A stretch of 64,000 bases of DNA, taken from positions 2,397,501 through 2,461,500 of the forward strand of contig NZ_CP051630.1 of assembly GCF_012848855.1 (NCBI RefSeq), written 5' to 3'. The notes below the pieces were generated by a model that made no database searches, was not told where the DNA came from, and saw only the letters and a program-made list of their open reading frames with translations. The stretch comes from Pyruvatibacter mobilis. GTDB taxonomy: Bacteria > Pseudomonadota > Alphaproteobacteria > CGMCC-115125. Made by a program: the position numbers and the translations under genes. Positions 1 to 64,000 of this stretch are shown here, piece after piece; position 1 is the first letter of the stretch, and every line of letters begins with the position of its first letter.

Positions 1-278
1 GCTCCAGTCCCCCGATGAGTACAGGTATTGGGTATGGGCGATGTGTAGATCACGACTGCGTGAGGGTAATTGATCTGTGTCACGAAACCGGACGGGCTGC
101 ATGCGACATCCGCGCACAGTGGCTGTTTGGCCTCACCGCACCGGCGTCCGGATCGTCCGGCGGCAGATGGTCTGCACCAAGGAGTAAGAGACGGGCGGAT
201 CGTGCCGGTTCGGTGATCACGCCCGTGTGAGGTAGGCTGCGGGGCAACAATAATGCCGACTCACTTTTCAGGGATGCC

Positions 279-1256
279 ATGACCACCAGCGCCGACAATG
301 CCACCCTCACCCCGGCCCTGTTCAGTTCTGCCGCCGTGAGCCGCGAGACCGATGAGATCAACAAGGCGGTCGCAGCGCTCGTGGCCCAGGCGCCGGACCC
401 CTGGTCGATGACCGCGGCGGAAGCGCGCGCCATGCGCGAGCGCGGCGAGGGGCCGTTTCCCGTGGCGCCGGTCAGCCCGCGCGCCCGCGACATCGAGATT
501 GACGGGCCCGGCGGCAAGATCAGCCTGCACATCATCGAGCCCGAGGGCGGCAAGGCCGCGGCGAAGGGTGTCTACCTGCATATCCATGGCGGCGGCTGGG
601 TGTTCGGCGGCGCGGCGCAGCAGGATTCGCTGCTGGAGCGGCTGGCGGACAAGTGCGGGCTTGCCTGCATCTCGGTCGAGTACCGGCTGGCGCCGGAGCA
701 CCCCTATCCCGCCGCACCGGATGACTGCGAGGCCGCAGCCCTGTGGCTGACCCGCAATGCCGCAGACTTCGCCGACGGGCCGCTGTTCATCGGCGGGGAA
801 TCAGCGGGCGGGCACCTGTCCGCCGTCACCCTGCTGCGCCTCAAGCAGAAGCACGGCATGACCCCGTTCAAGGCGGCCAACCTCACCTTCGGCTGTTTCG
901 ACATGGGCATGACCCCCAGCATGCGCGCCTTCGGGGATACGGGGCCCACCCTCTCCACGCGCGACGTGGCGCATTTCCGCCAGAGCTTCATTCCGGAGGG
1001 CACCGACCTGTCCGATCCGGACATCTCGCCGCTTTATGCGGATCTCGGCGGCCTGCCGGACGCGCTGTTCGTGGTCGGCACGCGGGACGGGCTGCTGGAT
1101 GACAGCCTGTTCATGCATGCGCGCTGGCTGGCGGCGGGCAACACGGCGGAGCTGGGCATCTATCCCGGCGGCGCGCATGGCTTCATCGCCTTCCCCGGCG
1201 CCCTTGCGGAAGCCGCCCTGGCGCAGATCGACAGGTTCTTCCAATCACATACTTGA
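279..1256 (+). CDS. Alpha/beta hydrolase, HSL-family esterase
   Basis: Probable cytoplasmic carboxylesterase of 325 aa in the hormone-sensitive-lipase (bacterial family IV) group. Visible signatures are the oxyanion-hole motif HGGGW at residues 103-107, nucleophile Ser175 in GESAGG, Asp270 in the GTRDG segment and His300 in GAHGF, so the catalytic triad is complete. There is no signal peptide. The ATG start follows a GGGA-containing leader. The stop codon overlaps the first of three palindromes that lie before the next gene, a TetR regulator, so the two genes may be co-regulated. The substrate cannot be read from sequence; short-chain acyl esters are typical of the family. Confidence 0.9.
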
Positions 1257-1361
1257 ACGCTGTTCAATTTGTGAACATTGTTCATACACCGGCGCGTTGG
1301 GCAGGATTCCCCGGCCCTGTCAAACCACCCTTGGGCGGCGCATTCTTTGAACGTTGTTTAT
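1253..1361. promoter_or_regulatory. Operator-like palindromes TTGAAC-N3-GTTCAA upstream of tetR
   Basis: Three related dyads lie between the esterase stop and the TetR start at 1400. TTGAAC-GCT-GTTCAA (1253-1267) is perfect, TGAAC-ATT-GTTCA (1272-1284) is perfect, and TTGAAC-GTT-GTTTAT (1347-1361) is degenerate. Clustered 15-bp dyads just ahead of a TetR gene are typical autoregulatory operators. Binding by this particular TetR protein is inference. Confidence 0.5.
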
Positions 1362-1399
1362 TTTCTTGAATCAGAGTTGATCGCGGCCATACTGAGCTC

Positions 1400-1999
1400 A
1401 TGACACCCAGCCCCGCCCCGCAGCAGACCACCGGCCGCCGGGCCGCCCAGCAGGAAGAGCGGGCGGCGCGCATCCGCCTGGCAGCCCGCACCCTGCTCGC
1501 CGAGGACGGCCCGCGCGGGCTGACCATCCGCGCCGTGGCCGAGCGGGCGGGCTACGTGGCGGGGTCGGTCTATTCTTATTTCCCCTCCAAGGAGGCCCTG
1601 CTGGCGGCGCTGGTGGTGGACGAGATGGACGGGCTCGTCCAGGCCTTGCGCGGCGCGCCTGCTGATCTGGACATCCGGGCCGATCTGGCGCTCGACACCC
1701 TGCGCGATCAGGTGCCGCTTCTCATGGCCGCCCGCCGCGGAGACGTGCCCGAGGCGACGGAACGGGCGCTGACCGGGCGGATCATCGCCGTGCTGCGGGC
1801 CCTCGACGCAGCGCGCGGGGATCATGATGATCCCGCCCGCACACCCCCGAGCGACAGGGCCTACGACACCGTCGCCCTGTGGTCCGGACTGGTGGGGATT
1901 GCGCTATTGTCCGGCTGCGGGCGGTTTGCTTCCCTCGATCTGGAGGAAGACCGCGTGCTCGCCTCCCTCCTGGGCCGCTTCGGCGGCGCTTCTTCCTGA
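1400..1999 (+). CDS. TetR/AcrR family transcriptional regulator
   Basis: A 199-aa DNA-binding repressor-type protein. The N-terminal helix-turn-helix spans about residues 20-70, with the family's core pattern (LTIRAVAERAGYVAGSVYSYFPSKEALL). The C-terminal half is a variable helical ligand-binding domain. It is followed after 17 bp by a double-hotdog thioesterase gene and then a paralogue, so it probably leads a small acyl-CoA thioesterase operon. Palindromes at 1253-1361 are its likely binding sites. The inducer is unknown; a fatty acyl compound would fit the neighbours. Confidence 0.88.
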   Translation: MTPSPAPQQTTGRRAAQQEERAARIRLAARTLLAEDGPRGLTIRAVAERAGYVAGSVYSYFPSKEALLAALVVDEMDGLVQALRGAPADLDIRADLALDTLRDQVPLLMAARRGDVPEATERALTGRIIAVLRALDAARGDHDDPARTPPSDRAYDTVALWSGLVGIALLSGCGRFASLDLEEDRVLASLLGRFGGASS

Positions 2000-2016
2000 C
2001 CGGCAGCGACATCAAG

Positions 2017-2841
2017 ATGATCGAGAGTTTTCTGAGTGCGGTCGCCCTCGCGGAATGCGACGAGATGGGCCACATGAACATCCAGCACTATGCGGGCAAG
2101 GCCGAGGCGGCCGCGCATGTGCTGGCAGCCCTTGGCGGGCCCACCGCGCGCGGTTATGCGCAGCCGGACCAGATGCATCTGCGCTTCCACCGGGAAATGC
2201 TGGCGGGGGACCGGGTGCGGGTCATGTCCGCGCGCTGCGACCTTGAGGACGGCCCGGCGCGGCGGCCGCGCCTTGTCCACCGCATCGAGAATGTGGGGAC
2301 CGGGCTTCTCTGCGCCACCGCCGTCACATCCTATGGAGATGACGCCGCCCCGCGCGCCCCGGACGGCGCGCTGCCGGATGAGGCTGCCCCCCGCTCCCTC
2401 ACCGCGCCCGCCCCCTCCGGGCTGACGCGCGAGGAAGCCGGGGCGGCGCATCTGCAACGCACGCATCTGTCGGCCATCGCGGCTGCGGATTGCCATGCGG
2501 ATGCGATGACCATTCCCGCCTTCCTGCAGCGTGTTTCCCGCTGTCAGTCGCATCTGTGGTCGCTGGTGGGCTTCGGCCGCCGCCAGCAGGCGGAGGCCGG
2601 CCTCGGTACCGCGACGCTTGAATTGCGGGTGACGCGGCTCGCGCCCGCCCCGCCCGGCCGGGCGCTTGAAATTCTCACGGGCTTCACGCCCCCCACGGGC
2701 AAGGCGCTGCACTACCGGCACTTTGGTTTCGACGCCATGACCGGTGCCCTGTGCTTCATCGCCGAAGGCGTGGGCGTGATGATGGATCTGTCCACCCGCC
2801 GAGCCGTGGTGCCGCCCATTCCCGACACGCAATTCGCCTGA
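2017..2841 (+). CDS. Acyl-CoA thioesterase-like double-hotdog protein (copy 1)
   Basis: A 274-aa protein resembling acyl-CoA thioesterases built from two hotdog folds. The N-terminal half carries the 4HBT-type signature CDEMGHMNIQHY, where D-x-x-x-H/N is the usual active-site region of YbgC/4HBT thioesterases. The second half repeats the fold. I start at ATG 2017, 17 bp after the TetR stop; an in-frame upstream extension to 1879 would overlap TetR and has no motif. The next gene (2878) is a paralogue with the same opening motif, so the pair looks like a tandem duplication that has since diverged. Substrate specificity is unknown. Confidence 0.75.
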   Translation: MIESFLSAVALAECDEMGHMNIQHYAGKAEAAAHVLAALGGPTARGYAQPDQMHLRFHREMLAGDRVRVMSARCDLEDGPARRPRLVHRIENVGTGLLCATAVTSYGDDAAPRAPDGALPDEAAPRSLTAPAPSGLTREEAGAAHLQRTHLSAIAAADCHADAMTIPAFLQRVSRCQSHLWSLVGFGRRQQAEAGLGTATLELRVTRLAPAPPGRALEILTGFTPPTGKALHYRHFGFDAMTGALCFIAEGVGVMMDLSTRRAVVPPIPDTQFA

Positions 2842-2877
2842 CCGGAACCCAATTCCTCAGTATTCGGAGTAAGAACA

Positions 2878-3798
2878 ATGACAAATCTGGTGCCGCTGCT
2901 ACGCACGAGCGTGCAGACCTGGGAGTGCGACGACATGGGCCACATGAACGTGCAGTTCTACGTGGCCAAGGCCGGCGAGGGCCTTGACGTGCTGGCCCAT
3001 GAAATGGGCTATGGCCCGCGTGCCCGCCGGGCGGACAACACGGTGCTGCTGCCGCGCGAGCATCACATCCGCTTCCACCGGGAGCAGCGTCCCGGCGCGC
3101 CGCTGACGCTGGAAGGCGGCGTTCTGGGCCGCGACGGCAACACGCTGCATCTTTATGAGGAGCTCACCAACACGGCCTCCGGCGCGGTCGCGGCGACGGT
3201 GAAGGCAGATGTCATCCTGGCCGATGCCGACACGCGCGCCCCGCGCGCCCTGCCGTCTGTGTTCGATGAAGCGGTTGCCAACATGAGCACGCCACTGCCG
3301 GAGCACGGCAAGGCGCGCGGACTCGAGCTTGGTGCGCCGGTCACCGCACCTACCCTTCAGCAGGCAGATGATATGGGTCTTGTCTATACTTGGCAGGGCG
3401 TGGTGAAGCCCGAGCTGTGCGACGCGCATGGCTTCATGGGCCACCGGCACTTCATGGGGCTGGTTTCGGATTCGATTCCCAATCTCCTGTCGCAGACCCG
3501 TGGGGATGACCGCTCCAGTGATCCCAATATCGGCGGCGCAGCGCTTGAATACCGCTTCGTCTATCGCAGCTGGCCGAAGCGCGGCGACATTCTCACCCTG
3601 CGCAGCGGCCTCAAGCATGTGGGCCCCAAGACCTATATCTGGGCGCACTGGCTGTTCGACCTCGAAACCGGCGAAGCCGTCGCCACCGCCGAAGCCGTCG
3701 CCGTCACCCTCGACCTCGTTGCCCGCAAGGCCATCCCCATCCCCGACGCCATGCGCGCCCATTTGGAAAGCCAGCTCGTGGAAGGCATCGGCGCGTAA
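2878..3798 (+). CDS. Acyl-CoA thioesterase-like double-hotdog protein (copy 2)
   Basis: A 306-aa paralogue of the preceding gene. It opens with the closely similar block ECDDMGHMNVQFYVAKAGEG, and a second hotdog half contains LCDAHGFMGHRHFMGL, again a D/H-containing 4HBT-like signature. The better-preserved second-half motif suggests that this copy is the more typical enzyme. It lies 36 bp downstream of copy 1 in the same operon and is followed by a palindromic intergenic repeat that may end transcription. Hydrolysis of acyl-CoA thioesters in the cytoplasm is the family role; the chain length is unknown. Confidence 0.78.
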   Translation: MTNLVPLLRTSVQTWECDDMGHMNVQFYVAKAGEGLDVLAHEMGYGPRARRADNTVLLPREHHIRFHREQRPGAPLTLEGGVLGRDGNTLHLYEELTNTASGAVAATVKADVILADADTRAPRALPSVFDEAVANMSTPLPEHGKARGLELGAPVTAPTLQQADDMGLVYTWQGVVKPELCDAHGFMGHRHFMGLVSDSIPNLLSQTRGDDRSSDPNIGGAALEYRFVYRSWPKRGDILTLRSGLKHVGPKTYIWAHWLFDLETGEAVATAEAVAVTLDLVARKAIPIPDAMRAHLESQLVEGIGA

Positions 3799-3960
3799 GG
3801 CTAAGGGGAAGGGGGAGCTGCCTCTCCCCTTGCGGGCGAGGTGACTTGGTACTCTCCCCCCACGTCTCGCACACACGCTTTCCCTCCGGCTTGACCGGAG
3901 GGCCCATCAGATTCACAACCTCCCATTGACCCTCCGGTCACGCCGGAGGGAGAGCGGATT
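3799..3960. repeat. Intergenic palindromic repeat, module C with a degenerate A-like part
   Basis: Two inverted copies of a 21-bp hairpin, CCCTCCGGCTTGACCGGAGG(G) at 3882-3902 and its near-complement at 3930-3950, are separated by 27 bp. A short CTCTCCCCTTGCGGG piece at about 3820 precedes them. The same module C occurs at 9692-9760, 10833-10853 and 12549-12617. It sits between convergent genes, so it could also act as a bidirectional attenuator. Confidence 0.75.
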
Positions 3961-3991
3961 GGGGGGACGGGATGAAGACCTGTCTCACCGC

Positions 3992-4456
3992 TTACAGCGG
4001 TTCGCCTTCGGACGGTTCCGGCGCATCCTCGACCGGCGCGTTGAGCTCTTCGTCGAGCTCTTCCATTTCACGGCGCATGATCTTGATGATCTTGCCGAAG
4101 CGCTCTGCCACGGTCTCGAAGGCGTCCATGGCGGCGTCCACGTCTTCCGGGGTGGTCACGCGAGGCTTGGCGCCGAGCTCCTCCACCTGCTCGCGCAGCA
4201 CGGCGTTGTCGGCGCGCAGCCGGGCGTTTTCTTCCTCGAGCTCGGAGCGTTCATCGCTCGCGGGAGTGCAGGACCAGTCCTTGCCCTCGCCCGCGCAGAC
4301 GGACACGGCCCCGGTGCGGGTGTCGAGCCGCAGGAAGCCGTCCTCGATGGGCTGCATGGTGTAGCGGCCGGCTTCTTCGGCGGCGGCCGGAAAGACCGTG
4401 CAGGCAAGGAGCCCCGCAGCGAAAAGCGGCGTGGCAGCAAACGTAAAGCGTGTCAT
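3992..4456 (-). CDS. Periplasmic coiled-coil protein of unknown function
   Basis: A 154-aa protein. A signal peptide is visible (MTRF, then a hydrophobic stretch, then FPAAAEEA with a likely cleavage after AAA). A short beta-like stretch follows with two cysteines (VCAGEGKDWSC), then an acidic heptad-rich coiled coil from about residue 68 to the end (ERSELEEENARLRADNAVLR). I chose the ATG at 4456 because of a GGAAGGA ribosome-binding site and the signal peptide; the frame stays open to 4699 but overlaps the neighbouring hydrolase. No recognised family. The Cys pair may form a periplasmic disulfide. Confidence 0.7.
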   Translation of the reverse strand: MTRFTFAATPLFAAGLLACTVFPAAAEEAGRYTMQPIEDGFLRLDTRTGAVSVCAGEGKDWSCTPASDERSELEEENARLRADNAVLREQVEELGAKPRVTTPEDVDAAMDAFETVAERFGKIIKIMRREMEELDEELNAPVEDAPEPSEGEPL

Positions 4457-4523
4457 GGTTTCATCCTTCCCGGCACCCGCGTCCGGGATAGACGCGAATT
4501 CCGGCCAGAATGTGAAGCAGCGC

Positions 4524-5702
4524 CTAGACGAGCATCCCCTTCCGCCCCAACCAGTCGATAGTGAGGCCCACGGCCTCGGCCATCTTGTCCGGCTGGCCGA
4601 TGTAATAATGCGTCGCGCCCTTGATGGTGTAGCGCTCCTTGTCGTCATGGCCGATGCTGGCATAGATGCGGTCCGCATGGCTCGGCGTGCAGGCATCATC
4701 GGCTGAGTTGTCGATCACCAGGAACGGCACATTGATCGCGCCTGCGCATTTCGGCCCGTCGGCACGGCTTTCCGTGTACGACCATTGCGACAGCCAGCCG
4801 CGCAGGGAGCAGAAGCGGGCAAGGCCCGCCGGCATCATGTTCACCACGCGCGGTTCGCCCATGTAGCACCAGTTGGGGCCCTTGCGGTCATTGGCGTCGA
4901 TCGTGGGGTCGAGCCAGCGCGGGTCGGCCATGGTGCCGTAGACGACAAAGCAGTGCTCCTCGTTTTCGCGGCCGGTGCGCTTCAGATGCGCCAGCTTCTC
5001 GCGCACCCAGTCATCGATGCGCCGGGACCGGGCAATCTGCGCGGCCCGGAAGGTTGCCAGGAACTCAGCTGAATATGGCGGCTGGTTGGGCGCCTCCGGG
5101 TCATAGAGGTCCAGCTCGCGGATACGCTTTTCCGGGTCCAGTTCATCGGCCACCGCCGGGTCCATCCACTCGGTCAGGGTGATGGCGCGGCTGACATGGG
5201 CGGCAAGCTGCAGCACAGCGTCCGCCGGGATCAGCCCCGCGCCTTTCACATCCACCGGATCGCCCGCGGGCGTTGCCTCGATGGTGGGGTTCTCCGCCTG
5301 CGACTGGTAGAACATGGACAGTGACCCGCCGCCGGACCAGCCGGCCAGGATCACCTTTTCATAGCCGAGCTTCTCTTTTGCGTAGCGGATGTAGTGACCC
5401 ATATCGAGGATCACCTTTTCCATGATCAGCGCCGTGTCGTTATGCGGGTAGCGGCTGCCGCAGGTGAGACAGGGAATGCCCGATGCCGCCAGCGCGTTGG
5501 GCATGGGCAGCAGGTTCATCGTGCCCGTGGGGTGCATGAAGATCAGCACGGTCTTTGAGGCTGACCCCTTGGGCTTCAGGTGCTGGCCTTCCACCACCAC
5601 CGTATCCATGGCCCCGGCATAGGTTTCCTTGAAGGCGGCCTTTTCCTGCCAGTGCAGGAAGAAGGGAATGCGCTCGACCTCATACGCACGCTGTTCGGCC
5701 AT
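4524..5702 (-). CDS. Alpha/beta hydrolase family protein
   Basis: A 392-aa cytoplasmic hydrolase. The nucleophile elbow is GWSGGG, an Asp is available in VIDNSADD near residue 345, and a His lies in KGATHYYIGQ near residue 368, so a Ser-Asp-His triad is plausible. LIFMHPTGTMNLLP replaces the canonical oxyanion loop. It starts at ATG 5702, 22 bp after the crotonase gene on the same strand, so the two are probably one operon. The pairing suggests hydrolysis of an ester or thioester linked to acyl-CoA metabolism. The substrate is unknown and it does not look like a secreted lipase. Confidence 0.8.
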   Translation of the reverse strand: MAEQRAYEVERIPFFLHWQEKAAFKETYAGAMDTVVVEGQHLKPKGSASKTVLIFMHPTGTMNLLPMPNALAASGIPCLTCGSRYPHNDTALIMEKVILDMGHYIRYAKEKLGYEKVILAGWSGGGSLSMFYQSQAENPTIEATPAGDPVDVKGAGLIPADAVLQLAAHVSRAITLTEWMDPAVADELDPEKRIRELDLYDPEAPNQPPYSAEFLATFRAAQIARSRRIDDWVREKLAHLKRTGRENEEHCFVVYGTMADPRWLDPTIDANDRKGPNWCYMGEPRVVNMMPAGLARFCSLRGWLSQWSYTESRADGPKCAGAINVPFLVIDNSADDACTPSHADRIYASIGHDDKERYTIKGATHYYIGQPDKMAEAVGLTIDWLGRKGMLV

Positions 5703-5724
5703 CGGATGCTCCGTTCTCTGATGA

Positions 5725-6561
5725 TTATTCAGCTGCCTGCGCACGCCTGCGGGCTGCCGCGGCCTTGAAGTCCGGCTGGCGCTTGTTGAGGAAGGCATCC
5801 ACCGCCTCATGGTGCTCGGCCATGGACCAGCACTGTTTCAGCGCCTCGGTCTCGCGCCGCTGCACCAATGTCAGGTCATGCTCGGCCAGGTTCTGCGACA
5901 GGAGCTGCTTGGTCATGCGCATCATCGGCTCGGGGTTGTTCTCGAACAGCGCCGCCACCTCGCGCACCTTGTCCCACAGCTGATCTGCCGGCACGGCGTG
6001 GTCGGCGAGGCCAAACTCCGCCACCTCACGGCCCGTATAGAGATTGCCGGAGAGCATCATCTCGCTCGTCTTGCCGAAGCCCATGCGGGCGGTCGCAAAA
6101 TGCGATGACGCCAGTTCCGGCACGATGCCGACCTTGACGAAGACGAGCCCGAACTTGGCGTCCTCGGCGGCAATGATGACGTCGAATGGCAGGATCTGCG
6201 TGACGCCAATGCCGACGGCGGGGCCGTTGACGGCGGCGATCATCGGCTTGGATGAGCGCACCAGCCCGATCCAGTCGAGGCCTTCCGGCAGGCCGCCGGA
6301 GCCGCCCGCGGTGTTCGAGCCGGGATCGGTGCCGTCGAGCCGCGATTTGAAAGTGTCTTCCATGTCGGCCCCGGCGCAGAAGCCGCGGCCCTCGCCGGTG
6401 AGCACGATCACCGCCACCTCGGAATCATCATTGGCGGTGCGGAAGGCATGCGCCATTTCCTCCGCCATGCGCGGGGTCCAGGCGTTGAGCTTGTCCGGCC
6501 GGTTCATGGTGACGACGCCGAGCGTGCCGTCACGCCGATAGGCGATCTGCGTGTAGTCCAT
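5725..6561 (-). CDS. Crotonase-superfamily protein, probably enoyl-CoA isomerase type
   Basis: A 278-aa crotonase-fold protein. The CoA/oxyanion segment RGFCAGADM and the second segment AVNGPAVGIGVT are clear. Relative to enoyl-CoA hydratase the two catalytic glutamates are missing: the first position is Thr (GIGVTQ) and the second is replaced in LVFVKVG. Glu149 in IVPELASSHF lies where delta3,delta2-enoyl-CoA isomerases (ECI2 type) carry their single acid, so isomerase activity on unsaturated acyl-CoA is the better guess. It is first in an operon with the hydrolase at 4524-5702. Confidence 0.82.
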   Translation of the reverse strand: MDYTQIAYRRDGTLGVVTMNRPDKLNAWTPRMAEEMAHAFRTANDDSEVAVIVLTGEGRGFCAGADMEDTFKSRLDGTDPGSNTAGGSGGLPEGLDWIGLVRSSKPMIAAVNGPAVGIGVTQILPFDVIIAAEDAKFGLVFVKVGIVPELASSHFATARMGFGKTSEMMLSGNLYTGREVAEFGLADHAVPADQLWDKVREVAALFENNPEPMMRMTKQLLSQNLAEHDLTLVQRRETEALKQCWSMAEHHEAVDAFLNKRQPDFKAAAARRRAQAAE

Positions 6562-6650
6562 GTCTTCCTCCCGTCACGGGCCCTGTTCTGAGCGGGCTCT
6601 CGTGTGCTTGATCAAAAGTCTAGCAAGCAGGAAGGCGGCGGCAAGCCTTG

Positions 6651-6680
6651 TTCCCCGGCGGGCCGGTTGCCGCCGGGGAA
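6651..6680. terminator. Stem-loop between ferritin-like and crotonase genes
   Basis: A perfect 11-bp stem, TTCCCCGGCGG (6651-6661) with CCGCCGGGGAA (6670-6680) and an 8-nt loop, lies 30 bp after the ferritin-like stop codon on the leftward transcript. No T-run follows, so it may be a stabilising hairpin rather than an intrinsic terminator. Confidence 0.4.
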
Positions 6681-6709
6681 ACGGTCATTTGCGGCGGCAG
6701 GAGACGCTC

Positions 6710-7018
6710 CTAGTGGTCGTCCGGGTGGCTGTGCGGCTTGACGATGGGATCGTCCGTGAACAGACGCTCCTTCATTTCCCTGGCGAAGGTCTCGTTGTTG
6801 CGGCGCAGCCATTCCATCACCATCACCGCATGCTCGATTTCCTCGTTCATATTGTGAATGAGGATCGCCTTGAGATCGGCGTCCGAGCAGCCGTCGGCCC
6901 GCTGGCCATACCAGTCCACAGCCTCGAGCTCCTCCATCAGCGACACGATGGCACGATGCATGTTGAGCGTCTTATCGCTCAGTTTCTCGATGGGTTCGTG
7001 CAGGCCTTCACTGGACAT
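6710..7018 (-). CDS. Encapsulated-ferritin-like (EncFtn family) protein without cargo tag
   Basis: A short ferritin-like protein of 102 aa that aligns by eye with the encapsulated ferritin of Rhodospirillum rubrum. It shares the helix block HRAIVSLMEELEAVDWY and the second metal helix NEEIEHAVMVMEWLRRN. Likely ferroxidase ligands are Glu30, Glu60 and His63, with the Trp36-Tyr37 pair also conserved. Known EncFtn proteins form decamers with the iron site at a dimer interface and carry a C-terminal encapsulin-targeting peptide. Here the chain ends in HSHPDDH with no such tag, and no encapsulin gene lies in the window. Iron oxidation in the cytoplasm is the likely role. Confidence 0.8.
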   Translation of the reverse strand: MSSEGLHEPIEKLSDKTLNMHRAIVSLMEELEAVDWYGQRADGCSDADLKAILIHNMNEEIEHAVMVMEWLRRNNETFAREMKERLFTDDPIVKPHSHPDDH

Positions 7019-7058
7019 AGGGCACTCCGTATTCAGTCAGGGGAGATTGATGCCGTCA

Positions 7059-8150
7059 CTATGCCAGAACCGTCTTGAAGTTTTTACGGGTAATTCGTGG
7101 ATAATCCGGCAGTGCGACAATGCCGCCCAGCCCGGCGCGTGCGAGAAGCCTGTCCGCTGCCTCTTTCGCGTCGCCCTCAAGCCCGCGATAGAAATCAAGC
7201 GGCCGCTGCAGCATCCACAGGTCAAAGGTGAAGATCGCCCGCTCGGCGGTAACGCCGCCCAGGGTGAATTCATGCATGCCCAGCGCGCGGGGGATTTCCG
7301 TGCCCGGCGCCTGGTCGTGCGCCCAGGCGGTGAACGCTGAAACCGTCTTTTCCAGCACCGGCAGATATTCCACAGCAAAGCGCGCCAGCAGCGGGACCAA
7401 CGTCTCCGGCACCACGTCGTCGGGTAGGAAGTCGCCGCCGCGCGGGGCGGGCGGCGTCACCATGCGCTCCACCCAGCGGGCAACGCGCGGGGCGGTCGCC
7501 TTCATCATCTCGCCGGATTTGGGGTCGCGGTAATTATGCGCGTAAAGCGGGCCGATGAGGCCGTAATCACCGACGGAGGGCCGTGAACCGAACAGGAAGT
7601 CATGGGTCTCGAAATGCGCGGACAGCTCTGCCAGCAGCCCCTCGTAGCTTTCCTCCACCGCGCCGCGCGTTTCCGGGTGGACGCCGAGGAAGGGCAGCGC
7701 CCCGCGGAAAGGGCCGGCGCGCTTTTCGCCAATCTCACGCTGGTCTTCGGGCGACGCGTCCGGTGCCGACAGGGCGCCGAACTGGGTGAGGATCCAGTCC
7801 TCATTGTAGTTCCAGCGATAGTGCATCGCCGGGATCTTCATCCATTCATCGCCGAAGACTTCAATCAGCAACGCGGCCAGCTTCTGCGCCGGGCCGGACG
7901 GGTAGACGGACGGCTCGGGCTCTTCGGCCTCGAAATGATCGATGATCTCGGTCGTGTCCTGCAGGGTCTCGTCATCCGCCGTCACCACAACGGGGATCAC
8001 CGGCCAGCCAACACGCGGCAGGATGATCTCCTTGTAGACCTCCGCCGTTGACAGAACTTCCGTATACGGAATCTGCTTCCAGTCGAGATAGGCCCGCGCC
8101 TTGCCGGTATAAAGCGAGATCGGCCCGCCATAGAGCGTGTTGGTCCGCAT
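7059..8150 (-). CDS. Glutathione S-transferase family protein
   Basis: A 363-aa protein with an N-terminal thioredoxin-fold GST domain (about residues 3-80). It shows YTGKARAYLDWKQIPY, the cis-proline stretch VGWPVIPVVV and ETLQDTTEIIDHFE, the usual glutathione-binding SNAIL-like segment. A long helical C-terminal part follows, with HFETHDFLFGSRPSVGDYGL, the conserved GST C-terminal N-capping motif. It is longer than ordinary GSTs (about 220 aa), with roughly 130 extra residues at the C-terminus. An AGGA ribosome-binding site precedes ATG 8150. The 40-bp gap to the ferritin-like gene suggests co-transcription. Substrate unknown. Confidence 0.82.
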   Translation of the reverse strand: MRTNTLYGGPISLYTGKARAYLDWKQIPYTEVLSTAEVYKEIILPRVGWPVIPVVVTADDETLQDTTEIIDHFEAEEPEPSVYPSGPAQKLAALLIEVFGDEWMKIPAMHYRWNYNEDWILTQFGALSAPDASPEDQREIGEKRAGPFRGALPFLGVHPETRGAVEESYEGLLAELSAHFETHDFLFGSRPSVGDYGLIGPLYAHNYRDPKSGEMMKATAPRVARWVERMVTPPAPRGGDFLPDDVVPETLVPLLARFAVEYLPVLEKTVSAFTAWAHDQAPGTEIPRALGMHEFTLGGVTAERAIFTFDLWMLQRPLDFYRGLEGDAKEAADRLLARAGLGGIVALPDYPRITRKNFKTVLA

Positions 8151-8210
8151 GTGATCCTGGTTCCTGTTCGTCAGTATGTGGTGCCCCGGGCATCAGGGAT
8201 TGCCCCATAC

Positions 8211-8302
8211 CCTGTCACCCCGTGGCTTGACCACGGGGTCCAAAGCAACATGGCTCACCGCCCGCCGCCCTGGCTTCCGCGGTCAAGCCACGGAATGACA
8301 GG
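8211..8302. repeat. 92-bp element with terminal inverted repeats
   Basis: The ends CCTGTCACCCCGTGGCTTG and CAAGCCACGGAATGACAGG are imperfect inverted complements, with an internal CGTGGCTTGACCACG hairpin. It lies in the 171-bp gap between two leftward genes. It looks like a small non-coding palindromic element, distinct from but similar in style to module B at 9560, 10700 and 12415. Confidence 0.65.
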
Positions 8303-8321
8303 ACGGGGACGGCACAGCTTT

Positions 8322-9239
8322 TTATTCCGCCGCGCTGGCGGCTTCGACACCCCATTTGATGCGGAAGAACTCGCCGATGCGGCGGTTGGCTTCAGCGGCT
8401 TCGGGCATCATGAAATGGAACATGTGGAAGACGTGCACCATCTCGTCCCAGATCTCGAGCCGCGTTTCCACGCCGGCGGCGCGGGCACGCGTGTCGAGTT
8501 CTTCGGAATCACCCAGCAGCGTTTCATGATCGCCGACCTGAATCAAAAGCGGCGGCAGGCCCTTGAGGTCGGCAAACAGCGGGGAGACCCGCGGGTCCTC
8601 CGCAGGCAGATCACCGCGATAATGCGCTGCCATGGCGAGCAGGCCCTCCTTCTGCACCATCGGGTCCACATCCTTGCGGGTTTCCATGGTGGGCGAGTTG
8701 CCCGTGAGGTCCACCCAGGGCGAGATGGGGGCTGCGGCCGCGGGCAGGGCCACGCCCTTGTCGCGCAGGGCCACCAGCGTGGCAATGGTCAGCCCGCCGC
8801 CGGCGCTGTCGCCCGCAATGGCGAGGTTGGCTGCGTCATAGCCTTCGGCCAGCAAAAACTCATAGGCCGCCACCGCGTCGTCGATCGCCGCCGGGCAGCG
8901 GTCTTCCGGCCCCATGCGGTAGTCGATCACCAGGAGCTTCGCGCCCATTTCCGTCGCCAGCGCGGCCGTCAGAGAGCGGTGGGTCTTGGGCGAGCCGATG
9001 ACATAGCCGCCGCCATGCAGATAGAGCACCGCATGCTTTTCTGACGCGCCGGGCATGGCCACCCACTCGCCAGGCACGCCATTGGCGGTGACGGGGGTAA
9101 TGGTCGCGTCCTCGGGCACCGGAAAGGCAGCCGTGGCCGCTTCCATATTGGCCCGCTGCTGCGCCACAGTCGGCGGCTCCGCCGGCGCCGGGGTGGATGC
9201 GAGCAATTCCAGAACCTGCTTTGCGCCTTCGCTGGCCAT
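8322..9239 (-). CDS. Alpha/beta hydrolase, HSL-family esterase
   Basis: A 305-aa HSL (family IV) esterase. The oxyanion motif HGGGY is at residues 75-79 and the nucleophile Ser145 is in GDSAGGG. Asp lies in VGDHETLLGD, and His lies in the C-terminal MVHVFHMF segment. The start at ATG 9239 is set by a GGGAGAGA ribosome-binding site and by homology beginning at the N-terminal helix; longer open frame upstream is repeat DNA. It is one of three HSL-type esterases in the window. Probably acts on short to medium acyl esters in the cytoplasm. Confidence 0.9.
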   Translation of the reverse strand: MASEGAKQVLELLASTPAPAEPPTVAQQRANMEAATAAFPVPEDATITPVTANGVPGEWVAMPGASEKHAVLYLHGGGYVIGSPKTHRSLTAALATEMGAKLLVIDYRMGPEDRCPAAIDDAVAAYEFLLAEGYDAANLAIAGDSAGGGLTIATLVALRDKGVALPAAAAPISPWVDLTGNSPTMETRKDVDPMVQKEGLLAMAAHYRGDLPAEDPRVSPLFADLKGLPPLLIQVGDHETLLGDSEELDTRARAAGVETRLEIWDEMVHVFHMFHFMMPEAAEANRRIGEFFRIKWGVEAASAAE

Positions 9240-9366
9240 GGGTGTCTCTCCCTGTGTGAGTGATAATTGTGTTTTTTGATGGCGTGATGGGAGCACCTTA
9301 CAGCCAGATCGTCCCAGGGGCGACGGCAAATGGCTCGCCCCATTTCGCCGAGAGCCGCTCCCAATC

Positions 9367-9529
9367 TCCCTCTCCCCTGGCGGGAGAGGGAGGGGCCCGC
9401 GGCCGTCCGGCCGTGGGAGGGTGAGGGGGAACAGCGCCCGCGATCCAATTCCGACGGTCGCGACGGCTGACAGGCTCACCCCCCTCACCCGGTGCTCACG
9501 CACCGACCTCTCCCGCAAGGGGAGAGGTG
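9367..9529. repeat. Composite intergenic repeat, module A, copy 1
   Basis: About 163 bp beginning with a CCCTCTCCCC..GGGAGAGGG hairpin and ending with CTCTCCCGCAAGGGGAGAG, so the whole module is a long imperfect inverted repeat. The inner sequence GACGGTCGCGACGGCTGACA and most flanks match the copy at 10504-10669 almost base for base. Non-coding. Confidence 0.85.
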
Positions 9530-9559
9530 CCGTTTCGCGCCTGCCTCGCACCACCCCCC

Positions 9560-9648
9560 GTCGCCCCGGACCAGATCCGGGGCCTACTCGCCTCAGCCCC
9601 CACCCGCAGCAGCCGCGAGTGGACCCCGGGTCAAGCCCGGGGATGCGG
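9560..9648. repeat. Composite intergenic repeat, module B, copy 1
   Basis: About 89 bp: CCCCGGACCAGATCCGGGG, then an intervening CTACTCGCC..CACCCGCAGCA stretch, then CCCCGGGTCAAGCCCGGGG. It contains two internally palindromic arms. Nearly the same sequence is found at 10700-10787 and 12415-12504. Confidence 0.85.
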
Positions 9649-9691
9649 GATGGGGGGGGGTTGGCTGGACGCTCCAACTCCCCCCCGCCTT

Positions 9692-9760
9692 CCCTCCGGC
9701 TTGACCGGAGGGTCCATGGGAGTCCGCTAGTCAGGTGGGCCCTCCGGTCAAGCCGGAGGG
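9692..9760. repeat. Composite intergenic repeat, module C, copy 2
   Basis: Two inverted 21-bp arms (CCCTCCGGCTTGACCGGAGG at 9692 and CCTCCGGTCAAGCCGGAGGG ending at 9760) surround a 27-bp spacer containing TCCATGGGAGTCCG. This completes an A-B-C composite in the 713-bp gene-free stretch 9240-9952; the remaining 190 bp before the next gene show nothing else recognisable. Confidence 0.85.
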
Positions 9761-9952
9761 AGAGCGGATAGAAACAACTCTCCAGAGCCCCCCCACGAAA
9801 ACCGGCGCAGCCGTGACCGATTTTGCTTTCCCGGTACCGCGCGTCTCCCCATATCCAGTCCGTAGCGAGACCCGCTCAGCCAGAGGAGATGCCTGCCGCT
9901 TCCCGATGCCTCCCGGCCCCGAAAGCCCCACCCACACATCCGGAGACCCGTC

Positions 9953-10435
9953 ATGTCCTATGCCGCCCGCACCCTTGCGCCCCGCGAAGTCATTCTCGCG
10001 GAAGGCCGGTTCCACTGGACATACAACCTCATCTCCTGGCTGTGGCTGCTGCTGGCCGGCTGGGCGCTGATCGGCATCGCGGTATTCCTGTCGCGGCAGA
10101 TGCGCAAATGGACGACGGAGCTCGTCATCACCAACCGGCGCTTCATCTACAAGCGCGGCTTCATCTCGCGGCATACGGATGAATTCACCGCCAGCCGCAT
10201 CCATGCCATCACGCTGGAGCAGAGCCTGCTGGAACGCCTGTTCGATTGCGGACGGCTCAATATCCGCGGCGAAGACATCGGCGATTTCGGCCTCCCCGCC
10301 ATCGCCGACCCGCTCGCCTTCCGCCGCGCACTGATCGAGAGCCTTGATGTCGATGCCAATGCCGGTGTCGTGGCAGTCCCTCCGCTGCTCCTCACCGACA
10401 AGGCCCCGCCACAGGCCGCCTCCGCCGCGGCCTAG
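9953..10435 (+). CDS. Bacterial PH-domain (YdbS/DUF304-like) membrane protein
   Basis: A 160-aa protein. An N-terminal segment is followed by one strongly hydrophobic helix (about residues 27-46, LISWLWLLLAGWALIGIAVF). The bPH2-type domain then runs about 54-130 and is recognised by ELVITNRRFIYKRGFI and DEFTASRIHAITLEQSLL. The Ala-rich tail looks disordered. Only one membrane helix is present, whereas many family members have two. The gene is flanked on both sides by A-B-C repeat composites (9367-9760 and 10504-10853). Such proteins occur in many bacteria with no fixed biochemical role. Confidence 0.8.
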   Translation: MSYAARTLAPREVILAEGRFHWTYNLISWLWLLLAGWALIGIAVFLSRQMRKWTTELVITNRRFIYKRGFISRHTDEFTASRIHAITLEQSLLERLFDCGRLNIRGEDIGDFGLPAIADPLAFRRALIESLDVDANAGVVAVPPLLLTDKAPPQAASAAA

Positions 10436-10503
10436 CAGCAGACAGCAAAAGTATCAGACGGCAGCGGAGCAGACGGTTCTGACATCACGCCCGGCACGCC
10501 CAC

Positions 10504-10669
10504 TCCCCCTCTCCCCTTGCGGGAGAGGGAGGGGCCCGCGGCCATCAGGCCGTGGGAGGGTGAGGGGGCAACAGCGCCTGTGACCCAATTCCGACGGTCG
10601 CGACGGCTGACAGGCCCACCCCCCTCACCCGGTGCTCATGCACCGACCTCTCCCGCAAGGGGAGAGGTG
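10504..10669. repeat. Composite intergenic repeat, module A, copy 2
   Basis: Near-identical to 9367-9529, with scattered substitutions (for example GGCCATCAGGCCG in place of GGCCGTCCGGCCG). It begins the second A-B-C composite, which fills most of the 510-bp gap 10436-10945. Confidence 0.85.
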
Positions 10670-10699
10670 AAATGTCGCGCTTCCCTCACGCCACCCTCC

Positions 10700-10853
10700 G
10701 TCGCCCCGGACCAGATCCGGGGCCTACTCGCCTCGGCCCCCACCCGCAGCAATCGCGACTGGACCCCGGGTCAAGCCCGGGGATGGGGGATGGGGTCGGC
10801 TGGAGGTCCCAACTCTCTACCTACCCCGCCCTCCCTCCGGCTTGACCGGAGGG
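10700..10853. repeat. Composite intergenic repeat, module B copy 2 and half of module C
   Basis: Module B (10700-10787) matches the copy at 9560 apart from a few bases (CAATCGCGACTGG for CAGCCGCGAGTGG). It is followed by a single 21-bp arm of module C at 10833-10853; the second C arm is missing here. The order A-B-C and the spacing match the first composite, so the two blocks are direct repeats around the PH-domain gene. Confidence 0.85.
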
Positions 10854-10919
10854 CCCATCTGTCTCGCGGCTTCCTGCTTGCACCGCCTCCACAACCCCGA
10901 TCTACTTACCCGGGAACAC

Positions 10920-10948
10920 TTGAACAAAAATATCATTTTTGCTATATG
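10920..10948 (+). promoter_or_regulatory. Operator/promoter-like site of the toxin-antitoxin pair
   Basis: TTGAAC (10920-10925) and TATATG (10943-10948) are 17 bp apart, like a sigma70 promoter. The spacer holds a perfect dyad, AAAAAT-ATC-ATTTTT (10926-10940), suitable for an Xre-type antitoxin dimer. The -10-like box overlaps the toxin start codon, so either transcription starts elsewhere or translation starts further in. Confidence 0.45.
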
Positions 10949-11269
10949 TCCTGGCGTGTCGAATTTCTGGATGACTGTGTTGTCGCCGAGATTGAGGCCC
11001 TGCCTGCGGATATGCAGGCGCGGTTTCTGCGGATCGCGGAGCTGATTGAAAGTGTCGGCCTGCCTGCCGTCGGCGCGCCGCATATAAAGCATCCCGACGG
11101 CAAGCTGTGGGAGATGCGGATGAAAGGCCGGGACGGCATTGCCCGCGCCATCTACGTCACCGCGACCGGCCGGCGCGTGATTGTGCTGCACGGTTTCGTC
11201 AAGAAGACGCAGAAGACCCCGCGCCGCGCCCTGGAGATAGCCCGCACGCGGGCCGAGGAGGTGAGATGA
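10946..11269 (+). CDS. Type II toxin, RelE/HigB (Gp49-like) family
   Basis: A 107-aa RelE-fold protein of the phage-derived Gp49/HigB type. WRVEFLDD is the first strand. KLWEMRMKGRDGIARAIYV and RRVIVLHGFVKKTQKTPRRALEIA are the typical core, with basic residues that in HigB toxins contact ribosome-bound mRNA. The start at 10946 puts the first beta strand at the N-terminus; the longer open frame upstream is repeat DNA. Its TGA overlaps the antitoxin ATG (ATGA), the toxin-first order characteristic of higBA. Expected function: ribosome-dependent mRNA cleavage, neutralised by the next gene product. Confidence 0.85.
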   Translation: MSWRVEFLDDCVVAEIEALPADMQARFLRIAELIESVGLPAVGAPHIKHPDGKLWEMRMKGRDGIARAIYVTATGRRVIVLHGFVKKTQKTPRRALEIARTRAEEVR

Positions 11270-11541
11270 CCAAGACCCTTGAGGCCTATCGGAAAAAGGC
11301 ACTGCGCGACCCGGCGGTGAAAGCCGAGTATGAGCGGCTCGGTCCTGAGTTCCGCATCGCCCGCGCCATCATCGACGCGCGCAAGACGGCCCGCCTCACC
11401 CAGGCCGACCTCGCCACCCGCATGGGCACCACCCAATCCGCCATCGCCCGCATGGAAAGCGGCCGCCAGATGCCGAGCACGAAGACGCTGATGAAAGTGG
11501 CCGAAGCAACGGGTACAGAGCTCTTGGTGGGGTTTGGGTGA
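11266..11541 (+). CDS. HigA-type antitoxin with Xre/Cro helix-turn-helix
   Basis: A 91-aa antitoxin. The helix-turn-helix spans about residues 38-80 (LTQADLATRMGTTQSAIARM, then SGRQMPSTKTL), followed by a short C-terminal segment. The ATG overlaps the toxin stop by four bases, which implies coupled translation. It should bind the toxin and repress the pair's promoter, probably at the AAAAAT-N3-ATTTTT dyad at 10926-10940. GC content is high like the core genome, unlike the gene that follows. Confidence 0.87.
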   Translation: MTKTLEAYRKKALRDPAVKAEYERLGPEFRIARAIIDARKTARLTQADLATRMGTTQSAIARMESGRQMPSTKTLMKVAEATGTELLVGFG

Positions 11542-11620
11542 GTTTGTCTCTCTCAGGCCTTGCGATGATGTTCGATGTGCACAGGCTTAACCCAGAACGG
11601 CCGCATACAGGACTTACGAA

Positions 11621-12352
11621 ATGACTACCTGGTTGGATGAACACTTTAAGGACTTAGAAGCCGCAGCACACGCTAATCATGAAGAACTAGCTTGGGTAAT
11701 GCTCAAGCACTTAGTTTCAAACGAAAAAAAGGGACAAACGGCATGCCTCACTAACTTAATCAATGATCTGGAGCGTGAATACAGATCACATGGTCATTCG
11801 GAAGACCTGATGGTCGCAATCTCAGAGGCTTGGTCATGGCTGGTATCTGAGTGCTTGATTGTCCCGGACCCTCGGCAAGCATCAACCGGAATTTGGTACC
11901 GACCAGCAAGACGCGCACGTAAGGCCGCGGAGGAAGCCACTCTAGAAGCATACATTAGATCAAGCGCATTGCCCGCCGAACTCCTTCATCCGAGAATTCA
12001 GGAACGTGCACTCCCGATTTTTCGCCAGGGTGATTTTGATACGGCCGTGTTCTGTGCCTTCAAGCAAGTGGAAGTCGCCGTTCGAGAGGCATGCGGTTAC
12101 TCGGAATCAGACTTTGGACGACCAATGATGCGAAAGGCTTTTGCGAAAATCGATGGCCCGTTGACTGACGCAAACATGCCAGTCGCAGAGCAAGAATCGT
12201 TGGCCGAATTGTTCGCTGGAGCGATTGGCTCCTACAAGAACCCATCTAGCCATCGCACAGTGACAATAATCGAAGCTAGCGAAGCTGCGGAGATGATTTT
12301 TCTCGCAAGTCATCTAATGCGAATTGTGGACGCTCGCACCGACAAGCAATAG
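11621..12352 (+). CDS. Hypoth_Ymh/TIGR02391-type protein, HEPN-like, probable acquired defence gene
   Basis: A 243-aa protein. The C-terminal half (about residues 125-235) has the order typical of Hypoth_Ymh (PF09509/TIGR02391): HPRIQERALPIFRQGDFDTA, AFKQVEVAVREACG, then ELFAGAIGSYKNPSSHR near residues 198-214. Family members usually read RNPxxH there; this copy has KNPSSH. The motif resembles the HEPN nuclease signature, so RNA cleavage is possible but unproven. The N-terminal half is unrecognised. Base composition is foreign: row 11701-11760 is 40% G+C and row 12181-12240 is 52%, against 70% in row 11221-11280 of the adjacent antitoxin. It sits between repeat blocks. Confidence 0.7.
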   Translation: MTTWLDEHFKDLEAAAHANHEELAWVMLKHLVSNEKKGQTACLTNLINDLEREYRSHGHSEDLMVAISEAWSWLVSECLIVPDPRQASTGIWYRPARRARKAAEEATLEAYIRSSALPAELLHPRIQERALPIFRQGDFDTAVFCAFKQVEVAVREACGYSESDFGRPMMRKAFAKIDGPLTDANMPVAEQESLAELFAGAIGSYKNPSSHRTVTIIEASEAAEMIFLASHLMRIVDARTDKQ

Positions 12353-12414
12353 CAATGCAAGGTGGTGCTAATTCCCTTAGCGAAGCTTAGTTCATCCTGT
12401 TGTTAGCCCCTCCC

Positions 12415-12617
12415 GGTCGCCCCGGACTTGATCCGGGGCCTACTCGCCCCCGCCCTCACCCGCAGCAATCGCGAGTGGGCCCCGGGTCAAGCCCGGGGAT
12501 GCGGTCGGCTGGAAGTCCCAATTCACTCCCTCACTCCCCCTCCGCCCTCCCTCCGGCTTGACCGGAGGGTCCATGGGAGTTCGCGAGTCAGATGGGCCCT
12601 CCGGTCAAGCCGGAGGG
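12415..12617. repeat. Composite intergenic repeat, modules B and C, third copy
   Basis: Module B (12415-12504) is followed by a full module C (12549-12617, arms of 21 bp). Module A is absent. It lies just downstream of the AT-rich HEPN-like gene, in the 359-bp gap 12353-12711, so the accessory genes 10946-12352 are bracketed by repeat copies on both sides. Confidence 0.85.
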
Positions 12618-12653
12618 TGAGCGGTTTGGGTTTTCTAACCCCAGCCCAAACAA

Positions 12654-12685
12654 AAAGGGCCGCTGAGTTTCCTCAGCGGCCCTTT
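12654..12685. terminator. Strong intrinsic terminator of the beta-oxidation operon
   Basis: A perfect 14-bp stem, AAAGGGCCGCTGAG (12654-12667) with its complement at 12672-12685 and a 4-nt loop. Runs of A on the left and T on the right make it usable from both sides. It stands 27 bp beyond the stop codon of the FadB-type gene on the leftward transcript. Confidence 0.85.
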
Positions 12686-12711
12686 GTCGTCTCGTTGTTC
12701 AGGCGCCCCGC

Positions 12712-14976
12712 TTATTCAGCAGCAGCGGCCTGTTTGGCTGCCGGGTTAAAGCGGCTGTAGAAGGTGTCGCCCTTCGAGGCCATGTCGCGCAGCAGGGCGT
12801 TGGGCTTGAAGCGGTCGCCGTATTTCTGGGCGAGCGCGTCGCACTGCTTCACGAACTCTTCCGTCCCCGTCATGTCGATGAGCGACAGCGGGCCGCCGGA
12901 CCAGGGGGCGAAGCCCCAGCCGAGGATGGCGCCGACATCGGCGTCACGCACGTCCGTCACCACTTCTTCCTCGAAGCAGCGGGCGGCTTCGAGCGCCTGG
13001 ATGAAGAGGAAGCGGTTGCGCAGCTCCTCGGTATCCACGTCCTCGATGCCCTTGGTGTGCTCCACGACCTTGTGCAGGTCCGGCCACAGGCGCTTGGTGC
13101 CGCCCTTCTCCGCCGGCCAGTCGTAGAAGCCCTTACCCACCTTCTTGCCCAGGCGGCCATGGGTGACGACCATGTCCTCGATGATCTTGTCGCCGGGACC
13201 TTCGACATATTTGTCGCCGAGGTCCTTCTTGGTCTGCTGGCGCACCTTGTAGCCGAGGTCGAGCGACACTTCGTCGTTGAGCGCCAGCGGCGGCATGGGC
13301 ATGCCGGTCATCTTGCCGACATTCTCGATGATGGCGGGCTCGATGCCCTCTGCCAGCATGGAGATGCCTTCGGACACATAGGTGCCGAAGCAGCGCGAGG
13401 TGTAGAAGCCGCGGCTGTCATTGACGACAATCGGCGTCTTCCGGATCTGCGCCACATAGTCCATGGCCTTGGCCAGCGTCTCATCATTGGTCTTTTCGCC
13501 CATGATGATTTCCACCAGCTGCATCTTGTCCACCGGCGAGAAGAAGTGGATGCCGATGAATTCCTGCGGCTTGGAATAGGACTCGGCCAGGCCGGTGATC
13601 GGCAGGGTCGAGGTGTTGGAGCCGTAGATGCCGCCCTTGGCGATCTTCGGTTCGGCCTTCTTGGTGACCTCGGCCTTGATCTCGCGGCTTTCAAACACCG
13701 CCTCGATCACCAGGTCGCAGCCGTCCAGATCGTCATAGTCAGTGGTGGCCGTGATCTTGGAGAGAAGCGCCTGCTTCTTTTCCTCGGTGGACTTGCCGCG
13801 CGAGATGGCCTTGTCGAGCAGGCCCTCGGAATAGGCCTTGCCCTTGTCGGCATTCGCCTGATCCGTGTCGAGCAGCACCACATCCATGCCGGCCTTGGCG
13901 GAGACATAGGCAATGCCCGCGCCCATCATGCCGGCGCCGAGGATGCCGAGCTTCTTCACTTCCCACTTGTCCACGCCCTTGGGACGGCGCGCGCCCTTGT
14001 TGAGTTCCTGCATGGAGAGGAACAGGGAGCGGATCATCGCCTTGGAGCGCGGGTCCATCATCAGCTTGGTCATGTAGCGCGATTCAATGCGCAGACCGGC
14101 TTCGATGGGCACCTGCAGGCCTTCATAGACGCAGGAGAGGATGTACTGCTGCGCCGGGTAGTTGCGATGGGTGGTCTTGTTCAGCATCGCGTTGCCGATG
14201 GTGAAGGTCTGCCCGCCGCCCTTGTCGTGCGGGCCGCCGCCGGGGATGCGGTATTTCGGCATGTCCCAGGGCTGCACGGCTGCCGGAAGACGCTCCGGCC
14301 CGCGCTTGCCAAGCTTGATCGGCTCGGCGGTGAGGCCTTCCTTGATCCACGCCTTGGCTTCGTCCACCAGCTTGTCCGCCGGAACGACCTTGTTGACGAT
14401 GCCGGTGGCCTGCGCCTTTTCCGGCGACAGGGCCTGGCCCTGCAGGATCAGCGGCAGGGCGGCTGCGGCGCCGATCATGCGCGGCAGACGCTGGGTGCCA
14501 CCACCGCCGGGCAGCAGGCCGACCTTGGATTCCGGCAGGCCGAGCTGGGCCTTGGGGTTGTCGGCCACAAAGCGCGCGTGGCAGGCCAGCGTCACTTCAA
14601 GGCCGCCGCCGAGCGCCGTGCCGGTGATGGCGGCCGCAATCGGCTTGCCGCAGGTTTCCATGCGGCGCAGCTGCATGTTGAAGGCGATGTTGCCTTCATA
14701 CAGCGCCTTCACCTTGTCCTGTTCGGACCCGCCGGCGCCCCCGCCGGCATTGGAGCCCATCATGGACAGATCAGCACCGGCGCAGAACGCGCCCTTGCCG
14801 GAGGTGAGGACGAGGCCCTTGATGGCATCGTCCGTTGCCACCTTCTCGATGATGTCGGCCAAATCCTTCATGGAGGACTGGCTCAGCACGTTCATCGAGC
14901 GGCCCGGCATGTCCCAGGTGGCGACCGCAATGCCGTCGCCATCCACTTCAAATCCGAAATTCTCGTAGTCTGACAT
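12712..14976 (-). CDS. fadB: Multifunctional enoyl-CoA hydratase / 3-hydroxyacyl-CoA dehydrogenase
   Basis: A 754-aa fusion enzyme for two steps of fatty-acid beta-oxidation. Crotonase domain at about residues 5-200: AFCAGADLS, ITGTALGGGLEVTLA and LGLPESKVGLLPGGGG carry the oxyanion loop and both hydratase glutamates. The NAD-binding domain starts with GILGAGMMGAGIAY at about 342-355, and NTSTLPITGLA and FIGIHFFSPVDKMQLVEII follow. Two C-terminal 3HCDH domains complete it. ATG 14976 follows GGAGCATT. Last gene of the operon that begins with a MerR regulator at 20091, and closed by the terminator at 12654. Partner of the thiolase just upstream. Length matches the FadB/FadJ family. Confidence 0.95.
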   Translation of the reverse strand: MSDYENFGFEVDGDGIAVATWDMPGRSMNVLSQSSMKDLADIIEKVATDDAIKGLVLTSGKGAFCAGADLSMMGSNAGGGAGGSEQDKVKALYEGNIAFNMQLRRMETCGKPIAAAITGTALGGGLEVTLACHARFVADNPKAQLGLPESKVGLLPGGGGTQRLPRMIGAAAALPLILQGQALSPEKAQATGIVNKVVPADKLVDEAKAWIKEGLTAEPIKLGKRGPERLPAAVQPWDMPKYRIPGGGPHDKGGGQTFTIGNAMLNKTTHRNYPAQQYILSCVYEGLQVPIEAGLRIESRYMTKLMMDPRSKAMIRSLFLSMQELNKGARRPKGVDKWEVKKLGILGAGMMGAGIAYVSAKAGMDVVLLDTDQANADKGKAYSEGLLDKAISRGKSTEEKKQALLSKITATTDYDDLDGCDLVIEAVFESREIKAEVTKKAEPKIAKGGIYGSNTSTLPITGLAESYSKPQEFIGIHFFSPVDKMQLVEIIMGEKTNDETLAKAMDYVAQIRKTPIVVNDSRGFYTSRCFGTYVSEGISMLAEGIEPAIIENVGKMTGMPMPPLALNDEVSLDLGYKVRQQTKKDLGDKYVEGPGDKIIEDMVVTHGRLGKKVGKGFYDWPAEKGGTKRLWPDLHKVVEHTKGIEDVDTEELRNRFLFIQALEAARCFEEEVVTDVRDADVGAILGWGFAPWSGGPLSLIDMTGTEEFVKQCDALAQKYGDRFKPNALLRDMASKGDTFYSRFNPAAKQAAAAE

Positions 14977-15019
14977 TTTCAAAATGCTCCGTTTGCGGAG
15001 GACAGTTTCTGGCTGGCCC

Positions 15020-15118
15020 CGTGGGGCGTCACCCCACCCCCGGCCCCTCCCCATCAAGGGGAGGGGTGAGAGATGTCCCCCTCCCCCTTGTGCGGAGGGT
15101 TGGGGTGAGGGTCAGCGG
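15020..15118. repeat. GC-rich palindromic intergenic repeat (A-like)
   Basis: CCCCTCCCCATCAAGGGGAG, followed by CCCCCTCCCCCTTGTGCGGAGG and GGGGTGAGGGTCAG, forms overlapping hairpins between thiolase and fadB. It resembles the module A arms but is only partly matching. In this position it could tune expression of the downstream gene. Confidence 0.55.
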
Positions 15119-15152
15119 GCGACAGCCCGCCAGCCTTCGAAACAGCCTCGCC

Positions 15153-16358
15153 TTAGACGCGTTCGATGATGGTGGCGGTGCCCATGCCGGCGCCGACGCA
15201 CAGGGTGGCGAGCGCCGTGTTGAGGTCGCGGCGCTCGAGTTCGTCGAGCACCGTGCCGAGGATCATCGCACCGGTGGCACCCAGCGGGTGACCCATGGCG
15301 ATGGCGCCGCCGTTCACGTTCATTTTCTCATGCGGGATATCCAGCGCCTGCATCATGCGCAGCACGACGGAGGCAAACGCTTCGTTCAGCTCGTAGAGGT
15401 CGATGTCACCGACTTCCATGCCGGCCTTCTTCAGCGCCTTGCGGGACACGTCCGAAGGGCCCGTCAGCATGATGCAGGGCTCGGAGCCGATCGACGCCAT
15501 GGTGCGGATCTTGGCGCGCGGCTTGAGGCCGAGGGCATCGCCCATTTCCTTGGTGCCGAGCAGGATGCCGGCGGAGCCGTCCACGATGCCCGAGGAATTG
15601 CCCGCGTGGTGCACGTGGTTCATCTGCTCCACTTCCGGGTAGCGGTCGGTGGCCACACCGTCGAAGGCGAACTCGCCAAGACCGGCGAAGGACGGCTGCA
15701 GGGCGGCCAGGGACTGCATGGTGGCGTCCGGGCGGATGTGCTCGTCCTTGTCCAGGATGGTGAGGCCGTTGATGTCCTTCACGGCCATCACGGACTTGTC
15801 GAAATAGCCGTTGTCCCAGGCGTTGGCGGCGCGCTTCTGGCTTTCCACAGCATAGGCATCCACGTCATCGCGGGAGAAGCCGTACTTGGTGGCGATCAGG
15901 TCGGCACCGATGCCCTGCGGGGTGAAGTAGGACTTGAGCGCGATGGACGGGTCGGACGACCAGGCACCGCCCGAGGCACCCATGCCGACGCGGCTCATGC
16001 TCTCGATGCCGCCGCCGATGGCCATGTCGGCCTCACCGGACATGACCTTGGCCGCTGCCATGTTGGTGGCTTCGAGGCCCGAGGCGCAGAAGCGGTTGAT
16101 CTGCACGCCGGCAGTGGTTTCGGCATAGTCGGCGTTCATCACGGCGATACGCGCGATGTTGGAGCCGGCTTCACCCACCGGGTCCACGCAGCCCAGCACC
16201 ACGTCGTCCACCTTGGAGGTGTCGAGGTTGTTGCGGTCGCGCAGGGCCTTCAGCACCTGGGTGGACAGCTCGAGCGCGGTCACTTCGTGCAGCGCACCGT
16301 CGGACTTGCCCTTGCCGCGCGGTGTGCGCACGTGATCGTAGATATAGCATTCAGCCAT
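15153..16358 (-). CDS. fadA: Acetyl-CoA C-acyltransferase (thiolase)
   Basis: A 401-aa thiolase, the usual family length. Nucleophile Cys91 is in [10 protein letters not shown], the His motif is [15 protein letters not shown] near residue 350, and the second Cys is in [11 protein letters not shown] near 387. It catalyses the last, thiolytic step of beta-oxidation, releasing acetyl-CoA. It sits between the acyl-CoA dehydrogenase (16421-17578) and the FadB-type gene on the same strand. Whether it prefers long or short acyl chains cannot be read from the sequence. Confidence 0.95.
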
Positions 16359-16420
16359 AGGTCGTTCTCCCTGTTGGCAAAGTAACTGCTGTTAATCCGT
16401 AGTCTGACTTTTTATGGCGG

Positions 16421-17578
16421 CTAGAGCGTGCGCGCGATGAGCAGCTTCTGCACCTCGTTGGTGCCGCCATAGATCTTCTGCACACGGCTGTCCCGATACA
16501 GCCGTGCAATCGGGTATTCGTTCATGTAGCCATAGCCGCCGAAGAGCTGGAGGCACTCGTCCACCACTTCGCACTGGGCATCGGAGACCCAGTATTTGGC
16601 CATGGAAGCCGTTGACGCATCGAGCTTGCCCTCGAGCAGAAGGCCCGTGCAGTAATCGCAGAACACCTTGGCGATGGTCGCCTTGGTCTTGCACTCGGCG
16701 AGCTTGAACTGGGTGTTCTGGAAATCGAGGATCGACCGGCCGAAGGCCTTGCGCTCCTTCACATAGGCGATGGTTTCGTCCAGCGCGGATTCCATGGCGG
16801 CAACGCCCTGGAGGCCGATCTGCAGGCGCTCGGAGGGGAGCTGCTGCATCAGCTGGATGAAGCCCTGGCCTTCATCCGTACCCAGAAGGTTGGAGGTGGG
16901 CACGCGGACATTGTCGAAGAACAGCTCGGAGGTGTCCTGGGACTTCTGGCCGATCTTGTCGAGGTTGCGGCCGCGCTTGAAGCCTTCCACCTCGTCGGTT
17001 TCGACGATGATGAGCGAGATGCCCTTGGCGCCCTCGTCCGGGTTGGTCTTGGCAACCACGATGATGAGGTTTGCCGTCTGGCCGTTGGTGATGAAGGTCT
17101 TGGAACCGTTGATGACGTATTCGTTGCCGTCCTGCTTGGCGGTTGTCTTCACCGCCTGAAGGTCGGAGCCGGTGCCCGGCTCGGTCATCGCGATGGCGCC
17201 GACGAGTTCGCCGGTGGCCATCTTCGGCAGCCAGCGCTGCTTCTGTTCCTCGGTGCCGTACTCGTTGATGTAGGGAGCGATGATGGCGTTGTGCAGCGAG
17301 GCACCGAAGCCGCCGATGCCCTGCTTGCCCATCTGGTGGATGATCACCGCCTCATGGGCAAAGGTGCCGCCGCCGCCGCCATATTGCTCCGGCATGGAGG
17401 CGCACAGGATGCCGGCCTCACCGGCCTTGGTCCAGGCGTCGCGATCGACGATTTCCTGCTTTTCCCACTTGTCCACGTGGGGCTTCAGTTCCTTTTCAAA
17501 GAACTTGCCCACGGCGTCGGAAAAGATCTGGAGATCTTCGGTCATCCAGTCCGGGGTTTCGACCTGTAGTGCCGACAT
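16421..17578 (-). CDS. Acyl-CoA dehydrogenase, LCAD/IVD-like active site
   Basis: A 385-aa flavoprotein that introduces the 2,3-double bond of acyl-CoA and passes electrons to ETF. The FAD/substrate signature AIAMTEPGTGSDLQ and the C-terminal KIYGGTNEVQK are plain. The usual catalytic Glu of medium-chain enzymes (YEGT) is Gly here. Glu263 in GVAAMESALDE occupies the alternative helix position used by long-chain and isovaleryl-CoA dehydrogenases. Third gene of the leftward operon, 43 bp after the larger dehydrogenase. Confidence 0.93.
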   Translation of the reverse strand: MSALQVETPDWMTEDLQIFSDAVGKFFEKELKPHVDKWEKQEIVDRDAWTKAGEAGILCASMPEQYGGGGGTFAHEAVIIHQMGKQGIGGFGASLHNAIIAPYINEYGTEEQKQRWLPKMATGELVGAIAMTEPGTGSDLQAVKTTAKQDGNEYVINGSKTFITNGQTANLIIVVAKTNPDEGAKGISLIIVETDEVEGFKRGRNLDKIGQKSQDTSELFFDNVRVPTSNLLGTDEGQGFIQLMQQLPSERLQIGLQGVAAMESALDETIAYVKERKAFGRSILDFQNTQFKLAECKTKATIAKVFCDYCTGLLLEGKLDASTASMAKYWVSDAQCEVVDECLQLFGGYGYMNEYPIARLYRDSRVQKIYGGTNEVQKLLIARTL

Positions 17579-17621
17579 CTTGATTGCGTCTCCCTGTCGT
17601 CTTGTCTGTATAGGATGCGTG

Positions 17622-19412
17622 TCAGAAGGCGTCTGCCGTCAGGGCCATCACATCATCGGCACCGGCCTTGATGGCGGCGAGATGGGTTGCGGCCTGGGGC
17701 AGCATGCGGTTCACGAAATAGCGGGCGGTCACGAGCTTGGTCTCGTAGAAGGCGTCGCCCGCCGCGTCGCCTGCGAGGCGCTGATGGGCGATCTTCGCCA
17801 TCTGGCCCCACATCAGGCCAATGGCCGTGAGGGCGAAGAGGTGCAGGTAATCAGCCGCACCCGCGCCTGCGTGATCCGGGTTCTTGAGGGCGTTTTCCAT
17901 GAACCACATGGTCGCTTCCTCGAGCTGCTTCCGGGCCACGCCGAGGGGTGCGATGATCTCGGCCAGCGTCTCGTCGTCCTTGTTGGCGGCGATGAAGTCG
18001 TCCACCTCCTTGAAGAAGGTGAAGACCGCGCGGCCGCCATTGGCGGCAAGCTTGCGGCCCACAAGGTCCAGCGCCTGGATGCCGTTGGTGCCCTCATAGA
18101 TCATGGCAATGCGCGCATCGCGCACAAACTGTTCAGCGCCCCATTCCCGGGTGTAGCCGGAGCCGCCATAGACCTGCTGGCTTTCCACCGCATTGGCAAA
18201 GCCCTTGTCGGTGCAATAACCCTTGAGGATGGGCGTCATCAGGCCCATGAGATCATCCGCCTTCTGACGGGTTTCCTCATCCTCGGCCTTTTCGGCGAGG
18301 TCGCCCCACAGGGCGGTCCACACCAGCAGCGCACGGGCGCCTTCGTTGAAGGTGCGCACATTGAGCAGCATGCGGCGCACATCCGGGTGCACGATGATCG
18401 GGTCGGCCGGGCCGTCCTCGTTTTTCGGCCCGGTAAGCGCGCGCCCCTGGATGCGCTCAAGCGCGAAGTCGCGGGCGTTCTGGTAGGCGACTTCCGACTG
18501 GGAGATGCCCTGCAGGCCGACGCCGAGGCGCGCTTCGTTCATCATGGTGAACATGGCGCGCAGGCCCTTGTTCTCCTCACCGACCAGCCAGCCCTTGGCG
18601 CCGTCATAGTTCATCACGCAGGTGGCGTTGCCGTGGATGCCCATCTTCTCTTCGAGGCCGCCGCACTGAAGCGTGTTGCGCTCGCCCAGTGAGCCGTCGT
18701 CGTTGACGAGGAACTTGGGCACGATGAACAGCGAGATGCCGCCGACACCTTCCGGTGCGCCCTCGATGCGGGCGAGCACCAGGTGGATGATGTTGTCGGA
18801 CATCGAATGCTCACCGGCGGAGATCCAGATCTTCTGGCCGGAGATCGCGTAGCTGCCGTCGCCATCGGGCACGGCCTTGGAGCGCAGCAGGCCCAGATCG
18901 GTGCCGCAATGGGGTTCGGTCAGGTTCATGGTGCCGGTCCACTCGCCGGAGACGAGCTTGGGCAGATACATGTCCTTCTGCTCGTCGGAGCCGTGGTGGA
19001 TCAGCGCGGAATAGGCGCCATGGCTCAGGCCCGGATACATGCCGAAGGCCATGTTGGCGGAGGACACCATCTCGTTGAACAGCACGCCCACCGTGTTGGG
19101 CAGGCCCTGGCCGCCATAATCCGGGTCGCACACCAGCGCCGGCCAGCCGCCGTCCACCAGCTGCTTGTAGGCATCGGCAAACCCGTCGGGCGTGGTGACT
19201 TCGCCGTCCTTCAGGGTGCAGCCCTGCTCGTCGCCCACCTTGTTGAGGGGCTGGAGGACTTCTTCGGTGAATTTCGCCGCCTGCTCCATGATCTGGTCGA
19301 GCAGATCAGGCGTCGCCTCGGCGAAACCGGGAAGGTTGGAAAAGCGGGACAGGTCCAGCAGCTCATGCAGCAGGAAACCATATTCACGCGTGGGGGCCTT
19401 GTATGTGGGCAT
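17622..19412 (-). CDS. Acyl-CoA dehydrogenase with C-terminal extension
   Basis: A 596-aa acyl-CoA dehydrogenase of the larger group that carries an extra C-terminal helical domain (about residues 470-596). Core motifs are NLTEPHCGTDLGLL, ISAGEH and the active-site IYEGTNGIQALDLVGRK with catalytic Glu440. The start at ATG 19412 is preceded by a short leader; the open frame above it is repeat-like DNA. It is the first enzyme gene after the MerR regulator, and the two dehydrogenases of the operon use different positions for the catalytic base, so they probably cover different chain lengths. Confidence 0.93.
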   Translation of the reverse strand: MPTYKAPTREYGFLLHELLDLSRFSNLPGFAEATPDLLDQIMEQAAKFTEEVLQPLNKVGDEQGCTLKDGEVTTPDGFADAYKQLVDGGWPALVCDPDYGGQGLPNTVGVLFNEMVSSANMAFGMYPGLSHGAYSALIHHGSDEQKDMYLPKLVSGEWTGTMNLTEPHCGTDLGLLRSKAVPDGDGSYAISGQKIWISAGEHSMSDNIIHLVLARIEGAPEGVGGISLFIVPKFLVNDDGSLGERNTLQCGGLEEKMGIHGNATCVMNYDGAKGWLVGEENKGLRAMFTMMNEARLGVGLQGISQSEVAYQNARDFALERIQGRALTGPKNEDGPADPIIVHPDVRRMLLNVRTFNEGARALLVWTALWGDLAEKAEDEETRQKADDLMGLMTPILKGYCTDKGFANAVESQQVYGGSGYTREWGAEQFVRDARIAMIYEGTNGIQALDLVGRKLAANGGRAVFTFFKEVDDFIAANKDDETLAEIIAPLGVARKQLEEATMWFMENALKNPDHAGAGAADYLHLFALTAIGLMWGQMAKIAHQRLAGDAAGDAFYETKLVTARYFVNRMLPQAATHLAAIKAGADDVMALTADAF

Positions 19413-19464
19413 GGGGATCTTGCTCCTGATTGCGCGGGTATGCCGGGGGTGGATGTGGGGCCGG

Positions 19465-19485
19465 CCCTCTCCTTGCGGGAGAGGG
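19465..19485. repeat. Small hairpin between MerR and acyl-CoA dehydrogenase genes
   Basis: CCCTCTCC-TTGC-GGGAGAGG lies in the 142-bp gap between the regulator and the first enzyme gene. It matches the arm of module A. It may lower read-through or stabilise the RNA for the downstream genes. Confidence 0.5.
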
Positions 19486-19554
19486 GCCCGCTGCAATCTG
19501 AAATAAGTTGATCACTGGGATGCGACAGCCGCATCCCGCCAATCTCCCTGAAAC

Positions 19555-20091
19555 TTACGCCTGAGGCTGCTCGGCGCTTGTGATTTTTGGGCTCTTTGCG
19601 GCCTTTGCGCACTCACCTGCGCCCTTGCGCTTGGTAAGCTCGCCGTCGACAAACTCAAGGCCGGTCCGAAGGAGCTTGATGGATTCATCAATGTCCTTGC
19701 GCTGGGATTCGAGCTTGGCAATCTGCTCTTCATATTTGCCGCGCGCATGCACCAGCTGCTTGGTGAGGCCGTCGCGCAGGTCATACATGTCGATGATCTC
19801 GCGGATTTCCGACAGCGAGAAGCCGACGCGCTTGCCGCGCTGGATCAGCAGCAGGCGGGCGCGGTCGCGGGCGGAATAGATGCGCGTCTGGCCGTCACGG
19901 GCCGGGTGCAGCAGATCCTTGTCCTCGTAGAAGCGGATCGCGCGGGTGGTGACGTCGAATTCCTCGGCCAGCTGGGTGATCGAGAAGGTGGGGCCGTCGG
20001 CGTCATGGCCGGGCTCGCCCGGGCGGGCGGCGTGGGCCGGCAGGGCCGCATTGGCGGCTGAACTGTCCTTGTGGGCGGTCTGGGTATCCAT
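19555..20091 (-). CDS. MerR-family transcriptional regulator of the beta-oxidation operon
   Basis: A 178-aa regulator. After a disordered Ala-rich leader of about 35 residues comes the winged helix-turn-helix (FSITQLAEEFDVTTRAIRFY), then the second wing region and a dimerisation coiled coil to about residue 150. No Cys cluster of the metal or redox MerR sensors is visible in the C-terminus, which fits the LiuR-like branch that controls acyl-CoA and branched-chain catabolism. It heads the operon whose next four genes are beta-oxidation enzymes. A 16-bp palindrome and a promoter lie at 20263-20291, so autoregulation is likely. Confidence 0.88.
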   Translation of the reverse strand: MDTQTAHKDSSAANAALPAHAARPGEPGHDADGPTFSITQLAEEFDVTTRAIRFYEDKDLLHPARDGQTRIYSARDRARLLLIQRGKRVGFSLSEIREIIDMYDLRDGLTKQLVHARGKYEEQIAKLESQRKDIDESIKLLRTGLEFVDGELTKRKGAGECAKAAKSPKITSAEQPQA

Positions 20092-20228
20092 GGTGCTCTA
20101 CCTTTCTTCCTGGTCCGTCCGTTGTGAACGGGGCCGTTTCATCAAAGCGGGCCGCGCGGCGCTTGCCGCTGCGGGTGCCGCCCCTCCCTGAATGGCCGGT
20201 TAGAGGGGTGCCAGGCCGGTTGATCGCA

Positions 20229-20253
20229 AAAACTGAACACAGTGTCCAGTTTT
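20229..20253. promoter_or_regulatory. 25-bp palindrome near the transcription start of the MerR operon
   Basis: The left arm AAAACTGAACAC and the right arm GTGTCCAGTTTT pair at 11 of 12 positions around a single central A. It lies 10 bp inside the predicted -10 box of the leftward promoter, a position for repression by a second, probably TetR-type, regulator. The protein that binds it is not identifiable here. Confidence 0.5.
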
Positions 20254-20262
20254 CACACAAGA

Positions 20263-20291
20263 ACTCTAGGTTCCGTTGACGTAAACGTCAA
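20263..20291 (-). promoter_or_regulatory. Promoter and MerR operator of the beta-oxidation operon
   Basis: On the minus strand TTGACG (20291-20286), a 17-bp spacer and TAGAGT (20268-20263) fit a sigma70 promoter. The perfect 16-bp dyad TTGACGTAAACGTCAA (20276-20291) covers the -35 box and part of the spacer. It resembles the LiuR-type MerR binding motif as I recall it. The surrounding 312-bp gap (20092-20403) also serves the divergent CAP-domain gene. Confidence 0.65.
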
Positions 20292-20403
20292 CACTGAGTT
20301 CTTTTTCAGAACCTGTCAATTCATCATGCGGCGCAGCCCGCCTTCCGCCGCCCGGCCGGCTGGGCCATAGTGCGCCGGAGCGGGGACCTCAGGGGCGGAC
20401 CAG

Positions 20404-21165
20404 ATGGCCGGAAAGCATAATAAATTCAACGACCTGACCGGCACCTGCCGTGGCCTGTCCGCCGCGGCGCTGGGCCTTGCCCTGCTGCTCGGCTCAACCC
20501 TCGCGCTGCCTGCCGCCGCCCGCGACGACGACCGGTCACGGGGGAGTGATGAAAAAAAATTAACCGCCGAGGCCACCGAAAGCGCGTCCGGCGACTCAGA
20601 TATCTCGTCCGTGCTGGACAGCGAGACCGAGGCCATGCGCGCCCTGCGCCTGGCGCTCTACAAACAGGTCAACAAGGCCCGCGGCGGGGTCGGCGCGCGC
20701 CGGGTGGAGCGGGATGCGGGCTTTGAGGCCATCGCCATCGAGCATGCCCGCGACATGGTAGAACGCCGCTACATGGCTCACCGGTCACCGGAAGGGGACG
20801 GCCCGCGCGAGCGGGTAATGGCCAAGTTCCCGGACTTCATCGGCATTGCGGGCGAGAACATTGCCATGCGGACGATCCGCCCCCGCGAGGATGCCGACGA
20901 CACGGCGCTGGCAGCCGTCGAGGCCTGGATCGACAGCGCGCCGCACCGGCGCAACCTGTTCGACCAGCGCCACGGCCATGTGGGGCTGGGAGCGGCTGAG
21001 AATGGCCGGGCGGTCTATATCGTGATGCTGCTGGCCAGTGAGCCGTCGCTGCGGCCCCTACCGGAGCCGGAGCCGGAGCCCGATACAGAGGCCGGGCCGG
21101 GGCCTGAAACGGACGGTTCCGCCGACGCAGATCCGGATGCGGACGGTCTGTCCCCACGCCCCTGA
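20404..21165 (+). CDS. Secreted CAP (SCP/PR1-like) domain protein
   Basis: A 253-aa exported protein. The signal peptide runs to about residue 40 (hydrophobic AALGLALLLGSTLALPAAA), followed by a charged linker. The CAP domain spans about 80-215, with HARDMVERRYMAHRSPEGDG, GIAGENIAM and AVEAWIDSAPHRRNLFD, the residues that form the family cavity. The C-terminal tail is Pro/Glu/Asp-rich (PEPEPEPD repeats), like a disordered wall or surface linker. CAP proteins in bacteria are poorly understood; some bind lipids or sterols. Divergent from the MerR operon. Confidence 0.85.
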   Translation: MAGKHNKFNDLTGTCRGLSAAALGLALLLGSTLALPAAARDDDRSRGSDEKKLTAEATESASGDSDISSVLDSETEAMRALRLALYKQVNKARGGVGARRVERDAGFEAIAIEHARDMVERRYMAHRSPEGDGPRERVMAKFPDFIGIAGENIAMRTIRPREDADDTALAAVEAWIDSAPHRRNLFDQRHGHVGLGAAENGRAVYIVMLLASEPSLRPLPEPEPEPDTEAGPGPETDGSADADPDADGLSPRP

Positions 21166-21238
21166 GCCGCCGCACCGCGCCGAACCCCGCCAAAATCCGC
21201 AGAAAACAGCGGAAATGATCCACAGGGGCGGGCCCGCG

Positions 21239-21255
21239 TTAACCGCTTCTTTACC
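21239..21255. promoter_or_regulatory. CtrA-like box upstream of the podJ-like gene
   Basis: TTAA-CCGCTTC-TTTA (21239-21253) followed by CC is one mismatch from the CtrA consensus TTAA-N7-TTAA. Another isolated TTAACC occurs at 21313. Control of a polarity gene by the cell-cycle regulator would make sense, but the box is short and the assignment is tentative. Confidence 0.35.
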
Positions 21256-21421
21256 CCCTCTTAACTAGCCTTAACGAATTCACCGGCCGGGGGGCCCGTG
21301 TGCGCCCCGCCATTAACCTTGAATCGCGCGTGTTTGGCCCAGATTTTGGGGCTGGCGCGCAGCTTTACACAAGACTCACCCATGGATACGTTCCGAATCA
21401 AAGAGGGCGGATGCGATTCGG

Positions 21422-24400
21422 ATGAGACCTGGGGTTCCCTGGAGCGTAAAAGGCATAGAGCCGGAAGCTCGCGAAGCGGCCAAGAGTGCAGCGCGTCGCG
21501 AGGGGAAAACCCTTGGGCAATGGCTCAACGAAAAGATCATCGACGCGTCGGACGCGGATATGCCGGACATGCCCGGCGCACCCGCCTCCACACCGCCTGC
21601 GTCGCCGACAGGGACCCCCATGCCCCAGCAGGCGCTACAGATCGACTTCAGCCCCGTGACTGACGCGCTGCGAGACCTCGTCCATCGTCTGGAACGGTCC
21701 GAACGGCGCAGCGAGACGGCCCTGTCCGGTCTTGACGACGCGCTGGCGGACATGTCCGCGCGGCTGGACCAGACCGAGCGCCTGAGCCGCGACGGCGGCA
21801 TGGGCGGTAACTCCGGCCTTGAAACCACCCTGTCCGAATTGCGCGAGCGGCTGGAAAAGTCCGAGCGCGGGCTTGAGAAGGCCGAGATGCTCAACACCGA
21901 TGCCATGCGCACGGTGGAGCGCGGCCTGCGCGCCATCTCCAACCGGCTGGAGGAAACCGAGCGCCGGGCCGAGGAAGCCGCCACGCGGGCGCGCTCCGTC
22001 GATACCCAGACGCCGGAAGTCGTGCGCAGCCTGCAATCTTCCCTGTCCGACCTGTCCCGCCGCCTCGACAAGACCGAAACCGCCGTTGATGCGGCGCGCG
22101 AGCAGGCCATGCAGGCCGCATCTGCCGCCACGGCGCGGTCGACCAGCAATGACGACGCCGTCTCAGCGCTCGAGCGTGCCATCGGCAATGTGGTGGACCA
22201 CATCGAAGCCTCGGATACGCGCACCGCAAAGGCGCTGTCGGGCCTGCGCGGTGATCTTGAGAAGCTCGAGAAGGCCGCTGCCGACACCAAGCCCGGCGTC
22301 AGCGTGGAGGCGATCCAGTCTCTTGAAGGCACCATCGCCGCCCTGCAGCAGAACCTTGCCGAGGTCACCGGCCGCATCGGCCAGGTGGAGACAAATGCCC
22401 AGCGCGACGTGGACCAGATCGCCCGCGCCATCGACGACATGGGCGGTCGTCTGGACGGTATCCGCGAAGGCGCCATTGCCGCTGCCGCCGAGGCGGCGCG
22501 CAAGGAGACCAGCCCCACCGCCCAGCTCGTTGCCCAGCTTGAAGAGCGGGTGGAAGCCACGCGCCAGCAGGCAGCGGATGCCAGCGAGAAGATCGAGGCC
22601 ACCAACAGCCGCATCGCCCAGGCCGAGCAGCACAGCGCCGACGCCATCCAGACCATCGAGACCAGCGTCAGCGACATCGCCGGCCAGATGCGCCAGATCG
22701 CCGACCTCACCAATGGCGGCAAGAGCGTGTTTGCCGAGCCGCTGGCCGCGCTCGAAGCCGCCATCGCCGATATGGGCGAGCGGCTGCAGACGACCGACCA
22801 GCGTTCCGCCCAGGCCCTGGCCAAGGTGGAAGAGGTGTCCGACGAGCTGCTGCGCAAGATCGACAGCAACCAGGCGTCGGACGACATCCGCGAGATCAAG
22901 GCCAGCGTCGAAAATGTGGATGCGCGGCTGAATCTGATCGAGGCCAGCGCCAAGACCGACACGTCAGCGCCCGCCGCGCCGGAAATGGGGTTCATGGCCA
23001 GCGCCCCGCAGGCCGATACCGCCGTCGCGCCGCCGCCGCCGCCCCAGGGCGACTGGACCGGCACCCGCGAGGACGGCCCCTTCACCTCCGGCTTCGGCCC
23101 GATGCCGGAAGCAGGCACCATGGGCGCCCCGCCCTTCGACGGCGCCCAGGGTGCGGGCGAACCGCCCTTCCCGGATTTCGGTCCCCAGCAGCCGGACGCC
23201 CAGGCAGCCCAGCCGGACGCCGGCGGCCGCAACAGCTTTCTTGAAAGCGCCCGTCAGGCAGCCCGCGCTGCTGCCGGCGCGCCGGGCAGCGAAAGCGCCC
23301 GCTCTCCCTTTGCGGATCCCGCCGCTGCCTATGACGACACCCAGTCCTCCTCCAGCCGCAAGCCGCTGGCGCTGATCGCTGCGGCCCTTGCCGTGGTGGC
23401 GGTGGCGGGCCTTGTGGTCACGCTGATGGGCGGCGGCCAGAAAGATGTCGCCGGGCCGCCGGACGATGTGGCCATCCCGTCAGACGTGCTGGCGGAGATC
23501 GACGGCGATGCCACCGACATCACACCCGCCGCCACTGGCAGCGAGCCGATGATCGTCGAAGGCACGGTGACGGACCTCACGGCGTCTCCGGACGGAGCCT
23601 CCCCCGCTGACAATGCCGGCGGCACCGATGGGGCGGATGCAGCCGCACCGGACACGACGGATGTGGCCGAGGCCGCGCCCGCGCCAACACCTGCGCCGGA
23701 ACGCGCCCCGGCGCGCGAGCTGCCGGATGTGGTGACCGACGCGCAGGCGTCCGCGCCCGCCGATGTGCCGCGCTCCGCCGAGCAGGCCGTCGCTGGTGAA
23801 GCGATCAACGGGCCCAAGGCAATTACTCCGCGCAAGAACGTGGATGTGGCGTCGCTGGAGCCGGGGGCAACGTCTCCCGCCCGCCAGACCCTGCGCGAAG
23901 CGGCCACCAATGGCGATGCGGCCGCGCAATATGAAATCGGCCAGCGCTATGCGACCGGCTCCAGCGGCCTGCCGCAGGATGACGATCAGGCAGCCTACTG
24001 GATCACCCGCGCCGCCGAGCAGGGCCTTGCCCCGGCGCAGTACCGCCTCGGCACCATGTTCGAAAAGGGCGTGGGCGTGCCGGAGAACCCGACCAAGGCC
24101 CGTAGCTGGTATGAGCGTGCAGCCGGTCAGGGCAACGTCAAGGCCATGCACAATCTGGCCGTGATGCTGGCGGAAGGGGCCGGGGGCCCGCAGGATTTCG
24201 CTGCTGCCGCGCGCAGCTTCACCGCCGCCGCCGACCGTGGCCTTGCGGATTCCCAGTACAACCTCGCCATCCTGCATGAGCGCGGCCTGGGCGTGGAGCG
24301 CAATCTGGCGGAAGCCTACAAGTGGTTCTCGGTCGCCGCCGCCAATGGCGACGCCGATGCGGGCGCGCGGGCTGAAGCGCTGAAGAACTCGGTTGATGCG

Positions 24401-24685
24401 GCGAAGCTGGTGGATGCGGAGCTTGCCGCGCGCACCTTCGCCCCCAAGGCCTCCGACCCTGCCGCCAACGAAGTGGCCTGGGCGCCGAAGCTCACCACGG
24501 CTGCCATGGTGCGCGAGGCCCAGCGGCTTCTGGGCGCGCTTGGCTATGACGCGGGCCCGGCAGACGGCCAGCCCGGCTCCCGCACGCTGGATGCCGTGCG
24601 CCAGTTCGAGCGCGACAAGGGCATGGCCGTCACCGGCCGGATCGATGCCCGCCTGCTGGACGCGCTTGAGCGCGCCGCCATCTGA
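21422..24685 (+). CDS. podJ: PodJ-like polarity protein with Sel1 repeats and peptidoglycan-binding domain
   Basis: A 1087-aa polar organising protein. The N-terminus PGVPWSVKGIEPEAREAAK is the diagnostic opening of the PodJ family. A long coiled coil occupies about residues 70-520, a Pro/Ala linker extends to about 640, and one transmembrane helix lies at about 648-668 (LALIAAALAVVAVAGLVV). An acidic periplasmic linker, four Sel1/TPR-like repeats (about 820-985, for example AQYRLGTMFEKGVGV) and a PG_binding_1 domain (about 1020-1087) follow. In Caulobacter PodJ sets the new pole; that role here is by homology. The CtrA-like box upstream is consistent with cell-cycle control. Confidence 0.85.
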   Translation: MRPGVPWSVKGIEPEAREAAKSAARREGKTLGQWLNEKIIDASDADMPDMPGAPASTPPASPTGTPMPQQALQIDFSPVTDALRDLVHRLERSERRSETALSGLDDALADMSARLDQTERLSRDGGMGGNSGLETTLSELRERLEKSERGLEKAEMLNTDAMRTVERGLRAISNRLEETERRAEEAATRARSVDTQTPEVVRSLQSSLSDLSRRLDKTETAVDAAREQAMQAASAATARSTSNDDAVSALERAIGNVVDHIEASDTRTAKALSGLRGDLEKLEKAAADTKPGVSVEAIQSLEGTIAALQQNLAEVTGRIGQVETNAQRDVDQIARAIDDMGGRLDGIREGAIAAAAEAARKETSPTAQLVAQLEERVEATRQQAADASEKIEATNSRIAQAEQHSADAIQTIETSVSDIAGQMRQIADLTNGGKSVFAEPLAALEAAIADMGERLQTTDQRSAQALAKVEEVSDELLRKIDSNQASDDIREIKASVENVDARLNLIEASAKTDTSAPAAPEMGFMASAPQADTAVAPPPPPQGDWTGTREDGPFTSGFGPMPEAGTMGAPPFDGAQGAGEPPFPDFGPQQPDAQAAQPDAGGRNSFLESARQAARAAAGAPGSESARSPFADPAAAYDDTQSSSSRKPLALIAAALAVVAVAGLVVTLMGGGQKDVAGPPDDVAIPSDVLAEIDGDATDITPAATGSEPMIVEGTVTDLTASPDGASPADNAGGTDGADAAAPDTTDVAEAAPAPTPAPERAPARELPDVVTDAQASAPADVPRSAEQAVAGEAINGPKAITPRKNVDVASLEPGATSPARQTLREAATNGDAAAQYEIGQRYATGSSGLPQDDDQAAYWITRAAEQGLAPAQYRLGTMFEKGVGVPENPTKARSWYERAAGQGNVKAMHNLAVMLAEGAGGPQDFAAAARSFTAAADRGLADSQYNLAILHERGLGVERNLAEAYKWFSVAAANGDADAGARAEALKNSVDAAKLVDAELAARTFAPKASDPAANEVAWAPKLTTAAMVREAQRLLGALGYDAGPADGQPGSRTLDAVRQFERDKGMAVTGRIDARLLDALERAAI

Positions 24686-24820
24686 TCCCCTTCCCGCCCG
24701 GATCCTGGCCGCGCGACGGGTTTCCGTGGCAGCGGCGTTTCTTGTGTGATAGCAAGGAAGCACTTCAGCGCTGCCCGCCACGAAGGCAGACACATACTCA
24801 AGTAACGGTCGATAATCAGG

Positions 24821-25744
24821 GTGCAGATTTACCTCCCCATTGCTGAGCTTTCGGTCAACGCGTTCGTGTTGCTCGGGCTCGGGGGTGCGGTGGGGTTCCT
24901 GTCCGGCATGTTCGGTGTCGGCGGCGGCTTCCTGATGACCCCGCTCCTCATCTTCACCGGCATTCCGCCCGCCGTCGCGGTGGGCACTGAAGCCGTGCAG
25001 ATCGTCGCCACCTCCATGTCCGGCGTTTTGGCGCACTGGCGGCGCAAGGCGGTGGACTTCAAGATGGCCGGCGTGCTGCTGGCAGGCGGTGCGGTCGGGT
25101 CCGTCACCGGTGTCCTCATCTTCTCCGCCCTGCGCAATGAAGGGCAGATCGACCTCTTCATCTCGCTGGCCTATGTGGTGTTTCTCGGCGTCATCGGCGC
25201 CTTGATGATGAATGAGAGCCTGCGTGCCATCCGCGCCCAGCGGCAGGGCCGCTCGGTGGCGGTGCGCAAGCCCGGCACCCATGGCTGGATCCACGGCCTG
25301 CCGCTCAAGGTCCGGTTCCGCCGGTCGCGGCTCTACATCTCCGCCGTGCCGCCGCTGCTGATCGGCCTGCTGGTCGGCATCCTCTCGGCGATCATGGGCG
25401 TGGGCGGCGGCTTCATCATGGTGCCGGCCATGATCTACCTGCTCCGTATGCCGACAAATGTGGTGGTGGGCACCTCGCTGTTCCAGATCATGTTCGTGAC
25501 GGCCCTTGCCTCCATCATGCATGCGACCCTGAACCAGACCGTGGACATCGTGCTGGCGATGCTGCTGCTGGTGGGCGGCGTGTTGGGCGCACAGATCGGT
25601 GTGCGGGTCGGGCACAAGCTGCGCGGCGAACAGCTGCGCGCGCTGCTGGCCGCGATGGTTCTGCTGGTCTGCCTGCGGCTTGCGTGGGACCTGGTGGCAA
25701 CGCCGGAAGACCTCTTCACGGTGATGATCGGGGGTGGCGCATGA
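24821..25744 (+). CDS. TauE/SafE family sulfite/anion exporter
   Basis: A 307-aa integral membrane protein with about eight hydrophobic helices in two halves. Each half opens with the family repeat GFLSGMFGVGGGFLMTPLL (about residues 26-44) and GILSAIMGVGGGFIMVPAM (about 187-205). It starts at GTG 24821. Its stop overlaps the ATG of the next gene (ATGA), so the pair is translationally coupled. The family moves sulfite, sulfonates or other anions across the inner membrane; the substrate here is unknown, but association with a TIGR02186 protein is a recurrent arrangement in alphaproteobacteria. Confidence 0.9.
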   Translation: MQIYLPIAELSVNAFVLLGLGGAVGFLSGMFGVGGGFLMTPLLIFTGIPPAVAVGTEAVQIVATSMSGVLAHWRRKAVDFKMAGVLLAGGAVGSVTGVLIFSALRNEGQIDLFISLAYVVFLGVIGALMMNESLRAIRAQRQGRSVAVRKPGTHGWIHGLPLKVRFRRSRLYISAVPPLLIGLLVGILSAIMGVGGGFIMVPAMIYLLRMPTNVVVGTSLFQIMFVTALASIMHATLNQTVDIVLAMLLLVGGVLGAQIGVRVGHKLRGEQLRALLAAMVLLVCLRLAWDLVATPEDLFTVMIGGGA

Positions 25745-26550
25745 GCCGTGCCCTCTCCTTTCCGCTCTCCGGCCTGACCGTTGCTGCCCTGCTGGCGCTG
25801 ATGCTGCCCGCCTCCGCGCAGGAGCCCCTCTCGCGCGGGCCGGAGGCCGGCCGCGGCGAAGCGGTGGTGGCTGATCTCAGCGAGAAGCTGATCGCCATCA
25901 CGTCCAATTTCACCGGGGCGGAGCTTCTGCTGTTCGGCAATGTGGATGCGCCGGACATGGTGACGCCCGCCCTGCAGCGCGACGTGGTGGCCGTGGTGCG
26001 CGGGCCCTATGAGCCGCTGACCGTGCGCCGCAAGCAGCGCGTGGCAGGCATCTGGGTCAACAGCGATGCCGAGGAAGTGCCCGCGGCGCCCGGCTTCTAT
26101 CACGTGGCCAGCACACGGCTTCTTTCAGAGATTGCCGATGCGGATGTCTATGCGGACGCGCAGATCGGGCTTGAGGCCATCGAGCTGAAGGGTGACGGCA
26201 GCGCAGCGCTGCCGGAGGCGTACCGGGAGGCGATCCTGCGCGCCAAGACGCGCGAAGGGCTTTATGCCCAGGCGCCGGGCTCGATCACCTTCGTCGGCCC
26301 GTCGCTGTTCCGCGCCGAGATCGCCCTGCCCGCCAATGTGCCGGTGGGCTCCTACATCGCGACCGTCTATCTGCTGCGCGACGGGCAGATCACCAATCAG
26401 CGCTCGATCAATCTCATCATCAACAAGAGCGGCATCGAACGCTTCATGTACAATTTCGCGCAGAAGACGCCGTTCTTCTATGGCGTGGCGTCGGTGCTGG
26501 TGGCGCTGCTGGCGGGCTGGATCGCGGGCACCGTGTTCCGCGAGCGCTAG
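25741..26550 (+). CDS. TIGR02186 family exported membrane protein
   Basis: A 269-aa protein. It has an N-terminal signal peptide (LTVAALLALMLPASAQE), a periplasmic region that begins with the conserved block ITSNFTGAELLLFG, and a C-terminal membrane anchor at about residues 243-263 (FFYGVASVLVALLAGWIAGTVF). The ATG overlaps the TauE/SafE stop by four bases. The family has no known activity; its constant neighbour suggests an accessory periplasmic subunit of that exporter. The length is normal for the family. Confidence 0.85.
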   Translation: MSRALSFPLSGLTVAALLALMLPASAQEPLSRGPEAGRGEAVVADLSEKLIAITSNFTGAELLLFGNVDAPDMVTPALQRDVVAVVRGPYEPLTVRRKQRVAGIWVNSDAEEVPAAPGFYHVASTRLLSEIADADVYADAQIGLEAIELKGDGSAALPEAYREAILRAKTREGLYAQAPGSITFVGPSLFRAEIALPANVPVGSYIATVYLLRDGQITNQRSINLIINKSGIERFMYNFAQKTPFFYGVASVLVALLAGWIAGTVFRER

Positions 26551-26693
26551 GGCGTTAACCACGCCTGCTCCCGCCCATCCTGCCCCGCGCGGTTTTTTCG
26601 CACGCCTCACGCGGCTTTGACGGGCCTATGATGCGTGCCGCCCCATATGATCGGGCACGGACACATTCTCCCCATCCCTCGGACACAGCCTTC

Positions 26694-27464
26694 ATGGATA
26701 CCGGCAGCATTTCCTATTTCGCAGCATTTCTGGGCGGGCTCATCAGCTTTCTGAGCCCCTGCGTGCTGCCGCTGGTGCCGGCCTATCTGAGCTACATGGC
26801 GGGCACCACCTTCGAGGCCCTGTCCTCGGAAGACGAAGATGTCACGCGCCGGGCGCTGGTGGGGTCCTTCGGCTTCGTGCTCGGCTTTTCCACCGTCTTT
26901 GTTGCGCTGGGGGCCACGGCCTCGGCCATCAGCCCGCTGATCCTCGCCAACAAGGTGGTGATCGGCTATGTCGCCGGCAGCGTCATCATCATTCTCGGCC
27001 TGCATTACATGGGCCTGTTCCGCATCCGCCTGCTGGACAGGGAAATGCGGCTGATGCCGGCGACGCTTGGGCCGTCGGGCAGCGATGACGCAAGCCCTTC
27101 CCCGGTCATGCAGGCGCTGGCGCCCTATGGCATCGGGCTGGCCTTCGGTTTCGGGTGGACGCCGTGCATCGGGCCGATCCTGGCAACCATCCTCTCCATC
27201 GCCGCCAGCCGGGACGATCTGGGCTATGGCGTGTCGCTTCTCAGCGTCTATTCCATGGGGCTCGGCCTGCCCTTCATCCTGGCGGCGCTCGGCATCCGCT
27301 CGTTCCTGGCGTTCTCCGCCCGTTTCAAGCGGCACATGCACAAGGTCGAAATTGCGGCGGGCGTCCTGCTGGTGGGCACGGGCCTGCTGATCTTCTTCGG
27401 GTCGCTTGAGACCATCGCCTATTGGCTGATCGACGCCTTTCCCGGTCTGGCCAAGCTGGGGTAA
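26694..27464 (+). CDS. ccdA: CcdA-like cytochrome c biogenesis / thiol transporter protein
   Basis: A 256-aa membrane protein with six predicted helices. The two redox cysteines of the family lie in FLSPCVLPLVPAYLSYMAG (helix 1) and GWTPCIGPILATIL (helix 4), each next to proline, as in CcdA/DsbD-beta. It moves reducing equivalents from cytoplasmic thioredoxin to the periplasm for cytochrome c maturation. The start at ATG 26694 places the first helix near the N-terminus. No thioredoxin-like partner gene is adjacent; a DUF3429 gene follows after 72 bp. Confidence 0.9.
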   Translation: MDTGSISYFAAFLGGLISFLSPCVLPLVPAYLSYMAGTTFEALSSEDEDVTRRALVGSFGFVLGFSTVFVALGATASAISPLILANKVVIGYVAGSVIIILGLHYMGLFRIRLLDREMRLMPATLGPSGSDDASPSPVMQALAPYGIGLAFGFGWTPCIGPILATILSIAASRDDLGYGVSLLSVYSMGLGLPFILAALGIRSFLAFSARFKRHMHKVEIAAGVLLVGTGLLIFFGSLETIAYWLIDAFPGLAKLG

Positions 27465-27536
27465 GACTGTCGGCAGGGGATTTTGACGGGGGACGGGACG
27501 GCGCGTGTCGCCGCCCTGCGACGGGGGATATCTGCC

Positions 27537-28034
27537 ATGACTGACGACACCGCCCAGACGCCTGCGGCCGCTGATCCGCGCGACCCGCTGGATCCGCCGC
27601 GCGCAGCGGCGCTGCTGGGCTATGCAGGCGCCATTCCCTTCATCACGGCGGCGGTGATCGTTTTCTTCCTCTATCCGCGCGACGAAGCGCAGACCGTGCT
27701 GGCGATCCAGATCGGCTATGGCGCTGTGATCCTCTCCTTCCTCGGCGGCATCCGCTGGGCGCTGGCGATGCTGTTTCCCGAAGACGAGGCGCTGCTGAAA
27801 AAGCTGGCACTCTCCACCCTGCCCGCGCTGACCGGCTGGGTGGCGCTGATCGTGCCGCCGGCCTGGGGCCTGCCGCTGCTGATCGCGGCTTTCTGGGCGC
27901 AGGCGTCGTCGGACGTTGCGGCGACCAAACGCAATCAGGCCCCGCGCTGGTATGGCGGCTACCGCGTGCGGATCACGATCCTGGTCGTGGCCGCCCTGCT
28001 AGTGAGCGCCGCGGGTATGCTGCTGCGGAGCTAG
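27537..28034 (+). CDS. DUF3429 domain membrane protein
   Basis: A 165-aa inner-membrane protein with five hydrophobic segments. It contains the family motifs AALLGYAGAIPFI and FLGGIRWALAM, with a charged loop between helices. Function is unknown; these proteins are common in proteobacteria. The last 62 bp overlap the 3' end of the convergent pdeM gene, an unusually long coding overlap for unrelated genes. The start at ATG 27537 is preferred over the TTG further upstream because the conserved domain begins soon after it. Confidence 0.8.
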   Translation: MTDDTAQTPAAADPRDPLDPPRAAALLGYAGAIPFITAAVIVFFLYPRDEAQTVLAIQIGYGAVILSFLGGIRWALAMLFPEDEALLKKLALSTLPALTGWVALIVPPAWGLPLLIAAFWAQASSDVAATKRNQAPRWYGGYRVRITILVVAALLVSAAGMLLRS

Positions 28035-28722
28035 CGCGCGCGGGCTCCAGCTCGTCCGGCACCAGCCGGGCGGCGGGCATGGGATAGACCTGTGCATCCC
28101 CCATCAGCCAGGCATTGAACCGGCCGTCGAAGACAGGGCCGAAGGCCCGGTCGAGCACGTTGAGGCCGCCCGTATACGCGCCGAAGGCGGGCATCACCAG
28201 CCGCGTGCCGTCGGAGGCAAAGCAGCGCCTGCGCAGGCGGCGGCCGCGCTGGCGCACCACCCCGCAGGGATGCAAATGGCCGGCGATCTCGCCGGTGGCG
28301 GGCGCGGGTGCAGGCTCATGGCGCAGGATCAGCCGGCCCAGCTCCATTTCCTCGATCGCCGTGCCGCCCAGGGCATTGCCGTCCACCAGCCCTTCATGGT
28401 TGCCCGCGATCCACAGCCAGTCATGGGCGCGCGTCAGGGCAAGGAGCGCGTCACGGTCGGCCTGCGTCAGCCGTTCCGGCCCTTCGGGGTCATGGAAGCT
28501 GTCGCCCAGCGACACCACGCGGGCGGGCTTGTATTTGCGGATCACGCGGGCAAGCGTTTTCAGGGTCGTGCGCGTGTCATAGGGCGGCAGGTTGATGCCC
28601 CGGCGCGCATAGGACGAGCCCTTCTCAAGGTGCAGGTCCGAGACGATGAGGGTGTTGTGGGCGGGCAGGTGCAGCGCGCCTGAGGCGTCCGGCACCAGGC
28701 GTTCCCCGCAGATCGAAATCAT
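27973..28722 (-). CDS. pdeM: Ligase-associated DNA damage response endonuclease PdeM
   Basis: A 249-aa metallophosphoesterase. The metal-binding blocks are complete: VSDLHLEKG, SLGDSFHDPEG, IAGNHEG and GHLHPCG. PdeM-type enzymes are part of a conserved four-protein DNA-repair set with an Lhr-like helicase, an MBL-fold exonuclease and an ATP-dependent ligase, all present here. Its ATG overlaps the helicase stop codon (ATGA), so it is co-translated as the second gene of the leftward arm. The C-terminal tail is Arg/Ala/Pro-rich and overlaps the DUF3429 gene on the other strand by 62 bp. Confidence 0.92.
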   Translation of the reverse strand: MISICGERLVPDASGALHLPAHNTLIVSDLHLEKGSSYARRGINLPPYDTRTTLKTLARVIRKYKPARVVSLGDSFHDPEGPERLTQADRDALLALTRAHDWLWIAGNHEGLVDGNALGGTAIEEMELGRLILRHEPAPAPATGEIAGHLHPCGVVRQRGRRLRRRCFASDGTRLVMPAFGAYTGGLNVLDRAFGPVFDGRFNAWLMGDAQVYPMPAARLVPDELEPARASSAAAYPRRSLAGRPRPGS

Positions 28723-31244
28723 ATGAGCCTCATCGCCTCGTCAATCAGTTGCTCGGACGCTTCGGCCAGCAGCGCCTCATTGGCTTCGCCCGCCACCTGC
28801 TCCTTGCCGATCTCCAGCATCACCGGCACCGCCAGCGGTGACACCCGGTCCAAGCGCTTTACCACGATTCTGTTTTTCACCCGGGCGAGCAATGCGGCCA
28901 AACGTTTCAGGTCCAGAAGCCCGGCGGACGCATCCGCCCAGGTCGCCTGCATCAACAGATGATCCGGCTCGTGCTCGCGCAGCACGTCATAGATGAGATC
29001 AGACGAGAAGGTGACCTGGCGGCCTGACTTTTCGTGGCCGGGAAACTTGCGCTCGATCAGCCCCGCGATCACCGCGCAATTGCGGAAGGTGCGCTTGAGC
29101 AAATAACTCTCGGCCAGCCACGCTTCGAGGTCATCGCCCAGCATGTCCTCGTCGAACAGATCGCCGAAGGTAAAAAGCCCGCGTTCGGCCATCAGGCCCG
29201 GGTCGCGCAGGCACCAGACGGCGAGCGCATATTCGCTGGCGACAAAGCCCATGGGGCGCGCCCCGAAGCGTTCCAGCCGCCGGGTCAGCAGCATGCCGAG
29301 GGTCTGGTGTGCCAGCCGCCCCTCAAAGGGGTACATCACCATGTAGAACTTGTCCGCACGCGGAAAGATTTCCACCAACAGTTCGCCGGGCTTGGGCAGC
29401 ACCGAGCGCCATTGCTGGATCGTCAGCCATTCGGACACCTGCCCCGGCAGCGCCGACCAGTGTTTGGGGTCCGACAGCATTTCGCGCACGCGCTCGGCCA
29501 GATAGGTGGAGAGCGGGAACTTGCCGCCATAATAGGCGGGGATGGCGGGCGTATCGTCCTTGGTCTTGGACGCCAGCGCTTCCTGCTCGTGAATGCCCTC
29601 AAAGCGCAGGATGTGGCCGGCAAACATGAAAGTGTCACCCGGTGCCAGCTGCTCGATGAAATACTCCTCGATCTCGCCCAGATAGCGCCCGCCGCGCGAC
29701 GCGCGGCCGCCTTTGCGCACCAGCTTCACCTTCAGCATCGGCGCTTCAACGATGGTGCCCACATTCATGCGGAAGCGCTGGGCGATGGAAGGATGCGCCA
29801 GCCGCCACAGCCCTTCCGGCGTTTTGCGCAGGCGGGCAAAGCGGTCATAGGCCTTGAGCGCGTAGCCGCCGGTGGCGACGAATTCCACCGCGCGGTCGAA
29901 GGTATCGCGCGGCAGCTCGCGATAGGGCGCCGCCGAAATGACATCACGGTAGAGCGTGTCCGCATCAAACGGGGCCGCGCAGGCAATCCCCAGAATGTGC
30001 TGGGCCAGCACGTCGAGCGCGCCGGGGCGGTCGATATCGCCGTCCTGGGTGCCCGTCAATGCCGCTTCGCGCGCGGCCTCACATTCCAGCACCTCGAAGC
30101 GGTTGGAGGGCACCAGCAGGGCGCGGCTTGGATCATCCAGCCGGTGGTTGGCGCGGCCGATGCGCTGCAGCAGGCGGCTTGCACCCTTCGGTGCGCCGAT
30201 ATTCACCACAAGGTCCACGTCGCCCCAGTCGATGCCGAGATCAAGCGTCGAGGTACACACCACCGCGCGCAGCTCGCCTGCCGCCATGGCGGCTTCCACC
30301 TTGCGGCGCTGCTCGGTGGCGAGCGAGCCGTGATGCAGGGCGATGGGCAGCGTGTCCTCGTTGAGGTGCCACAGGCTCTGGAACACGAATTCCGCCTGGC
30401 TGCGGGTGTTGACGAAGATCAGCACCAGCCGGTTGGCGCATACCGCGTCATAGACTTCCTGCATGGCGTGGCGGGCCGAGTGGCCGGACCATGGGATGCG
30501 TTCGGCACTGTCGAGGATCGAGACATCGGGCAGCGTGCCGCCCGCGCCGATCACGAGCTCAGCCAGCGCCTCCTCCGTGCCGTCCTGGGGCACGAGGTAG
30601 CGGCGCAGGCGGTCGGGGTTTTCGACGGTGGCGGAGAGGCCGGTGAGCCGCAGGCCCGGCGCGAAGCGGCGCAGCTGGGCCAGACACAGCGCCAGCTGGT
30701 CGCCGCGCTTGGAGGGGGCCAGCGCGTGCAGCTCGTCCAGTACCACCGCCTTGAGGCCCGAAAAGAATGTGTCACTGTCGGCATAGGACAGAAGCAGCGC
30801 CAGCTGTTCCGGCGTTGTCATCAGCACGTCCGGCGGGTCGCGGCGCTGGCGCTGGCGGCGGTTCTGCGGCGTGTCGCCGGTGCGCGTCTCGACCCGGATG
30901 TCGAGGCCCATTTCGGCGATGGGCATTTCAAGGTTGCGCGCCACGTCCACGGCCAGTGCCTTGAGCGGCGAGATGTAGAGCGTGTGCAGCTTTTTCACCT
31001 GCCCCGGCTTGCGGGGGCCGCGTTCCGCCAGGTCGATGAGGCTCGGCAGGAAGCCCGCCAGCGTCTTGCCGCCGCCCGTCGGCGCGATCAGCAGCGCCGA
31101 GCGGCCCGCAAGGCCTGCTTCGGCCAGCGCCAGCTGATGCGGCCGCGCCTGCCAGCCGCGGGAGGCAAACCACGCGGCAAAGGCGTCCGGCAGGACCGGT
31201 GCCGGCAAATCAGCGTCATTCGTGGTGGCGGGACTGGCGGTCAT
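28719..31244 (-). CDS. Ligase-associated DEXH-box DNA helicase (Lhr-like)
   Basis: An 841-aa helicase of the Lhr-core type. Walker A is IAPTGGGKTLAGF, motif II is VLDELHALAPSKRGDQLALCLAQ, SALS-type motif III reads TGLSATVEN, and the C-terminal RecA half holds QRIGRANHR. A large C-terminal Lhr-specific domain follows. It unwinds DNA 3'-5' with ATP in the related bacterial Lhr proteins. I begin at ATG 31244 because the conserved part starts soon after; an upstream frame to 31319 would cover the promoter. It faces the exonuclease gene across 67 bp that contain a perfect SOS box. Confidence 0.93.
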   Translation of the reverse strand: MTASPATTNDADLPAPVLPDAFAAWFASRGWQARPHQLALAEAGLAGRSALLIAPTGGGKTLAGFLPSLIDLAERGPRKPGQVKKLHTLYISPLKALAVDVARNLEMPIAEMGLDIRVETRTGDTPQNRRQRQRRDPPDVLMTTPEQLALLLSYADSDTFFSGLKAVVLDELHALAPSKRGDQLALCLAQLRRFAPGLRLTGLSATVENPDRLRRYLVPQDGTEEALAELVIGAGGTLPDVSILDSAERIPWSGHSARHAMQEVYDAVCANRLVLIFVNTRSQAEFVFQSLWHLNEDTLPIALHHGSLATEQRRKVEAAMAAGELRAVVCTSTLDLGIDWGDVDLVVNIGAPKGASRLLQRIGRANHRLDDPSRALLVPSNRFEVLECEAAREAALTGTQDGDIDRPGALDVLAQHILGIACAAPFDADTLYRDVISAAPYRELPRDTFDRAVEFVATGGYALKAYDRFARLRKTPEGLWRLAHPSIAQRFRMNVGTIVEAPMLKVKLVRKGGRASRGGRYLGEIEEYFIEQLAPGDTFMFAGHILRFEGIHEQEALASKTKDDTPAIPAYYGGKFPLSTYLAERVREMLSDPKHWSALPGQVSEWLTIQQWRSVLPKPGELLVEIFPRADKFYMVMYPFEGRLAHQTLGMLLTRRLERFGARPMGFVASEYALAVWCLRDPGLMAERGLFTFGDLFDEDMLGDDLEAWLAESYLLKRTFRNCAVIAGLIERKFPGHEKSGRQVTFSSDLIYDVLREHEPDHLLMQATWADASAGLLDLKRLAALLARVKNRIVVKRLDRVSPLAVPVMLEIGKEQVAGEANEALLAEASEQLIDEAMRLI

Positions 31245-31280
31245 GCGCGGGTTTTGGGCGGCCTGAAACAAAGTGCTTGG

Positions 31281-31295
31281 GTTCTTGCTATGTTC
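31281..31295. promoter_or_regulatory. LexA (SOS) box in the divergent repair promoter
   Basis: GTTC-TTGCTAT-GTTC is an exact match to the alphaproteobacterial LexA consensus, a direct repeat GTTC-N7-GTTC. It lies in the 67-bp gap between the divergent helicase and exonuclease genes, so one LexA dimer could repress both arms of the ligase-associated repair cluster. Confidence 0.75.
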
Positions 31296-31311
31296 ACCTA
31301 GATTCAGGCCC

Positions 31312-32358
31312 ATGGCCATGCCCCCGGACGAACTTCTGCACCCGACGCCCCAGGGGCTTTATTGCCCCCCGGGCGATTTCTATGTGGATCCCGTCCGTCC
31401 GGTGGACAAGGCGGTGATCACCCATGGGCATGCGGATCACGCCCGCGCGGGCCACGGGGCGGTGCTGGCAACGCCTGAAACGCTCGCCATCATGGCGGTG
31501 CGCTATGGCGAGGACTTCACCGGTCAGCGCCAGGCGCTCGGCTATGGCGAGGGGGTGACGATCAACGGCGTCGATGTGTGTCTCGTGCCCGCCGGCCATG
31601 TGCTGGGCTCAGCGCAGGCGGTCATCACCCACAGGGGCACGCGCATTGTCGTCTCCGGCGACTACAAGCGGCGGCCCGACCCCACCTGCGCCCTGTTCGA
31701 GCCGGTGCCGTGCGATGTCTTCGTCACCGAGGCCACCTTCGCCCTGCCCGTCTTCCGCCATCCGCCGACGGCGCAGGAAGTGGGCAAGCTTCTGACCTCG
31801 CTCGGCAATTTTCCTGACCGCACACATCTTGTCGGCGCCTATGCGCTGGGCAAGGCGCAGCGGGTCATCAAGCATCTGCGCGAGCAGGGCTATGACCGGC
31901 CCATCTATCTGCATGGGGCGATGGAAAAGCTGTGCGCGCTGTATCAGGATTTCGGCGTTGATCTCGGTGAGTTGCTGCCGGTCGCCAAGCGCTCCAGGGA
32001 GGAACTGGCCGGGCAGATCGTGGTGGCCCCACCCTCCGCCACGCGGGACCGGTGGTCGCGGCGCTTTGCGGACCCGGTGACGGCGTTTGCGTCCGGCTGG
32101 ATGCGGGTGCGGGCGCGCGCCCGGCAATCGCAGGTCGAACTGCCGCTGATCATCTCGGACCACGCAGACTGGGACGAGCTGATCGCCACCATCGAGGAAT
32201 TGGCGCCCGAGCATCTGTGGGTGACCCATGGGCGTGAGGACGCCCTGGTGCATGCGGCGACCCAGATGGGGATCAAGGCCAAACCGCTGAGCCTTGTCGG
32301 CTATGACGATGAGGATGGTGACGCGGATACTGATGCTGTCGCGGAGGCGACCTCGTGA
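31312..32358 (+). CDS. Ligase-associated DNA damage response exonuclease (MBL fold)
   Basis: A 348-aa metallo-beta-lactamase-fold nuclease. The metal motif VITHGHADHARAGHG is followed by VPAGHVLGSAQA and VSGDYKRRPDPT, in the order seen in SNM1/CPSF-type nucleases, and ISDHADWDE supplies a late His. ATG 31312 is the first start; ATG 31318 is a second candidate two codons on. Its stop overlaps the ligase start (GTGA), so the two are coupled. It probably trims DNA ends before sealing by the ligase. Confidence 0.92.
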   Translation: MAMPPDELLHPTPQGLYCPPGDFYVDPVRPVDKAVITHGHADHARAGHGAVLATPETLAIMAVRYGEDFTGQRQALGYGEGVTINGVDVCLVPAGHVLGSAQAVITHRGTRIVVSGDYKRRPDPTCALFEPVPCDVFVTEATFALPVFRHPPTAQEVGKLLTSLGNFPDRTHLVGAYALGKAQRVIKHLREQGYDRPIYLHGAMEKLCALYQDFGVDLGELLPVAKRSREELAGQIVVAPPSATRDRWSRRFADPVTAFASGWMRVRARARQSQVELPLIISDHADWDELIATIEELAPEHLWVTHGREDALVHAATQMGIKAKPLSLVGYDDEDGDADTDAVAEATS

Positions 32359-33935
32359 ACCGCTTCGCGCAGTTTCTCGACGCGCTCTCCTATGAGCCGC
32401 GCCGCAACGGCAAGCTTGCCCTGATGGCCGCCTATTTCGCCGAGGTGCCGGACCCCGAGCGCGGCTATGCGCTGGCGGCGCTGACGGGCGGGCTTGATTT
32501 CCGCCATGCCAAGCCGGCGCTGATCCGCGAACTGGTGACCCAGCGCGTGGACGCGACTTTGTTTGCGCTGTCCTACGATTATGTGGGCGACCTCGCTGAG
32601 ACCACCGCGCTGATCTGGCCTGCCAAGCCCGGTGCCAACCGGGTGCCAGGCCTGTCGGACGTGGTGGAGACCCTGCGCGGGGCGGCCAAGAGCGAGACGC
32701 CGCGGCTGATCGAAAGCTGGCTCGACGCGCTGGATGCCAATGGCCGCTGGGCGCTCATCAAGCTTGTGACCGGCGGCCTGCGCGTGGGCGTGTCGGCGCG
32801 GCTGGCGAAGACCGCCGTTGCCCAGTTCGGTGACCTGCCGGTGGCCGAGGTGGAGGAACTGTGGCACGGGCTCGATATGCCCTATACGGAGCTTTTTGCC
32901 TGGGCCGAGGGCACAGCGGCAAAGCCCGAACACGCAGCGCTTGCCCCGTTCCGCCCGGTCATGCTGGCGCACCCGATTGAGGACAAGGACTTCGACAGGC
33001 TCGCCCCCGGTGATTTCCGTGCCGAGTGGAAATGGGACGGCATCCGCGTGCAGGCCGTCAGCGAGGGCGGCACGCGGCGGCTTTACAGCCGCACCGGCGA
33101 CGACATTTCCCATGCCTTCCCGGATGTGATCGAGGCCCTTGATTTCGACGCCGCGCTTGATGGCGAATTGCTGGTGGGGGCAGACGGCGTGCCGCGGCCC
33201 TTCAGCGTCCTTCAGAAGCGGCTCAACCGGAAGACTGTGTCGAAGAAGATGCTGGCGGACAGCCCTGCCTTCATCCGCGCCTATGACGCGCTGGTGCTGG
33301 ACGGGGAAGATTTGCGCACCCTGCCCTTCGATGACCGCCGGGCGCGACTCGAAGCCTGGCATACCGCCACCAAACCCGCGCGCATCGACTTGTCGGAAAT
33401 GGTGCCGTTCTCGACCTGGGACGAGCTTGCCACTGCGCGGGAGACCAATCAGGCGACCGGCGTCGAGGGGCTGATGCTCAAGCGCCATGACAGCACCTAT
33501 GAAGCCGGGCGCCCGAAGGGGCCGTGGTGGAAGTGGAAACGCGACCCGCACATCATCGACGCGGTGCTGATGTATGCCCAGCGCGGGCACGGCAAGCGGT
33601 CGTCATTTTATTCGGACTACACGTTCGGCGTCTGGCGGGGCGATGATCTTGTGCCCGTCGGCAAGGCCTATTTCGGCTTCACCGATGAGGAGCTGAAGCA
33701 GATCGACAAGTTCGTGCGGAACAACACCACCAACCGCTTCGGGCCGGTACGGGAGGTGACGCATACGGCCGAGCAAGGCCTTGTGCTGGAAGTGGCGTTT
33801 GAGGGGCTCAACGCCTCCACGCGGCATAAATCCGGCGTTGCCATGCGGTTTCCGCGCGTCTCCCGCCTGCGCTGGGACAAGCCGCCGGCGGAAGCGGACC
33901 GGCTGGAGACGCTGGAAGCGCTGTTGCCCGGCTGA
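32355..33935 (+). CDS. Cisplatin/ligase-associated ATP-dependent DNA ligase
   Basis: A 526-aa ATP-dependent DNA ligase of the LigB/LigC kind used in bacterial repair. An N-terminal DNA-binding helical domain (about 1-200) precedes the nucleotidyltransferase with adenylated Lys226 in EWKWDGIRVQ. Further motifs are LYSRTGDDIS, DGELLV, EGLMLKRHDS and KWKRD, followed by an OB-fold with YTFGVW. The start is GTG, overlapping the exonuclease stop by four bases. It seals nicks using ATP, in addition to the chromosomal NAD-dependent LigA expected elsewhere. Last gene of the rightward arm. Confidence 0.94.
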   Translation: MNRFAQFLDALSYEPRRNGKLALMAAYFAEVPDPERGYALAALTGGLDFRHAKPALIRELVTQRVDATLFALSYDYVGDLAETTALIWPAKPGANRVPGLSDVVETLRGAAKSETPRLIESWLDALDANGRWALIKLVTGGLRVGVSARLAKTAVAQFGDLPVAEVEELWHGLDMPYTELFAWAEGTAAKPEHAALAPFRPVMLAHPIEDKDFDRLAPGDFRAEWKWDGIRVQAVSEGGTRRLYSRTGDDISHAFPDVIEALDFDAALDGELLVGADGVPRPFSVLQKRLNRKTVSKKMLADSPAFIRAYDALVLDGEDLRTLPFDDRRARLEAWHTATKPARIDLSEMVPFSTWDELATARETNQATGVEGLMLKRHDSTYEAGRPKGPWWKWKRDPHIIDAVLMYAQRGHGKRSSFYSDYTFGVWRGDDLVPVGKAYFGFTDEELKQIDKFVRNNTTNRFGPVREVTHTAEQGLVLEVAFEGLNASTRHKSGVAMRFPRVSRLRWDKPPAEADRLETLEALLPG

Positions 33936-34043
33936 CGCAGGCGCGCAGCCAATCGCGCCCGCCACATTTCGCGCCAGGTTTTTGTGGCCTATGGTGCGCC
34001 AATCACCATTGCGCGGGTGCCCCGACACGAGGGCAGACAGGTC

Positions 34044-34316
34044 ATGAACAATCTCTTCGGCGGATCACCGCCGGCCGTCATTCTGAAAATCGCCATCGCC
34101 AGCGTGTGCGTGGGACTTCTGCTCGCCATCACGGGCATGGACCCGCTGATGGTGTGGGAAGACGCTTTCTCCACCATCGGCGAAGTGTGGGGCTATGCGC
34201 TGGATTGGTTCGTCTGGGCGGGCAAGTATCTCGTGATGGGCGCGATCATCGTGGTGCCGATCTGGATCGCCGTGCGCCTGTTCGACATCCTGTTCGGCGG
34301 CAGCAAACCGTCATAA
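34044..34316 (+). CDS. Small DUF6460-like membrane protein
   Basis: A 90-aa protein with two hydrophobic helices, about residues 10-29 (AVILKIAIASVCVGLLLAIT) and 56-81 (WAGKYLVMGAIIVVPIWIAV). They are linked by a short amphipathic stretch containing MVWEDAFSTIGEVW. This matches what is seen in DUF6460 proteins, small alphaproteobacterial membrane proteins of unknown role. ATG 34044 is chosen over an upstream in-frame start because the first helix follows directly. Confidence 0.7.
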   Translation: MNNLFGGSPPAVILKIAIASVCVGLLLAITGMDPLMVWEDAFSTIGEVWGYALDWFVWAGKYLVMGAIIVVPIWIAVRLFDILFGGSKPS

Positions 34317-34395
34317 AGGCGCGTCATGCTGCCTTGCCCGGCCAACGCGCAGCCGGGTGGCAGACGGAACACGCTTGGGGGCGGCATCGGGGATC

Positions 34396-35349
34396 ATGCG
34401 GGCAAGGCTTGGCAGGCTGTGGCGAAGTGCGCCGGTGAGGTGGATCACCACCTGGCCGCATCGCCGCCGCTCGGCCGTGCTGCTGCTTCTGGCCTTCTGG
34501 GCCGGCGGTCTCGTCAGTGCCCGGATCGATGGGCTGGCGCTGATGGATGTGCCCTATGGGCGCATGCTGGCGGATGGCGTGCCGCTGCCCGTTGAAGGCA
34601 CGCAGACGGACATCATCATTCCGGACGGGGCCGATACTGGTCACGTGCTGGGCTTCGCCACCGAGGGCGCGTATCCGCCATTTAACTTCGTTGACGCGAC
34701 CGGTGCCCTGCGCGGCATCGAGATCGACATCATCCATGCGGTCTGCGCTGATCTTCTGGTGCGGTGCGAGATCAGGGCCGTGGCCTGGGACGCCCTGCTG
34801 CCCGGCCTGGCGCGCGGGGAGCATGAGGCGGTGGCAGCCTCGATCCGCCTGCCGGAGGGAGACACGGTCTCAGGCCCCGTCCGTTACACGCAGCCCTATC
34901 TGTCCCACGCCATAGCCTTCGCCGCCCGGAAGGACAGCAATGTCCCCGCCGCCGGCACCGCTGCCCCGCCGGTCGGCGTTGTCGCGGACACGCGGCCGGC
35001 CGCCTGGCTTGCGGCGCACCGGCCGGATATGCAGATGCGCCCTTATCCAAGCGCACGGGCGCTTTATGCCGGGCTCATCACCGGCGAGGTCACGCTGATT
35101 GTCGATGACGCGGTGCGGCTTGACCGCTGGCTCAATGATGCGTCCGGCAGCTGCTGCCGCATGACCGGCGGCCCGCATTTTGATGACATGGCGCTGGGGC
35201 GCGGGGTGGGGTTCGTGGTAGCGGCGGAGAACGAGGCGCTGGCCGCGTCGCTTGACGCAGCCCTCAGCCGGCTCAGGGCCGCAGGCCGGATCGACGAAAT
35301 CACCGACCGCTACCTGCCCTTCCCCCTCGCCCCGGGGGAAGACAGCTAG
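34396..35349 (+). CDS. Family 3 solute-binding (amino-acid type) domain protein, membrane-anchored
   Basis: A 317-aa protein. After a basic N-terminus comes a hydrophobic signal-anchor (about 31-45, SAVLLLLAFWAGGLVSA). A periplasmic-binding-protein type 3 domain then runs from about 70 to 310, with GFATEGAYPPFNFVDATGAL, GIEIDIIHAVCADL, VAASIRLPEGD and DRYLPFPL. The classic start is uncertain: GTG 34357 is also in frame, but ATG 34396 is more usual. No permease or ATPase gene is adjacent, so it may act as a stand-alone sensor or orphan binding protein. Overlaps the convergent SixA gene by 4 bp. Confidence 0.75.
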   Translation: MRARLGRLWRSAPVRWITTWPHRRRSAVLLLLAFWAGGLVSARIDGLALMDVPYGRMLADGVPLPVEGTQTDIIIPDGADTGHVLGFATEGAYPPFNFVDATGALRGIEIDIIHAVCADLLVRCEIRAVAWDALLPGLARGEHEAVAASIRLPEGDTVSGPVRYTQPYLSHAIAFAARKDSNVPAAGTAAPPVGVVADTRPAAWLAAHRPDMQMRPYPSARALYAGLITGEVTLIVDDAVRLDRWLNDASGSCCRMTGGPHFDDMALGRGVGFVVAAENEALAASLDAALSRLRAAGRIDEITDRYLPFPLAPGEDS

Positions 35350-35882
35350 CCGCCGACGGGCGGCAGAGCGCGGGGCATGATGAAGCCCGCGAGGCGGCCG
35401 CCCTTCATGATGTCGGGCCAGCTGTCGCTGTCGCTCTCGATCACCGTCAGGCTGCCGGTCGGGTATTTCATGTTCAGGGTGCGGAGGGTCTCAGGGTCGC
35501 CCTCGGCAGCCAGCTCCAGCGCCAGGCTGTGCGTACCGGGGTTGTGGGCGATGACGAGAATCACGGACGGGTCGAAATCGACCGCCGCCGCATGGTCCAG
35601 CGCCAGTTCCAGCATCCGGTCCGGCATGGCGAGATACATGCCCCGGTCGTGGATGATCTCGGCATCCACCGGCAGCACCTCGAGAATGCGGTCCAGGGTC
35701 TCGCGGGTGCGGGTCGCGGTGGAGCAGATCACGAGGTCCGGCCTGAGGCCGTTATCCCGCAGATACTGGCCCATGCGGGTTGCCGCCGCGCGGCCACGGG
35801 CGTTGAGCGGGCGGGCGTGATCATCGAGATCATCATCCGACCAGTCGGACTTGGCGTGACGGAGAAGCAGCAGCCGTTTCAC
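35346..35882 (-). CDS. SixA-like phosphohistidine phosphatase (histidine phosphatase family)
   Basis: A 178-aa histidine phosphatase. The catalytic RH motif is at the very N-terminus (RLLLLRHAKSDW, His9). The second His is in VIAHNPGTHSLALEL, and Arg comes from the CSTATRTRETLDRI block. SixA removes phosphate from phosphorelay histidines; this one may act on any phosphohistidine protein. The start is GTG 35882, since no ATG gives the motif at the right place. It follows the fatty-acid hydroxylase gene by 20 bp on the same strand. Confidence 0.88.
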   Translation of the reverse strand: MKRLLLLRHAKSDWSDDDLDDHARPLNARGRAAATRMGQYLRDNGLRPDLVICSTATRTRETLDRILEVLPVDAEIIHDRGMYLAMPDRMLELALDHAAAVDFDPSVILVIAHNPGTHSLALELAAEGDPETLRTLNMKYPTGSLTVIESDSDSWPDIMKGGRLAGFIMPRALPPVGG

Positions 35883-35902
35883 GGGATTTCGGGTCTTCCG
35901 CG

Positions 35903-36709
35903 TTAGCGCCCCTTGGTGAAAGGCAGCCAGAGCGCAAAACCCAACTGCGAGGGACGGTCATCCTGATACTCGGCGAGGCCGATGGTCATGCGGTCATGCC
36001 CATCCGCCGGCGCCGCCCTATAGGTACCAAAGAGCCGGTCCCAAAGCGACAGGTTGAAGCCGAAATTGCTGTTGGTTTCGCGCATATGCACCGAATGATG
36101 GACCCGGTGCATGTCCGGCGTCACCACAGCAAGGCGCAGCAGGCCGTCCAGCGCGCCGGGCAAGCGGAGGTTGGCGTGGTTGAACATGGCCATGCCGTTG
36201 AGGATGATTTCAAAGGCGATGACCGCCGCGGGCGGGGCGCCGAGCGCCATCACCACCGCGATCTTGATCCCCATGCTGAGGATGATTTCCACCGGGTGGA
36301 AGCGCAGCGCGGTGGACGCATCAATGTCCCGGTCGGCATGGTGCACCCGGTGGATGCGCCACAGCAGCGGAACGTGATGGAAGACCACATGCTGCGCATA
36401 GATCACAAGATCAAGCACCACCAGCGCGATGACGAAGGCCAGCCAGGGCGCGGGATCCCACAGGTTGAGTAGGCCCACATCCAGACGCTGGGCAAAGCCC
36501 GCCGCCCCCACCGCCAGCACCGGCACAGCCACGCGCAGGGCCACAGTATTGAGCAGGGTGATCGCACCATTGGTGGCCCAGCGGCGCAGGCGCGGCTGCC
36601 GGCGGTCGCGCCGGGGCCACAGGGCTTCCGCCGCCACAAACGCAAGCAGCAGCCCGGCGAACGCGAAAAGCCGCACGGTCCCTTCATGGCTGACGAGAAA
36701 TTGCTCCAT
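35903..36709 (-). CDS. Sterol desaturase / fatty acid hydroxylase superfamily membrane protein
   Basis: A 268-aa di-iron membrane oxygenase. Histidine clusters are visible: HVVFHHVPLLWRIHRVHHAD, FHPVEIIL, NHANLRLP and MHRVHHSVHM, as needed to hold two irons at the membrane face. Four to five hydrophobic helices precede and separate them. It hydroxylates or desaturates a lipid, possibly a fatty acid, carotenoid or hopanoid; the substrate is unknown. ATG 36709 is preferred to TTG 36739. Upstream of the SixA-like gene with a 20-bp gap, probably co-transcribed. Confidence 0.88.
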   Translation of the reverse strand: MEQFLVSHEGTVRLFAFAGLLLAFVAAEALWPRRDRRQPRLRRWATNGAITLLNTVALRVAVPVLAVGAAGFAQRLDVGLLNLWDPAPWLAFVIALVVLDLVIYAQHVVFHHVPLLWRIHRVHHADRDIDASTALRFHPVEIILSMGIKIAVVMALGAPPAAVIAFEIILNGMAMFNHANLRLPGALDGLLRLAVVTPDMHRVHHSVHMRETNSNFGFNLSLWDRLFGTYRAAPADGHDRMTIGLAEYQDDRPSQLGFALWLPFTKGR

Positions 36710-36780
36710 GGTCCCAAAAATGTCTCCGGCGCGCGCCAAGTCAATTGACGGTTTCGCGAGGGGCTGGAAAACTCCCGCCC

Positions 36781-37545
36781 ATGATCAAGACATGCTTTGT
36801 TTTTCCGACCATCCGCACCGGTTTTCCGGCCTTTTTCCTGTCCCTCGGCCTTGCCATCACGTCGCTGCCTGCGCAGGCGGCGGCGCCGGTGGGGGCGGAG
36901 GAGCGCTTTGCCTGCAGCGCGCCCGAAGAGGCCGAGATGGGCGAGCCGGTGATCTGCCGGACGCAGCTGTCCGCCAAGGGCAAGCCCCTGGTGGTGCGCC
37001 TTTACTGGGATATCCTGGCGGATACGGATGAATGGCATGTCTTCCGCATCGAGACCGCCCGCAGCGAAACGGGCAAGGCCATGGCCACGCTTGACCTCGA
37101 CAGCCGGGCCCCGCTGTCCATGCGCGCCAACGGCTTTGAATTCGGGGATTTCAATTTCGACGGCTATCAGGATTTCCGGCTGATCGAGTTCCTACCGGCA
37201 GGCCCGAATGTCGCCTATTACAATGCCCTCTATGACCCCCGTAAGGGCCGCCACGTGACGGCGGACGCGCTCAACATGGTGAGCGCGCCGTCATTTGATG
37301 CGGCTGAGAAACTCGTGGTCAGCGAGTGGCGCGGCAATGCGGTGACCCATGGGACGGACAGCTTCGCCTGGGATGACGGTGAGCTGGTGCTCCGCAAGCG
37401 GACGGTGTCGGTGTTCGATGAGGCGGGCAAATGCATGACCACCGCCTATGAACCCAAGGGCCGCGTGACGGCGGAGGCGCTGCTGACCGGCGCGGACAGC
37501 GACGCGCTGCTGAGCGAAGTCTACGAAGCGCCCTGCAGCAACTGA
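36781..37545 (+). CDS. Exported protein with a calcium-loop-like motif, function unknown
   Basis: A 254-aa secreted protein. A signal peptide occupies about the first 35 residues (FFLSLGLAITSLPAQAAA), followed by a mostly beta sequence. The segment DFNFDGYQD (residues 123-131) resembles the Asp-rich calcium loop of FG-GAP/EF-hand-like repeats and of XAC2610-type proteins. Cysteine pairs near residues 45 and 59, and at the C-terminus, may form disulfides. I do not recognise a defined family beyond that resemblance. It lies convergent to the TerB-like gene. Confidence 0.72.
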   Translation: MIKTCFVFPTIRTGFPAFFLSLGLAITSLPAQAAAPVGAEERFACSAPEEAEMGEPVICRTQLSAKGKPLVVRLYWDILADTDEWHVFRIETARSETGKAMATLDLDSRAPLSMRANGFEFGDFNFDGYQDFRLIEFLPAGPNVAYYNALYDPRKGRHVTADALNMVSAPSFDAAEKLVVSEWRGNAVTHGTDSFAWDDGELVLRKRTVSVFDEAGKCMTTAYEPKGRVTAEALLTGADSDALLSEVYEAPCSN

Positions 37546-37571
37546 CGCGGGCAAAGTGATGCGAGCAGCGT

Positions 37572-37985
37572 TTACGGCTTGAGGTGACGGGCGCGGGTGG
37601 CGCGCTCGATGGCGGCAGCCGCCAGGCGGTCGATGCCGAGGCTGGCGCGGATGATTTCCAGAAGCCGCAACTCTTCCTGGCCGAGCTGGAGGTCCGCCGC
37701 CGCCACTTCGGTGGCGAGCGCGTAGGCGGTTTCCTTCATGTCGCCGGGCAAGGCCTCCTTGGCGAGCCCCAGCACCGTCTGCAGGCCGTCATCTTCCTGC
37801 AGGATGGCGGCGCATTGCTGGGCCGTGGGGATCAGCTTTTCCTTGGCATAGCCCGCAAAGGCCGGGAGCATCGACGTGATGTTGCCGATCTTCCTCAGTT
37901 CGGTTTCAGAGATATTGCCGTCCACCGCCGCCATGGTGACCATGACGTAGATGAGGGCTGCCTGCGGGTTGATCGTCGAATCCAT
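37572..37985 (-). CDS. TerB family tellurite-resistance-like protein
   Basis: A 137-aa all-helical protein with the TerB (COG3793) layout: ALIYVMVTMAAVDGNISETELRKIGNI at the N-terminus, with acidic residues (Asp, Glu) around the D-G-x-I-S-E loop. A second pseudo-repeat is ALATEVAAADLQLGQEELRLLEII. TerB domains bind metal and membrane-linked partners. No other ter genes are adjacent, so tellurite resistance itself is not implied. The gene is the last of a leftward run after the DinG-like helicase, 88 bp away. Confidence 0.85.
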   Translation of the reverse strand: MDSTINPQAALIYVMVTMAAVDGNISETELRKIGNITSMLPAFAGYAKEKLIPTAQQCAAILQEDDGLQTVLGLAKEALPGDMKETAYALATEVAAADLQLGQEELRLLEIIRASLGIDRLAAAAIERATRARHLKP

Positions 37986-38073
37986 GGGGTGGTGTGCCTT
38001 GCGGAATGGATGCCGGGAGCGCGGACACTAGGCAATCGCGGGACGGGCTGCAAGGCGGCGCCCCGTTGGCGCA

Positions 38074-41025
38074 CTATCCGCGGCGGAGGAAGGCAGCGCT
38101 GGCCTCAGCAGCCTCAGCCAGCCCCATGCGCTCCACCGTTACCCCGCGCGGCAGGGCGCCCAGCAGCTTGGTCGGCAGGGGCGCGAGGATGACAAAGACG
38201 CCCCTGTCATCGCGGCTGCGGATCAGCCGCCCGAATGCCTGCCGCAGGCGCAGACGGGCGATCAGGTCGTCATAGCGTCCGCCGCCGAAGGCCGCCCGGC
38301 GCGCCTTGTGGAGAATGTCCGGGCGCGGCCACGGCACGCGGTCGAAGACAAGCATGCGCAGGGCGTCGCCCGGCACGTCCACCCCGTCCCGCACGGCGTC
38401 GGTGCCCAGCAGGCAGCTGTCGCGCTCGGAGCGGAAGATATCCACCAGCGTGCCCACATCCATGGCGTCCACATGCTGGGCATAGAGGTTGATGCCGCGC
38501 GCCGCCATGGCCGGGGCCAGCCGCTCCTGCACCGCGCGCAGGCGGGCGATGGCGGTGAAGATGCCCAGCCCCCCGCCGCCGGAGGCTTCAAACAGGGTGC
38601 GGTAGGCGCCCGCCAGCACATCCGGCCGCACCCGCGCCATTTCGTGCACGGCGATGACCTTTGCCTGGTGCGCATAGTCAAAGGGCGACGGGAAGGTGGC
38701 GCGGATGGCGGGGACCGGCAGGTGCATGGCACCGGTGCGCACCTCGGCGCTGGCCCAGTGCAGGTCCGCCGGGCGGTCGTCCGGGTGCATGTCGTCGCCG
38801 GCCGGGGCATGGTCCGGGAACGGATCAAGCGGGTCGCCCGCCGGTGCCATCACCGGTTCATCGCGCAGGGTGGCGGAGGTCAGCAGCACGCCCTGGGCCC
38901 GGTCCAGTACCACGTCGGCCAGGGGCCGTGTGGGGTCCAGCCAGTGACGGCGCATGGCCACGTCACGCTCGCGCCCGTCGCTGCGCTCGATCTCGAACCA
39001 TTCAACGAAGCCCTCATCGGGCTCGTGGCCGATACCCTGCAGCATGGCCGTCCAGGCGGGGATCAGCCCGCCGGTGCGCCGGATGATACCGCGATGGGCC
39101 GCCTCGATGCGGATGCGGGTCTGGATATCCAGGCTGTCGCCATCCTCCTGCAGCCGCTTGGACAGAAGCCCCGCAAGCGCACGCAAGGGGCGGGCCAGCT
39201 CCGCAAGACCGGAGGCAAAGGCTGATGCCGCGCGCGGCAGTTCCTCAATGGGCGGGGAGACTTCCGTCTCGAGGGAAAACGGTGTGCGGTCATCCGGGTG
39301 GCGGGTGAAGACCTGCAGGCGGACAAGGGACAGGAACTGCTCGGCAGGCCCGGTCGGGGCCCCTGCATCCAACCGCGACTGCCAGCCGGGGCCTGCGAGC
39401 ACGCGGGCCCTGGCTTCCGCCTCCTCCAGCAGGGCCATGCCTTCGTCCTCGCCCTCGACGAGATCGCCGATGCGCTCGCGCAGGCCGCGGCTGCGGCGGC
39501 TGCGGCGGTTTTCAGCGCCCCTGATCCAGCGCCGCAATTCGGAAGTTTCCTGGCCGGACAGCACCACGGCGAAGGCACTGTCGGCGGCATCAAAGACATG
39601 ATGCCCCTCGTCAAACACGACGCGTTCGGTCATCTCCGATTGCAGCGGCTCGCCGGATGCATCAGGGATATGGGCGTTGGCCGCCTGGGTGAGCACCAGC
39701 GCGTGGTTGGCAACCACGATGTCGGCGGCGCGGGACCGGCGCACGGCGCGCTCGATGAAACAGCGGCGGTAATGGGTGCAGGCGGAATAGACGCATTCAC
39801 CGCGGCGGTCAGTGAGGCCGATGCCGCCTTCATTGCCGGCCCGAGCCGCGCCCGGCACCAGCCAGGAGGGGAAGTCACCGCCGAGCATGTCGCCGTCGCG
39901 GGTGGCGCTGATCCATCTCGCGATGAGGCCGAGCGGGATGAGCGACGGATTGCCGCCGCCCGCCCCCAGCGCCACGCCCGCATTGGCGCGGCCTGCGGCC
40001 TCCTCGAAATTGAGCAGGCAGAGATAGTTCTCGCGCCCCTTGCGCAGCACGATTTTCTCCGCCTTTTCCTCCGGGTCCGGATAAAGACGCGTGAGCTCCT
40101 GGTCGAGCTGGCGCTGGAGGTTCTTGGTATAGGTGGACAGCCAGACGGCCGCATCATTGCGCTCGGCCCACAGGCTGGCGGGGGCGATATAGCCCAGGGT
40201 CTTGCCGGTGCCGGTGCCTGCTTCGGCCAGCACCACATGGGGTTCGCCCGGCTCGCGCGGCAGGAAGGCGCGGGAGGCCGCGGCGGCATAGTCGCGCTGC
40301 ACCTGGCGGTCTTCGGCGCCGGGGCCGACGAGCTGGCGCAGGCGGCCGCCGGCTTCCTCCGGGGCCACGGGGCGGTTGCCCGGGCGGCCGCGCGGGGCGG
40401 GCTCCTCCCATTCAGCAAGCTTCTTCCAGCTTTCAAGCCCGGTGAGCCAGCCGGTCTCCGCGTAAGGCGCGGGCGCGCCGAGGGCTGCGGTGACGGACGG
40501 GCCCCAGGCCCAACCGGCCTTATCCATTGTGGCGGCGAGGGCGGCTGCCTGCTCGCGGCCCGGATAGGCTGCGTCCGCCAGGGTGGCCACCATGCGGTGC
40601 GTAGCAGTGGCAAGCGCAATCACCAGGTCTTCCGGCTGCGGCACGGCAGGCAGGTCTTCAAGGCCGAGGGCACGGGCGAGGCCCTGGGGCGTCGGGGTGC
40701 AGAAGCGCGCGGGGAAAGTGAACCCGAACAGCTCCAGCGCATCATATGGCTGGGCCATGTCGCCCAGACGCACGCGGAAGCGGCGGGCGGTGAAACGCGT
40801 ATGAACGATGAGGTGGGGCTCGCGCTTGAGCCGGGCAGCGGCCTCCGCCTTGTCGGTCTCCACCACTTCGCCATCGGGCGTGAGGATGACGGCGCCCGTG
40901 GGTGTTGCGACCAGCGCCGGGATCGCAGGCAGCATGACGCGGCGCGTCAGCGGGCCTGTCGCTGGCCCGGTGGGAGACCGGTCAGGGGACGGCATGTCGG
41001 GATCTGAATCAGACGCATCAGCCAT
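38074..41025 (-). CDS. dinG: ATP-dependent helicase, DinG/XPD type
   Basis: A 983-aa superfamily 2 helicase. Walker A is AEAGTGTGKTLGYIAP, motif II is VVFDEGHHVFDAAD and motif VI is AFGRLIRSRDDRG. Four cysteines (ENYLCLLN, GECVYSACTHYRRCF) fit an XPD/DinG-like 4Fe-4S cluster. The N-terminal 220 residues are an unrecognised extension, longer than E. coli DinG (about 716 aa). I use ATG 41025; ATG 41040 is also in frame and is as plausible. It probably unwinds 5'-3' at DNA-repair or R-loop sites. It follows the histidine kinase by 32 bp. Confidence 0.88.
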   Translation of the reverse strand: MADASDSDPDMPSPDRSPTGPATGPLTRRVMLPAIPALVATPTGAVILTPDGEVVETDKAEAAARLKREPHLIVHTRFTARRFRVRLGDMAQPYDALELFGFTFPARFCTPTPQGLARALGLEDLPAVPQPEDLVIALATATHRMVATLADAAYPGREQAAALAATMDKAGWAWGPSVTAALGAPAPYAETGWLTGLESWKKLAEWEEPAPRGRPGNRPVAPEEAGGRLRQLVGPGAEDRQVQRDYAAAASRAFLPREPGEPHVVLAEAGTGTGKTLGYIAPASLWAERNDAAVWLSTYTKNLQRQLDQELTRLYPDPEEKAEKIVLRKGRENYLCLLNFEEAAGRANAGVALGAGGGNPSLIPLGLIARWISATRDGDMLGGDFPSWLVPGAARAGNEGGIGLTDRRGECVYSACTHYRRCFIERAVRRSRAADIVVANHALVLTQAANAHIPDASGEPLQSEMTERVVFDEGHHVFDAADSAFAVVLSGQETSELRRWIRGAENRRSRRSRGLRERIGDLVEGEDEGMALLEEAEARARVLAGPGWQSRLDAGAPTGPAEQFLSLVRLQVFTRHPDDRTPFSLETEVSPPIEELPRAASAFASGLAELARPLRALAGLLSKRLQEDGDSLDIQTRIRIEAAHRGIIRRTGGLIPAWTAMLQGIGHEPDEGFVEWFEIERSDGRERDVAMRRHWLDPTRPLADVVLDRAQGVLLTSATLRDEPVMAPAGDPLDPFPDHAPAGDDMHPDDRPADLHWASAEVRTGAMHLPVPAIRATFPSPFDYAHQAKVIAVHEMARVRPDVLAGAYRTLFEASGGGGLGIFTAIARLRAVQERLAPAMAARGINLYAQHVDAMDVGTLVDIFRSERDSCLLGTDAVRDGVDVPGDALRMLVFDRVPWPRPDILHKARRAAFGGGRYDDLIARLRLRQAFGRLIRSRDDRGVFVILAPLPTKLLGALPRGVTVERMGLAEAAEASAAFLRRG

Positions 41026-41057
41026 GGATGCGCGCATCATAGCGATGCGGGCGGGGC

Positions 41058-42992
41058 TTACGAGGCTTTTGCGGCAGCCAGCGGCGGATAGGCGCGCAGC
41101 AGATCATCCTGCGCCTTGGATGTTTCGCCCGGCAGGCGGGCGGCCTCGTCGAAGGCCTCGGCAAAATCGCCGTCGCGGATGGCGGCTGAAATGCGCGCGG
41201 CGCTGTCAGACAGGGCGGTGAGGCCCACATTGCCGGCAGCGGATTTGAGATCGTGGGCAGCGCGCGCCATGGCGTCCGAATCCCGGTCGCGGCGGGCGAT
41301 CTCGATGGTTTCGGTAAGCTCCCAGGCGGTGTCGAGGCAGGCCTCGACGATCTCAAGCGCCTTGTCGGGGCCGAGCACGGTTTCCAGGGCCTCGATGCGG
41401 GCCCTGTCCAACGCCGGAGCCGAAACAGCTTCGATCATCATGTCCTGTTTGCGGTGGGCGGGGATGACGACGGGGACGTCGAACCAGAATTCAGCCCCCT
41501 CCCCTTCAGTAGAGCGCACGCCGACGCTGCCCTGCATCTGGTCGGCCAGCCGCTTGACCAGGGCCAGGCCAAGCCCGCCCCCGCCATGGCGGCGGGTCAT
41601 GGACTGATCGACCTGGGCGAATTCGGTGAACAGGCCCGAGAGCTGGTCGGCGGCGATGCCGGGGCCGGTGTCGCGGACGGCGAAGCGCAGATATTCCAGC
41701 TCGTCGCCCTCGCGGCCCGGCTCCAGCGACAGGCGCACGGTGGCATGGCCCTGATCGGTGAACTTCACCGCGTTGCCGAGAATGTTGAGCAGTGCCTGAC
41801 GGCAGCATTTCTCGTCGCCGCGGGAATGGGACGGCACGTCCGGCATGATGGTGACGTTGAGGGTCAGCCCCTTGCGGCGGGCTTCCGGCTCCATGATGTC
41901 CACCACCTGGCGGGCAATGGCCTCGGGCTCGAATTCGGCGATGTCGAGCTTCTGCACGCCTGCGTCGATACGGGAGATTTCCAGCACGTCTTCGAGCAGC
42001 AGCCGCAGGGCGTCCGAGCTCTGGCGGATGATGGCGAGATTCTCGCGCTGGTCATCGGAGAGGTCGCTGCCGTCGAGCAGCTCGGCCATGCCTTGGATGC
42101 CGTTCAGCGGCGTGCGGATTTCGTGGCTGATGGTGGAGAGGAATTGCGATTTGGCGCGCTCGCCGGCTTCCGCTGCGATCTTCGCCCGCTCGGCATCCTC
42201 CGCACGGGCTTCGGCCACGTCGCGGGCGATCTCGAGGTCATGCACCAGCTGGTCGCCGCGCAGGCGCGCATGGGCCTCGCGCAGATACATGCGGTTGAGG
42301 CCGCAGGCCCAGCCATAGGAGCCCACCACGTAGAACAGGCCCATGAAGGCCATGGCGAAGCTCAGAGGCGTGCCGATGAACAGCAGCGCCGGGATGAACG
42401 GCACGTTGATGCCGGCAAGGAAGGTCACAAGGCTCGGCAGATAGCCGGAGCGCGAGACGACGGAGCCCGTGATGCCTGCGAGGATGAGCACGGCGACGAC
42501 GAGCTGCTGCATGGGGTCGCCGGGGATGAACCACAGCACGCCCGCAAGCCCCCAGCTGATGCCGCAGATACCGCTGGCCGCCGCATAGCCATAGGCCCAG
42601 GGCGTGCGGTCGGCGTCAGGCTCCAGCCGCGCGTGTTGGCGGCGCAGCACCTCGCAAATGGCGGTGCCGCCGAGCTGGAAACCGAGAATGGGAATGATCG
42701 ACCACCAGGCCACGGTCTCGAGGAAGACCATGTAGGTGATGAGAAAGCAGAAGGTCGGGGTCAGGCGGCCATTGGCGGACTGGGCATAGAGGAAGTCCAC
42801 AACATCATCGGCGGCTTTCTTGTTGAGCCGTGCTTCGTCGCTGGTCACTCCGGACGCCTTTCCAGATGGAGAGCGGGCCTTGCCGCCGAACAGCAGGATC
42901 GGCCAGGGGGACAGCAGAACGGCGTCGGGGTTTTTCTCCCCGAACCTGCGCGCAACCCAGTTCCTGACATGACCCAGAGCCATTGCCGGCAT
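41058..42992 (-). CDS. Membrane histidine kinase with C-terminal HPt domain
   Basis: A 644-aa sensor kinase. About six hydrophobic helices (residues 75-235) are followed by a coiled coil. The HisKA domain carries phospho-acceptor His290 in SHEIRTPLNGI, then come NILGNAVKFT, DTGPGIA and GGGGLGLALVKRL of the HATPase domain (to about 515), and a C-terminal HPt domain with His580 in AHDLKSAAGNVG. There is no receiver domain between kinase and HPt, unlike the usual hybrid kinases, so a separate response regulator must bridge them. The signal is unknown. Confidence 0.9.
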   Translation of the reverse strand: MPAMALGHVRNWVARRFGEKNPDAVLLSPWPILLFGGKARSPSGKASGVTSDEARLNKKAADDVVDFLYAQSANGRLTPTFCFLITYMVFLETVAWWSIIPILGFQLGGTAICEVLRRQHARLEPDADRTPWAYGYAAASGICGISWGLAGVLWFIPGDPMQQLVVAVLILAGITGSVVSRSGYLPSLVTFLAGINVPFIPALLFIGTPLSFAMAFMGLFYVVGSYGWACGLNRMYLREAHARLRGDQLVHDLEIARDVAEARAEDAERAKIAAEAGERAKSQFLSTISHEIRTPLNGIQGMAELLDGSDLSDDQRENLAIIRQSSDALRLLLEDVLEISRIDAGVQKLDIAEFEPEAIARQVVDIMEPEARRKGLTLNVTIMPDVPSHSRGDEKCCRQALLNILGNAVKFTDQGHATVRLSLEPGREGDELEYLRFAVRDTGPGIAADQLSGLFTEFAQVDQSMTRRHGGGGLGLALVKRLADQMQGSVGVRSTEGEGAEFWFDVPVVIPAHRKQDMMIEAVSAPALDRARIEALETVLGPDKALEIVEACLDTAWELTETIEIARRDRDSDAMARAAHDLKSAAGNVGLTALSDSAARISAAIRDGDFAEAFDEAARLPGETSKAQDDLLRAYPPLAAAKAS

Positions 42993-43163
42993 TACTCTCG
43001 TTTACTCATTGCCCCCGCCCCGCGGCCTACATGCCCCGGGGTGCCCCGGTTTTTGGGGCTGCTGCCATGCGCCGAAGCGAATTGACGGCACAGTCCGGCA
43101 AGCCTAGGGTCCGCGGCCTTAAATTCCCTTAACGCTAAAACCGCTGAAACCGGGACCTTTTCC

Positions 43164-44774
43164 ATGAGTGAGACAGCTCAATCCGCCCTCGACCCCACCC
43201 TGTCGGCACTGGCTGCCGACAGCAAAGCCTGGCCTTTCGAAGAAGCCCGGAAACTGGTGGCGCGGGTGGAGAAACAGGGTCTCGGCGACAAGGGCTTCGT
43301 GCTGTTCGAGACGGGCTACGGCCCCTCCGGCCTGCCGCATATCGGCACCTTCGGCGAGGTGGCCCGCACCTCCATGGTGCGGCACGCGTTCTCATTGCTC
43401 AGCGATGCGCCGACCAGGCTTGTCTGCTTCTCCGACGACATGGACGGCTTCCGCAAGGTGCCGGACAATGTGCCCAACAAGGAGCTGATGACGGCCCATC
43501 TGGGCAAGCCACTGACCCAGGTGCCGGACCCGTTTTCCAATGAGCACACGAGCTTCGGCGCTGCCAACAATGCCCGCCTGCGCGCCTTCCTCGACACCTT
43601 CGGTTTCGACTACGAGTTTGAAAGCGCAACCGACAATTATACGTCCGGCCGGTTCGACGAGGCGCTGATGCGGATGCTGGAGGTCTATGACAAGGTCATG
43701 GACATCATCCTGCCGACGCTTGGCCCGGAGCGGCGGGCGACCTACTCGCCCTTCCTGCCGATCTGCCCGCGCACCGGCGTGGTGCTGCAGGTGCCGCTGG
43801 TAAAGCGCGACGTGGCAAACGGCATCGTCACCTATGAAGACCCGCAAACCGGCGACCCGGTGGATGTTGCGGTCACGGGCGGTGCGGTGAAGTGCCAGTG
43901 GAAGGCCGACTGGGCGTTGCGCTGGTTCGCGCTTGGCGTCGACTACGAGATGGCGGGCAAGGACCTGATCGATTCCGTGAAGCTCTCAAGCCGCATCTGC
44001 GCGGCATTGGGCGGCACGCCGCCGGAAGGCTTCAACTACGAATTGTTCCTCGACGAGAACGGCGAGAAGATTTCGAAGTCGCGCGGCAACGGCCTCACCA
44101 TTGATGAGTGGCTGCGCTATGCCTCGCCCGAGAGCCTGAGCAATTTCATGTACAACGCCCCGCGCAAGGCGAAGCGTCTGTATTTCGATGTGATCCCCAA
44201 GAATGTGGACGAATATCTGTCGCATCTGGCGAGCTATCCGAAGCTTGAGCCGGCCAAGCAGCTGACGAACCCTGTCTGGCATATCCATGAGGGCAATCCG
44301 CCCGCTACGGACGCGCCGATCTCGTTTAACATCCTGCTCAATCTGGTGAGCGCCTCCAACTCGGAGGACAAGGACGTGCTGTGGGGCTTCATTTCGCGCT
44401 ATGTGCCGGAGGCCTCGCCCGAGACGCACCCGCTGCTGGACGAGATGGTGGGCTACGCCATCACCTATTTCCATGACTTCGTGAAGCCGGCCAAGACCTT
44501 CCGCCCGGCCACCGCGCAGGAAGAGGCCGCCATGCGGGATCTGTCCGAGCGGCTGTCGAAGCTGGATAAGGATGCGGACGCGGAAACGATCCAGAACGAG
44601 GTCTTCGCGGTGGGCAAGGAGCATGGCTTCGAACCGCTGCGGGCATGGTTCAGCGCGCTTTATGAAGTGCTGCTGGGCCAGAGCCAGGGGCCGCGCTTCG
44701 GCTCCTTCGTGGCGCTCTACGGCATTGCCGAGACCCGCGCGATGATCGACGAGGCACTTGCACGCCCGGCCTGA
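43164..44774 (+). CDS. lysK: Lysyl-tRNA synthetase, class I
   Basis: A 536-aa class I LysRS, the form found in archaea and many alphaproteobacteria in place of class II LysS. The HIGH-type motif is HIGT at residues 59-62 ([14 protein letters not shown]). The KMSKS motif is KISKS at 302-306 ([13 protein letters not shown]). The ATG at 43164 is 20 bp downstream of a GCTGAAACCGGGA leader. It charges tRNA-Lys with lysine using ATP. Divergent from the histidine kinase. Confidence 0.94.
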
Positions 44775-44870
44775 GGCACTTCCGGCCTGAGCCGCGCCCG
44801 TCGCCTGATGGCACTTATGTGACCCGGCTTCCGCTTGCGCACCCGGCCCATCGGGGCGAGTGTTGGGGTC

Positions 44871-45761
44871 ATGAACTTGCTCCGCACCCGCATCATTGCC
44901 GGTCTGGCCTTCCTCCTCCTGCCTGTGGCGGGGATCGGGATGGCAGGGGCCGCGCGGGCCGAGGTGCCCGAGCCCGCCACTACTGAGCCTGCCCCCCCTG
45001 AGCCTGCCCCCATTGAACCTGTCCCCGCTGAGCAGGCCGCCCCCTCCCCCGCTGCGCTCTATGCGGAGGGGGCCTATGCGGAGGCTGTGGCCGCCGCTCT
45101 TGCGCTTGGTGACGCCCATGGCGATGCCGGCATGGACGCGCTGGCGGCGCGGGCCCTGCTGGCGCAGGCGCGGCTGGCCCCGCGCGGAGAGCGGGCCGGT
45201 CTCGTGGGCCGGGCGCTTGAGGCCGCACGCCGTGCCGTTGCCCGCGACCCGCAGCATCTTGAAGGCAATCTGCAACTGGCCCTGGCGCTCGGCTATCAGG
45301 GCCGGGCGATGGGCAATCTCGCCGCGCATCAGCGCGGGCTGGCGGAGGAGGCACGGGCAGCGATCGACACGGCGCTGGCGGTTGCCCCGGACAACCCGTG
45401 GGCGCAGGCGCTTCTGGGCAGCTGGCATGTGGAGATCGTCACCGGGGCGGGGCCGCTGCTGGCGGCAACGCTTTATGGAGCGAGCCTCGACGAGGGGCTC
45501 AAAGCCTTCCGCGCAGCAGAAGCGCATCCGGAGGTGAGCCTGCTGGTGCTGCACCAGATGGCCCTGCACCTGCTCAGCTATGACAGCCGCAGCTTCGCCC
45601 GCCAGGCGGAACGCATGCTGATGGCCGCCCGCGCCAGGGACGCCGGCACCCATTTCGAGCGCCACATGGCCCGCCAGGCCGACCGCCTGCTCCGCGCCCT
45701 GCGCTCCGGCAGCCACGCCATGCTGGCCCGCGAGATCGAGCGCGAGCGGCTGACCTTCTGA
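44871..45761 (+). CDS. Exported TPR-like protein of unknown function
   Basis: A 296-aa protein. A signal peptide lies at residues 1-30 (IIAGLAFLLLPVAGIGMAGAA), then a Pro/Glu-rich low-complexity linker (PEPATTEPAPPEPAPIEPVP). An alpha-helical region follows with TPR-like repeats of Ala and Leu (ALYAEGAYAEAVAAALALGDAH, GNLQLALALGYQGRAMGN). It probably acts as a periplasmic protein-protein scaffold. ATG 44871 follows GGGGTC and puts the signal peptide first. No specific family recognised. Confidence 0.72.
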   Translation: MNLLRTRIIAGLAFLLLPVAGIGMAGAARAEVPEPATTEPAPPEPAPIEPVPAEQAAPSPAALYAEGAYAEAVAAALALGDAHGDAGMDALAARALLAQARLAPRGERAGLVGRALEAARRAVARDPQHLEGNLQLALALGYQGRAMGNLAAHQRGLAEEARAAIDTALAVAPDNPWAQALLGSWHVEIVTGAGPLLAATLYGASLDEGLKAFRAAEAHPEVSLLVLHQMALHLLSYDSRSFARQAERMLMAARARDAGTHFERHMARQADRLLRALRSGSHAMLAREIERERLTF

Positions 45762-45790
45762 TCGGGAAGAGGCGCCCCTGCCGGGCAGCC

Positions 45791-46525
45791 TTACTGGCGC
45801 GCCCAGACGATGCGGGCGATCCATTCGATGTCGGCGGGGGCGAAGACCCTGTCCTCGAACGAAGGATTGAGGGACGCGAGCACGATGCGGCGGGTGTTGC
45901 GTGACTTCAGCTCCTTGGCCAGCACCTCGCCCTCGGTCGTCTTCACCACCACCCGGTCGCCGACGCGCACGGGGGACGCAGGCGACACCACGATGATGTC
46001 GCCCTTGCGGTAGACGGGCGCCATGCTGTCGCCGGAGATTTCCAGCGCATACATGTTGTCGTCACCCGCCGCGCCCGCGGCCCCGCCGGGCAGGTCCACC
46101 CGGTCCCAGCCGCCGCCGACGGGAAAGCCGCCATCATCGAAGAAGCCGCCGCTGCCCGCCTGGGCAAGGCCGATGACGGGCACGCCGGAGGTGGGTTCGC
46201 CATTGCCCATCAGCACGCCCGCCAGATCACTTCCCAGGCCACTGGCCAACTCACCCTGGGCCGGGTCGGCCAGGTTGCCGCCGCTGCGCAGGAAGCCGAC
46301 AAATTCCTCCATGCTGGTGCCCGCCGCTTCCAGCGCCTTGGACAGGCTTTCGGTGGAGGGCCAGCGCTGCTTGCCGTTGGCTGCCAGGCGCTTTGACCGG
46401 TTGAAGGTGGTGGGGTCAAGCCCGGCGGCACGGGCAAGGCCCGAGGCGCTGAGGCCCGAGCGCAGGGCCAGCATGTCGATCGCCTGCCAGATCTGGCGAT
46501 GGGTAAGGGATGGTTCGGCATTCAT
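45791..46525 (-). CDS. S24-peptidase (LexA/CI-like) transcriptional regulator
   Basis: A 244-aa protein. The N-terminal helix-turn-helix (about residues 6-60, LTHRQIWQAIDMLALRSGLS) is followed by a linker and a C-terminal S24 domain with Ser167 in SGDSMAPVYRKGD and Lys204 in VLAKEL, 37 residues apart as in LexA. AQAGSGG near residue 118 may be the autocleavage site. Such proteins are repressors that fall apart upon DNA damage; this one is not LexA itself, since its HTH is different. A perfect dyad AGGAACAAATTCCT lies upstream at 46580-46593. Confidence 0.85.
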   Translation of the reverse strand: MNAEPSLTHRQIWQAIDMLALRSGLSASGLARAAGLDPTTFNRSKRLAANGKQRWPSTESLSKALEAAGTSMEEFVGFLRSGGNLADPAQGELASGLGSDLAGVLMGNGEPTSGVPVIGLAQAGSGGFFDDGGFPVGGGWDRVDLPGGAAGAAGDDNMYALEISGDSMAPVYRKGDIIVVSPASPVRVGDRVVVKTTEGEVLAKELKSRNTRRIVLASLNPSFEDRVFAPADIEWIARIVWARQ

Positions 46526-46579
46526 GGGTAGAGGGACGCGTTGCAAGAGACGGGGAGAGAATCACTTAGACGCCACCAT

Positions 46580-46593
46580 AGGAACAAATTCCT
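46580..46593. promoter_or_regulatory. Dyad between the S24 regulator and the DUF952-pyrD operon
   Basis: AGGAA-CAAA-TTCCT is a perfect 5-bp-arm palindrome placed in the 187-bp divergent gap. It is 55 bp ahead of the S24 regulator start and 120 bp ahead of DUF952. It is the best candidate for an autoregulatory operator of the S24 protein; no direct evidence. Confidence 0.4.
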
Positions 46594-46712
46594 TTACCGG
46601 CAAGCAGTCCCCTGCGCCCTTTGGTCTCACGTCAGGGTGGCATGGCTGATGCGCCGCGATGAACGCGCACAGGGTGTTGCCGTGCCGCGCGGCCTATGGC
46701 ACGTCACGGCCT

Positions 46713-47090
46713 ATGACGGTGATCTACAAAATCTGTCCGCAATCGGTCTGGGACGAGGCCCGGCCGGCCGGCGCCTTTGCCGGGGCGGGCATCGATCTTG
46801 TGGATGGCTATATCCATTTTTCCACTGCCGAACAGGCACCGGAGACCGCGCGGCTGCACTTTGCCGGGCAGAGCGGGCTGGTGCTGGTGGCGGTGGATGC
46901 GGCCCTGCTCGGGGAGGCTCTCAAATGGGAGCCTTCGCGCGGCGGTGACCTGTTTCCCCATCTCTACGGCCCGCTGCCGCTGGCAGCCGTAACCGCGGTC
47001 ATTCCCCTGCCCCTGGGCGAGGACGGCGTGCCGCAGCTCCCGGCGCTGGACAGCGAGGCCGGTCCGGACGCGACATCTGCCCCATCATGA
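46713..47090 (+). CDS. DUF952 domain protein
   Basis: A 125-aa protein with the DUF952 pattern: MTVIYKICPQSVWDEAR, DGYIHFSTAEQAPETARLHF and EALKWEPSRGGDLFPHLYGPL. The conserved His and Trp/Pro residues suggest an ADP-ribose or NAD-related fold, but no activity is known for it here. ATG 46713 is chosen because the conserved region starts there. It overlaps the pyrD start by four bases (ATGA), so the two are coupled. Confidence 0.82.
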   Translation: MTVIYKICPQSVWDEARPAGAFAGAGIDLVDGYIHFSTAEQAPETARLHFAGQSGLVLVAVDAALLGEALKWEPSRGGDLFPHLYGPLPLAAVTAVIPLPLGEDGVPQLPALDSEAGPDATSAPS

Positions 47091-48151
47091 CAAGCCCTGC
47101 CTTCTTCGCCGCCAAGCTGCTGCGGCTGCTGCCGCCTGAAACCGCCCATGTGATCGCCGTGCGCGCGCTGGCCATGGGGCTGGGGCCGATGGAGCCGCAG
47201 ATCCCCGACCCGGTGCTGCGCATTCATGCCATGGGGCTCGATTTTCCCAACCCGGTCGGCATCGCCGCGGGCTTCGACAAGGATGCCCGCGCGCCGGACG
47301 CGCTGCTGGCGCTGGGCTTCGGCTTTGCTGAGGCCGGCACGGTGACGCCGCGCCCGCAGCCAGGCAATCCGCGCCCGCGCATGTTCCGCCTGACGGAAGA
47401 CAAGGGCGTGATCAACCGGCTGGGTTTCAACAATCAGGGGCTTGATGCCTTCTGCGCCCGGCTGGCGGCGCGGCAGGGGCAGCCTGGCATCGTGGGCGCC
47501 AATATCGGGGCCAACAAGGACAGTGCCGACCGCGTCGCCGACTATGTGACCGGGCTGTCGCGCGTGGCGCCCTATGCGTCCTATGTGACGGTCAACATTT
47601 CTTCCCCCAACACACCGGGCCTGCGCGACCTGCAGGCGCGGGATGCCCTGCGCGACCTTGCGGCACGGGTGAGTTCGGCGCGGAACGCGCTGGACGGCTA
47701 CGAGACGCGGATCCTGCCGCTGGTGCTGAAGATCGCCCCGGACCTTGCCGAGGACGACATCGTGGACGCGGTGGACGCTGCCATCGAAGCCGGTTTCCAG
47801 GGGATGATCGTGTCCAACACCACCATCGCCCGGCCCGACACGCTGCAGAGCCGCAACCGGGGCGAGGCCGGCGGGCTCTCCGGTGCGCCGCTGTTTGAGG
47901 CCTCGACCCATGCCCTGAAGATCGCAGCGACCGCGGCGCGCGGCCGGCTGGTGCTGATCGGCGCGGGCGGGGTTGCCTCCGGCCAGGACGCGTACACGAA
48001 GATTCGATCAGGTGCCTCGCTGGTGCAGCTCTATACTGCCTTCGGCTTCGAGGGGCCGACACTCATTCCCAAGATCAAGCGGGACCTGGCGGAGCTGTTG
48101 CGCCGCGACGGTTTCCAGCATGTGGGGGATGCGGTCGGCGCCGACCTCTGA
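47087..48151 (+). CDS. pyrD: Dihydroorotate dehydrogenase (quinone), class 2
   Basis: A 354-aa flavoenzyme of pyrimidine synthesis that oxidises dihydroorotate to orotate and reduces quinone at the membrane. FMN-site blocks include NPVGIAAGFDKDA, AGTVTPRPQPGNPRPR, VINRLGFNNQGLD, and LIGAGGVASGQDAYTKIRSG. The catalytic base is Ser173 in NISSPNTPGLR, typical of class 2 (quinone) enzymes, and the N-terminal helical extension is present. Coupled to DUF952 upstream. Confidence 0.94.
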   Translation: MTSPAFFAAKLLRLLPPETAHVIAVRALAMGLGPMEPQIPDPVLRIHAMGLDFPNPVGIAAGFDKDARAPDALLALGFGFAEAGTVTPRPQPGNPRPRMFRLTEDKGVINRLGFNNQGLDAFCARLAARQGQPGIVGANIGANKDSADRVADYVTGLSRVAPYASYVTVNISSPNTPGLRDLQARDALRDLAARVSSARNALDGYETRILPLVLKIAPDLAEDDIVDAVDAAIEAGFQGMIVSNTTIARPDTLQSRNRGEAGGLSGAPLFEASTHALKIAATAARGRLVLIGAGGVASGQDAYTKIRSGASLVQLYTAFGFEGPTLIPKIKRDLAELLRRDGFQHVGDAVGADL

Positions 48152-48189
48152 GGCCCGGGTATAGAAAGACACCAAGAAGGAGAGCCGCG

Positions 48190-48537
48190 ATGAGCGTCCG
48201 CATCTACCACAATCCGCGTTGTTCCAAGTCGCGCGCCACCCTGGCGCTGCTGGAGGAAAACGGCCACGCGCCGGTAGTGGTGGAGTATCTGAAGACGCCG
48301 CCGACGGAAGATGAGCTGCGCCAGGTGCTTGCAGCCCTCGGGCTTGGCCCGCGCGACGTCATCCGCACGGGCGAGGCTGCCTACAAGGACAACAAGCTTT
48401 CGGATGAGAACCTGAGCGACGACCAGCTCATCGCCGCCATGGTGGCCAACCCGATCCTCATCGAGCGGCCCATCGTGGTCAGCGGCGGCAAGGCAAAGAT
48501 CGGCCGCCCGCCGGAGGGCGTGCTGGACATTCTCTAG
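48190..48537 (+). CDS. ArsC/Spx-family protein (arsenate reductase-like)
   Basis: A 115-aa thioredoxin-fold protein of the glutaredoxin-dependent ArsC kind. It begins YHNPRCSKSRATL with active-site Cys11 and ends with NPILIERPIVVSGGKAKIGRP, the family's oxyanion-binding and Arg-containing tail. An AAGGAGAGCC ribosome-binding site is well placed. It reduces arsenate with glutathione in typical members; no other ars genes are close. Overlaps the convergent MATE gene by four bases. Confidence 0.9.
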   Translation: MSVRIYHNPRCSKSRATLALLEENGHAPVVVEYLKTPPTEDELRQVLAALGLGPRDVIRTGEAAYKDNKLSDENLSDDQLIAAMVANPILIERPIVVSGGKAKIGRPPEGVLDIL

Positions 48538-49904
48538 CGGCTTGCCGCTACCGAGCGTTCAAGGGCCGGGTAACGCGCTGCCAGGGTGATGCCGCGCGCC
48601 ACGTTGAATAGGATGAACGCTGCCCACAGGCCGTGATTGCCGTGGGGCTGGAGCGCCCACCAGGCACCGATATAGACGGCGAAGGACAGGGCCATCATGT
48701 TGCGCATGTCGCCCGTGCGGGTGGCGCCGACAAAGATGCCGTCGAGCTGGAAGCTCGCCACCGTGACGAGCGGAAACAGGATCGCCCAGGGCAGATAGGT
48801 CCGGGTTGTTTCCTGCACCTCGGCCACATTGGTCAGCAGGCTGATGAACCAGCCGCCCAGCAGCCAGAAGACGAGCGCGAACAGCAGCGCCGCCGCCACC
48901 GCCCAGACGGATGTGAGGCGGACAGCGTGGCGCAGGCGCTGCCTGTCGCCGCCGCCCTTGCTCTCCCCCACAAAAGCCTCACTGGCAAAAGCGAACCCGT
49001 CCAGCGCGTGGGCGGTCAGATAGAAGAAGTGCAGCAGCACGCCGTTGGCGGCGAGGATCAGGTCGCTCTGGGCGGCGCCCTGCATGGTGAGCCATACGAA
49101 CGCCGCCATCAGGAAGGCGGAGCGGATAAAAATGTCGCGGTTGACGCTGAGCATGGTGGCAAGCGCGGCCCGATCCAAAAGCCGCACCCGGTCGCCTGAG
49201 GCAAACAGTGCGCCGGTGGTGGCGCGTGCGTGGCGCAGCACAAGAACGAGGCCCAGCACCATGGCGGTCCATTCGGCGATGATGGTGCCGAAGGCAACGC
49301 CATCCACGGTAAAGCCAAGGCCCGTGACGAACAGCACGTCCAGCGCCAGATTGGCGAGGTTGAGATAGAGCTGGAGATAAAGCGCGATATCAGCGCGCTG
49401 CAAGCCGATGAACCAGCCGAGGATGGCGAAGTTCATCAGCATGGCGGGCGCGCCCCAGATGCGGATCGCGAAATAGTCCCCTGCCAGCGCCTCCACCCGG
49501 TCACCGGCGGGGAACGCCTCGAAGACGAGCCAGCCGAGCGGCAGCTGCAGAACGATCATGGCCGCGCCGACCGTCACGCCGACGAGGCAGGCGCGCTGGA
49601 TGGCGGCGCGGATCTCGTCCGGGTCCTGACGGCCGCGGGCCTGGGCGGCGAGCGCCGTTGTACCCATGCGCAGGAAGCCGAAGATCCAGTAGAGCGTGGA
49701 AAAGATGATGGCGCCGAGCGCGATGGCGGCGATGAAATCCGCCTCGCCCAGATGGCCGATCACCGCCGTATCGGCAATGCCGATGAGGGGGACGGTGGAA
49801 TTGGAAATGATGATCGGCCCCGCCACCGCCCAGACGCGGGCGTGGGTGATGGGTGCAAGCGGCGCTGCGCCAGAGGCCGTGCCGGCAGATGACCCGCCGG
49901 ACAT
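48534..49904 (-). CDS. MATE family efflux transporter (DinF-like)
   Basis: A 456-aa multidrug/toxin exporter with about 12 hydrophobic helices. PIIISNSTVPLIGIADTAVIG is the conserved N-terminal block, and GFLRMGTTALAAQARG is the helix 2-3 loop of the DinF branch. A Pro/Asn-rich core and the second half (DAFVGESKGGG, TRTYLPWAILFPL) follow. It uses a Na+ or H+ gradient. Its start touches the stop of the HCCA-isomerase-like gene (no gap), so it is the last gene of a four-gene operon. Confidence 0.9.
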   Translation of the reverse strand: MSGGSSAGTASGAAPLAPITHARVWAVAGPIIISNSTVPLIGIADTAVIGHLGEADFIAAIALGAIIFSTLYWIFGFLRMGTTALAAQARGRQDPDEIRAAIQRACLVGVTVGAAMIVLQLPLGWLVFEAFPAGDRVEALAGDYFAIRIWGAPAMLMNFAILGWFIGLQRADIALYLQLYLNLANLALDVLFVTGLGFTVDGVAFGTIIAEWTAMVLGLVLVLRHARATTGALFASGDRVRLLDRAALATMLSVNRDIFIRSAFLMAAFVWLTMQGAAQSDLILAANGVLLHFFYLTAHALDGFAFASEAFVGESKGGGDRQRLRHAVRLTSVWAVAAALLFALVFWLLGGWFISLLTNVAEVQETTRTYLPWAILFPLVTVASFQLDGIFVGATRTGDMRNMMALSFAVYIGAWWALQPHGNHGLWAAFILFNVARGITLAARYPALERSVAASR

Positions 49905-50501
49905 CTAGGCCGTGTGCGAGGTGGCCCAGGCCAGCGCCTGCGCCAGCCGGTCGCTGCCCCAGAACACTTCACCATCTTCGGTGGTGAAGGTGGGCGCACC
50001 GAAGACACCGGCCTCAAGCGCGGCATCGGTGTTGCTGCGCAGGGCCTGCTTGCCTTCGGGCGATACGGCATCCGCCAGCAGGGCTGCGGCATCAAGGCCG
50101 AGGCCCGTTAGCACCGGGGCCAGATCTTCATCGGTGGCTATGGGGCGGCCCTCGCCAAACTCGGCGCTGTAGATGGCGCGGGTCACATCCCCCACCCGGT
50201 CACCGGCCACAGCAGCCACGCGGTTGGCCAGGATGCTGCGCTGGGGGAATTCCTCCGGCCGCTTGAAGGGCAGGCCGTTGTCATCCGCCAGGCGTTGCAT
50301 GTCGCGCCACATGTATCGGCCCTTGAGCTCGAACATGTTGAAGGGGCTGTCGGTCAGGCCCTGCGGTGCGAAGACCGCGCCCAGCAGGAAGGGCCGCCAG
50401 ACGACATCGACGCCTGCCTTCTCCGCCGCCGGGCCGACGGTGTGGGCGGCGATATAGGAATAGGTGGAGGCAAAATCGTACCAGAAGGTGAGACGCGGCA
50501 T
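49905..50501 (-). CDS. 2-hydroxychromene-2-carboxylate isomerase / DsbA-like protein
   Basis: A 198-aa DsbA-fold protein of the HCCA-isomerase type (kappa-class GST family). The N-terminus FWYDFASTYSYIAAH holds the Ser-type active-site loop in place of CxxC. The long helical insert is followed by FGAPTFTTEDGEVFWGSDRL, the glutathione-site cis-Pro segment. It isomerises aromatic-degradation intermediates in naphthalene-type pathways, but related proteins occur without that pathway. Operon mate of two thioesterases and a MATE exporter. Confidence 0.88.
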   Translation of the reverse strand: MPRLTFWYDFASTYSYIAAHTVGPAAEKAGVDVVWRPFLLGAVFAPQGLTDSPFNMFELKGRYMWRDMQRLADDNGLPFKRPEEFPQRSILANRVAAVAGDRVGDVTRAIYSAEFGEGRPIATDEDLAPVLTGLGLDAAALLADAVSPEGKQALRSNTDAALEAGVFGAPTFTTEDGEVFWGSDRLAQALAWATSHTA

Positions 50502-50522
50502 CGGGATACTCCGGGGGTGGCC

Positions 50523-50972
50523 TCAGGCGGCGCTGTCGTCGTCGCTGACAGGCTCGAGTAGGAAATGGCCATGGGCGGCGGCGATGGGCTTTTCCGGGTC
50601 GTCCTGCCAGGCGATGACCTGCACATTGGCCACCCGCCTGCCATGCTTGGTGATGGTGGCGCGGGCATAGGTGTCCATAGGACGGCCCGAGCGCAGGTAA
50701 TCAATGGTGATGTCGATCGTCTTGGGCAGCACGCGGATCTTGCTGTCGCGGGCCACCTGCACGATGGCCACCGTCTCGAGGAACCCGCCGATGACACCGC
50801 CATGCAGCGCCGGCAGCGCCGGGTTGCCGATCAGCTCCTGCTTGAAGGTGAGCTTGCCGATGAGATCACCCGACGGCTGCTCGAAGGAAATGCCGAGGAA
50901 TTTGACGTAAGGCAGCTTGTCGAGGACGGCGTTCACATCCGTGCCTTCGGCCAGGGCTTCGAGGTCACGCAT
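50523..50972 (-). CDS. PaaI-family thioesterase (hotdog), copy 2
   Basis: A 149-aa single-hotdog protein of the PaaI family. The signature PALPALHGGVIGGFLETVA contains the HGG-type active-site block, and IDYLRSGRPMDTYARATI is the central strand. It probably hydrolyses phenylacetyl-CoA-like or medium acyl-CoA. Its ATG lies 3 bp after the stop of the other thioesterase gene (50976-51503), so the two are tandem and may form a heterodimer or distinct specificities. Confidence 0.87.
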   Translation of the reverse strand: MRDLEALAEGTDVNAVLDKLPYVKFLGISFEQPSGDLIGKLTFKQELIGNPALPALHGGVIGGFLETVAIVQVARDSKIRVLPKTIDITIDYLRSGRPMDTYARATITKHGRRVANVQVIAWQDDPEKPIAAAHGHFLLEPVSDDDSAA

Positions 50973-50975
50973 GGC

Positions 50976-51503
50976 TCAGCCCTCCCCGCCCGTGGAACCT
51001 GAATCCGGCGCGTTCGGGCGCTCGCCCTTCATCACGTGCCGGCGGATCTGCGATGAGGGCGCCACCGCCCGGTTGGCGGCAAGCATGAAGGCGCCGTGGC
51101 AGGTGCCGATGGGGTCGTCGCGGTCATCATGGAAGGCAACGCCGCGCACGAAGGCGACGGATTTCGTCACCTTGTAGCAGTGGGCTTCGCCCAGAATGTC
51201 GCGACCGGGCGTGGCAGGGCCCATATAGTCGATCCGCAGGTCCAGCGTGGCGATGGAGGACGGCTCGTCCAACGCCATCTGCACGGCGACGCCGCAGGCA
51301 TTGTCGAGCATGGTGGTGATGACGCCGCCATGGACGACGCCGGTGTCCGGATTGCCCACCAGATGCGGTGCATAAGGCACCTTGAGGCAGGCTTTCGCCT
51401 TTTTCACATAGACGACTTCCAGGCCGATGGCCTGGGCGTGGGGCACATGGTCGATCAGGGCATGCCTGAGCGCCTCGGCCTGATCCTGTTCCTTGGTACT
51501 CAT
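50976..51503 (-). CDS. PaaI-family thioesterase (hotdog), copy 1
   Basis: A 175-aa PaaI thioesterase with VGNPDTGVVHGGVITTMLDNACG (HGG block) and LDLRIDYMGPATPGRDI. The C-terminal tail beyond the hotdog is longer than usual and ends in PDSGSTGGEG. The first gene of the leftward operon with a paralogue, the HCCA-type isomerase and the MATE exporter. ATG 51503 is preferred to TTG 51509. It shares a 118-bp intergenic region with the divergent crotonase gene. Confidence 0.87.
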   Translation of the reverse strand: MSTKEQDQAEALRHALIDHVPHAQAIGLEVVYVKKAKACLKVPYAPHLVGNPDTGVVHGGVITTMLDNACGVAVQMALDEPSSIATLDLRIDYMGPATPGRDILGEAHCYKVTKSVAFVRGVAFHDDRDDPIGTCHGAFMLAANRAVAPSSQIRRHVMKGERPNAPDSGSTGGEG

Positions 51504-51562
51504 GGGCAATGGTATGGCGCGGGAGCGGGGGCGAGAGCAAGCGCATAGAAACTAGACCGAGG

Positions 51563-51578
51563 TACAGTTTTGGCTGTA
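51563..51578. promoter_or_regulatory. Candidate operator between thioesterase and crotonase operons
   Basis: TACAG-TTTTGG-CTGTA is a 5-bp-arm dyad in the 118-bp divergent gap between the PaaI operon (leftward) and the crotonase-monooxygenase operon (rightward). No regulator gene is adjacent on this side, so the partner is unknown. Confidence 0.3.
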
Positions 51579-51621
51579 TGACTCAGGCAAAAGCAATCGG
51601 CAAAGTCAGGGAGAATGCAGC

Positions 51622-52458
51622 ATGGGTGAGGTCACAGTACCGGTTTCGGACCGGGACGCATCGGCGGAGCCCGATGGCCGCATCACCGTCACGCGCCAGG
51701 GCCATGTGCTGCTGATGGGGATCGATCGTCCGGAAAAATACAACGGCCTGACGCCGAAGATGTTCTCGGAGCTGGCGGATGCCTTCACGCAGCTCGACGA
51801 AGACCCGGAGCTGCGCGTCGGTGTGCTTCATTCCTTCGGCAAGCACTTCACCGCCGGGCTCGAACTCACCAAGTTCGCCGAGGGCATGAAGAAGGGCGAC
51901 AGCGTCACCGAGGAAAAGGCGCAGGCGCGCGTTGACCCGTTTGCGTTGAAGCGCAAATGCTCCAAGCCCGTCATCACCGCCGTGCAGGGCATCTGCTACA
52001 CGGCGGGCATCGAGATGATGCTGGCGTCGGACATCGTCATCGCCTCGAAGGACACCCGCTTTGCGCAGCTTGAGCCGCGCCGCGGGCTGATGGCAACGGG
52101 CGGCGGCACGCTGCGCTTCATCGAGCGCTGCGGCTGGGGCAACGGCATGTATCACCTGCTCTTGTGCGACGGGGAATTCAGCGCCGACGAAGGCCTGCGC
52201 ATCGGCATCGTGCAGGAAGTGGTGGAGCCCGGCACGCAGGTTGCGCGCGCCATCGAGCTGGCGAACCGGATCGCCACGCTGGCGCCGCTGGCGATCCAGG
52301 AAACCAAGCGCTCGGCCATGCTCTATGTCGAAGAGGGCGAGGCCGCGGCCAAGGCCGTGCTCGACCAGGTGCAGGCGAAACTGGCGAACACGGAAGATGC
52401 CGCGGAGGGCGTTCAGTCCTTCATCGAGCGGCGGGCAGGCAATTTCAAGGGCCGCTAG
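51622..52458 (+). CDS. Enoyl-CoA hydratase / crotonase family protein
   Basis: A 278-aa crotonase-family enzyme. Both hydratase glutamates are in place: Glu131 in YTAGIEMMLASDI and Glu151 in AQLEPRRGLMATGGG, exactly 20 residues apart as in rat enoyl-CoA hydratase (144 and 164). The oxyanion loop is HFTAGLEL and AVQGICYTAGIE. It should hydrate trans-2-enoyl-CoA. It is followed after 41 bp by a flavin monooxygenase, and diverges from the thioesterase operon. ATG 51622 follows AGGGAGAATGCAGC. Confidence 0.9.
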   Translation: MGEVTVPVSDRDASAEPDGRITVTRQGHVLLMGIDRPEKYNGLTPKMFSELADAFTQLDEDPELRVGVLHSFGKHFTAGLELTKFAEGMKKGDSVTEEKAQARVDPFALKRKCSKPVITAVQGICYTAGIEMMLASDIVIASKDTRFAQLEPRRGLMATGGGTLRFIERCGWGNGMYHLLLCDGEFSADEGLRIGIVQEVVEPGTQVARAIELANRIATLAPLAIQETKRSAMLYVEEGEAAAKAVLDQVQAKLANTEDAAEGVQSFIERRAGNFKGR

Positions 52459-52499
52459 GCCCCGGCATATTCACCCCAATCGCATTTCAGGAGAGAAAG

Positions 52500-53894
52500 A
52501 TGGCCGCACTTCCCAAATGCTGCGTGATCGGCGCCGGCCCCTCCGGCTTTTCCACCGCCAAGGCGCTTCAGGACCGTGGCATCCCGTTCGACTGTTTCGA
52601 GATGTCGGATGTCGTCGGCGGCACCTGGGCCTACAAGAACAAGAACGGGCTGTCGGCCTGCTACGAGTCGCTGCATATCGACACGTCGAAGTTCCGCATG
52701 TCGTTCGAGGATTTTCCGATCCCTTCCGACTTCCCGGACTTCCCGCATCACAGCCAGATCTTCCGGTATTTCAACGACTATGTTGACCATTTCGGCCTGC
52801 GGGAGAAGATCACCTTCAACACCGCCGTCACCCATGTGACGCAGGACAAGGACGGCCTGTGGCACGTCACCATCGACCGCTCGGCGGAGGGCGGACCGTC
52901 GTCGGAGACGCGCTATTACGATGCGGTCTTTGTATGCAACGGACATCACTGGGACGCGCGCTGGCCCGAGTTCGAGGGCATGAACGACTTCACCGGGGTG
53001 CAGATGCATTCGCACTCCTACCTCACCCCGTTCGAGCCGCATGACATGCGCGGCAAGCGCATCGTGGTGGTGGGCATGGGCAACAGCGCCATGGACATTG
53101 CCTCGGAACTGGCCCAGCGGCCGATTGCCGAGAAGCTGTTCGTCTCCACCCGGCGCGGTGTGTGGGTGATGCCGAAATACATCAACGGCAAGGTGGCCGA
53201 CAAAGGCGCGATGCCGGCGTGGATTCCCCTGAGCGTGCAGCGCGCGCTTGGGCGGCGGATGATCAAGAAGCTGATCGGCAACCCGGAAAACTATGGCCTG
53301 CCGAAGCCGGATCACGAGCCGCTGGATGCACACCCGTCCGTGTCCGGAGAATTCCTCACCCGCGTCGGCTGTGGTGACATCACGCCGAAACCCAACATCA
53401 AGCGGTTTGACGGCGGCGTGGTGGAGTTTGCCGACGGCAGCCGCGAAGAGATCGACGTGGTGATCTATGCCACGGGCTACAACGTGTCCTTCCCCTTCAT
53501 GGACGAGAATGTGGTGAAGGTCGTCGACAACCACGTGCCGCTCTACAAGCGCATCTTCGACCCCGGCAATCCCAGCCTGTTCTTCATGGCGCTGGCGCAG
53601 CCGCTGCCGACGCTCGTGAACTTTGCCGAGCAGCAGATGAAGCTCATCGGCCGCTATCTCACCGGGCAGTATGCGCTGCCTGATGCGGACGAAATGAAGC
53701 GCACCATCGCAGCGGACGACCACATGTATACGGGCCATTTCTACAAATCCGCCCGCCACACCATGCAGCTCGATTTCAACCGCTATGTCTGGGAGATGGA
53801 CAAGGAGATCAAACGCGGGGCGAAGCGGGCTCAGGCAAAGCCCGGCCTGCCGGTGCCGCCGCGCGCCGCCCAGATGGGGGTGGCCGCCGAGTAA
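52500..53894 (+). CDS. Flavin-containing monooxygenase family protein
   Basis: A 464-aa class B flavin monooxygenase. The FAD motif is CVIGAGPSGFSTAKAL at residues 8-23. The FMO fingerprint FTGVQMHSHSY near residues 165-175 matches FxGxxxHxxxY/F, the FMO form rather than the Baeyer-Villiger form, which ends in W. The NADPH motif VVVGMGNSAMDIASEL is next, and IYATGYNVSFPFMD closes the fold. It oxygenates soft nucleophiles or ketones with NADPH and O2; the substrate is unknown. CAGGAGAG is a clear ribosome-binding site. Second gene of the operon after the crotonase. Confidence 0.88.
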   Translation: MAALPKCCVIGAGPSGFSTAKALQDRGIPFDCFEMSDVVGGTWAYKNKNGLSACYESLHIDTSKFRMSFEDFPIPSDFPDFPHHSQIFRYFNDYVDHFGLREKITFNTAVTHVTQDKDGLWHVTIDRSAEGGPSSETRYYDAVFVCNGHHWDARWPEFEGMNDFTGVQMHSHSYLTPFEPHDMRGKRIVVVGMGNSAMDIASELAQRPIAEKLFVSTRRGVWVMPKYINGKVADKGAMPAWIPLSVQRALGRRMIKKLIGNPENYGLPKPDHEPLDAHPSVSGEFLTRVGCGDITPKPNIKRFDGGVVEFADGSREEIDVVIYATGYNVSFPFMDENVVKVVDNHVPLYKRIFDPGNPSLFFMALAQPLPTLVNFAEQQMKLIGRYLTGQYALPDADEMKRTIAADDHMYTGHFYKSARHTMQLDFNRYVWEMDKEIKRGAKRAQAKPGLPVPPRAAQMGVAAE

Positions 53895-54019
53895 GCGGCC
53901 ATGCCATGCACCGCCGCCGCCCGCGTAAAGGCAGCTATGCGCCAGCGGGCGGGCCGGTGGTTTGATGCTATGCGGCACGCGGTCTAGAATGGCCGCGAGT
54001 CATCAGGACCAGCCCGAAA

Positions 54020-54039
54020 CTTACTGACAAGTATGTAAG
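54020..54039. promoter_or_regulatory. Candidate TetR operator upstream of the second tetR gene
   Basis: CTTAC at 54020-54024 and GTAAG at 54035-54039 form the arms of an imperfect dyad (CTTACTGACAAGTATGTAAG), typical in size for TetR operators. It lies about 90 bp ahead of the TetR start and could be autoregulatory. Confidence 0.35.
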
Positions 54040-54130
54040 CAGGCTTCGGGCGTGTTGGTATCAGACCTGACACGTTATCCTCGTCCGACGATCTCCAAGT
54101 CCGACATATCGCCGAGAGAGCCTGCGTTTC

Positions 54131-54841
54131 GTGAGCACAACGACAAAAACAGCCGACGCCACCCTTGCGGCCACAAGCGCGGCCGCCAGCCCGGCGGCAG
54201 GCAGTGCGGCCAGCCGTCCGTCCCGTCCGCTGTCGCAGATGGGCAAGCGCGAGCGGACCAAGGCTGAAAACCGGCAGGCCATTCTTGATGCGGCGCGGCT
54301 GGTGTTTGCCGAGCTCGGCTATGGCGAAACCACGGTGCGCGACATCATCCGCCGCACGGGCCTCGCTTCCGGCACCTTCTACAATTACTTCAAGTCGAAG
54401 GAAGAAGTGTTCCAGGCGCTGATGGACGCCAGCGCCCTGCGGATGCGCCCGCGCATCCGCGCCGAACGTATCCGGGCGGCGAATTTCGAGGAATTCATCT
54501 CCGCCAGCTTCAGGGCCTATTTCGACTACATCGCCCAGGACGAGGAGATGCACCGCATCATCCGCCGCAAGTCCGGCGCGATGCGTGTGCGGATGGATAC
54601 GCCGGAAGTGGTGGCGGTGTTCGATGAACTGCATCTCGACATCGAGCGCGCCATTGCCCAGGGCGTGCTGCCCAATGTGGACCCGGACTATCTGACCGCC
54701 GCTTTCGTGGGCATTGCCTTCGAAGTGGGCGACATCATGCAGACGCGCGACCCGTTCGATGCGGACGAGGCGGCGGAATTCGCCACCAAACTGTTCCTCG
54801 GCGGCGTAAACGCCCTGCCAAGGCTGCCTGAAACCAAGTAG
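54131..54841 (+). CDS. TetR/AcrR family transcriptional regulator
   Basis: A 236-aa regulator. After a Thr/Ala/Ser-rich leader of about 36 residues comes the HTH domain: RTKAENRQAILDAARLVFAE, then TTVRDIIRRTGLASGTFYNY and FKSKEEVF. The start is GTG 54131; an internal ATG at about residue 37 would remove the disordered leader and is also possible. It stands 45 bp ahead of an esterase and an oxidoreductase gene on the same strand and probably controls them. Confidence 0.88.
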   Translation: MSTTTKTADATLAATSAAASPAAGSAASRPSRPLSQMGKRERTKAENRQAILDAARLVFAELGYGETTVRDIIRRTGLASGTFYNYFKSKEEVFQALMDASALRMRPRIRAERIRAANFEEFISASFRAYFDYIAQDEEMHRIIRRKSGAMRVRMDTPEVVAVFDELHLDIERAIAQGVLPNVDPDYLTAAFVGIAFEVGDIMQTRDPFDADEAAEFATKLFLGGVNALPRLPETK

Positions 54842-54886
54842 ACTGCTTCCCGAACAAGAATGATCTGATCGGGAAGGAGGCGCTTG

Positions 54887-55984
54887 ATGAGTGCCCAACA
54901 ATTCATTGCACGCATGATGATGCGCCTGCCTGCGGGCATGCTGCGCTCCATGTCCAAGGGCGCGGTGCTGACCGTGGATGGCCGCGAAATCGACCCCGGC
55001 GTCGGCTTTCTTACCGCGCAGGCGGGCAAGGGTCCGGGCATCCACACCATGCCTGCCGCCGACGCGCGCGAAGCCACCCGCGCCGGCTTTGCCATGATGA
55101 ACGCCAAGCGCTCCTCCGATGTGGGGGTGACGGAACTCACCCTGCCGGGGCCTGACGGCCCGCTGCAGGCACGGCACTACTGGCCGCTTACCGGCAAGCA
55201 GAGTGACGCGCTGGTGGTCTATTTCCACATGGGCGGCTGCGTCATCGGCGATCTTGATACCTGCGACCATTTCTGTTCGCTGATTTCCGCGCGCACCGGC
55301 GCGGGCGTGATTTCCGTCGATTATCGTCTGGCCCCGGAACATGTGTTTCCCGCAGCAGCGCAGGATGCCATCGCCGCCTTCAAATGGGTGCGTGACAACG
55401 CGGCCCAGTTCGGCGGCCGGCCGGACAATGTGGCCGTGGGCGGCGACAGTGCCGGGGGCAATCTCTCCGCCGTCGTTGCGCAGGAAATGAAGCGGCTGGG
55501 CGAACAGGGCCCGAGCGTGCAGCTTCTCATCTATCCGTGGGTCGACACGGTTGACCGGACCGGTTCCATGGAGAGCTGCGGGCAGTGCGTGCCGCTGGAC
55601 ACGCAGACCATGGAATATTTCGAAGGCCTCTACATGGCAGGCGACGTGGACAAGGCGGGGCCCTATGCCTCGCCCGGCCGCACGGAAGACCTTGCGGGCC
55701 TGCCCCCCGCCCTCATCTACACGGCAGGCTTCGACCCGCTGCGCGACCAGGGCGAAGCCTATGCGCGGCGCCTGGAAGACGCGGGCGTGAAGGTGACCTT
55801 CCGCGAATATGGCGACCTGCCGCATGGCTTCACCGCCATGAGCGGGGTGTCGCGCCGGGCAAAGGACGTGAATATCGAGATCGTCGATGATCTCGGTACG
55901 GCGCTGGCCGCGGCCGAAGCTTCCACGCGCCCCTCGCCTTCCCCCTCCCAGACAGCCGCCACGCAGGACCAGGCGGCCTCATGA
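54887..55984 (+). CDS. Alpha/beta hydrolase, HSL-family, variant oxyanion motif
   Basis: A 365-aa HSL-type hydrolase. Ser188 is in GDSAGGN, Asp in AGFDPLRDQG near residue 286, and His in LPHGFTAMS near residue 316. The oxyanion motif reads HMGGC at residues 114-118, where almost all family members have HGGG. An N-terminal extension of about 80 residues precedes it, with several Met-rich helices. The ribosome-binding site AAGGAGG is perfect and 6 bp from ATG 54887. The C-terminal tail is Ser/Pro/Gln-rich. Its stop overlaps the next gene by four bases. Confidence 0.88.
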   Translation: MSAQQFIARMMMRLPAGMLRSMSKGAVLTVDGREIDPGVGFLTAQAGKGPGIHTMPAADAREATRAGFAMMNAKRSSDVGVTELTLPGPDGPLQARHYWPLTGKQSDALVVYFHMGGCVIGDLDTCDHFCSLISARTGAGVISVDYRLAPEHVFPAAAQDAIAAFKWVRDNAAQFGGRPDNVAVGGDSAGGNLSAVVAQEMKRLGEQGPSVQLLIYPWVDTVDRTGSMESCGQCVPLDTQTMEYFEGLYMAGDVDKAGPYASPGRTEDLAGLPPALIYTAGFDPLRDQGEAYARRLEDAGVKVTFREYGDLPHGFTAMSGVSRRAKDVNIEIVDDLGTALAAAEASTRPSPSPSQTAATQDQAAS

Positions 55985-56982
55985 GCGGGGACGCAGGGCT
56001 GGGCCGGATGCGGGCGGTGCGGGTCAACGCGCTGTCCGAAGACATTACCGCTGTGGACATGGAAGAGATTGACCTGCCCGCCCCCGGCGAGGGGGAGGTG
56101 CAGATCCGCATTCGTGCGTGTGCGGTCAATTTCCCTGACCTCTTGATGGTGCAGGGCAAATATCAGTTCAAGCCGCCGCTGCCGTTCACGCCGGGCATGG
56201 AGGCTGCGGGCGATATTGTGGCCGTCGGCCCCGGCGTCTCGGCCTTTGCGCCCGGCGACAAGGTGGTGGCGGGGCTGCGCACCGGCGGCATGGCGGAAGG
56301 CGCGAACACACCTGCCGCAAGCTGCCGGGCGATGCCTGAGGCCATGAGCTATGAAGAAGCGGCGGGCTACACGACCGCCTATCTCACCGCCTATGTGTCG
56401 CTGGTGCGGCGCGGCCATCTTGAGGCGGGCGAAACGCTGCTGGTGCATGGCGCGGCCGGCGGCGTGGGCATGGCGGCGGTTGATCTTGGCAAGCAGATGG
56501 GCGCAACCGTGATCGCTACCGCCAGCTCGCAGGAGAAGCTGGACGTGCTGGCTGACCGCGGCGCCGACCACGTGATCAATGTGGCGGACGGCTTCAAGGA
56601 CCGGGTCAAGGAATTGGCCGGCGGACGCGGGGCGGATGTCATCTATGACCCGGTCGGCGGTGACGTGTTCGATGAAAGCGTGCGCTGCATCGCCTGGGGC
56701 GGGCGGCTTCTGGTCATCGGCTTTGCCAGCGGGCGCATCCCCGACATCTCGGTCAACATGCCGCTGATCAAGGGTTTCTCCGTGGTCGGCGTAAGGGCGG
56801 GCGAATATGGCCGCCGCGACCCGGAAAAGGGTGCCGAAAACATCGCCGCCATCGATGCGATGGCCGCAAAGGGCACAATTCGGCCATATGTTTACGCCAG
56901 TTTCCCGCTGGATCAGGCTGCGGAGGCGATGTGCCAGTTGCGCGACAGGCGGGTCATCGGCAAAGTGGTCGTTACGCCGTGA
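55981..56982 (+). CDS. NADPH:quinone oxidoreductase / zinc-independent MDR-family dehydrogenase
   Basis: A 333-aa medium-chain reductase of the quinone oxidoreductase (QOR) branch. GHLEAGETLLVHGAAGGVGM carries the Rossmann motif (AAGGVGMAAVDLGKQ), and ADVIYDPVGGDVFDES and FINVADGFK follow. The zinc-binding cysteines of alcohol dehydrogenases are absent. It reduces quinones or activated double bonds with NADPH. Its ATG overlaps the esterase stop (ATGA), so the two are coupled, in the operon led by TetR. Confidence 0.88.
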   Translation: MSGDAGLGRMRAVRVNALSEDITAVDMEEIDLPAPGEGEVQIRIRACAVNFPDLLMVQGKYQFKPPLPFTPGMEAAGDIVAVGPGVSAFAPGDKVVAGLRTGGMAEGANTPAASCRAMPEAMSYEEAAGYTTAYLTAYVSLVRRGHLEAGETLLVHGAAGGVGMAAVDLGKQMGATVIATASSQEKLDVLADRGADHVINVADGFKDRVKELAGGRGADVIYDPVGGDVFDESVRCIAWGGRLLVIGFASGRIPDISVNMPLIKGFSVVGVRAGEYGRRDPEKGAENIAAIDAMAAKGTIRPYVYASFPLDQAAEAMCQLRDRRVIGKVVVTP

Positions 56983-57067
56983 GTATTGCGGCTTTTTTCA
57001 CATCAACAGGGGGCCATGCCCATACCGCGCGGGGTGCCAGAGCGGGGTGGAGACATGGTGAAACAGG

Positions 57068-57592
57068 ATGATCAAGCAAACTCTTACGCTGACCGCTGCT
57101 GCGGCGCTGGCTCTGGGCCTGGCCGCATGTGACGCGAGCAATGACGAAGAAAACGCCGGCAACGCCATTTCCGACGCCGTGGAAAGCGCCTCGGAAGCGG
57201 TGAGCGAAGCAGCTGATTCCGCTGCCGAAGCCACGAGCGACGCCGTTGACGCCACCATGGAAGCCGCGGGCGACGCCGCGGATGCCGCCGAGGAAGCCGT
57301 CAATGACGCGATGAATGCCGCGTCCGACGAGGCTGCCGAAGCTGAAGAAGCTGCCGAGGATATGGCCGCTGACGCCGAAGCCGGTGCCGAAGAAGCTGCC
57401 GCTGACGTCGAAGCCGGGGCGGAAAACGCCGCTGCTGAAGCCGAGGCCGCTGTCGAGGACGCCGCTGCTGCGACTGAGGAAGCTGCCGAGGAGGCCGCTG
57501 CCGAGACCGAAGCCGCCGCTGAAGCTGCTGCCGAGGAAGTCGAGGAAGCTGCCGAAGAGACCAAGGACGCGATGGAAGGCCAGGCTCAGTAA
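57068..57592 (+). CDS. Ala/Glu-rich lipoprotein with long amphipathic helix
   Basis: A 174-aa predicted lipoprotein. The lipobox is LAAC with Cys21 as the lipidated residue. The rest is low-complexity and nearly all Ala, Glu, Asp, Ser and Thr with 11- and 4-residue-like repeats (AAEEAAE, DAAxAAEEA), as in apolipoprotein- or LEA-like helices. It should form one long acidic amphipathic helix on the outer or inner membrane surface. The composition repeats so strongly that all reading frames stay open in places. A strong terminator follows at 57622. Confidence 0.78.
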   Translation: MIKQTLTLTAAAALALGLAACDASNDEENAGNAISDAVESASEAVSEAADSAAEATSDAVDATMEAAGDAADAAEEAVNDAMNAASDEAAEAEEAAEDMAADAEAGAEEAAADVEAGAENAAAEAEAAVEDAAAATEEAAEEAAAETEAAAEAAAEEVEEAAEETKDAMEGQAQ

Positions 57593-57621
57593 GCCAGCCC
57601 CATTCCTGTCTGACAGGCATG

Positions 57622-57663
57622 AAGCCCGGTTCCGCCCCTGAAGGGCGCGGAGCCGGGCTTTTT
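57622..57663 (+). terminator. Intrinsic terminator after the lipoprotein gene
   Basis: AAGCCCGGTTCCGC (57622-57635) pairs with GCGGAGCCGGGCTT (57647-57660) through 14 bp with one G-T wobble, followed by TTT; the T-run totals five. Loop of 11 nt. It ends the lipoprotein transcript 30 bp after its stop codon. Confidence 0.85.
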
Positions 57664-57773
57664 CGTGCGCGGGGCCGTCTTTAAGGCGGATTTTGACTTA
57701 CACAACCTTTTGCTACTTTTGCGATTATTGGCTAGGCTGCGCGGGCAGGCAGGCAATAATGCGAAGGTAGGCC

Positions 57774-59735
57774 GTGGCGGACCGACCCGTGGCCGGCGAT
57801 ACGCTGCGGCAACCGCTGGGGGCGGTGCTGCGGGACGCCGGGCTGATCTCCGAACAACAACTCGTCCAGGCGCTGGACGCGGCGGCGGCATGGGACGTGC
57901 CGCTGGGTCAGGCGGTGCTGGCGCTGGGCTTCGTCTCCCCGCAGGCGCTCTACGGGGCGCTGGCGCGGCATCTGCACCTTCCCTTCATCGACGTGCTGAA
58001 GACCCCGCCGGACACACGGCTGTTCAAGGCCGAGCATCTTGATTTCTATCAGGCGGCAGAAGCGATCCCCATCCGCCGGGAGGGAACGCGGCTGGTTCTG
58101 GCGACGCCCGACCCGCTGATGGCGGCACGCGTGATTGCCGAACGGCGGGCACTGGGCCTGGCAGTGCCGGAAGACGAGTTCGGCTTTGCCATCACTGCGC
58201 GGCTGGATGTGCTGTGGACGCTGCAACGGCAGTTTGAAACCGTGCTGCAGCATCGCGCCCAGCTGACACTGGATGAGCGGCAACCGGAATTCTCCGCCCG
58301 CAGCGGGCTGACCCCGGCGCAGGGCATGGTGTTCGGTGTGATTGCCATGGCGGTGCTTATAGGCGTCATGGCAGCGCCGGGGCTGACGGCGGTCGTGGTC
58401 AACACGGTGCTGGGGCTGTTCTTCCTGGCGTTCCTGATCCTGCGCGGCGTTTCCATCCCCGTCGGCCTGGCGGCGCAGGCACTGCGGCAGCGGGATCATG
58501 ATTTGCCGGAGGACCAGGACCTGCCGGTCTATACGATCCTGGTGCCGCTTTATCAGGAGGCGGAGGTTCTGCCGCTGCTGGCGCGCGCCCTGCGGCGGCT
58601 TGACTATCCGCGCGCCAAGCTCGACATCAAGCTGATCCTCGAGGCCGATGACCGCGATACCGTCGCCATGGCAAAACAGCTGGGGCTCGAGACCTATGTG
58701 GAGCTGGTGCTGGTGCCACCGTCGCAGCCGCGCACCAAGCCCAAGGCGTGCAACTACGCCCTGCAATTTGCGCGCGGCGACTATGTCGTCATCTTCGACG
58801 CGGAAGACCAGCCCGAGCCGCAGCAGCTGAAAAAGGCGGTTGCCATGTTTGCCCGCGCGGGGCCGGAGATTGCCTGTCTGCAGGCACCGCTGACCTACTT
58901 CAACGCCTCGGAGAATTGGCTGACACGGCAGTTCACCATCGAGTTCAACATGTGGTTCGACCTGCTGTTGCCGACCATCGAACGGCTGGGCATGCCGATC
59001 CCGCTGGGCGGCACATCCACCCATTTCCGTATCGAGCCGTTGCGCGAGGTGGGCGCGTGGGACCCGTACAACGTGACCGAAGACGCGGATCTCGGCATCC
59101 GGCTGGCGCAGCGCGGCTATCGCTGCGCGATCCTGGATTCGACCACCTATGAAGAAGCCAATTGCGAGTTGGGCAACTGGCTGCGGCAGCGGTCACGCTG
59201 GCTCAAGGGCTATGCGCAGACATGGATGGTGCATATGCGCGATCCTGCGGGCCTGTGGCGCAGCCTCGGGCCGACGGGGTTTCTCGGCTTCCAGCTGATG
59301 ATCGGCGGGTCGCTGATCTCCGCCCTCGCCCACCCGCTGGTGTGGATCGCCGCCGCCGTCGGGCTGATGCTCAACGGCTCGGCACTGGCGCTGATGACCG
59401 CACCCGGCGTGCCGATGCTGCTCATCCTGTTCAACATGACGCTGCTGACCGGCGGCTATCTGGTATCGGTGGCGGCGGGCATCGTGGCGGTGCGCCAGCG
59501 GGCAAACCGCGACCTCATTCCTTACGTGTTTTCGATCATCTTCTACTGGCCGCTTTTGTCGGCGGGGGCCTATCTCGCCATGTGGCAGCTCGCGACAAAG
59601 CCGCATTACTGGGAGAAGACCCGGCATGCCATAAGCCGGGCCAGCCGCGCGCAACTGGCGCAACTGGCCCGGCATTCAGCACTGCAGGAGGATGGGGTGG
59701 ATACGGACCAGGCAGTCCGGGTGCCGGCTGACTAG
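57774..59735 (+). CDS. MshEN-domain / family 2 glycosyltransferase fusion protein
   Basis: A 653-aa protein. The N-terminal tandem block (residues 12-70) follows the MshEN/GSPII_E_N pattern LGxxLxxxGxIS..L: LGAVLRDAGLISEQQLVQAL and LGQAVLALGFVSPQALYGAL. Membrane helices lie at about residues 185-230. A GT2 domain follows with VYTILVPLYQEAEVLPLLA, FDAEDQPEPQQLKK, TEDADLGIRLAQRGY and RQRSRWLKG (Q/RxxRW), then several C-terminal helices. GT2 membrane enzymes with the QxxRW motif make processive polysaccharides. MshEN domains can bind cyclic di-GMP, but the canonical Arg and final Gln are absent here. Start GTG 57774. Confidence 0.85.
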   Translation: MADRPVAGDTLRQPLGAVLRDAGLISEQQLVQALDAAAAWDVPLGQAVLALGFVSPQALYGALARHLHLPFIDVLKTPPDTRLFKAEHLDFYQAAEAIPIRREGTRLVLATPDPLMAARVIAERRALGLAVPEDEFGFAITARLDVLWTLQRQFETVLQHRAQLTLDERQPEFSARSGLTPAQGMVFGVIAMAVLIGVMAAPGLTAVVVNTVLGLFFLAFLILRGVSIPVGLAAQALRQRDHDLPEDQDLPVYTILVPLYQEAEVLPLLARALRRLDYPRAKLDIKLILEADDRDTVAMAKQLGLETYVELVLVPPSQPRTKPKACNYALQFARGDYVVIFDAEDQPEPQQLKKAVAMFARAGPEIACLQAPLTYFNASENWLTRQFTIEFNMWFDLLLPTIERLGMPIPLGGTSTHFRIEPLREVGAWDPYNVTEDADLGIRLAQRGYRCAILDSTTYEEANCELGNWLRQRSRWLKGYAQTWMVHMRDPAGLWRSLGPTGFLGFQLMIGGSLISALAHPLVWIAAAVGLMLNGSALALMTAPGVPMLLILFNMTLLTGGYLVSVAAGIVAVRQRANRDLIPYVFSIIFYWPLLSAGAYLAMWQLATKPHYWEKTRHAISRASRAQLAQLARHSALQEDGVDTDQAVRVPAD

Positions 59736-61309
59736 TAGAGCCCCAGCCCCTGCAGTGTTGAAGGTCCGGCAACGCCGTCGCGCTTCAGGCCCTGGGCGGC
59801 CTGGTAGCTGTCGACCGCGGATTTGAGATCTTCCGTATAGGTCCCATCGACGGGACCGGCCCAATAGCCCGCATCGGCCAGCGCCTGCTGCAGGCGTTCG
59901 ACCTCAAGGCCCTCATCGCCCACCTCCAGCTGATAGCCCGCCCGCTTGCCGGACTTGGCCTGGTAGAGGCGCTGCTTGGTACTCTTGAGGTAGGCGGCCT
60001 GCGCGTCGGGCGCGGCCGCGCTTGCCATCTGCTCGCGCTCCACGTCCAGCGCCTCCAGCTTGGCGGCAAGGCGGCCGTCATCATAGGCGGCGGCCTGGCC
60101 GGAAACCGTGTCGGACAGGATCGTCATCAGGCTTTCGGCCTTGGCGCGGTCTCCGGCCTCGAAGGCTGCAACAGCTTCAAGATGCGCCCGCTCCGCCTTG
60201 ACGAGGGCGGCCTCGACGGCGACGGCCTCGTTGCTGGCCTTCCTGATCACCTCAGCATCATCGCTGGTACGCAGGGTCACCGGGACGGACAGGACGTGCG
60301 TCTCACCGGTGCGGGCATCGGTGAAGGTGACGTCCATGTCGCCCAAGGCAAGAGCGGCGACATCGGCGGCATCCAGCTCAAGGCGCAGCAGCAGGGTCCG
60401 CGTCTCCCCGGCGAACATGTCGCCCAGGGCCATATCGCGGGCATCGTCCACGTCGTCGGAAAGGATCTCGATCTTCTCGATGACGCCGCCTCCCTCGAGC
60501 TGCAGGCGGATGTCGCGCGCCGTGGTACGGATCAGGGTCGACAGCTCTTCTTCAAAGATGCGGGCGATCTGGTTGGGATGCTCCACATAGTGATACTGGC
60601 CGGCGCCGTTTTCGGCGATCGACTGCATGAGGTCCTCGTCATAATCAAGGCCGAGGCCGATCGTCGAAATGCGCACGCCGTCGCGGCGGGCGCGGCGTAC
60701 TTCGCGGGCGATGTCGCGCGGCTCGGTGATGCCCTGATTGGCCAGGCCGTCGGACAGCAGGATGACGCGGGTGAGGTCGTCGGCATCATAGGTGCGCAGC
60801 ACTTCATCGGCGCCGCGCAGCATGCCGCCTGTGAGGTTGGTGCTGCCGCGCGGGGTCAGCCGGTCGATACGGCGGTGGATCTCGCGCGCATTCTCCACCG
60901 GCGCGGACGGCCAGAGAACATTGATCTCGTCGTCATATTCAACGATCGCCACCCGGTCGCGGCGATCCAGCAGGTCGACGATCTTCTTCGCCGCGCGCTT
61001 GGCATAATCAAGCTTGCCGCGATCCTCCATGGAGCCGGAGCGGTCGAGCACCAGGGCGAGGTTCACCGGCGGCCGTTCGGCAAGACCCGGCCAGGCAGCC
61101 CGCGGGGCGTGGATTTCGATCATCATGTGGATGGTTGCGCGCTCGCCGCGCGGGATGACCGGCTGGTCATAGCTCACCGTGGCGGTGAGGGCATCGGACT
61201 TCGCGTGAGCCGGCGCGGCGAAGGCGCCGAGCGCCAGCAGCAAGGCAAAGGCGATGGCGGCAAACAGCCCGGCGCGCGCAAGGCGGCCGTCAAGTTCATG
61301 CAGGACCAT
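59732..61309 (-). CDS. VWA-domain protein with C-terminal peptidoglycan-binding domain
   Basis: A 525-aa exported protein. A signal peptide lies at about residues 12-40 (LFAAIAFALLLALGAFAAPAHA). The VWA domain at about 85-260 has a MIDAS motif DRSGS (VLDRSGSMEDRG), with Thr and Asp in PRGSTNLTGGM and LLSDGLANQG. A second beta domain spans to about 370, a helical linker to about 440, and a PG_binding_1 domain (about 465-525) recognised by EVERLQQALADAGYWAGPVDG. It starts at ATG 61309 behind GGAGGAGA. It could anchor metal-dependent adhesion to the cell wall. Convergent with the glycosyltransferase, 4-bp overlap. Confidence 0.83.
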   Translation of the reverse strand: MVLHELDGRLARAGLFAAIAFALLLALGAFAAPAHAKSDALTATVSYDQPVIPRGERATIHMMIEIHAPRAAWPGLAERPPVNLALVLDRSGSMEDRGKLDYAKRAAKKIVDLLDRRDRVAIVEYDDEINVLWPSAPVENAREIHRRIDRLTPRGSTNLTGGMLRGADEVLRTYDADDLTRVILLSDGLANQGITEPRDIAREVRRARRDGVRISTIGLGLDYDEDLMQSIAENGAGQYHYVEHPNQIARIFEEELSTLIRTTARDIRLQLEGGGVIEKIEILSDDVDDARDMALGDMFAGETRTLLLRLELDAADVAALALGDMDVTFTDARTGETHVLSVPVTLRTSDDAEVIRKASNEAVAVEAALVKAERAHLEAVAAFEAGDRAKAESLMTILSDTVSGQAAAYDDGRLAAKLEALDVEREQMASAAAPDAQAAYLKSTKQRLYQAKSGKRAGYQLEVGDEGLEVERLQQALADAGYWAGPVDGTYTEDLKSAVDSYQAAQGLKRDGVAGPSTLQGLGLY

Positions 61310-61483
61310 GAACGTCTCCTCCCCTGTTGGCATGCGCCGGGGGAGCAGGCAGCCCTGCCCCGGCGCGTCACATCAGGGGTCCGGGTATGGGCGTCCAATG
61401 GGGCGATGCGCGGGACGCAATGTGGCGCGTCCAAGGCAATGCCATGGTCATTTACGGGCGGGGATTTTTTAAAAGGGGCGCGC

Positions 61484-61557
61484 TGGAGCGGGTGAAGGGA
61501 ATCGAACCCTCGTCGTCAGCTTGGGAAGCTGCTGCTCTACCATTGAGCTACACCCGC
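61484..61557 (-). tRNA. tRNA-Gly(CCC)
   Basis: A 74-nt cloverleaf read on the minus strand. The acceptor stem is GCGGGTG/CACCCGC, the discriminator is T and the CCA end is encoded in the genome (61484-61486). The D-arm is GCTC..GAGC, the T-arm GAGGG-TTCGATT-CCCTT. The anticodon loop TTCCCAA gives anticodon CCC, reading GGG. The outermost anticodon-stem pair (G27-A43) is a mismatch. Confidence 0.92.
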
Positions 61558-61603
61558 GGCCGGTCAGCGCCGACGCCGCGGCAGCGCGGAGCGAGAACCT
61601 ACG

Positions 61604-62380
61604 TCAGCGGGCGGGCGTCTGACAAGCGGGATTGCGCGGGGAACCGGCGGTTTGAGATCCATCGCGGTGCTGCGCGTGGGCGCGGGCCTCGGCAATGAAA
61701 TGGCGGTAAAGCGCCCGGTGGCGGTGCTGCCAGACGAGCCATTCCGGATGCCACTGGACGCCGAGGCGGAACGGGCCGTCTGTGTCCGGCACGGCTTCCA
61801 CCGCCTGGACAATGCCGTAGGGGTCGGCGGCTGAGACGCGCAGGCCCGCGCCTGTTTGCTTCACAGACTGGTCGTGCAGAGCGTTGACCTTGAGCGCGCG
61901 GGTGCCGGTGATGCGTTCAAGATGGCTGTCGGCGGTAACATGGACGAGGCGGCGCGGACGCAGGGTGCGCACGGGCGGGGCGTGGGGATAGGCGTCGGCC
62001 ACATTGTCATGCAGGGTGCCGCCCGCATGGATATTGAGAAGCTGCATGCCCCGACAGATGCCGAGCACAGGCTTGCCGCACTCAAGTGCGTGGTCGAGCA
62101 ACGCCAGCTCGAACCTGTCGCGGCTGTGGCCTGCTTCCGGGTCGGGGCGGGCCGTCCCGGCATAGACGGCCGCCGCCACATCAAGCCCGCCGGTAATGAC
62201 GAACCCGTCCAGCGCTTCCACATCGGCCACCCAGTCCGGCCGCATGGAGACGGGTACACCGCCCGTCAGGCGGACGGCGAAAGCATCCACCCAGCGCTTG
62301 AAGGGCCAGCGGCGGACAGAGCCGGTGATGCCGATACGAGGCCGGGCGGGACGACGGGGGCCGGTGCGGGCGGCCGGCAT
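61604..62380 (-). CDS. Class I glutamine amidotransferase / gamma-glutamyl-GABA hydrolase-like (peptidase C26)
   Basis: A 258-aa protein of the PuuD/gamma-glutamyl hydrolase family. Nucleophile Cys109 is in LGICRGMQLLNIHAGGTL, and His211 and Glu213 in GVQWHPEW complete the triad. The family cleaves gamma-glutamyl bonds. The start at ATG 62380 overlaps the stop of the amidoligase by one base (TGATG), so the two are translationally linked. Together they form an operon of an amide-bond-making enzyme and a gamma-glutamyl-bond hydrolase or amidotransferase; the product is unknown. Confidence 0.85.
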   Translation of the reverse strand: MPAARTGPRRPARPRIGITGSVRRWPFKRWVDAFAVRLTGGVPVSMRPDWVADVEALDGFVITGGLDVAAAVYAGTARPDPEAGHSRDRFELALLDHALECGKPVLGICRGMQLLNIHAGGTLHDNVADAYPHAPPVRTLRPRRLVHVTADSHLERITGTRALKVNALHDQSVKQTGAGLRVSAADPYGIVQAVEAVPDTDGPFRLGVQWHPEWLVWQHRHRALYRHFIAEARAHAQHRDGSQTAGSPRNPACQTPAR

Positions 62381-63399
62381 CAGGCACCCTCCCGGCCCGA
62401 CAGGGCGGCCACCACATGGGCGGGCAGGCTGCGGGCGCTGCGCCACGCCTCTGCCGCCTCATGGCGCAGCCCGTCATCGGCGGCCAGCATCTCCACCATC
62501 ACCCAGCGGTTCCACTCGGTGATGGGTGACCAGTCCGGTTCGTCCAGGCGGCAATTGGGCAGGCGGTAGTGAAAGGTGGGGCGCGCGTTGATCTTCTCGT
62601 CCGGCAGGGCATCGCGCACCTGGTCCTCCCTCAGGAAGGCGAAGACCGGCAGCATGTCCAGCTCGCGGTTGCGGGTGGGGTTGTGGGCGATGTAGTCGGC
62701 GATCAGGGTCTCGAGGTCCGGCGCATAATCGTCGGCGGTGACGAGCGCCGTGTACTCATCCGGGAACGGATCAATGAAGGGGCCGAGCTGACGGATCAGC
62801 GGGATGCCGGTCTGCTGCCGCAGCCAGTGGGACAGCAGCAAATAGGCCGACAGGACCGATGTGAGATAGGCTGCGTCGCGCCGCGCCACTTCCGGGTTGA
62901 GGTGCAGGCCGAAGCCGCCGAACACGGACCGGGATGTGCCCGTGGCCCCGGCGGAGGCCAGCGCGTCGCACAGGCCGGGCAGCATGGCCACATGGGGATG
63001 CGGCATGGGCGGGGTGATGACCTCGATGGGCAGCCAGAAATCCAGCAGGTCGCCGATCAGCGGACCGGCCGTATCCGGCAGGGCTTCAAGCTCGCGGCGG
63101 ATGTCGTCCGGCGTGTTGTCAGGCAGCAGGGCCGGCCAGTCGGGCCCGACGGCGCGGAGGAAATCAGGCTTGGCCCAGCGGGTGTCCAGCTCGACAGTGA
63201 TGTCGCCGATGCGGCTGCCCATGACCTTGCTGTGGTGGCGGTCACGGGCAGCGATGTCCCCGCCCAGATTGGCCGCGACAATGGCAGCGGCATCCGCTGC
63301 CGTGAGACCGCCGAACTCGAGCTCGATTCCGAGGCGGCGGACGGCACCCTGTTCCGTTTCCGGAAGCGGCAAATCGGCTGGGCCCTTGGGTTTGCTCAT
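62380..63399 (-). CDS. Amidoligase family protein (GS-like fold)
   Basis: A 339-aa protein resembling the amidoligase_2 family (PF12224), which has a glutamine-synthetase-like fold. RRLGIELEFGGLTAADAA is the typical first block with Glu residues for metal, and DITVELDTR, PIEVITPPMPH, GGFGLHLNPEV and NCRLDEPDW follow. Enzymes of this group are predicted to make peptide or amide bonds with ATP. Its partner downstream is a class I glutamine amidotransferase-like protein, a pairing described by comparative genomics for new amidated peptides or metabolites; no product has been assigned. Confidence 0.8.
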   Translation of the reverse strand: MSKPKGPADLPLPETEQGAVRRLGIELEFGGLTAADAAAIVAANLGGDIAARDRHHSKVMGSRIGDITVELDTRWAKPDFLRAVGPDWPALLPDNTPDDIRRELEALPDTAGPLIGDLLDFWLPIEVITPPMPHPHVAMLPGLCDALASAGATGTSRSVFGGFGLHLNPEVARRDAAYLTSVLSAYLLLSHWLRQQTGIPLIRQLGPFIDPFPDEYTALVTADDYAPDLETLIADYIAHNPTRNRELDMLPVFAFLREDQVRDALPDEKINARPTFHYRLPNCRLDEPDWSPITEWNRWVMVEMLAADDGLRHEAAEAWRSARSLPAHVVAALSGREGA

Positions 63400-63423
63400 G
63401 GACCAACAGATAGGGCGGGAGCG

Positions 63424-64000
63424 TCAGCCAAACAACCAGAGCAGCAGCCAGGGCAGCAGCAGCGCCGTGACGATGCCGTTGAGGCCCATGGCGACGCCGG
63501 AGAAGGTGCCCGTCTCCTCGCCTTCCTGAAAGGCGCGGGCGGTGCCGATGCCATGGGCGGCAGTGCCCAGCGCCACGCCATGGGCCTCCGGGTCGCGGAT
63601 GCCGAGGCGGTTGAGCAGCCAGGGGCCGAGCACCGCGCCGACAATGCCGGTGACGATGACGATGGCAGCAGCGAGTGACGGCAGGCCTGCGGTCACCTGC
63701 GCGATGCCCATGGCGATGGGGGTGGTGACGGATTTGGGTGCCAGCGACAGGAGCGACGGGATGCTCGCCCCCAGCGCCCAGGCGGAGATCAGCGCGACAC
63801 TGACCGCCGTGACGGAGCCTGCGGCGATGCCGAGCAGCAGCGGGCCAGCGGCGGCGCGCACCTTGGGCCAGTTGCGGTAAAGCGGAATGGCCAGCGCCAC
63901 GGTGGCCGGGCCGAGAAGCAGCAGCAGCCAGATGCCGCCCTCGGCATAGGTCTCATGCGGGGTGTCGGTCGCGACCATCAGCGCGATCACCGGGAGGGAC
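63424..64000 (-). CDS. lrgB: LrgB/CidB family membrane protein (5' end beyond window)
   Basis: The visible 192 codons encode the C-terminal part of an LrgB-type protein. FLLLLGPATVALAIPLYRNW-like sequence (here LLLLLGPATVALAIPLYRNWP) near the start, SLLSLAPKSVTTPIAMGIA and GVALGTAAHGIGTARAF are the family blocks, in about six hydrophobic helices. The open frame runs through the right edge of the window without a convincing start (GTG 63990 is only an internal candidate), so the 5' end, probably some 40 codons, is cut off. LrgB acts with LrgA in export linked to murein hydrolase control; lrgA should lie just outside. Confidence 0.83.
   Translation of the reverse strand, partial: SLPVIALMVATDTPHETYAEGGIWLLLLLGPATVALAIPLYRNWPKVRAAAGPLLLGIAAGSVTAVSVALISAWALGASIPSLLSLAPKSVTTPIAMGIAQVTAGLPSLAAAIVIVTGIVGAVLGPWLLNRLGIRDPEAHGVALGTAAHGIGTARAFQEGEETGTFSGVAMGLNGIVTALLLPWLLLWLFG

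Follow-up and report, generated by a model that had tools for sequence, protein, structure and literature searches.

A tagless encapsulated-ferritin-like protein in a genome without a recognized encapsulin, and the peroxide-defence genes near some of its relatives

Does a ferritin-like protein that keeps the ferroxidase site of the encapsulated ferritins (EncFtn), and lacks a peptide for loading into an encapsulin, enter a shell by some other route, or does it work outside one? The question is raised by a 102-residue EncFtn-like protein encoded on the reverse strand at positions 6710–7018 of the window, the whole 64,000-nucleotide stretch of Pyruvatibacter mobilis DNA analyzed here. The first-pass annotation, which had no database searches to draw on, described this protein as an orphan and offered two readings: loading in trans through another partner, or a free ferroxidase. 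Its observation holds as a whole, in that the protein is EncFtn-like, has an intact site, carries no tag and belongs to a genome in which no shell was recognized. As for the two readings, the free ferroxidase, with its predicted activity, is supported, and loading in trans is unlikely.

The gene, its protein and the ferroxidase site

The open reading frame begins with ATG and ends with TAG, and a GGAG resembling a ribosome-binding site lies six bases before the ATG (7025–7028, reverse strand). Its product matches the EncFtn-like profile PF22277 over residues 6–89 with 135.5 bits (E = 5.3e-40; curated cut-off 27 bits). Against TIGR04535 it scores 120.5 bits, under the 125-bit cut-off, with profile positions 1–89 of 114 covered. 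That cut-off is a weak criterion, as two of the five other tagless proteins tried pass it. These two proteins, with neither tag nor shell, thereby receive the NCBIfam name "encapsulin-associated ferritin-like protein".

Identity to two copies from the same genus is 88–89%, with dN/dS of approximately 0.06 (0.069/1.23) and 0.04 (0.069/1.66), values that indicate purifying selection, although dS exceeds 1 in these comparisons and is thus near saturation. The same-genus identity and the low dN/dS together argue that the open reading frame is not a chance one. The gene is present in three of four sampled genomes of the genus, the fourth being 81% complete. The genome from which the window comes is a single contig of 3.33 Mb with a completeness score of 100%; a second EncFtn, for which the first-pass annotation had proposed a search, was not found in it, the single copy lying at 2.404 Mb.

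The ferroxidase residues listed by the first-pass annotation are all in place. In an alignment with R. rubrum EncFtn (5da5), Glu30 (codon 6929–6931), Glu60 (6839–6841) and His63 (6830–6832), all on the reverse strand, correspond to the ferroxidase-centre ligands Glu32, Glu62 and His65; the ligand role of the ferroxidase-centre Glu in R. rubrum EncFtn is given in the available text of PMC5012862. Trp36 and Tyr37 (6908–6913, reverse strand) lie beside the centre. None of the five residues varies among the 158 aligned relatives, of which 144 are untagged and 14 tagged. A single subunit was modeled with AlphaFold from a 30-sequence alignment, for which the sequences were a random draw plus the nearest relatives. 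The model has a mean pLDDT of 89.3 and two helices, residues 15–43 and 47–74, and its best Foldseek matches in the PDB are R. rubrum EncFtn and N. europaea 3k6c. The helices and the invariant residues make this a two-helix PF22277 subunit with Glu/Glu/His ligands. It is not a four-helix cage subunit of the classical ferritin, bacterioferritin or Dps kind, having two long helices in 102 residues, and no PF00210 match was found in it at E up to 0.001.

The protein ends in HSHPDDH (residues 96–102; codons 6713–6733, reverse strand), a tail that is disordered in the AlphaFold model, with low confidence and no helix. As had been noted from the letters, no encapsulin-loading peptide of the GSLGIGSL or LTIGRM type is present. 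In the alignment, tagged homologues run on into a linker and loading peptide; they are 126–138 residues long and extend 25–40 residues beyond the tail of the window protein, ending in GSLGIGSLR, LTIGRMK or similar. The first-pass annotation suggested that this His-rich tail might hold metal. One or more His residues occur from position 87 onward in 120 of 144 tagless proteins versus 3 of 14 tagged ones. Tails with three or more His are uncommon (7 of 144 tagless proteins), and the nearest named relatives, from Parvibaculum, end in IGKD or IGED without a His-rich tail.

With no targeting peptide, no recognized shell gene either adjacent or elsewhere in the genome, and a score below 125 bits, the window protein falls outside the FLP-TP group (TIGR04535). 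It is a member of a large published class, represented by N. europaea NE0167 (PDB 3k6c), whose features it shares: it is short (102 residues against approximately 95), has no targeting peptide and keeps the ferroxidase site. He et al. 2016 (PMC5012862) describe, in the text available, a separate "Non-EncFtn" group without an encapsulin sequence, and a 2024 review (PMC11202242), again as far as its available text goes, names the class "s-FLP". The different use of the fold that the first-pass annotation saw in a free ferroxidase is not new in print, as both of these sources indicate.

Targeting peptide and shell across genomes

No encapsulin gene is present in the 64 kb window, in agreement with the first reading of the sequence; the best match covers 45 residues at 29% identity (E = 0.54). 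The search of the complete genome that had been proposed as a check likewise returned no family 1 or family 2 encapsulin and no HK97 capsid among the 3.33 Mb by the models PF04454, PF19307 and PF05065, the PF19307 control being weak (positive in a single genome of 14, with a score under the cut-off). The shell-free status of the window protein is well supported.

Across a 385-genome sample of the class, an E threshold of 0.001 gave EncFtn matches in 72 genomes, 62 of them strong (E below 1e-30); the tag count does not include the ten genomes whose match is weak (E 1e-6 to 1e-3). Inspection of the C-termini in all 62 gave 13 tagged and 49 untagged proteins, the latter including one (G343) that runs off its contig end. 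Tagless is therefore the commoner form in this sample, and the label "orphan" does not fit. PF04454 was found in 13 of the 385 genomes, which are exactly the 13 with a tagged EncFtn, so that a shell is present with 13 of 13 tagged proteins, adjacent to the EncFtn each time, versus 0 of 49 untagged, in counts that ignore kinship. This split implies that most untagged members in the class have no encapsulin to enter. On a tree built from few columns and with many unresolved forks, three changes of tag state are needed, and only two supported independent contrasts are available, both of which point in the expected direction; same-genome duplicates (L135, L136, L139, L158, L163 and L164) and a protein at a contig end (L096) were left out of it.

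A phylum sample, partly made up of the same genomes, contained an EncFtn over cut-off in 21 of 398 genomes, with 12 weak matches left out of the tag count. Two proteins were tagged, both with a shell, and 19 were untagged, with a shell in two genomes (G425 and G443). The EncFtn of these two belongs to a divergent group, approximately 41% identical to the window protein. A divergent untagged group of that identity (L141–L144) has proteins of 104 residues with Asn at the His55 position; it comes from large alphaproteobacterial genomes, some with a DyP-encapsulin elsewhere.

We also searched the flanks of 80 untagged loci from named genomes, the best of the matches listed for a tagless query, and found no shell in those flanks; the same search finds a shell in 14 of 14 tagged loci. 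Since the loci were found with a tagless query, their taglessness is biased and was not used as a tag count. The untagged protein is widely spread, with 557 of at least 589 pattern-matching stretches listed. Its carriers include Gallionella, Ghiorsea and Nitrosovibrio (L031, L078 and L019), the first two of which are named after iron-oxidizing groups.

Gene neighborhoods and peroxide-defence genes

Directly upstream of the gene, across a 40-base gap, lies a GST-like gene of 363 residues (7059–8150, reverse strand; Pfam GST_N_3 and GST_C_2), for which no NCBIfam match was found. The pair is kept in five of five Parvibaculum loci (gaps of 30–125 bases) and in the two EncFtn-bearing genomes of the same genus. 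Downstream is an enoyl-CoA hydratase/isomerase gene (5725–6561, reverse strand; Pfam ECH_1), a neighbor conserved within the genus, where the order is kept in the loci L099 and L100. No Irr/ICE-like box was found in the window, and no promoter or terminator sites above chance were found at 6450–8450. Upstream of the GST-like gene, at 8211–8302, there is an inverted repeat whose 26-base arms are 88% complementary and contain a CCGTGGCTTGACCACGG core; allowing up to two mismatches, this core occurs at nine genomic places clustered near 3.13 Mb, with three for a backwards control. Three candidate associations were dropped. A GFA-like glutathione-dependent neighbor is close in only two of five loci, an ABC-transporter cluster in 17 loci is ordinary, being scattered in distance and strand, and there is no universal neighbor of untagged EncFtn, most loci having unrelated neighbors.

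Peroxide-defence genes, counted as rubrerythrin/RFO/DUF3501, AhpC-AhpF, TrxB, KatG and catalase, lie within 3 kb of the untagged EncFtn in 16 of the 80 related loci; in the other 64 there is none within 3 kb. In the near flanks (445 kb) 42 of 42 such genes are on the EncFtn strand, and a further 600 kb hold two such genes, a near/far contrast that is descriptive because the families were picked after looking. The rubrerythrin-RFO-DUF3501 operon is involved in 12 of the 16 loci, and in 10 of the 80 the EncFtn gene sits between RFO and DUF3501. One contig (L033) starts at EncFtn with DUF3501 next, and another locus (L042) has the order rubrerythrin, RFO, DUF3501, peroxiredoxin, EncFtn, thioredoxin reductase. 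AhpC, AhpF, EncFtn and KatG follow one another on one strand in an alphaproteobacterial MAG (L057, 1656–5913) and an Emcibacter MAG (L081, 4746–9624); KatG is near EncFtn in L008 and a catalase-family gene in L043. The cluster of the two MAGs is a compact peroxide-defence set with an untagged EncFtn in its middle.

Outside the 80 loci, peroxide adjacency was found in one of 65 untagged class and phylum genomes (L131, with RFO and DUF3501), for flanks of 1.5 kb or more, many of them only approximately 1.5 kb on each side. The peroxide context is genuine for a minority of lineages and is not shared by every carrier; where it occurs, it suggests that H2O2 is the physiological oxidant. An aerobic-type rubrerythrin operon RBR-RFO-DUF3501 was described by Cardenas et al. 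2016 (PMC5114695); the string "encapsul" has no occurrence in the available text of that paper, and a figure there shows an unnamed "HYP" gene. We found no published description of an EncFtn inside this operon.

In the genome of the window the operon stands at another place. IrrA, rubrerythrin, RFO and DUF3501 follow one another at approximately C1:2.8136–2.8169 Mb (L199, 2568–5900), with no EncFtn inside, the window's EncFtn being approximately 0.4 Mb away. The rubrerythrin is 80% identical to that of a related locus (L011). IrrA, which scores over its NCBIfam cut-off, is directly upstream of the three genes on the same strand, a position that suggests iron control of the operon. The class sample contains DUF3501 in 47 of 49 untagged and 10 of 13 tagged genomes, versus 129 of 323 genomes without a strong EncFtn. 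Outside it, DUF3501 was found in three of three alphaproteobacterial untagged genomes, 0 of 9 non-alphaproteobacterial ones, none of the four from the divergent f174 group and 0 of 6 EncFtn-negative genomes. A rough genome-size check gave DUF3501 in 2 of 14 complete EncFtn-negative class genomes among those listed. An obligate link between EncFtn and DUF3501 was dropped, since the class-wide co-occurrence fails outside the class.

Candidate explanations and known systems

Considering the intact site, the missing tag, the lack of a recognized shell and the clean split across genomes, a shell-free ferroxidase is the best account of the window protein. We think it probable that it is decameric and lowers free Fe2+, most likely in peroxide or iron stress. 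In the mechanism that we infer, two-helix subunits would pair to form the di-iron ferroxidase centre, and the pairs would very likely assemble as a ring of ten subunits, as EncFtn does, free in the cytoplasm; 3k6c is reported to form decamers (PMC11202242, available text). Fe2+ would be oxidized with O2 or H2O2, leaving less Fe2+ to react with peroxide, and the Fe3+ would be passed to another store; the genome also encodes a bacterioferritin (over the NCBIfam cut-off) and a Dps-like protein (under it). The most likely setting would be peroxide or iron stress, with the protein as a partner of rubrerythrin-type peroxide defence. Set against this peroxide role is the window's own neighborhood, where the gene adjoins the GST-like and enoyl-CoA hydratase genes and no peroxide genes. 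Against a free form in general, a 2020 review (PMC7762939) states, in the text available, that EncFtn proteins need encapsulins to solubilize mineral, so that EncFtn without a shell could not hold a soluble iron mineral.

Loading in trans through a cryptic targeting peptide draws on the 2024 review (PMC11202242), the available text of which notes that s-FLPs could sterically fit a shell, lists LFTD(E/N)KPIAHE as a putative targeting peptide and treats the tail as unstudied; the two phylum genomes that encode an encapsulin as well as an untagged divergent EncFtn (G425 and G443) also speak for it. In these two genomes, however, the shell adjoins a DyP peroxidase ending in GSLGIGSLKK, away from the EncFtn, which indicates that the shell comes with a tagged cargo of its own. 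Moreover, the tail of the window protein lacks the proposed motif, the nine class and phylum genomes with an exact PIAH tail contain no PF04454, and no shell model matches in the protein's own genome. That a shell occurs in all 13 tagged genomes of the class sample and in none of the 49 untagged ones argues further against the short tail as a cryptic targeting peptide, and we regard this route as very improbable. More improbable still is a shell that the search would have missed, whether a bacterial microcompartment or a capsid of some other lineage: the search covered three models, but no large conserved neighbor recurs beside untagged EncFtn, whose tail is short and varies in sequence. We give the least credence to a remnant, with no function of its own, of an encapsulin system that has been lost. 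Some alphaproteobacterial untagged tails (L137 and L183) do resemble the start of the tagged linker, so that tag loss may have happened, but the site is invariant in 144 of 144 untagged proteins, dN/dS is low and tagless forms are widespread among the stretches listed.

The rival that deserves more weight, though we consider it unlikely, is a dedicated partner, which would donate iron to rubrerythrin, RFO or DUF3501 or accept it from them, or would sense or buffer metal, in place of a bulk ferroxidase. The insertion between RFO and DUF3501, the L131 locus, the frequency of DUF3501 in untagged class genomes and the small open ring without a storage cavity described in the literature would all suit such a protein. 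Many carrier lineages have no DUF3501, as in the non-alphaproteobacterial genomes, and the ferroxidase site is fully kept, both of which speak against a dedicated partner. A broader proposal, which we put forward tentatively and would sooner doubt than assert, is that the widespread shell-less branch of EncFtn may form the iron-oxidizing arm of peroxide defence. It would couple to rubrerythrin-RFO-DUF3501, or to AhpCF/KatG in other lineages, use H2O2 as oxidant and hand Fe3+ on without storing it. If so, the encapsulated form would be one of two uses of the EncFtn fold.

We found no paper on the function of the tagless EncFtn class in the open-licence literature. The available text of PMC7762939 assumes that EncFtn is useful only with an encapsulin and gives the preference for O2 or H2O2 as unknown, and that of PMC11202242 leaves open an encapsulation of s-FLPs by an unknown peptide. 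To the published class the present analysis adds the genome-level split of tag and shell and the adjacency of peroxide genes in 16 of 80 loci. The rubrerythrin and peroxidase neighborhoods give a protein with no assigned function a direct question, namely whether it uses H2O2.

The closest relatives with a solved structure are the encapsulated ferritins of H. ochraceum and R. rubrum and the tagless NE0167 (3k6c). NE0167 has approximately 95 residues, the EncFtn fold, the same ferroxidase residues and no targeting peptide, with 57% identity in the structural alignment and a sequence E of 3.8e-31; the window protein differs in its tail (HSHPDDH), which is a little longer and contains more His, and in the position of its gene behind a GST-like gene. 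EncFtn itself (R. rubrum Rru_A0973 and H. ochraceum Hoch_3836) shares the fold, the ferroxidase ligands and 56–60% core identity, whereas the window protein lacks the linker, the C-terminal targeting peptide and an encapsulin gene, adjacent or distant, that go with EncFtn (TIGR04535). The RBR-RFO-DUF3501 operon accommodates an untagged EncFtn in some relatives and is present in the window's genome, but there the EncFtn stands apart from it. Dps and bacterioferritin likely do the same job, keeping Fe2+ from peroxide; unlike the window protein, they form cages with four helices per chain, and the genome has separate copies of both.
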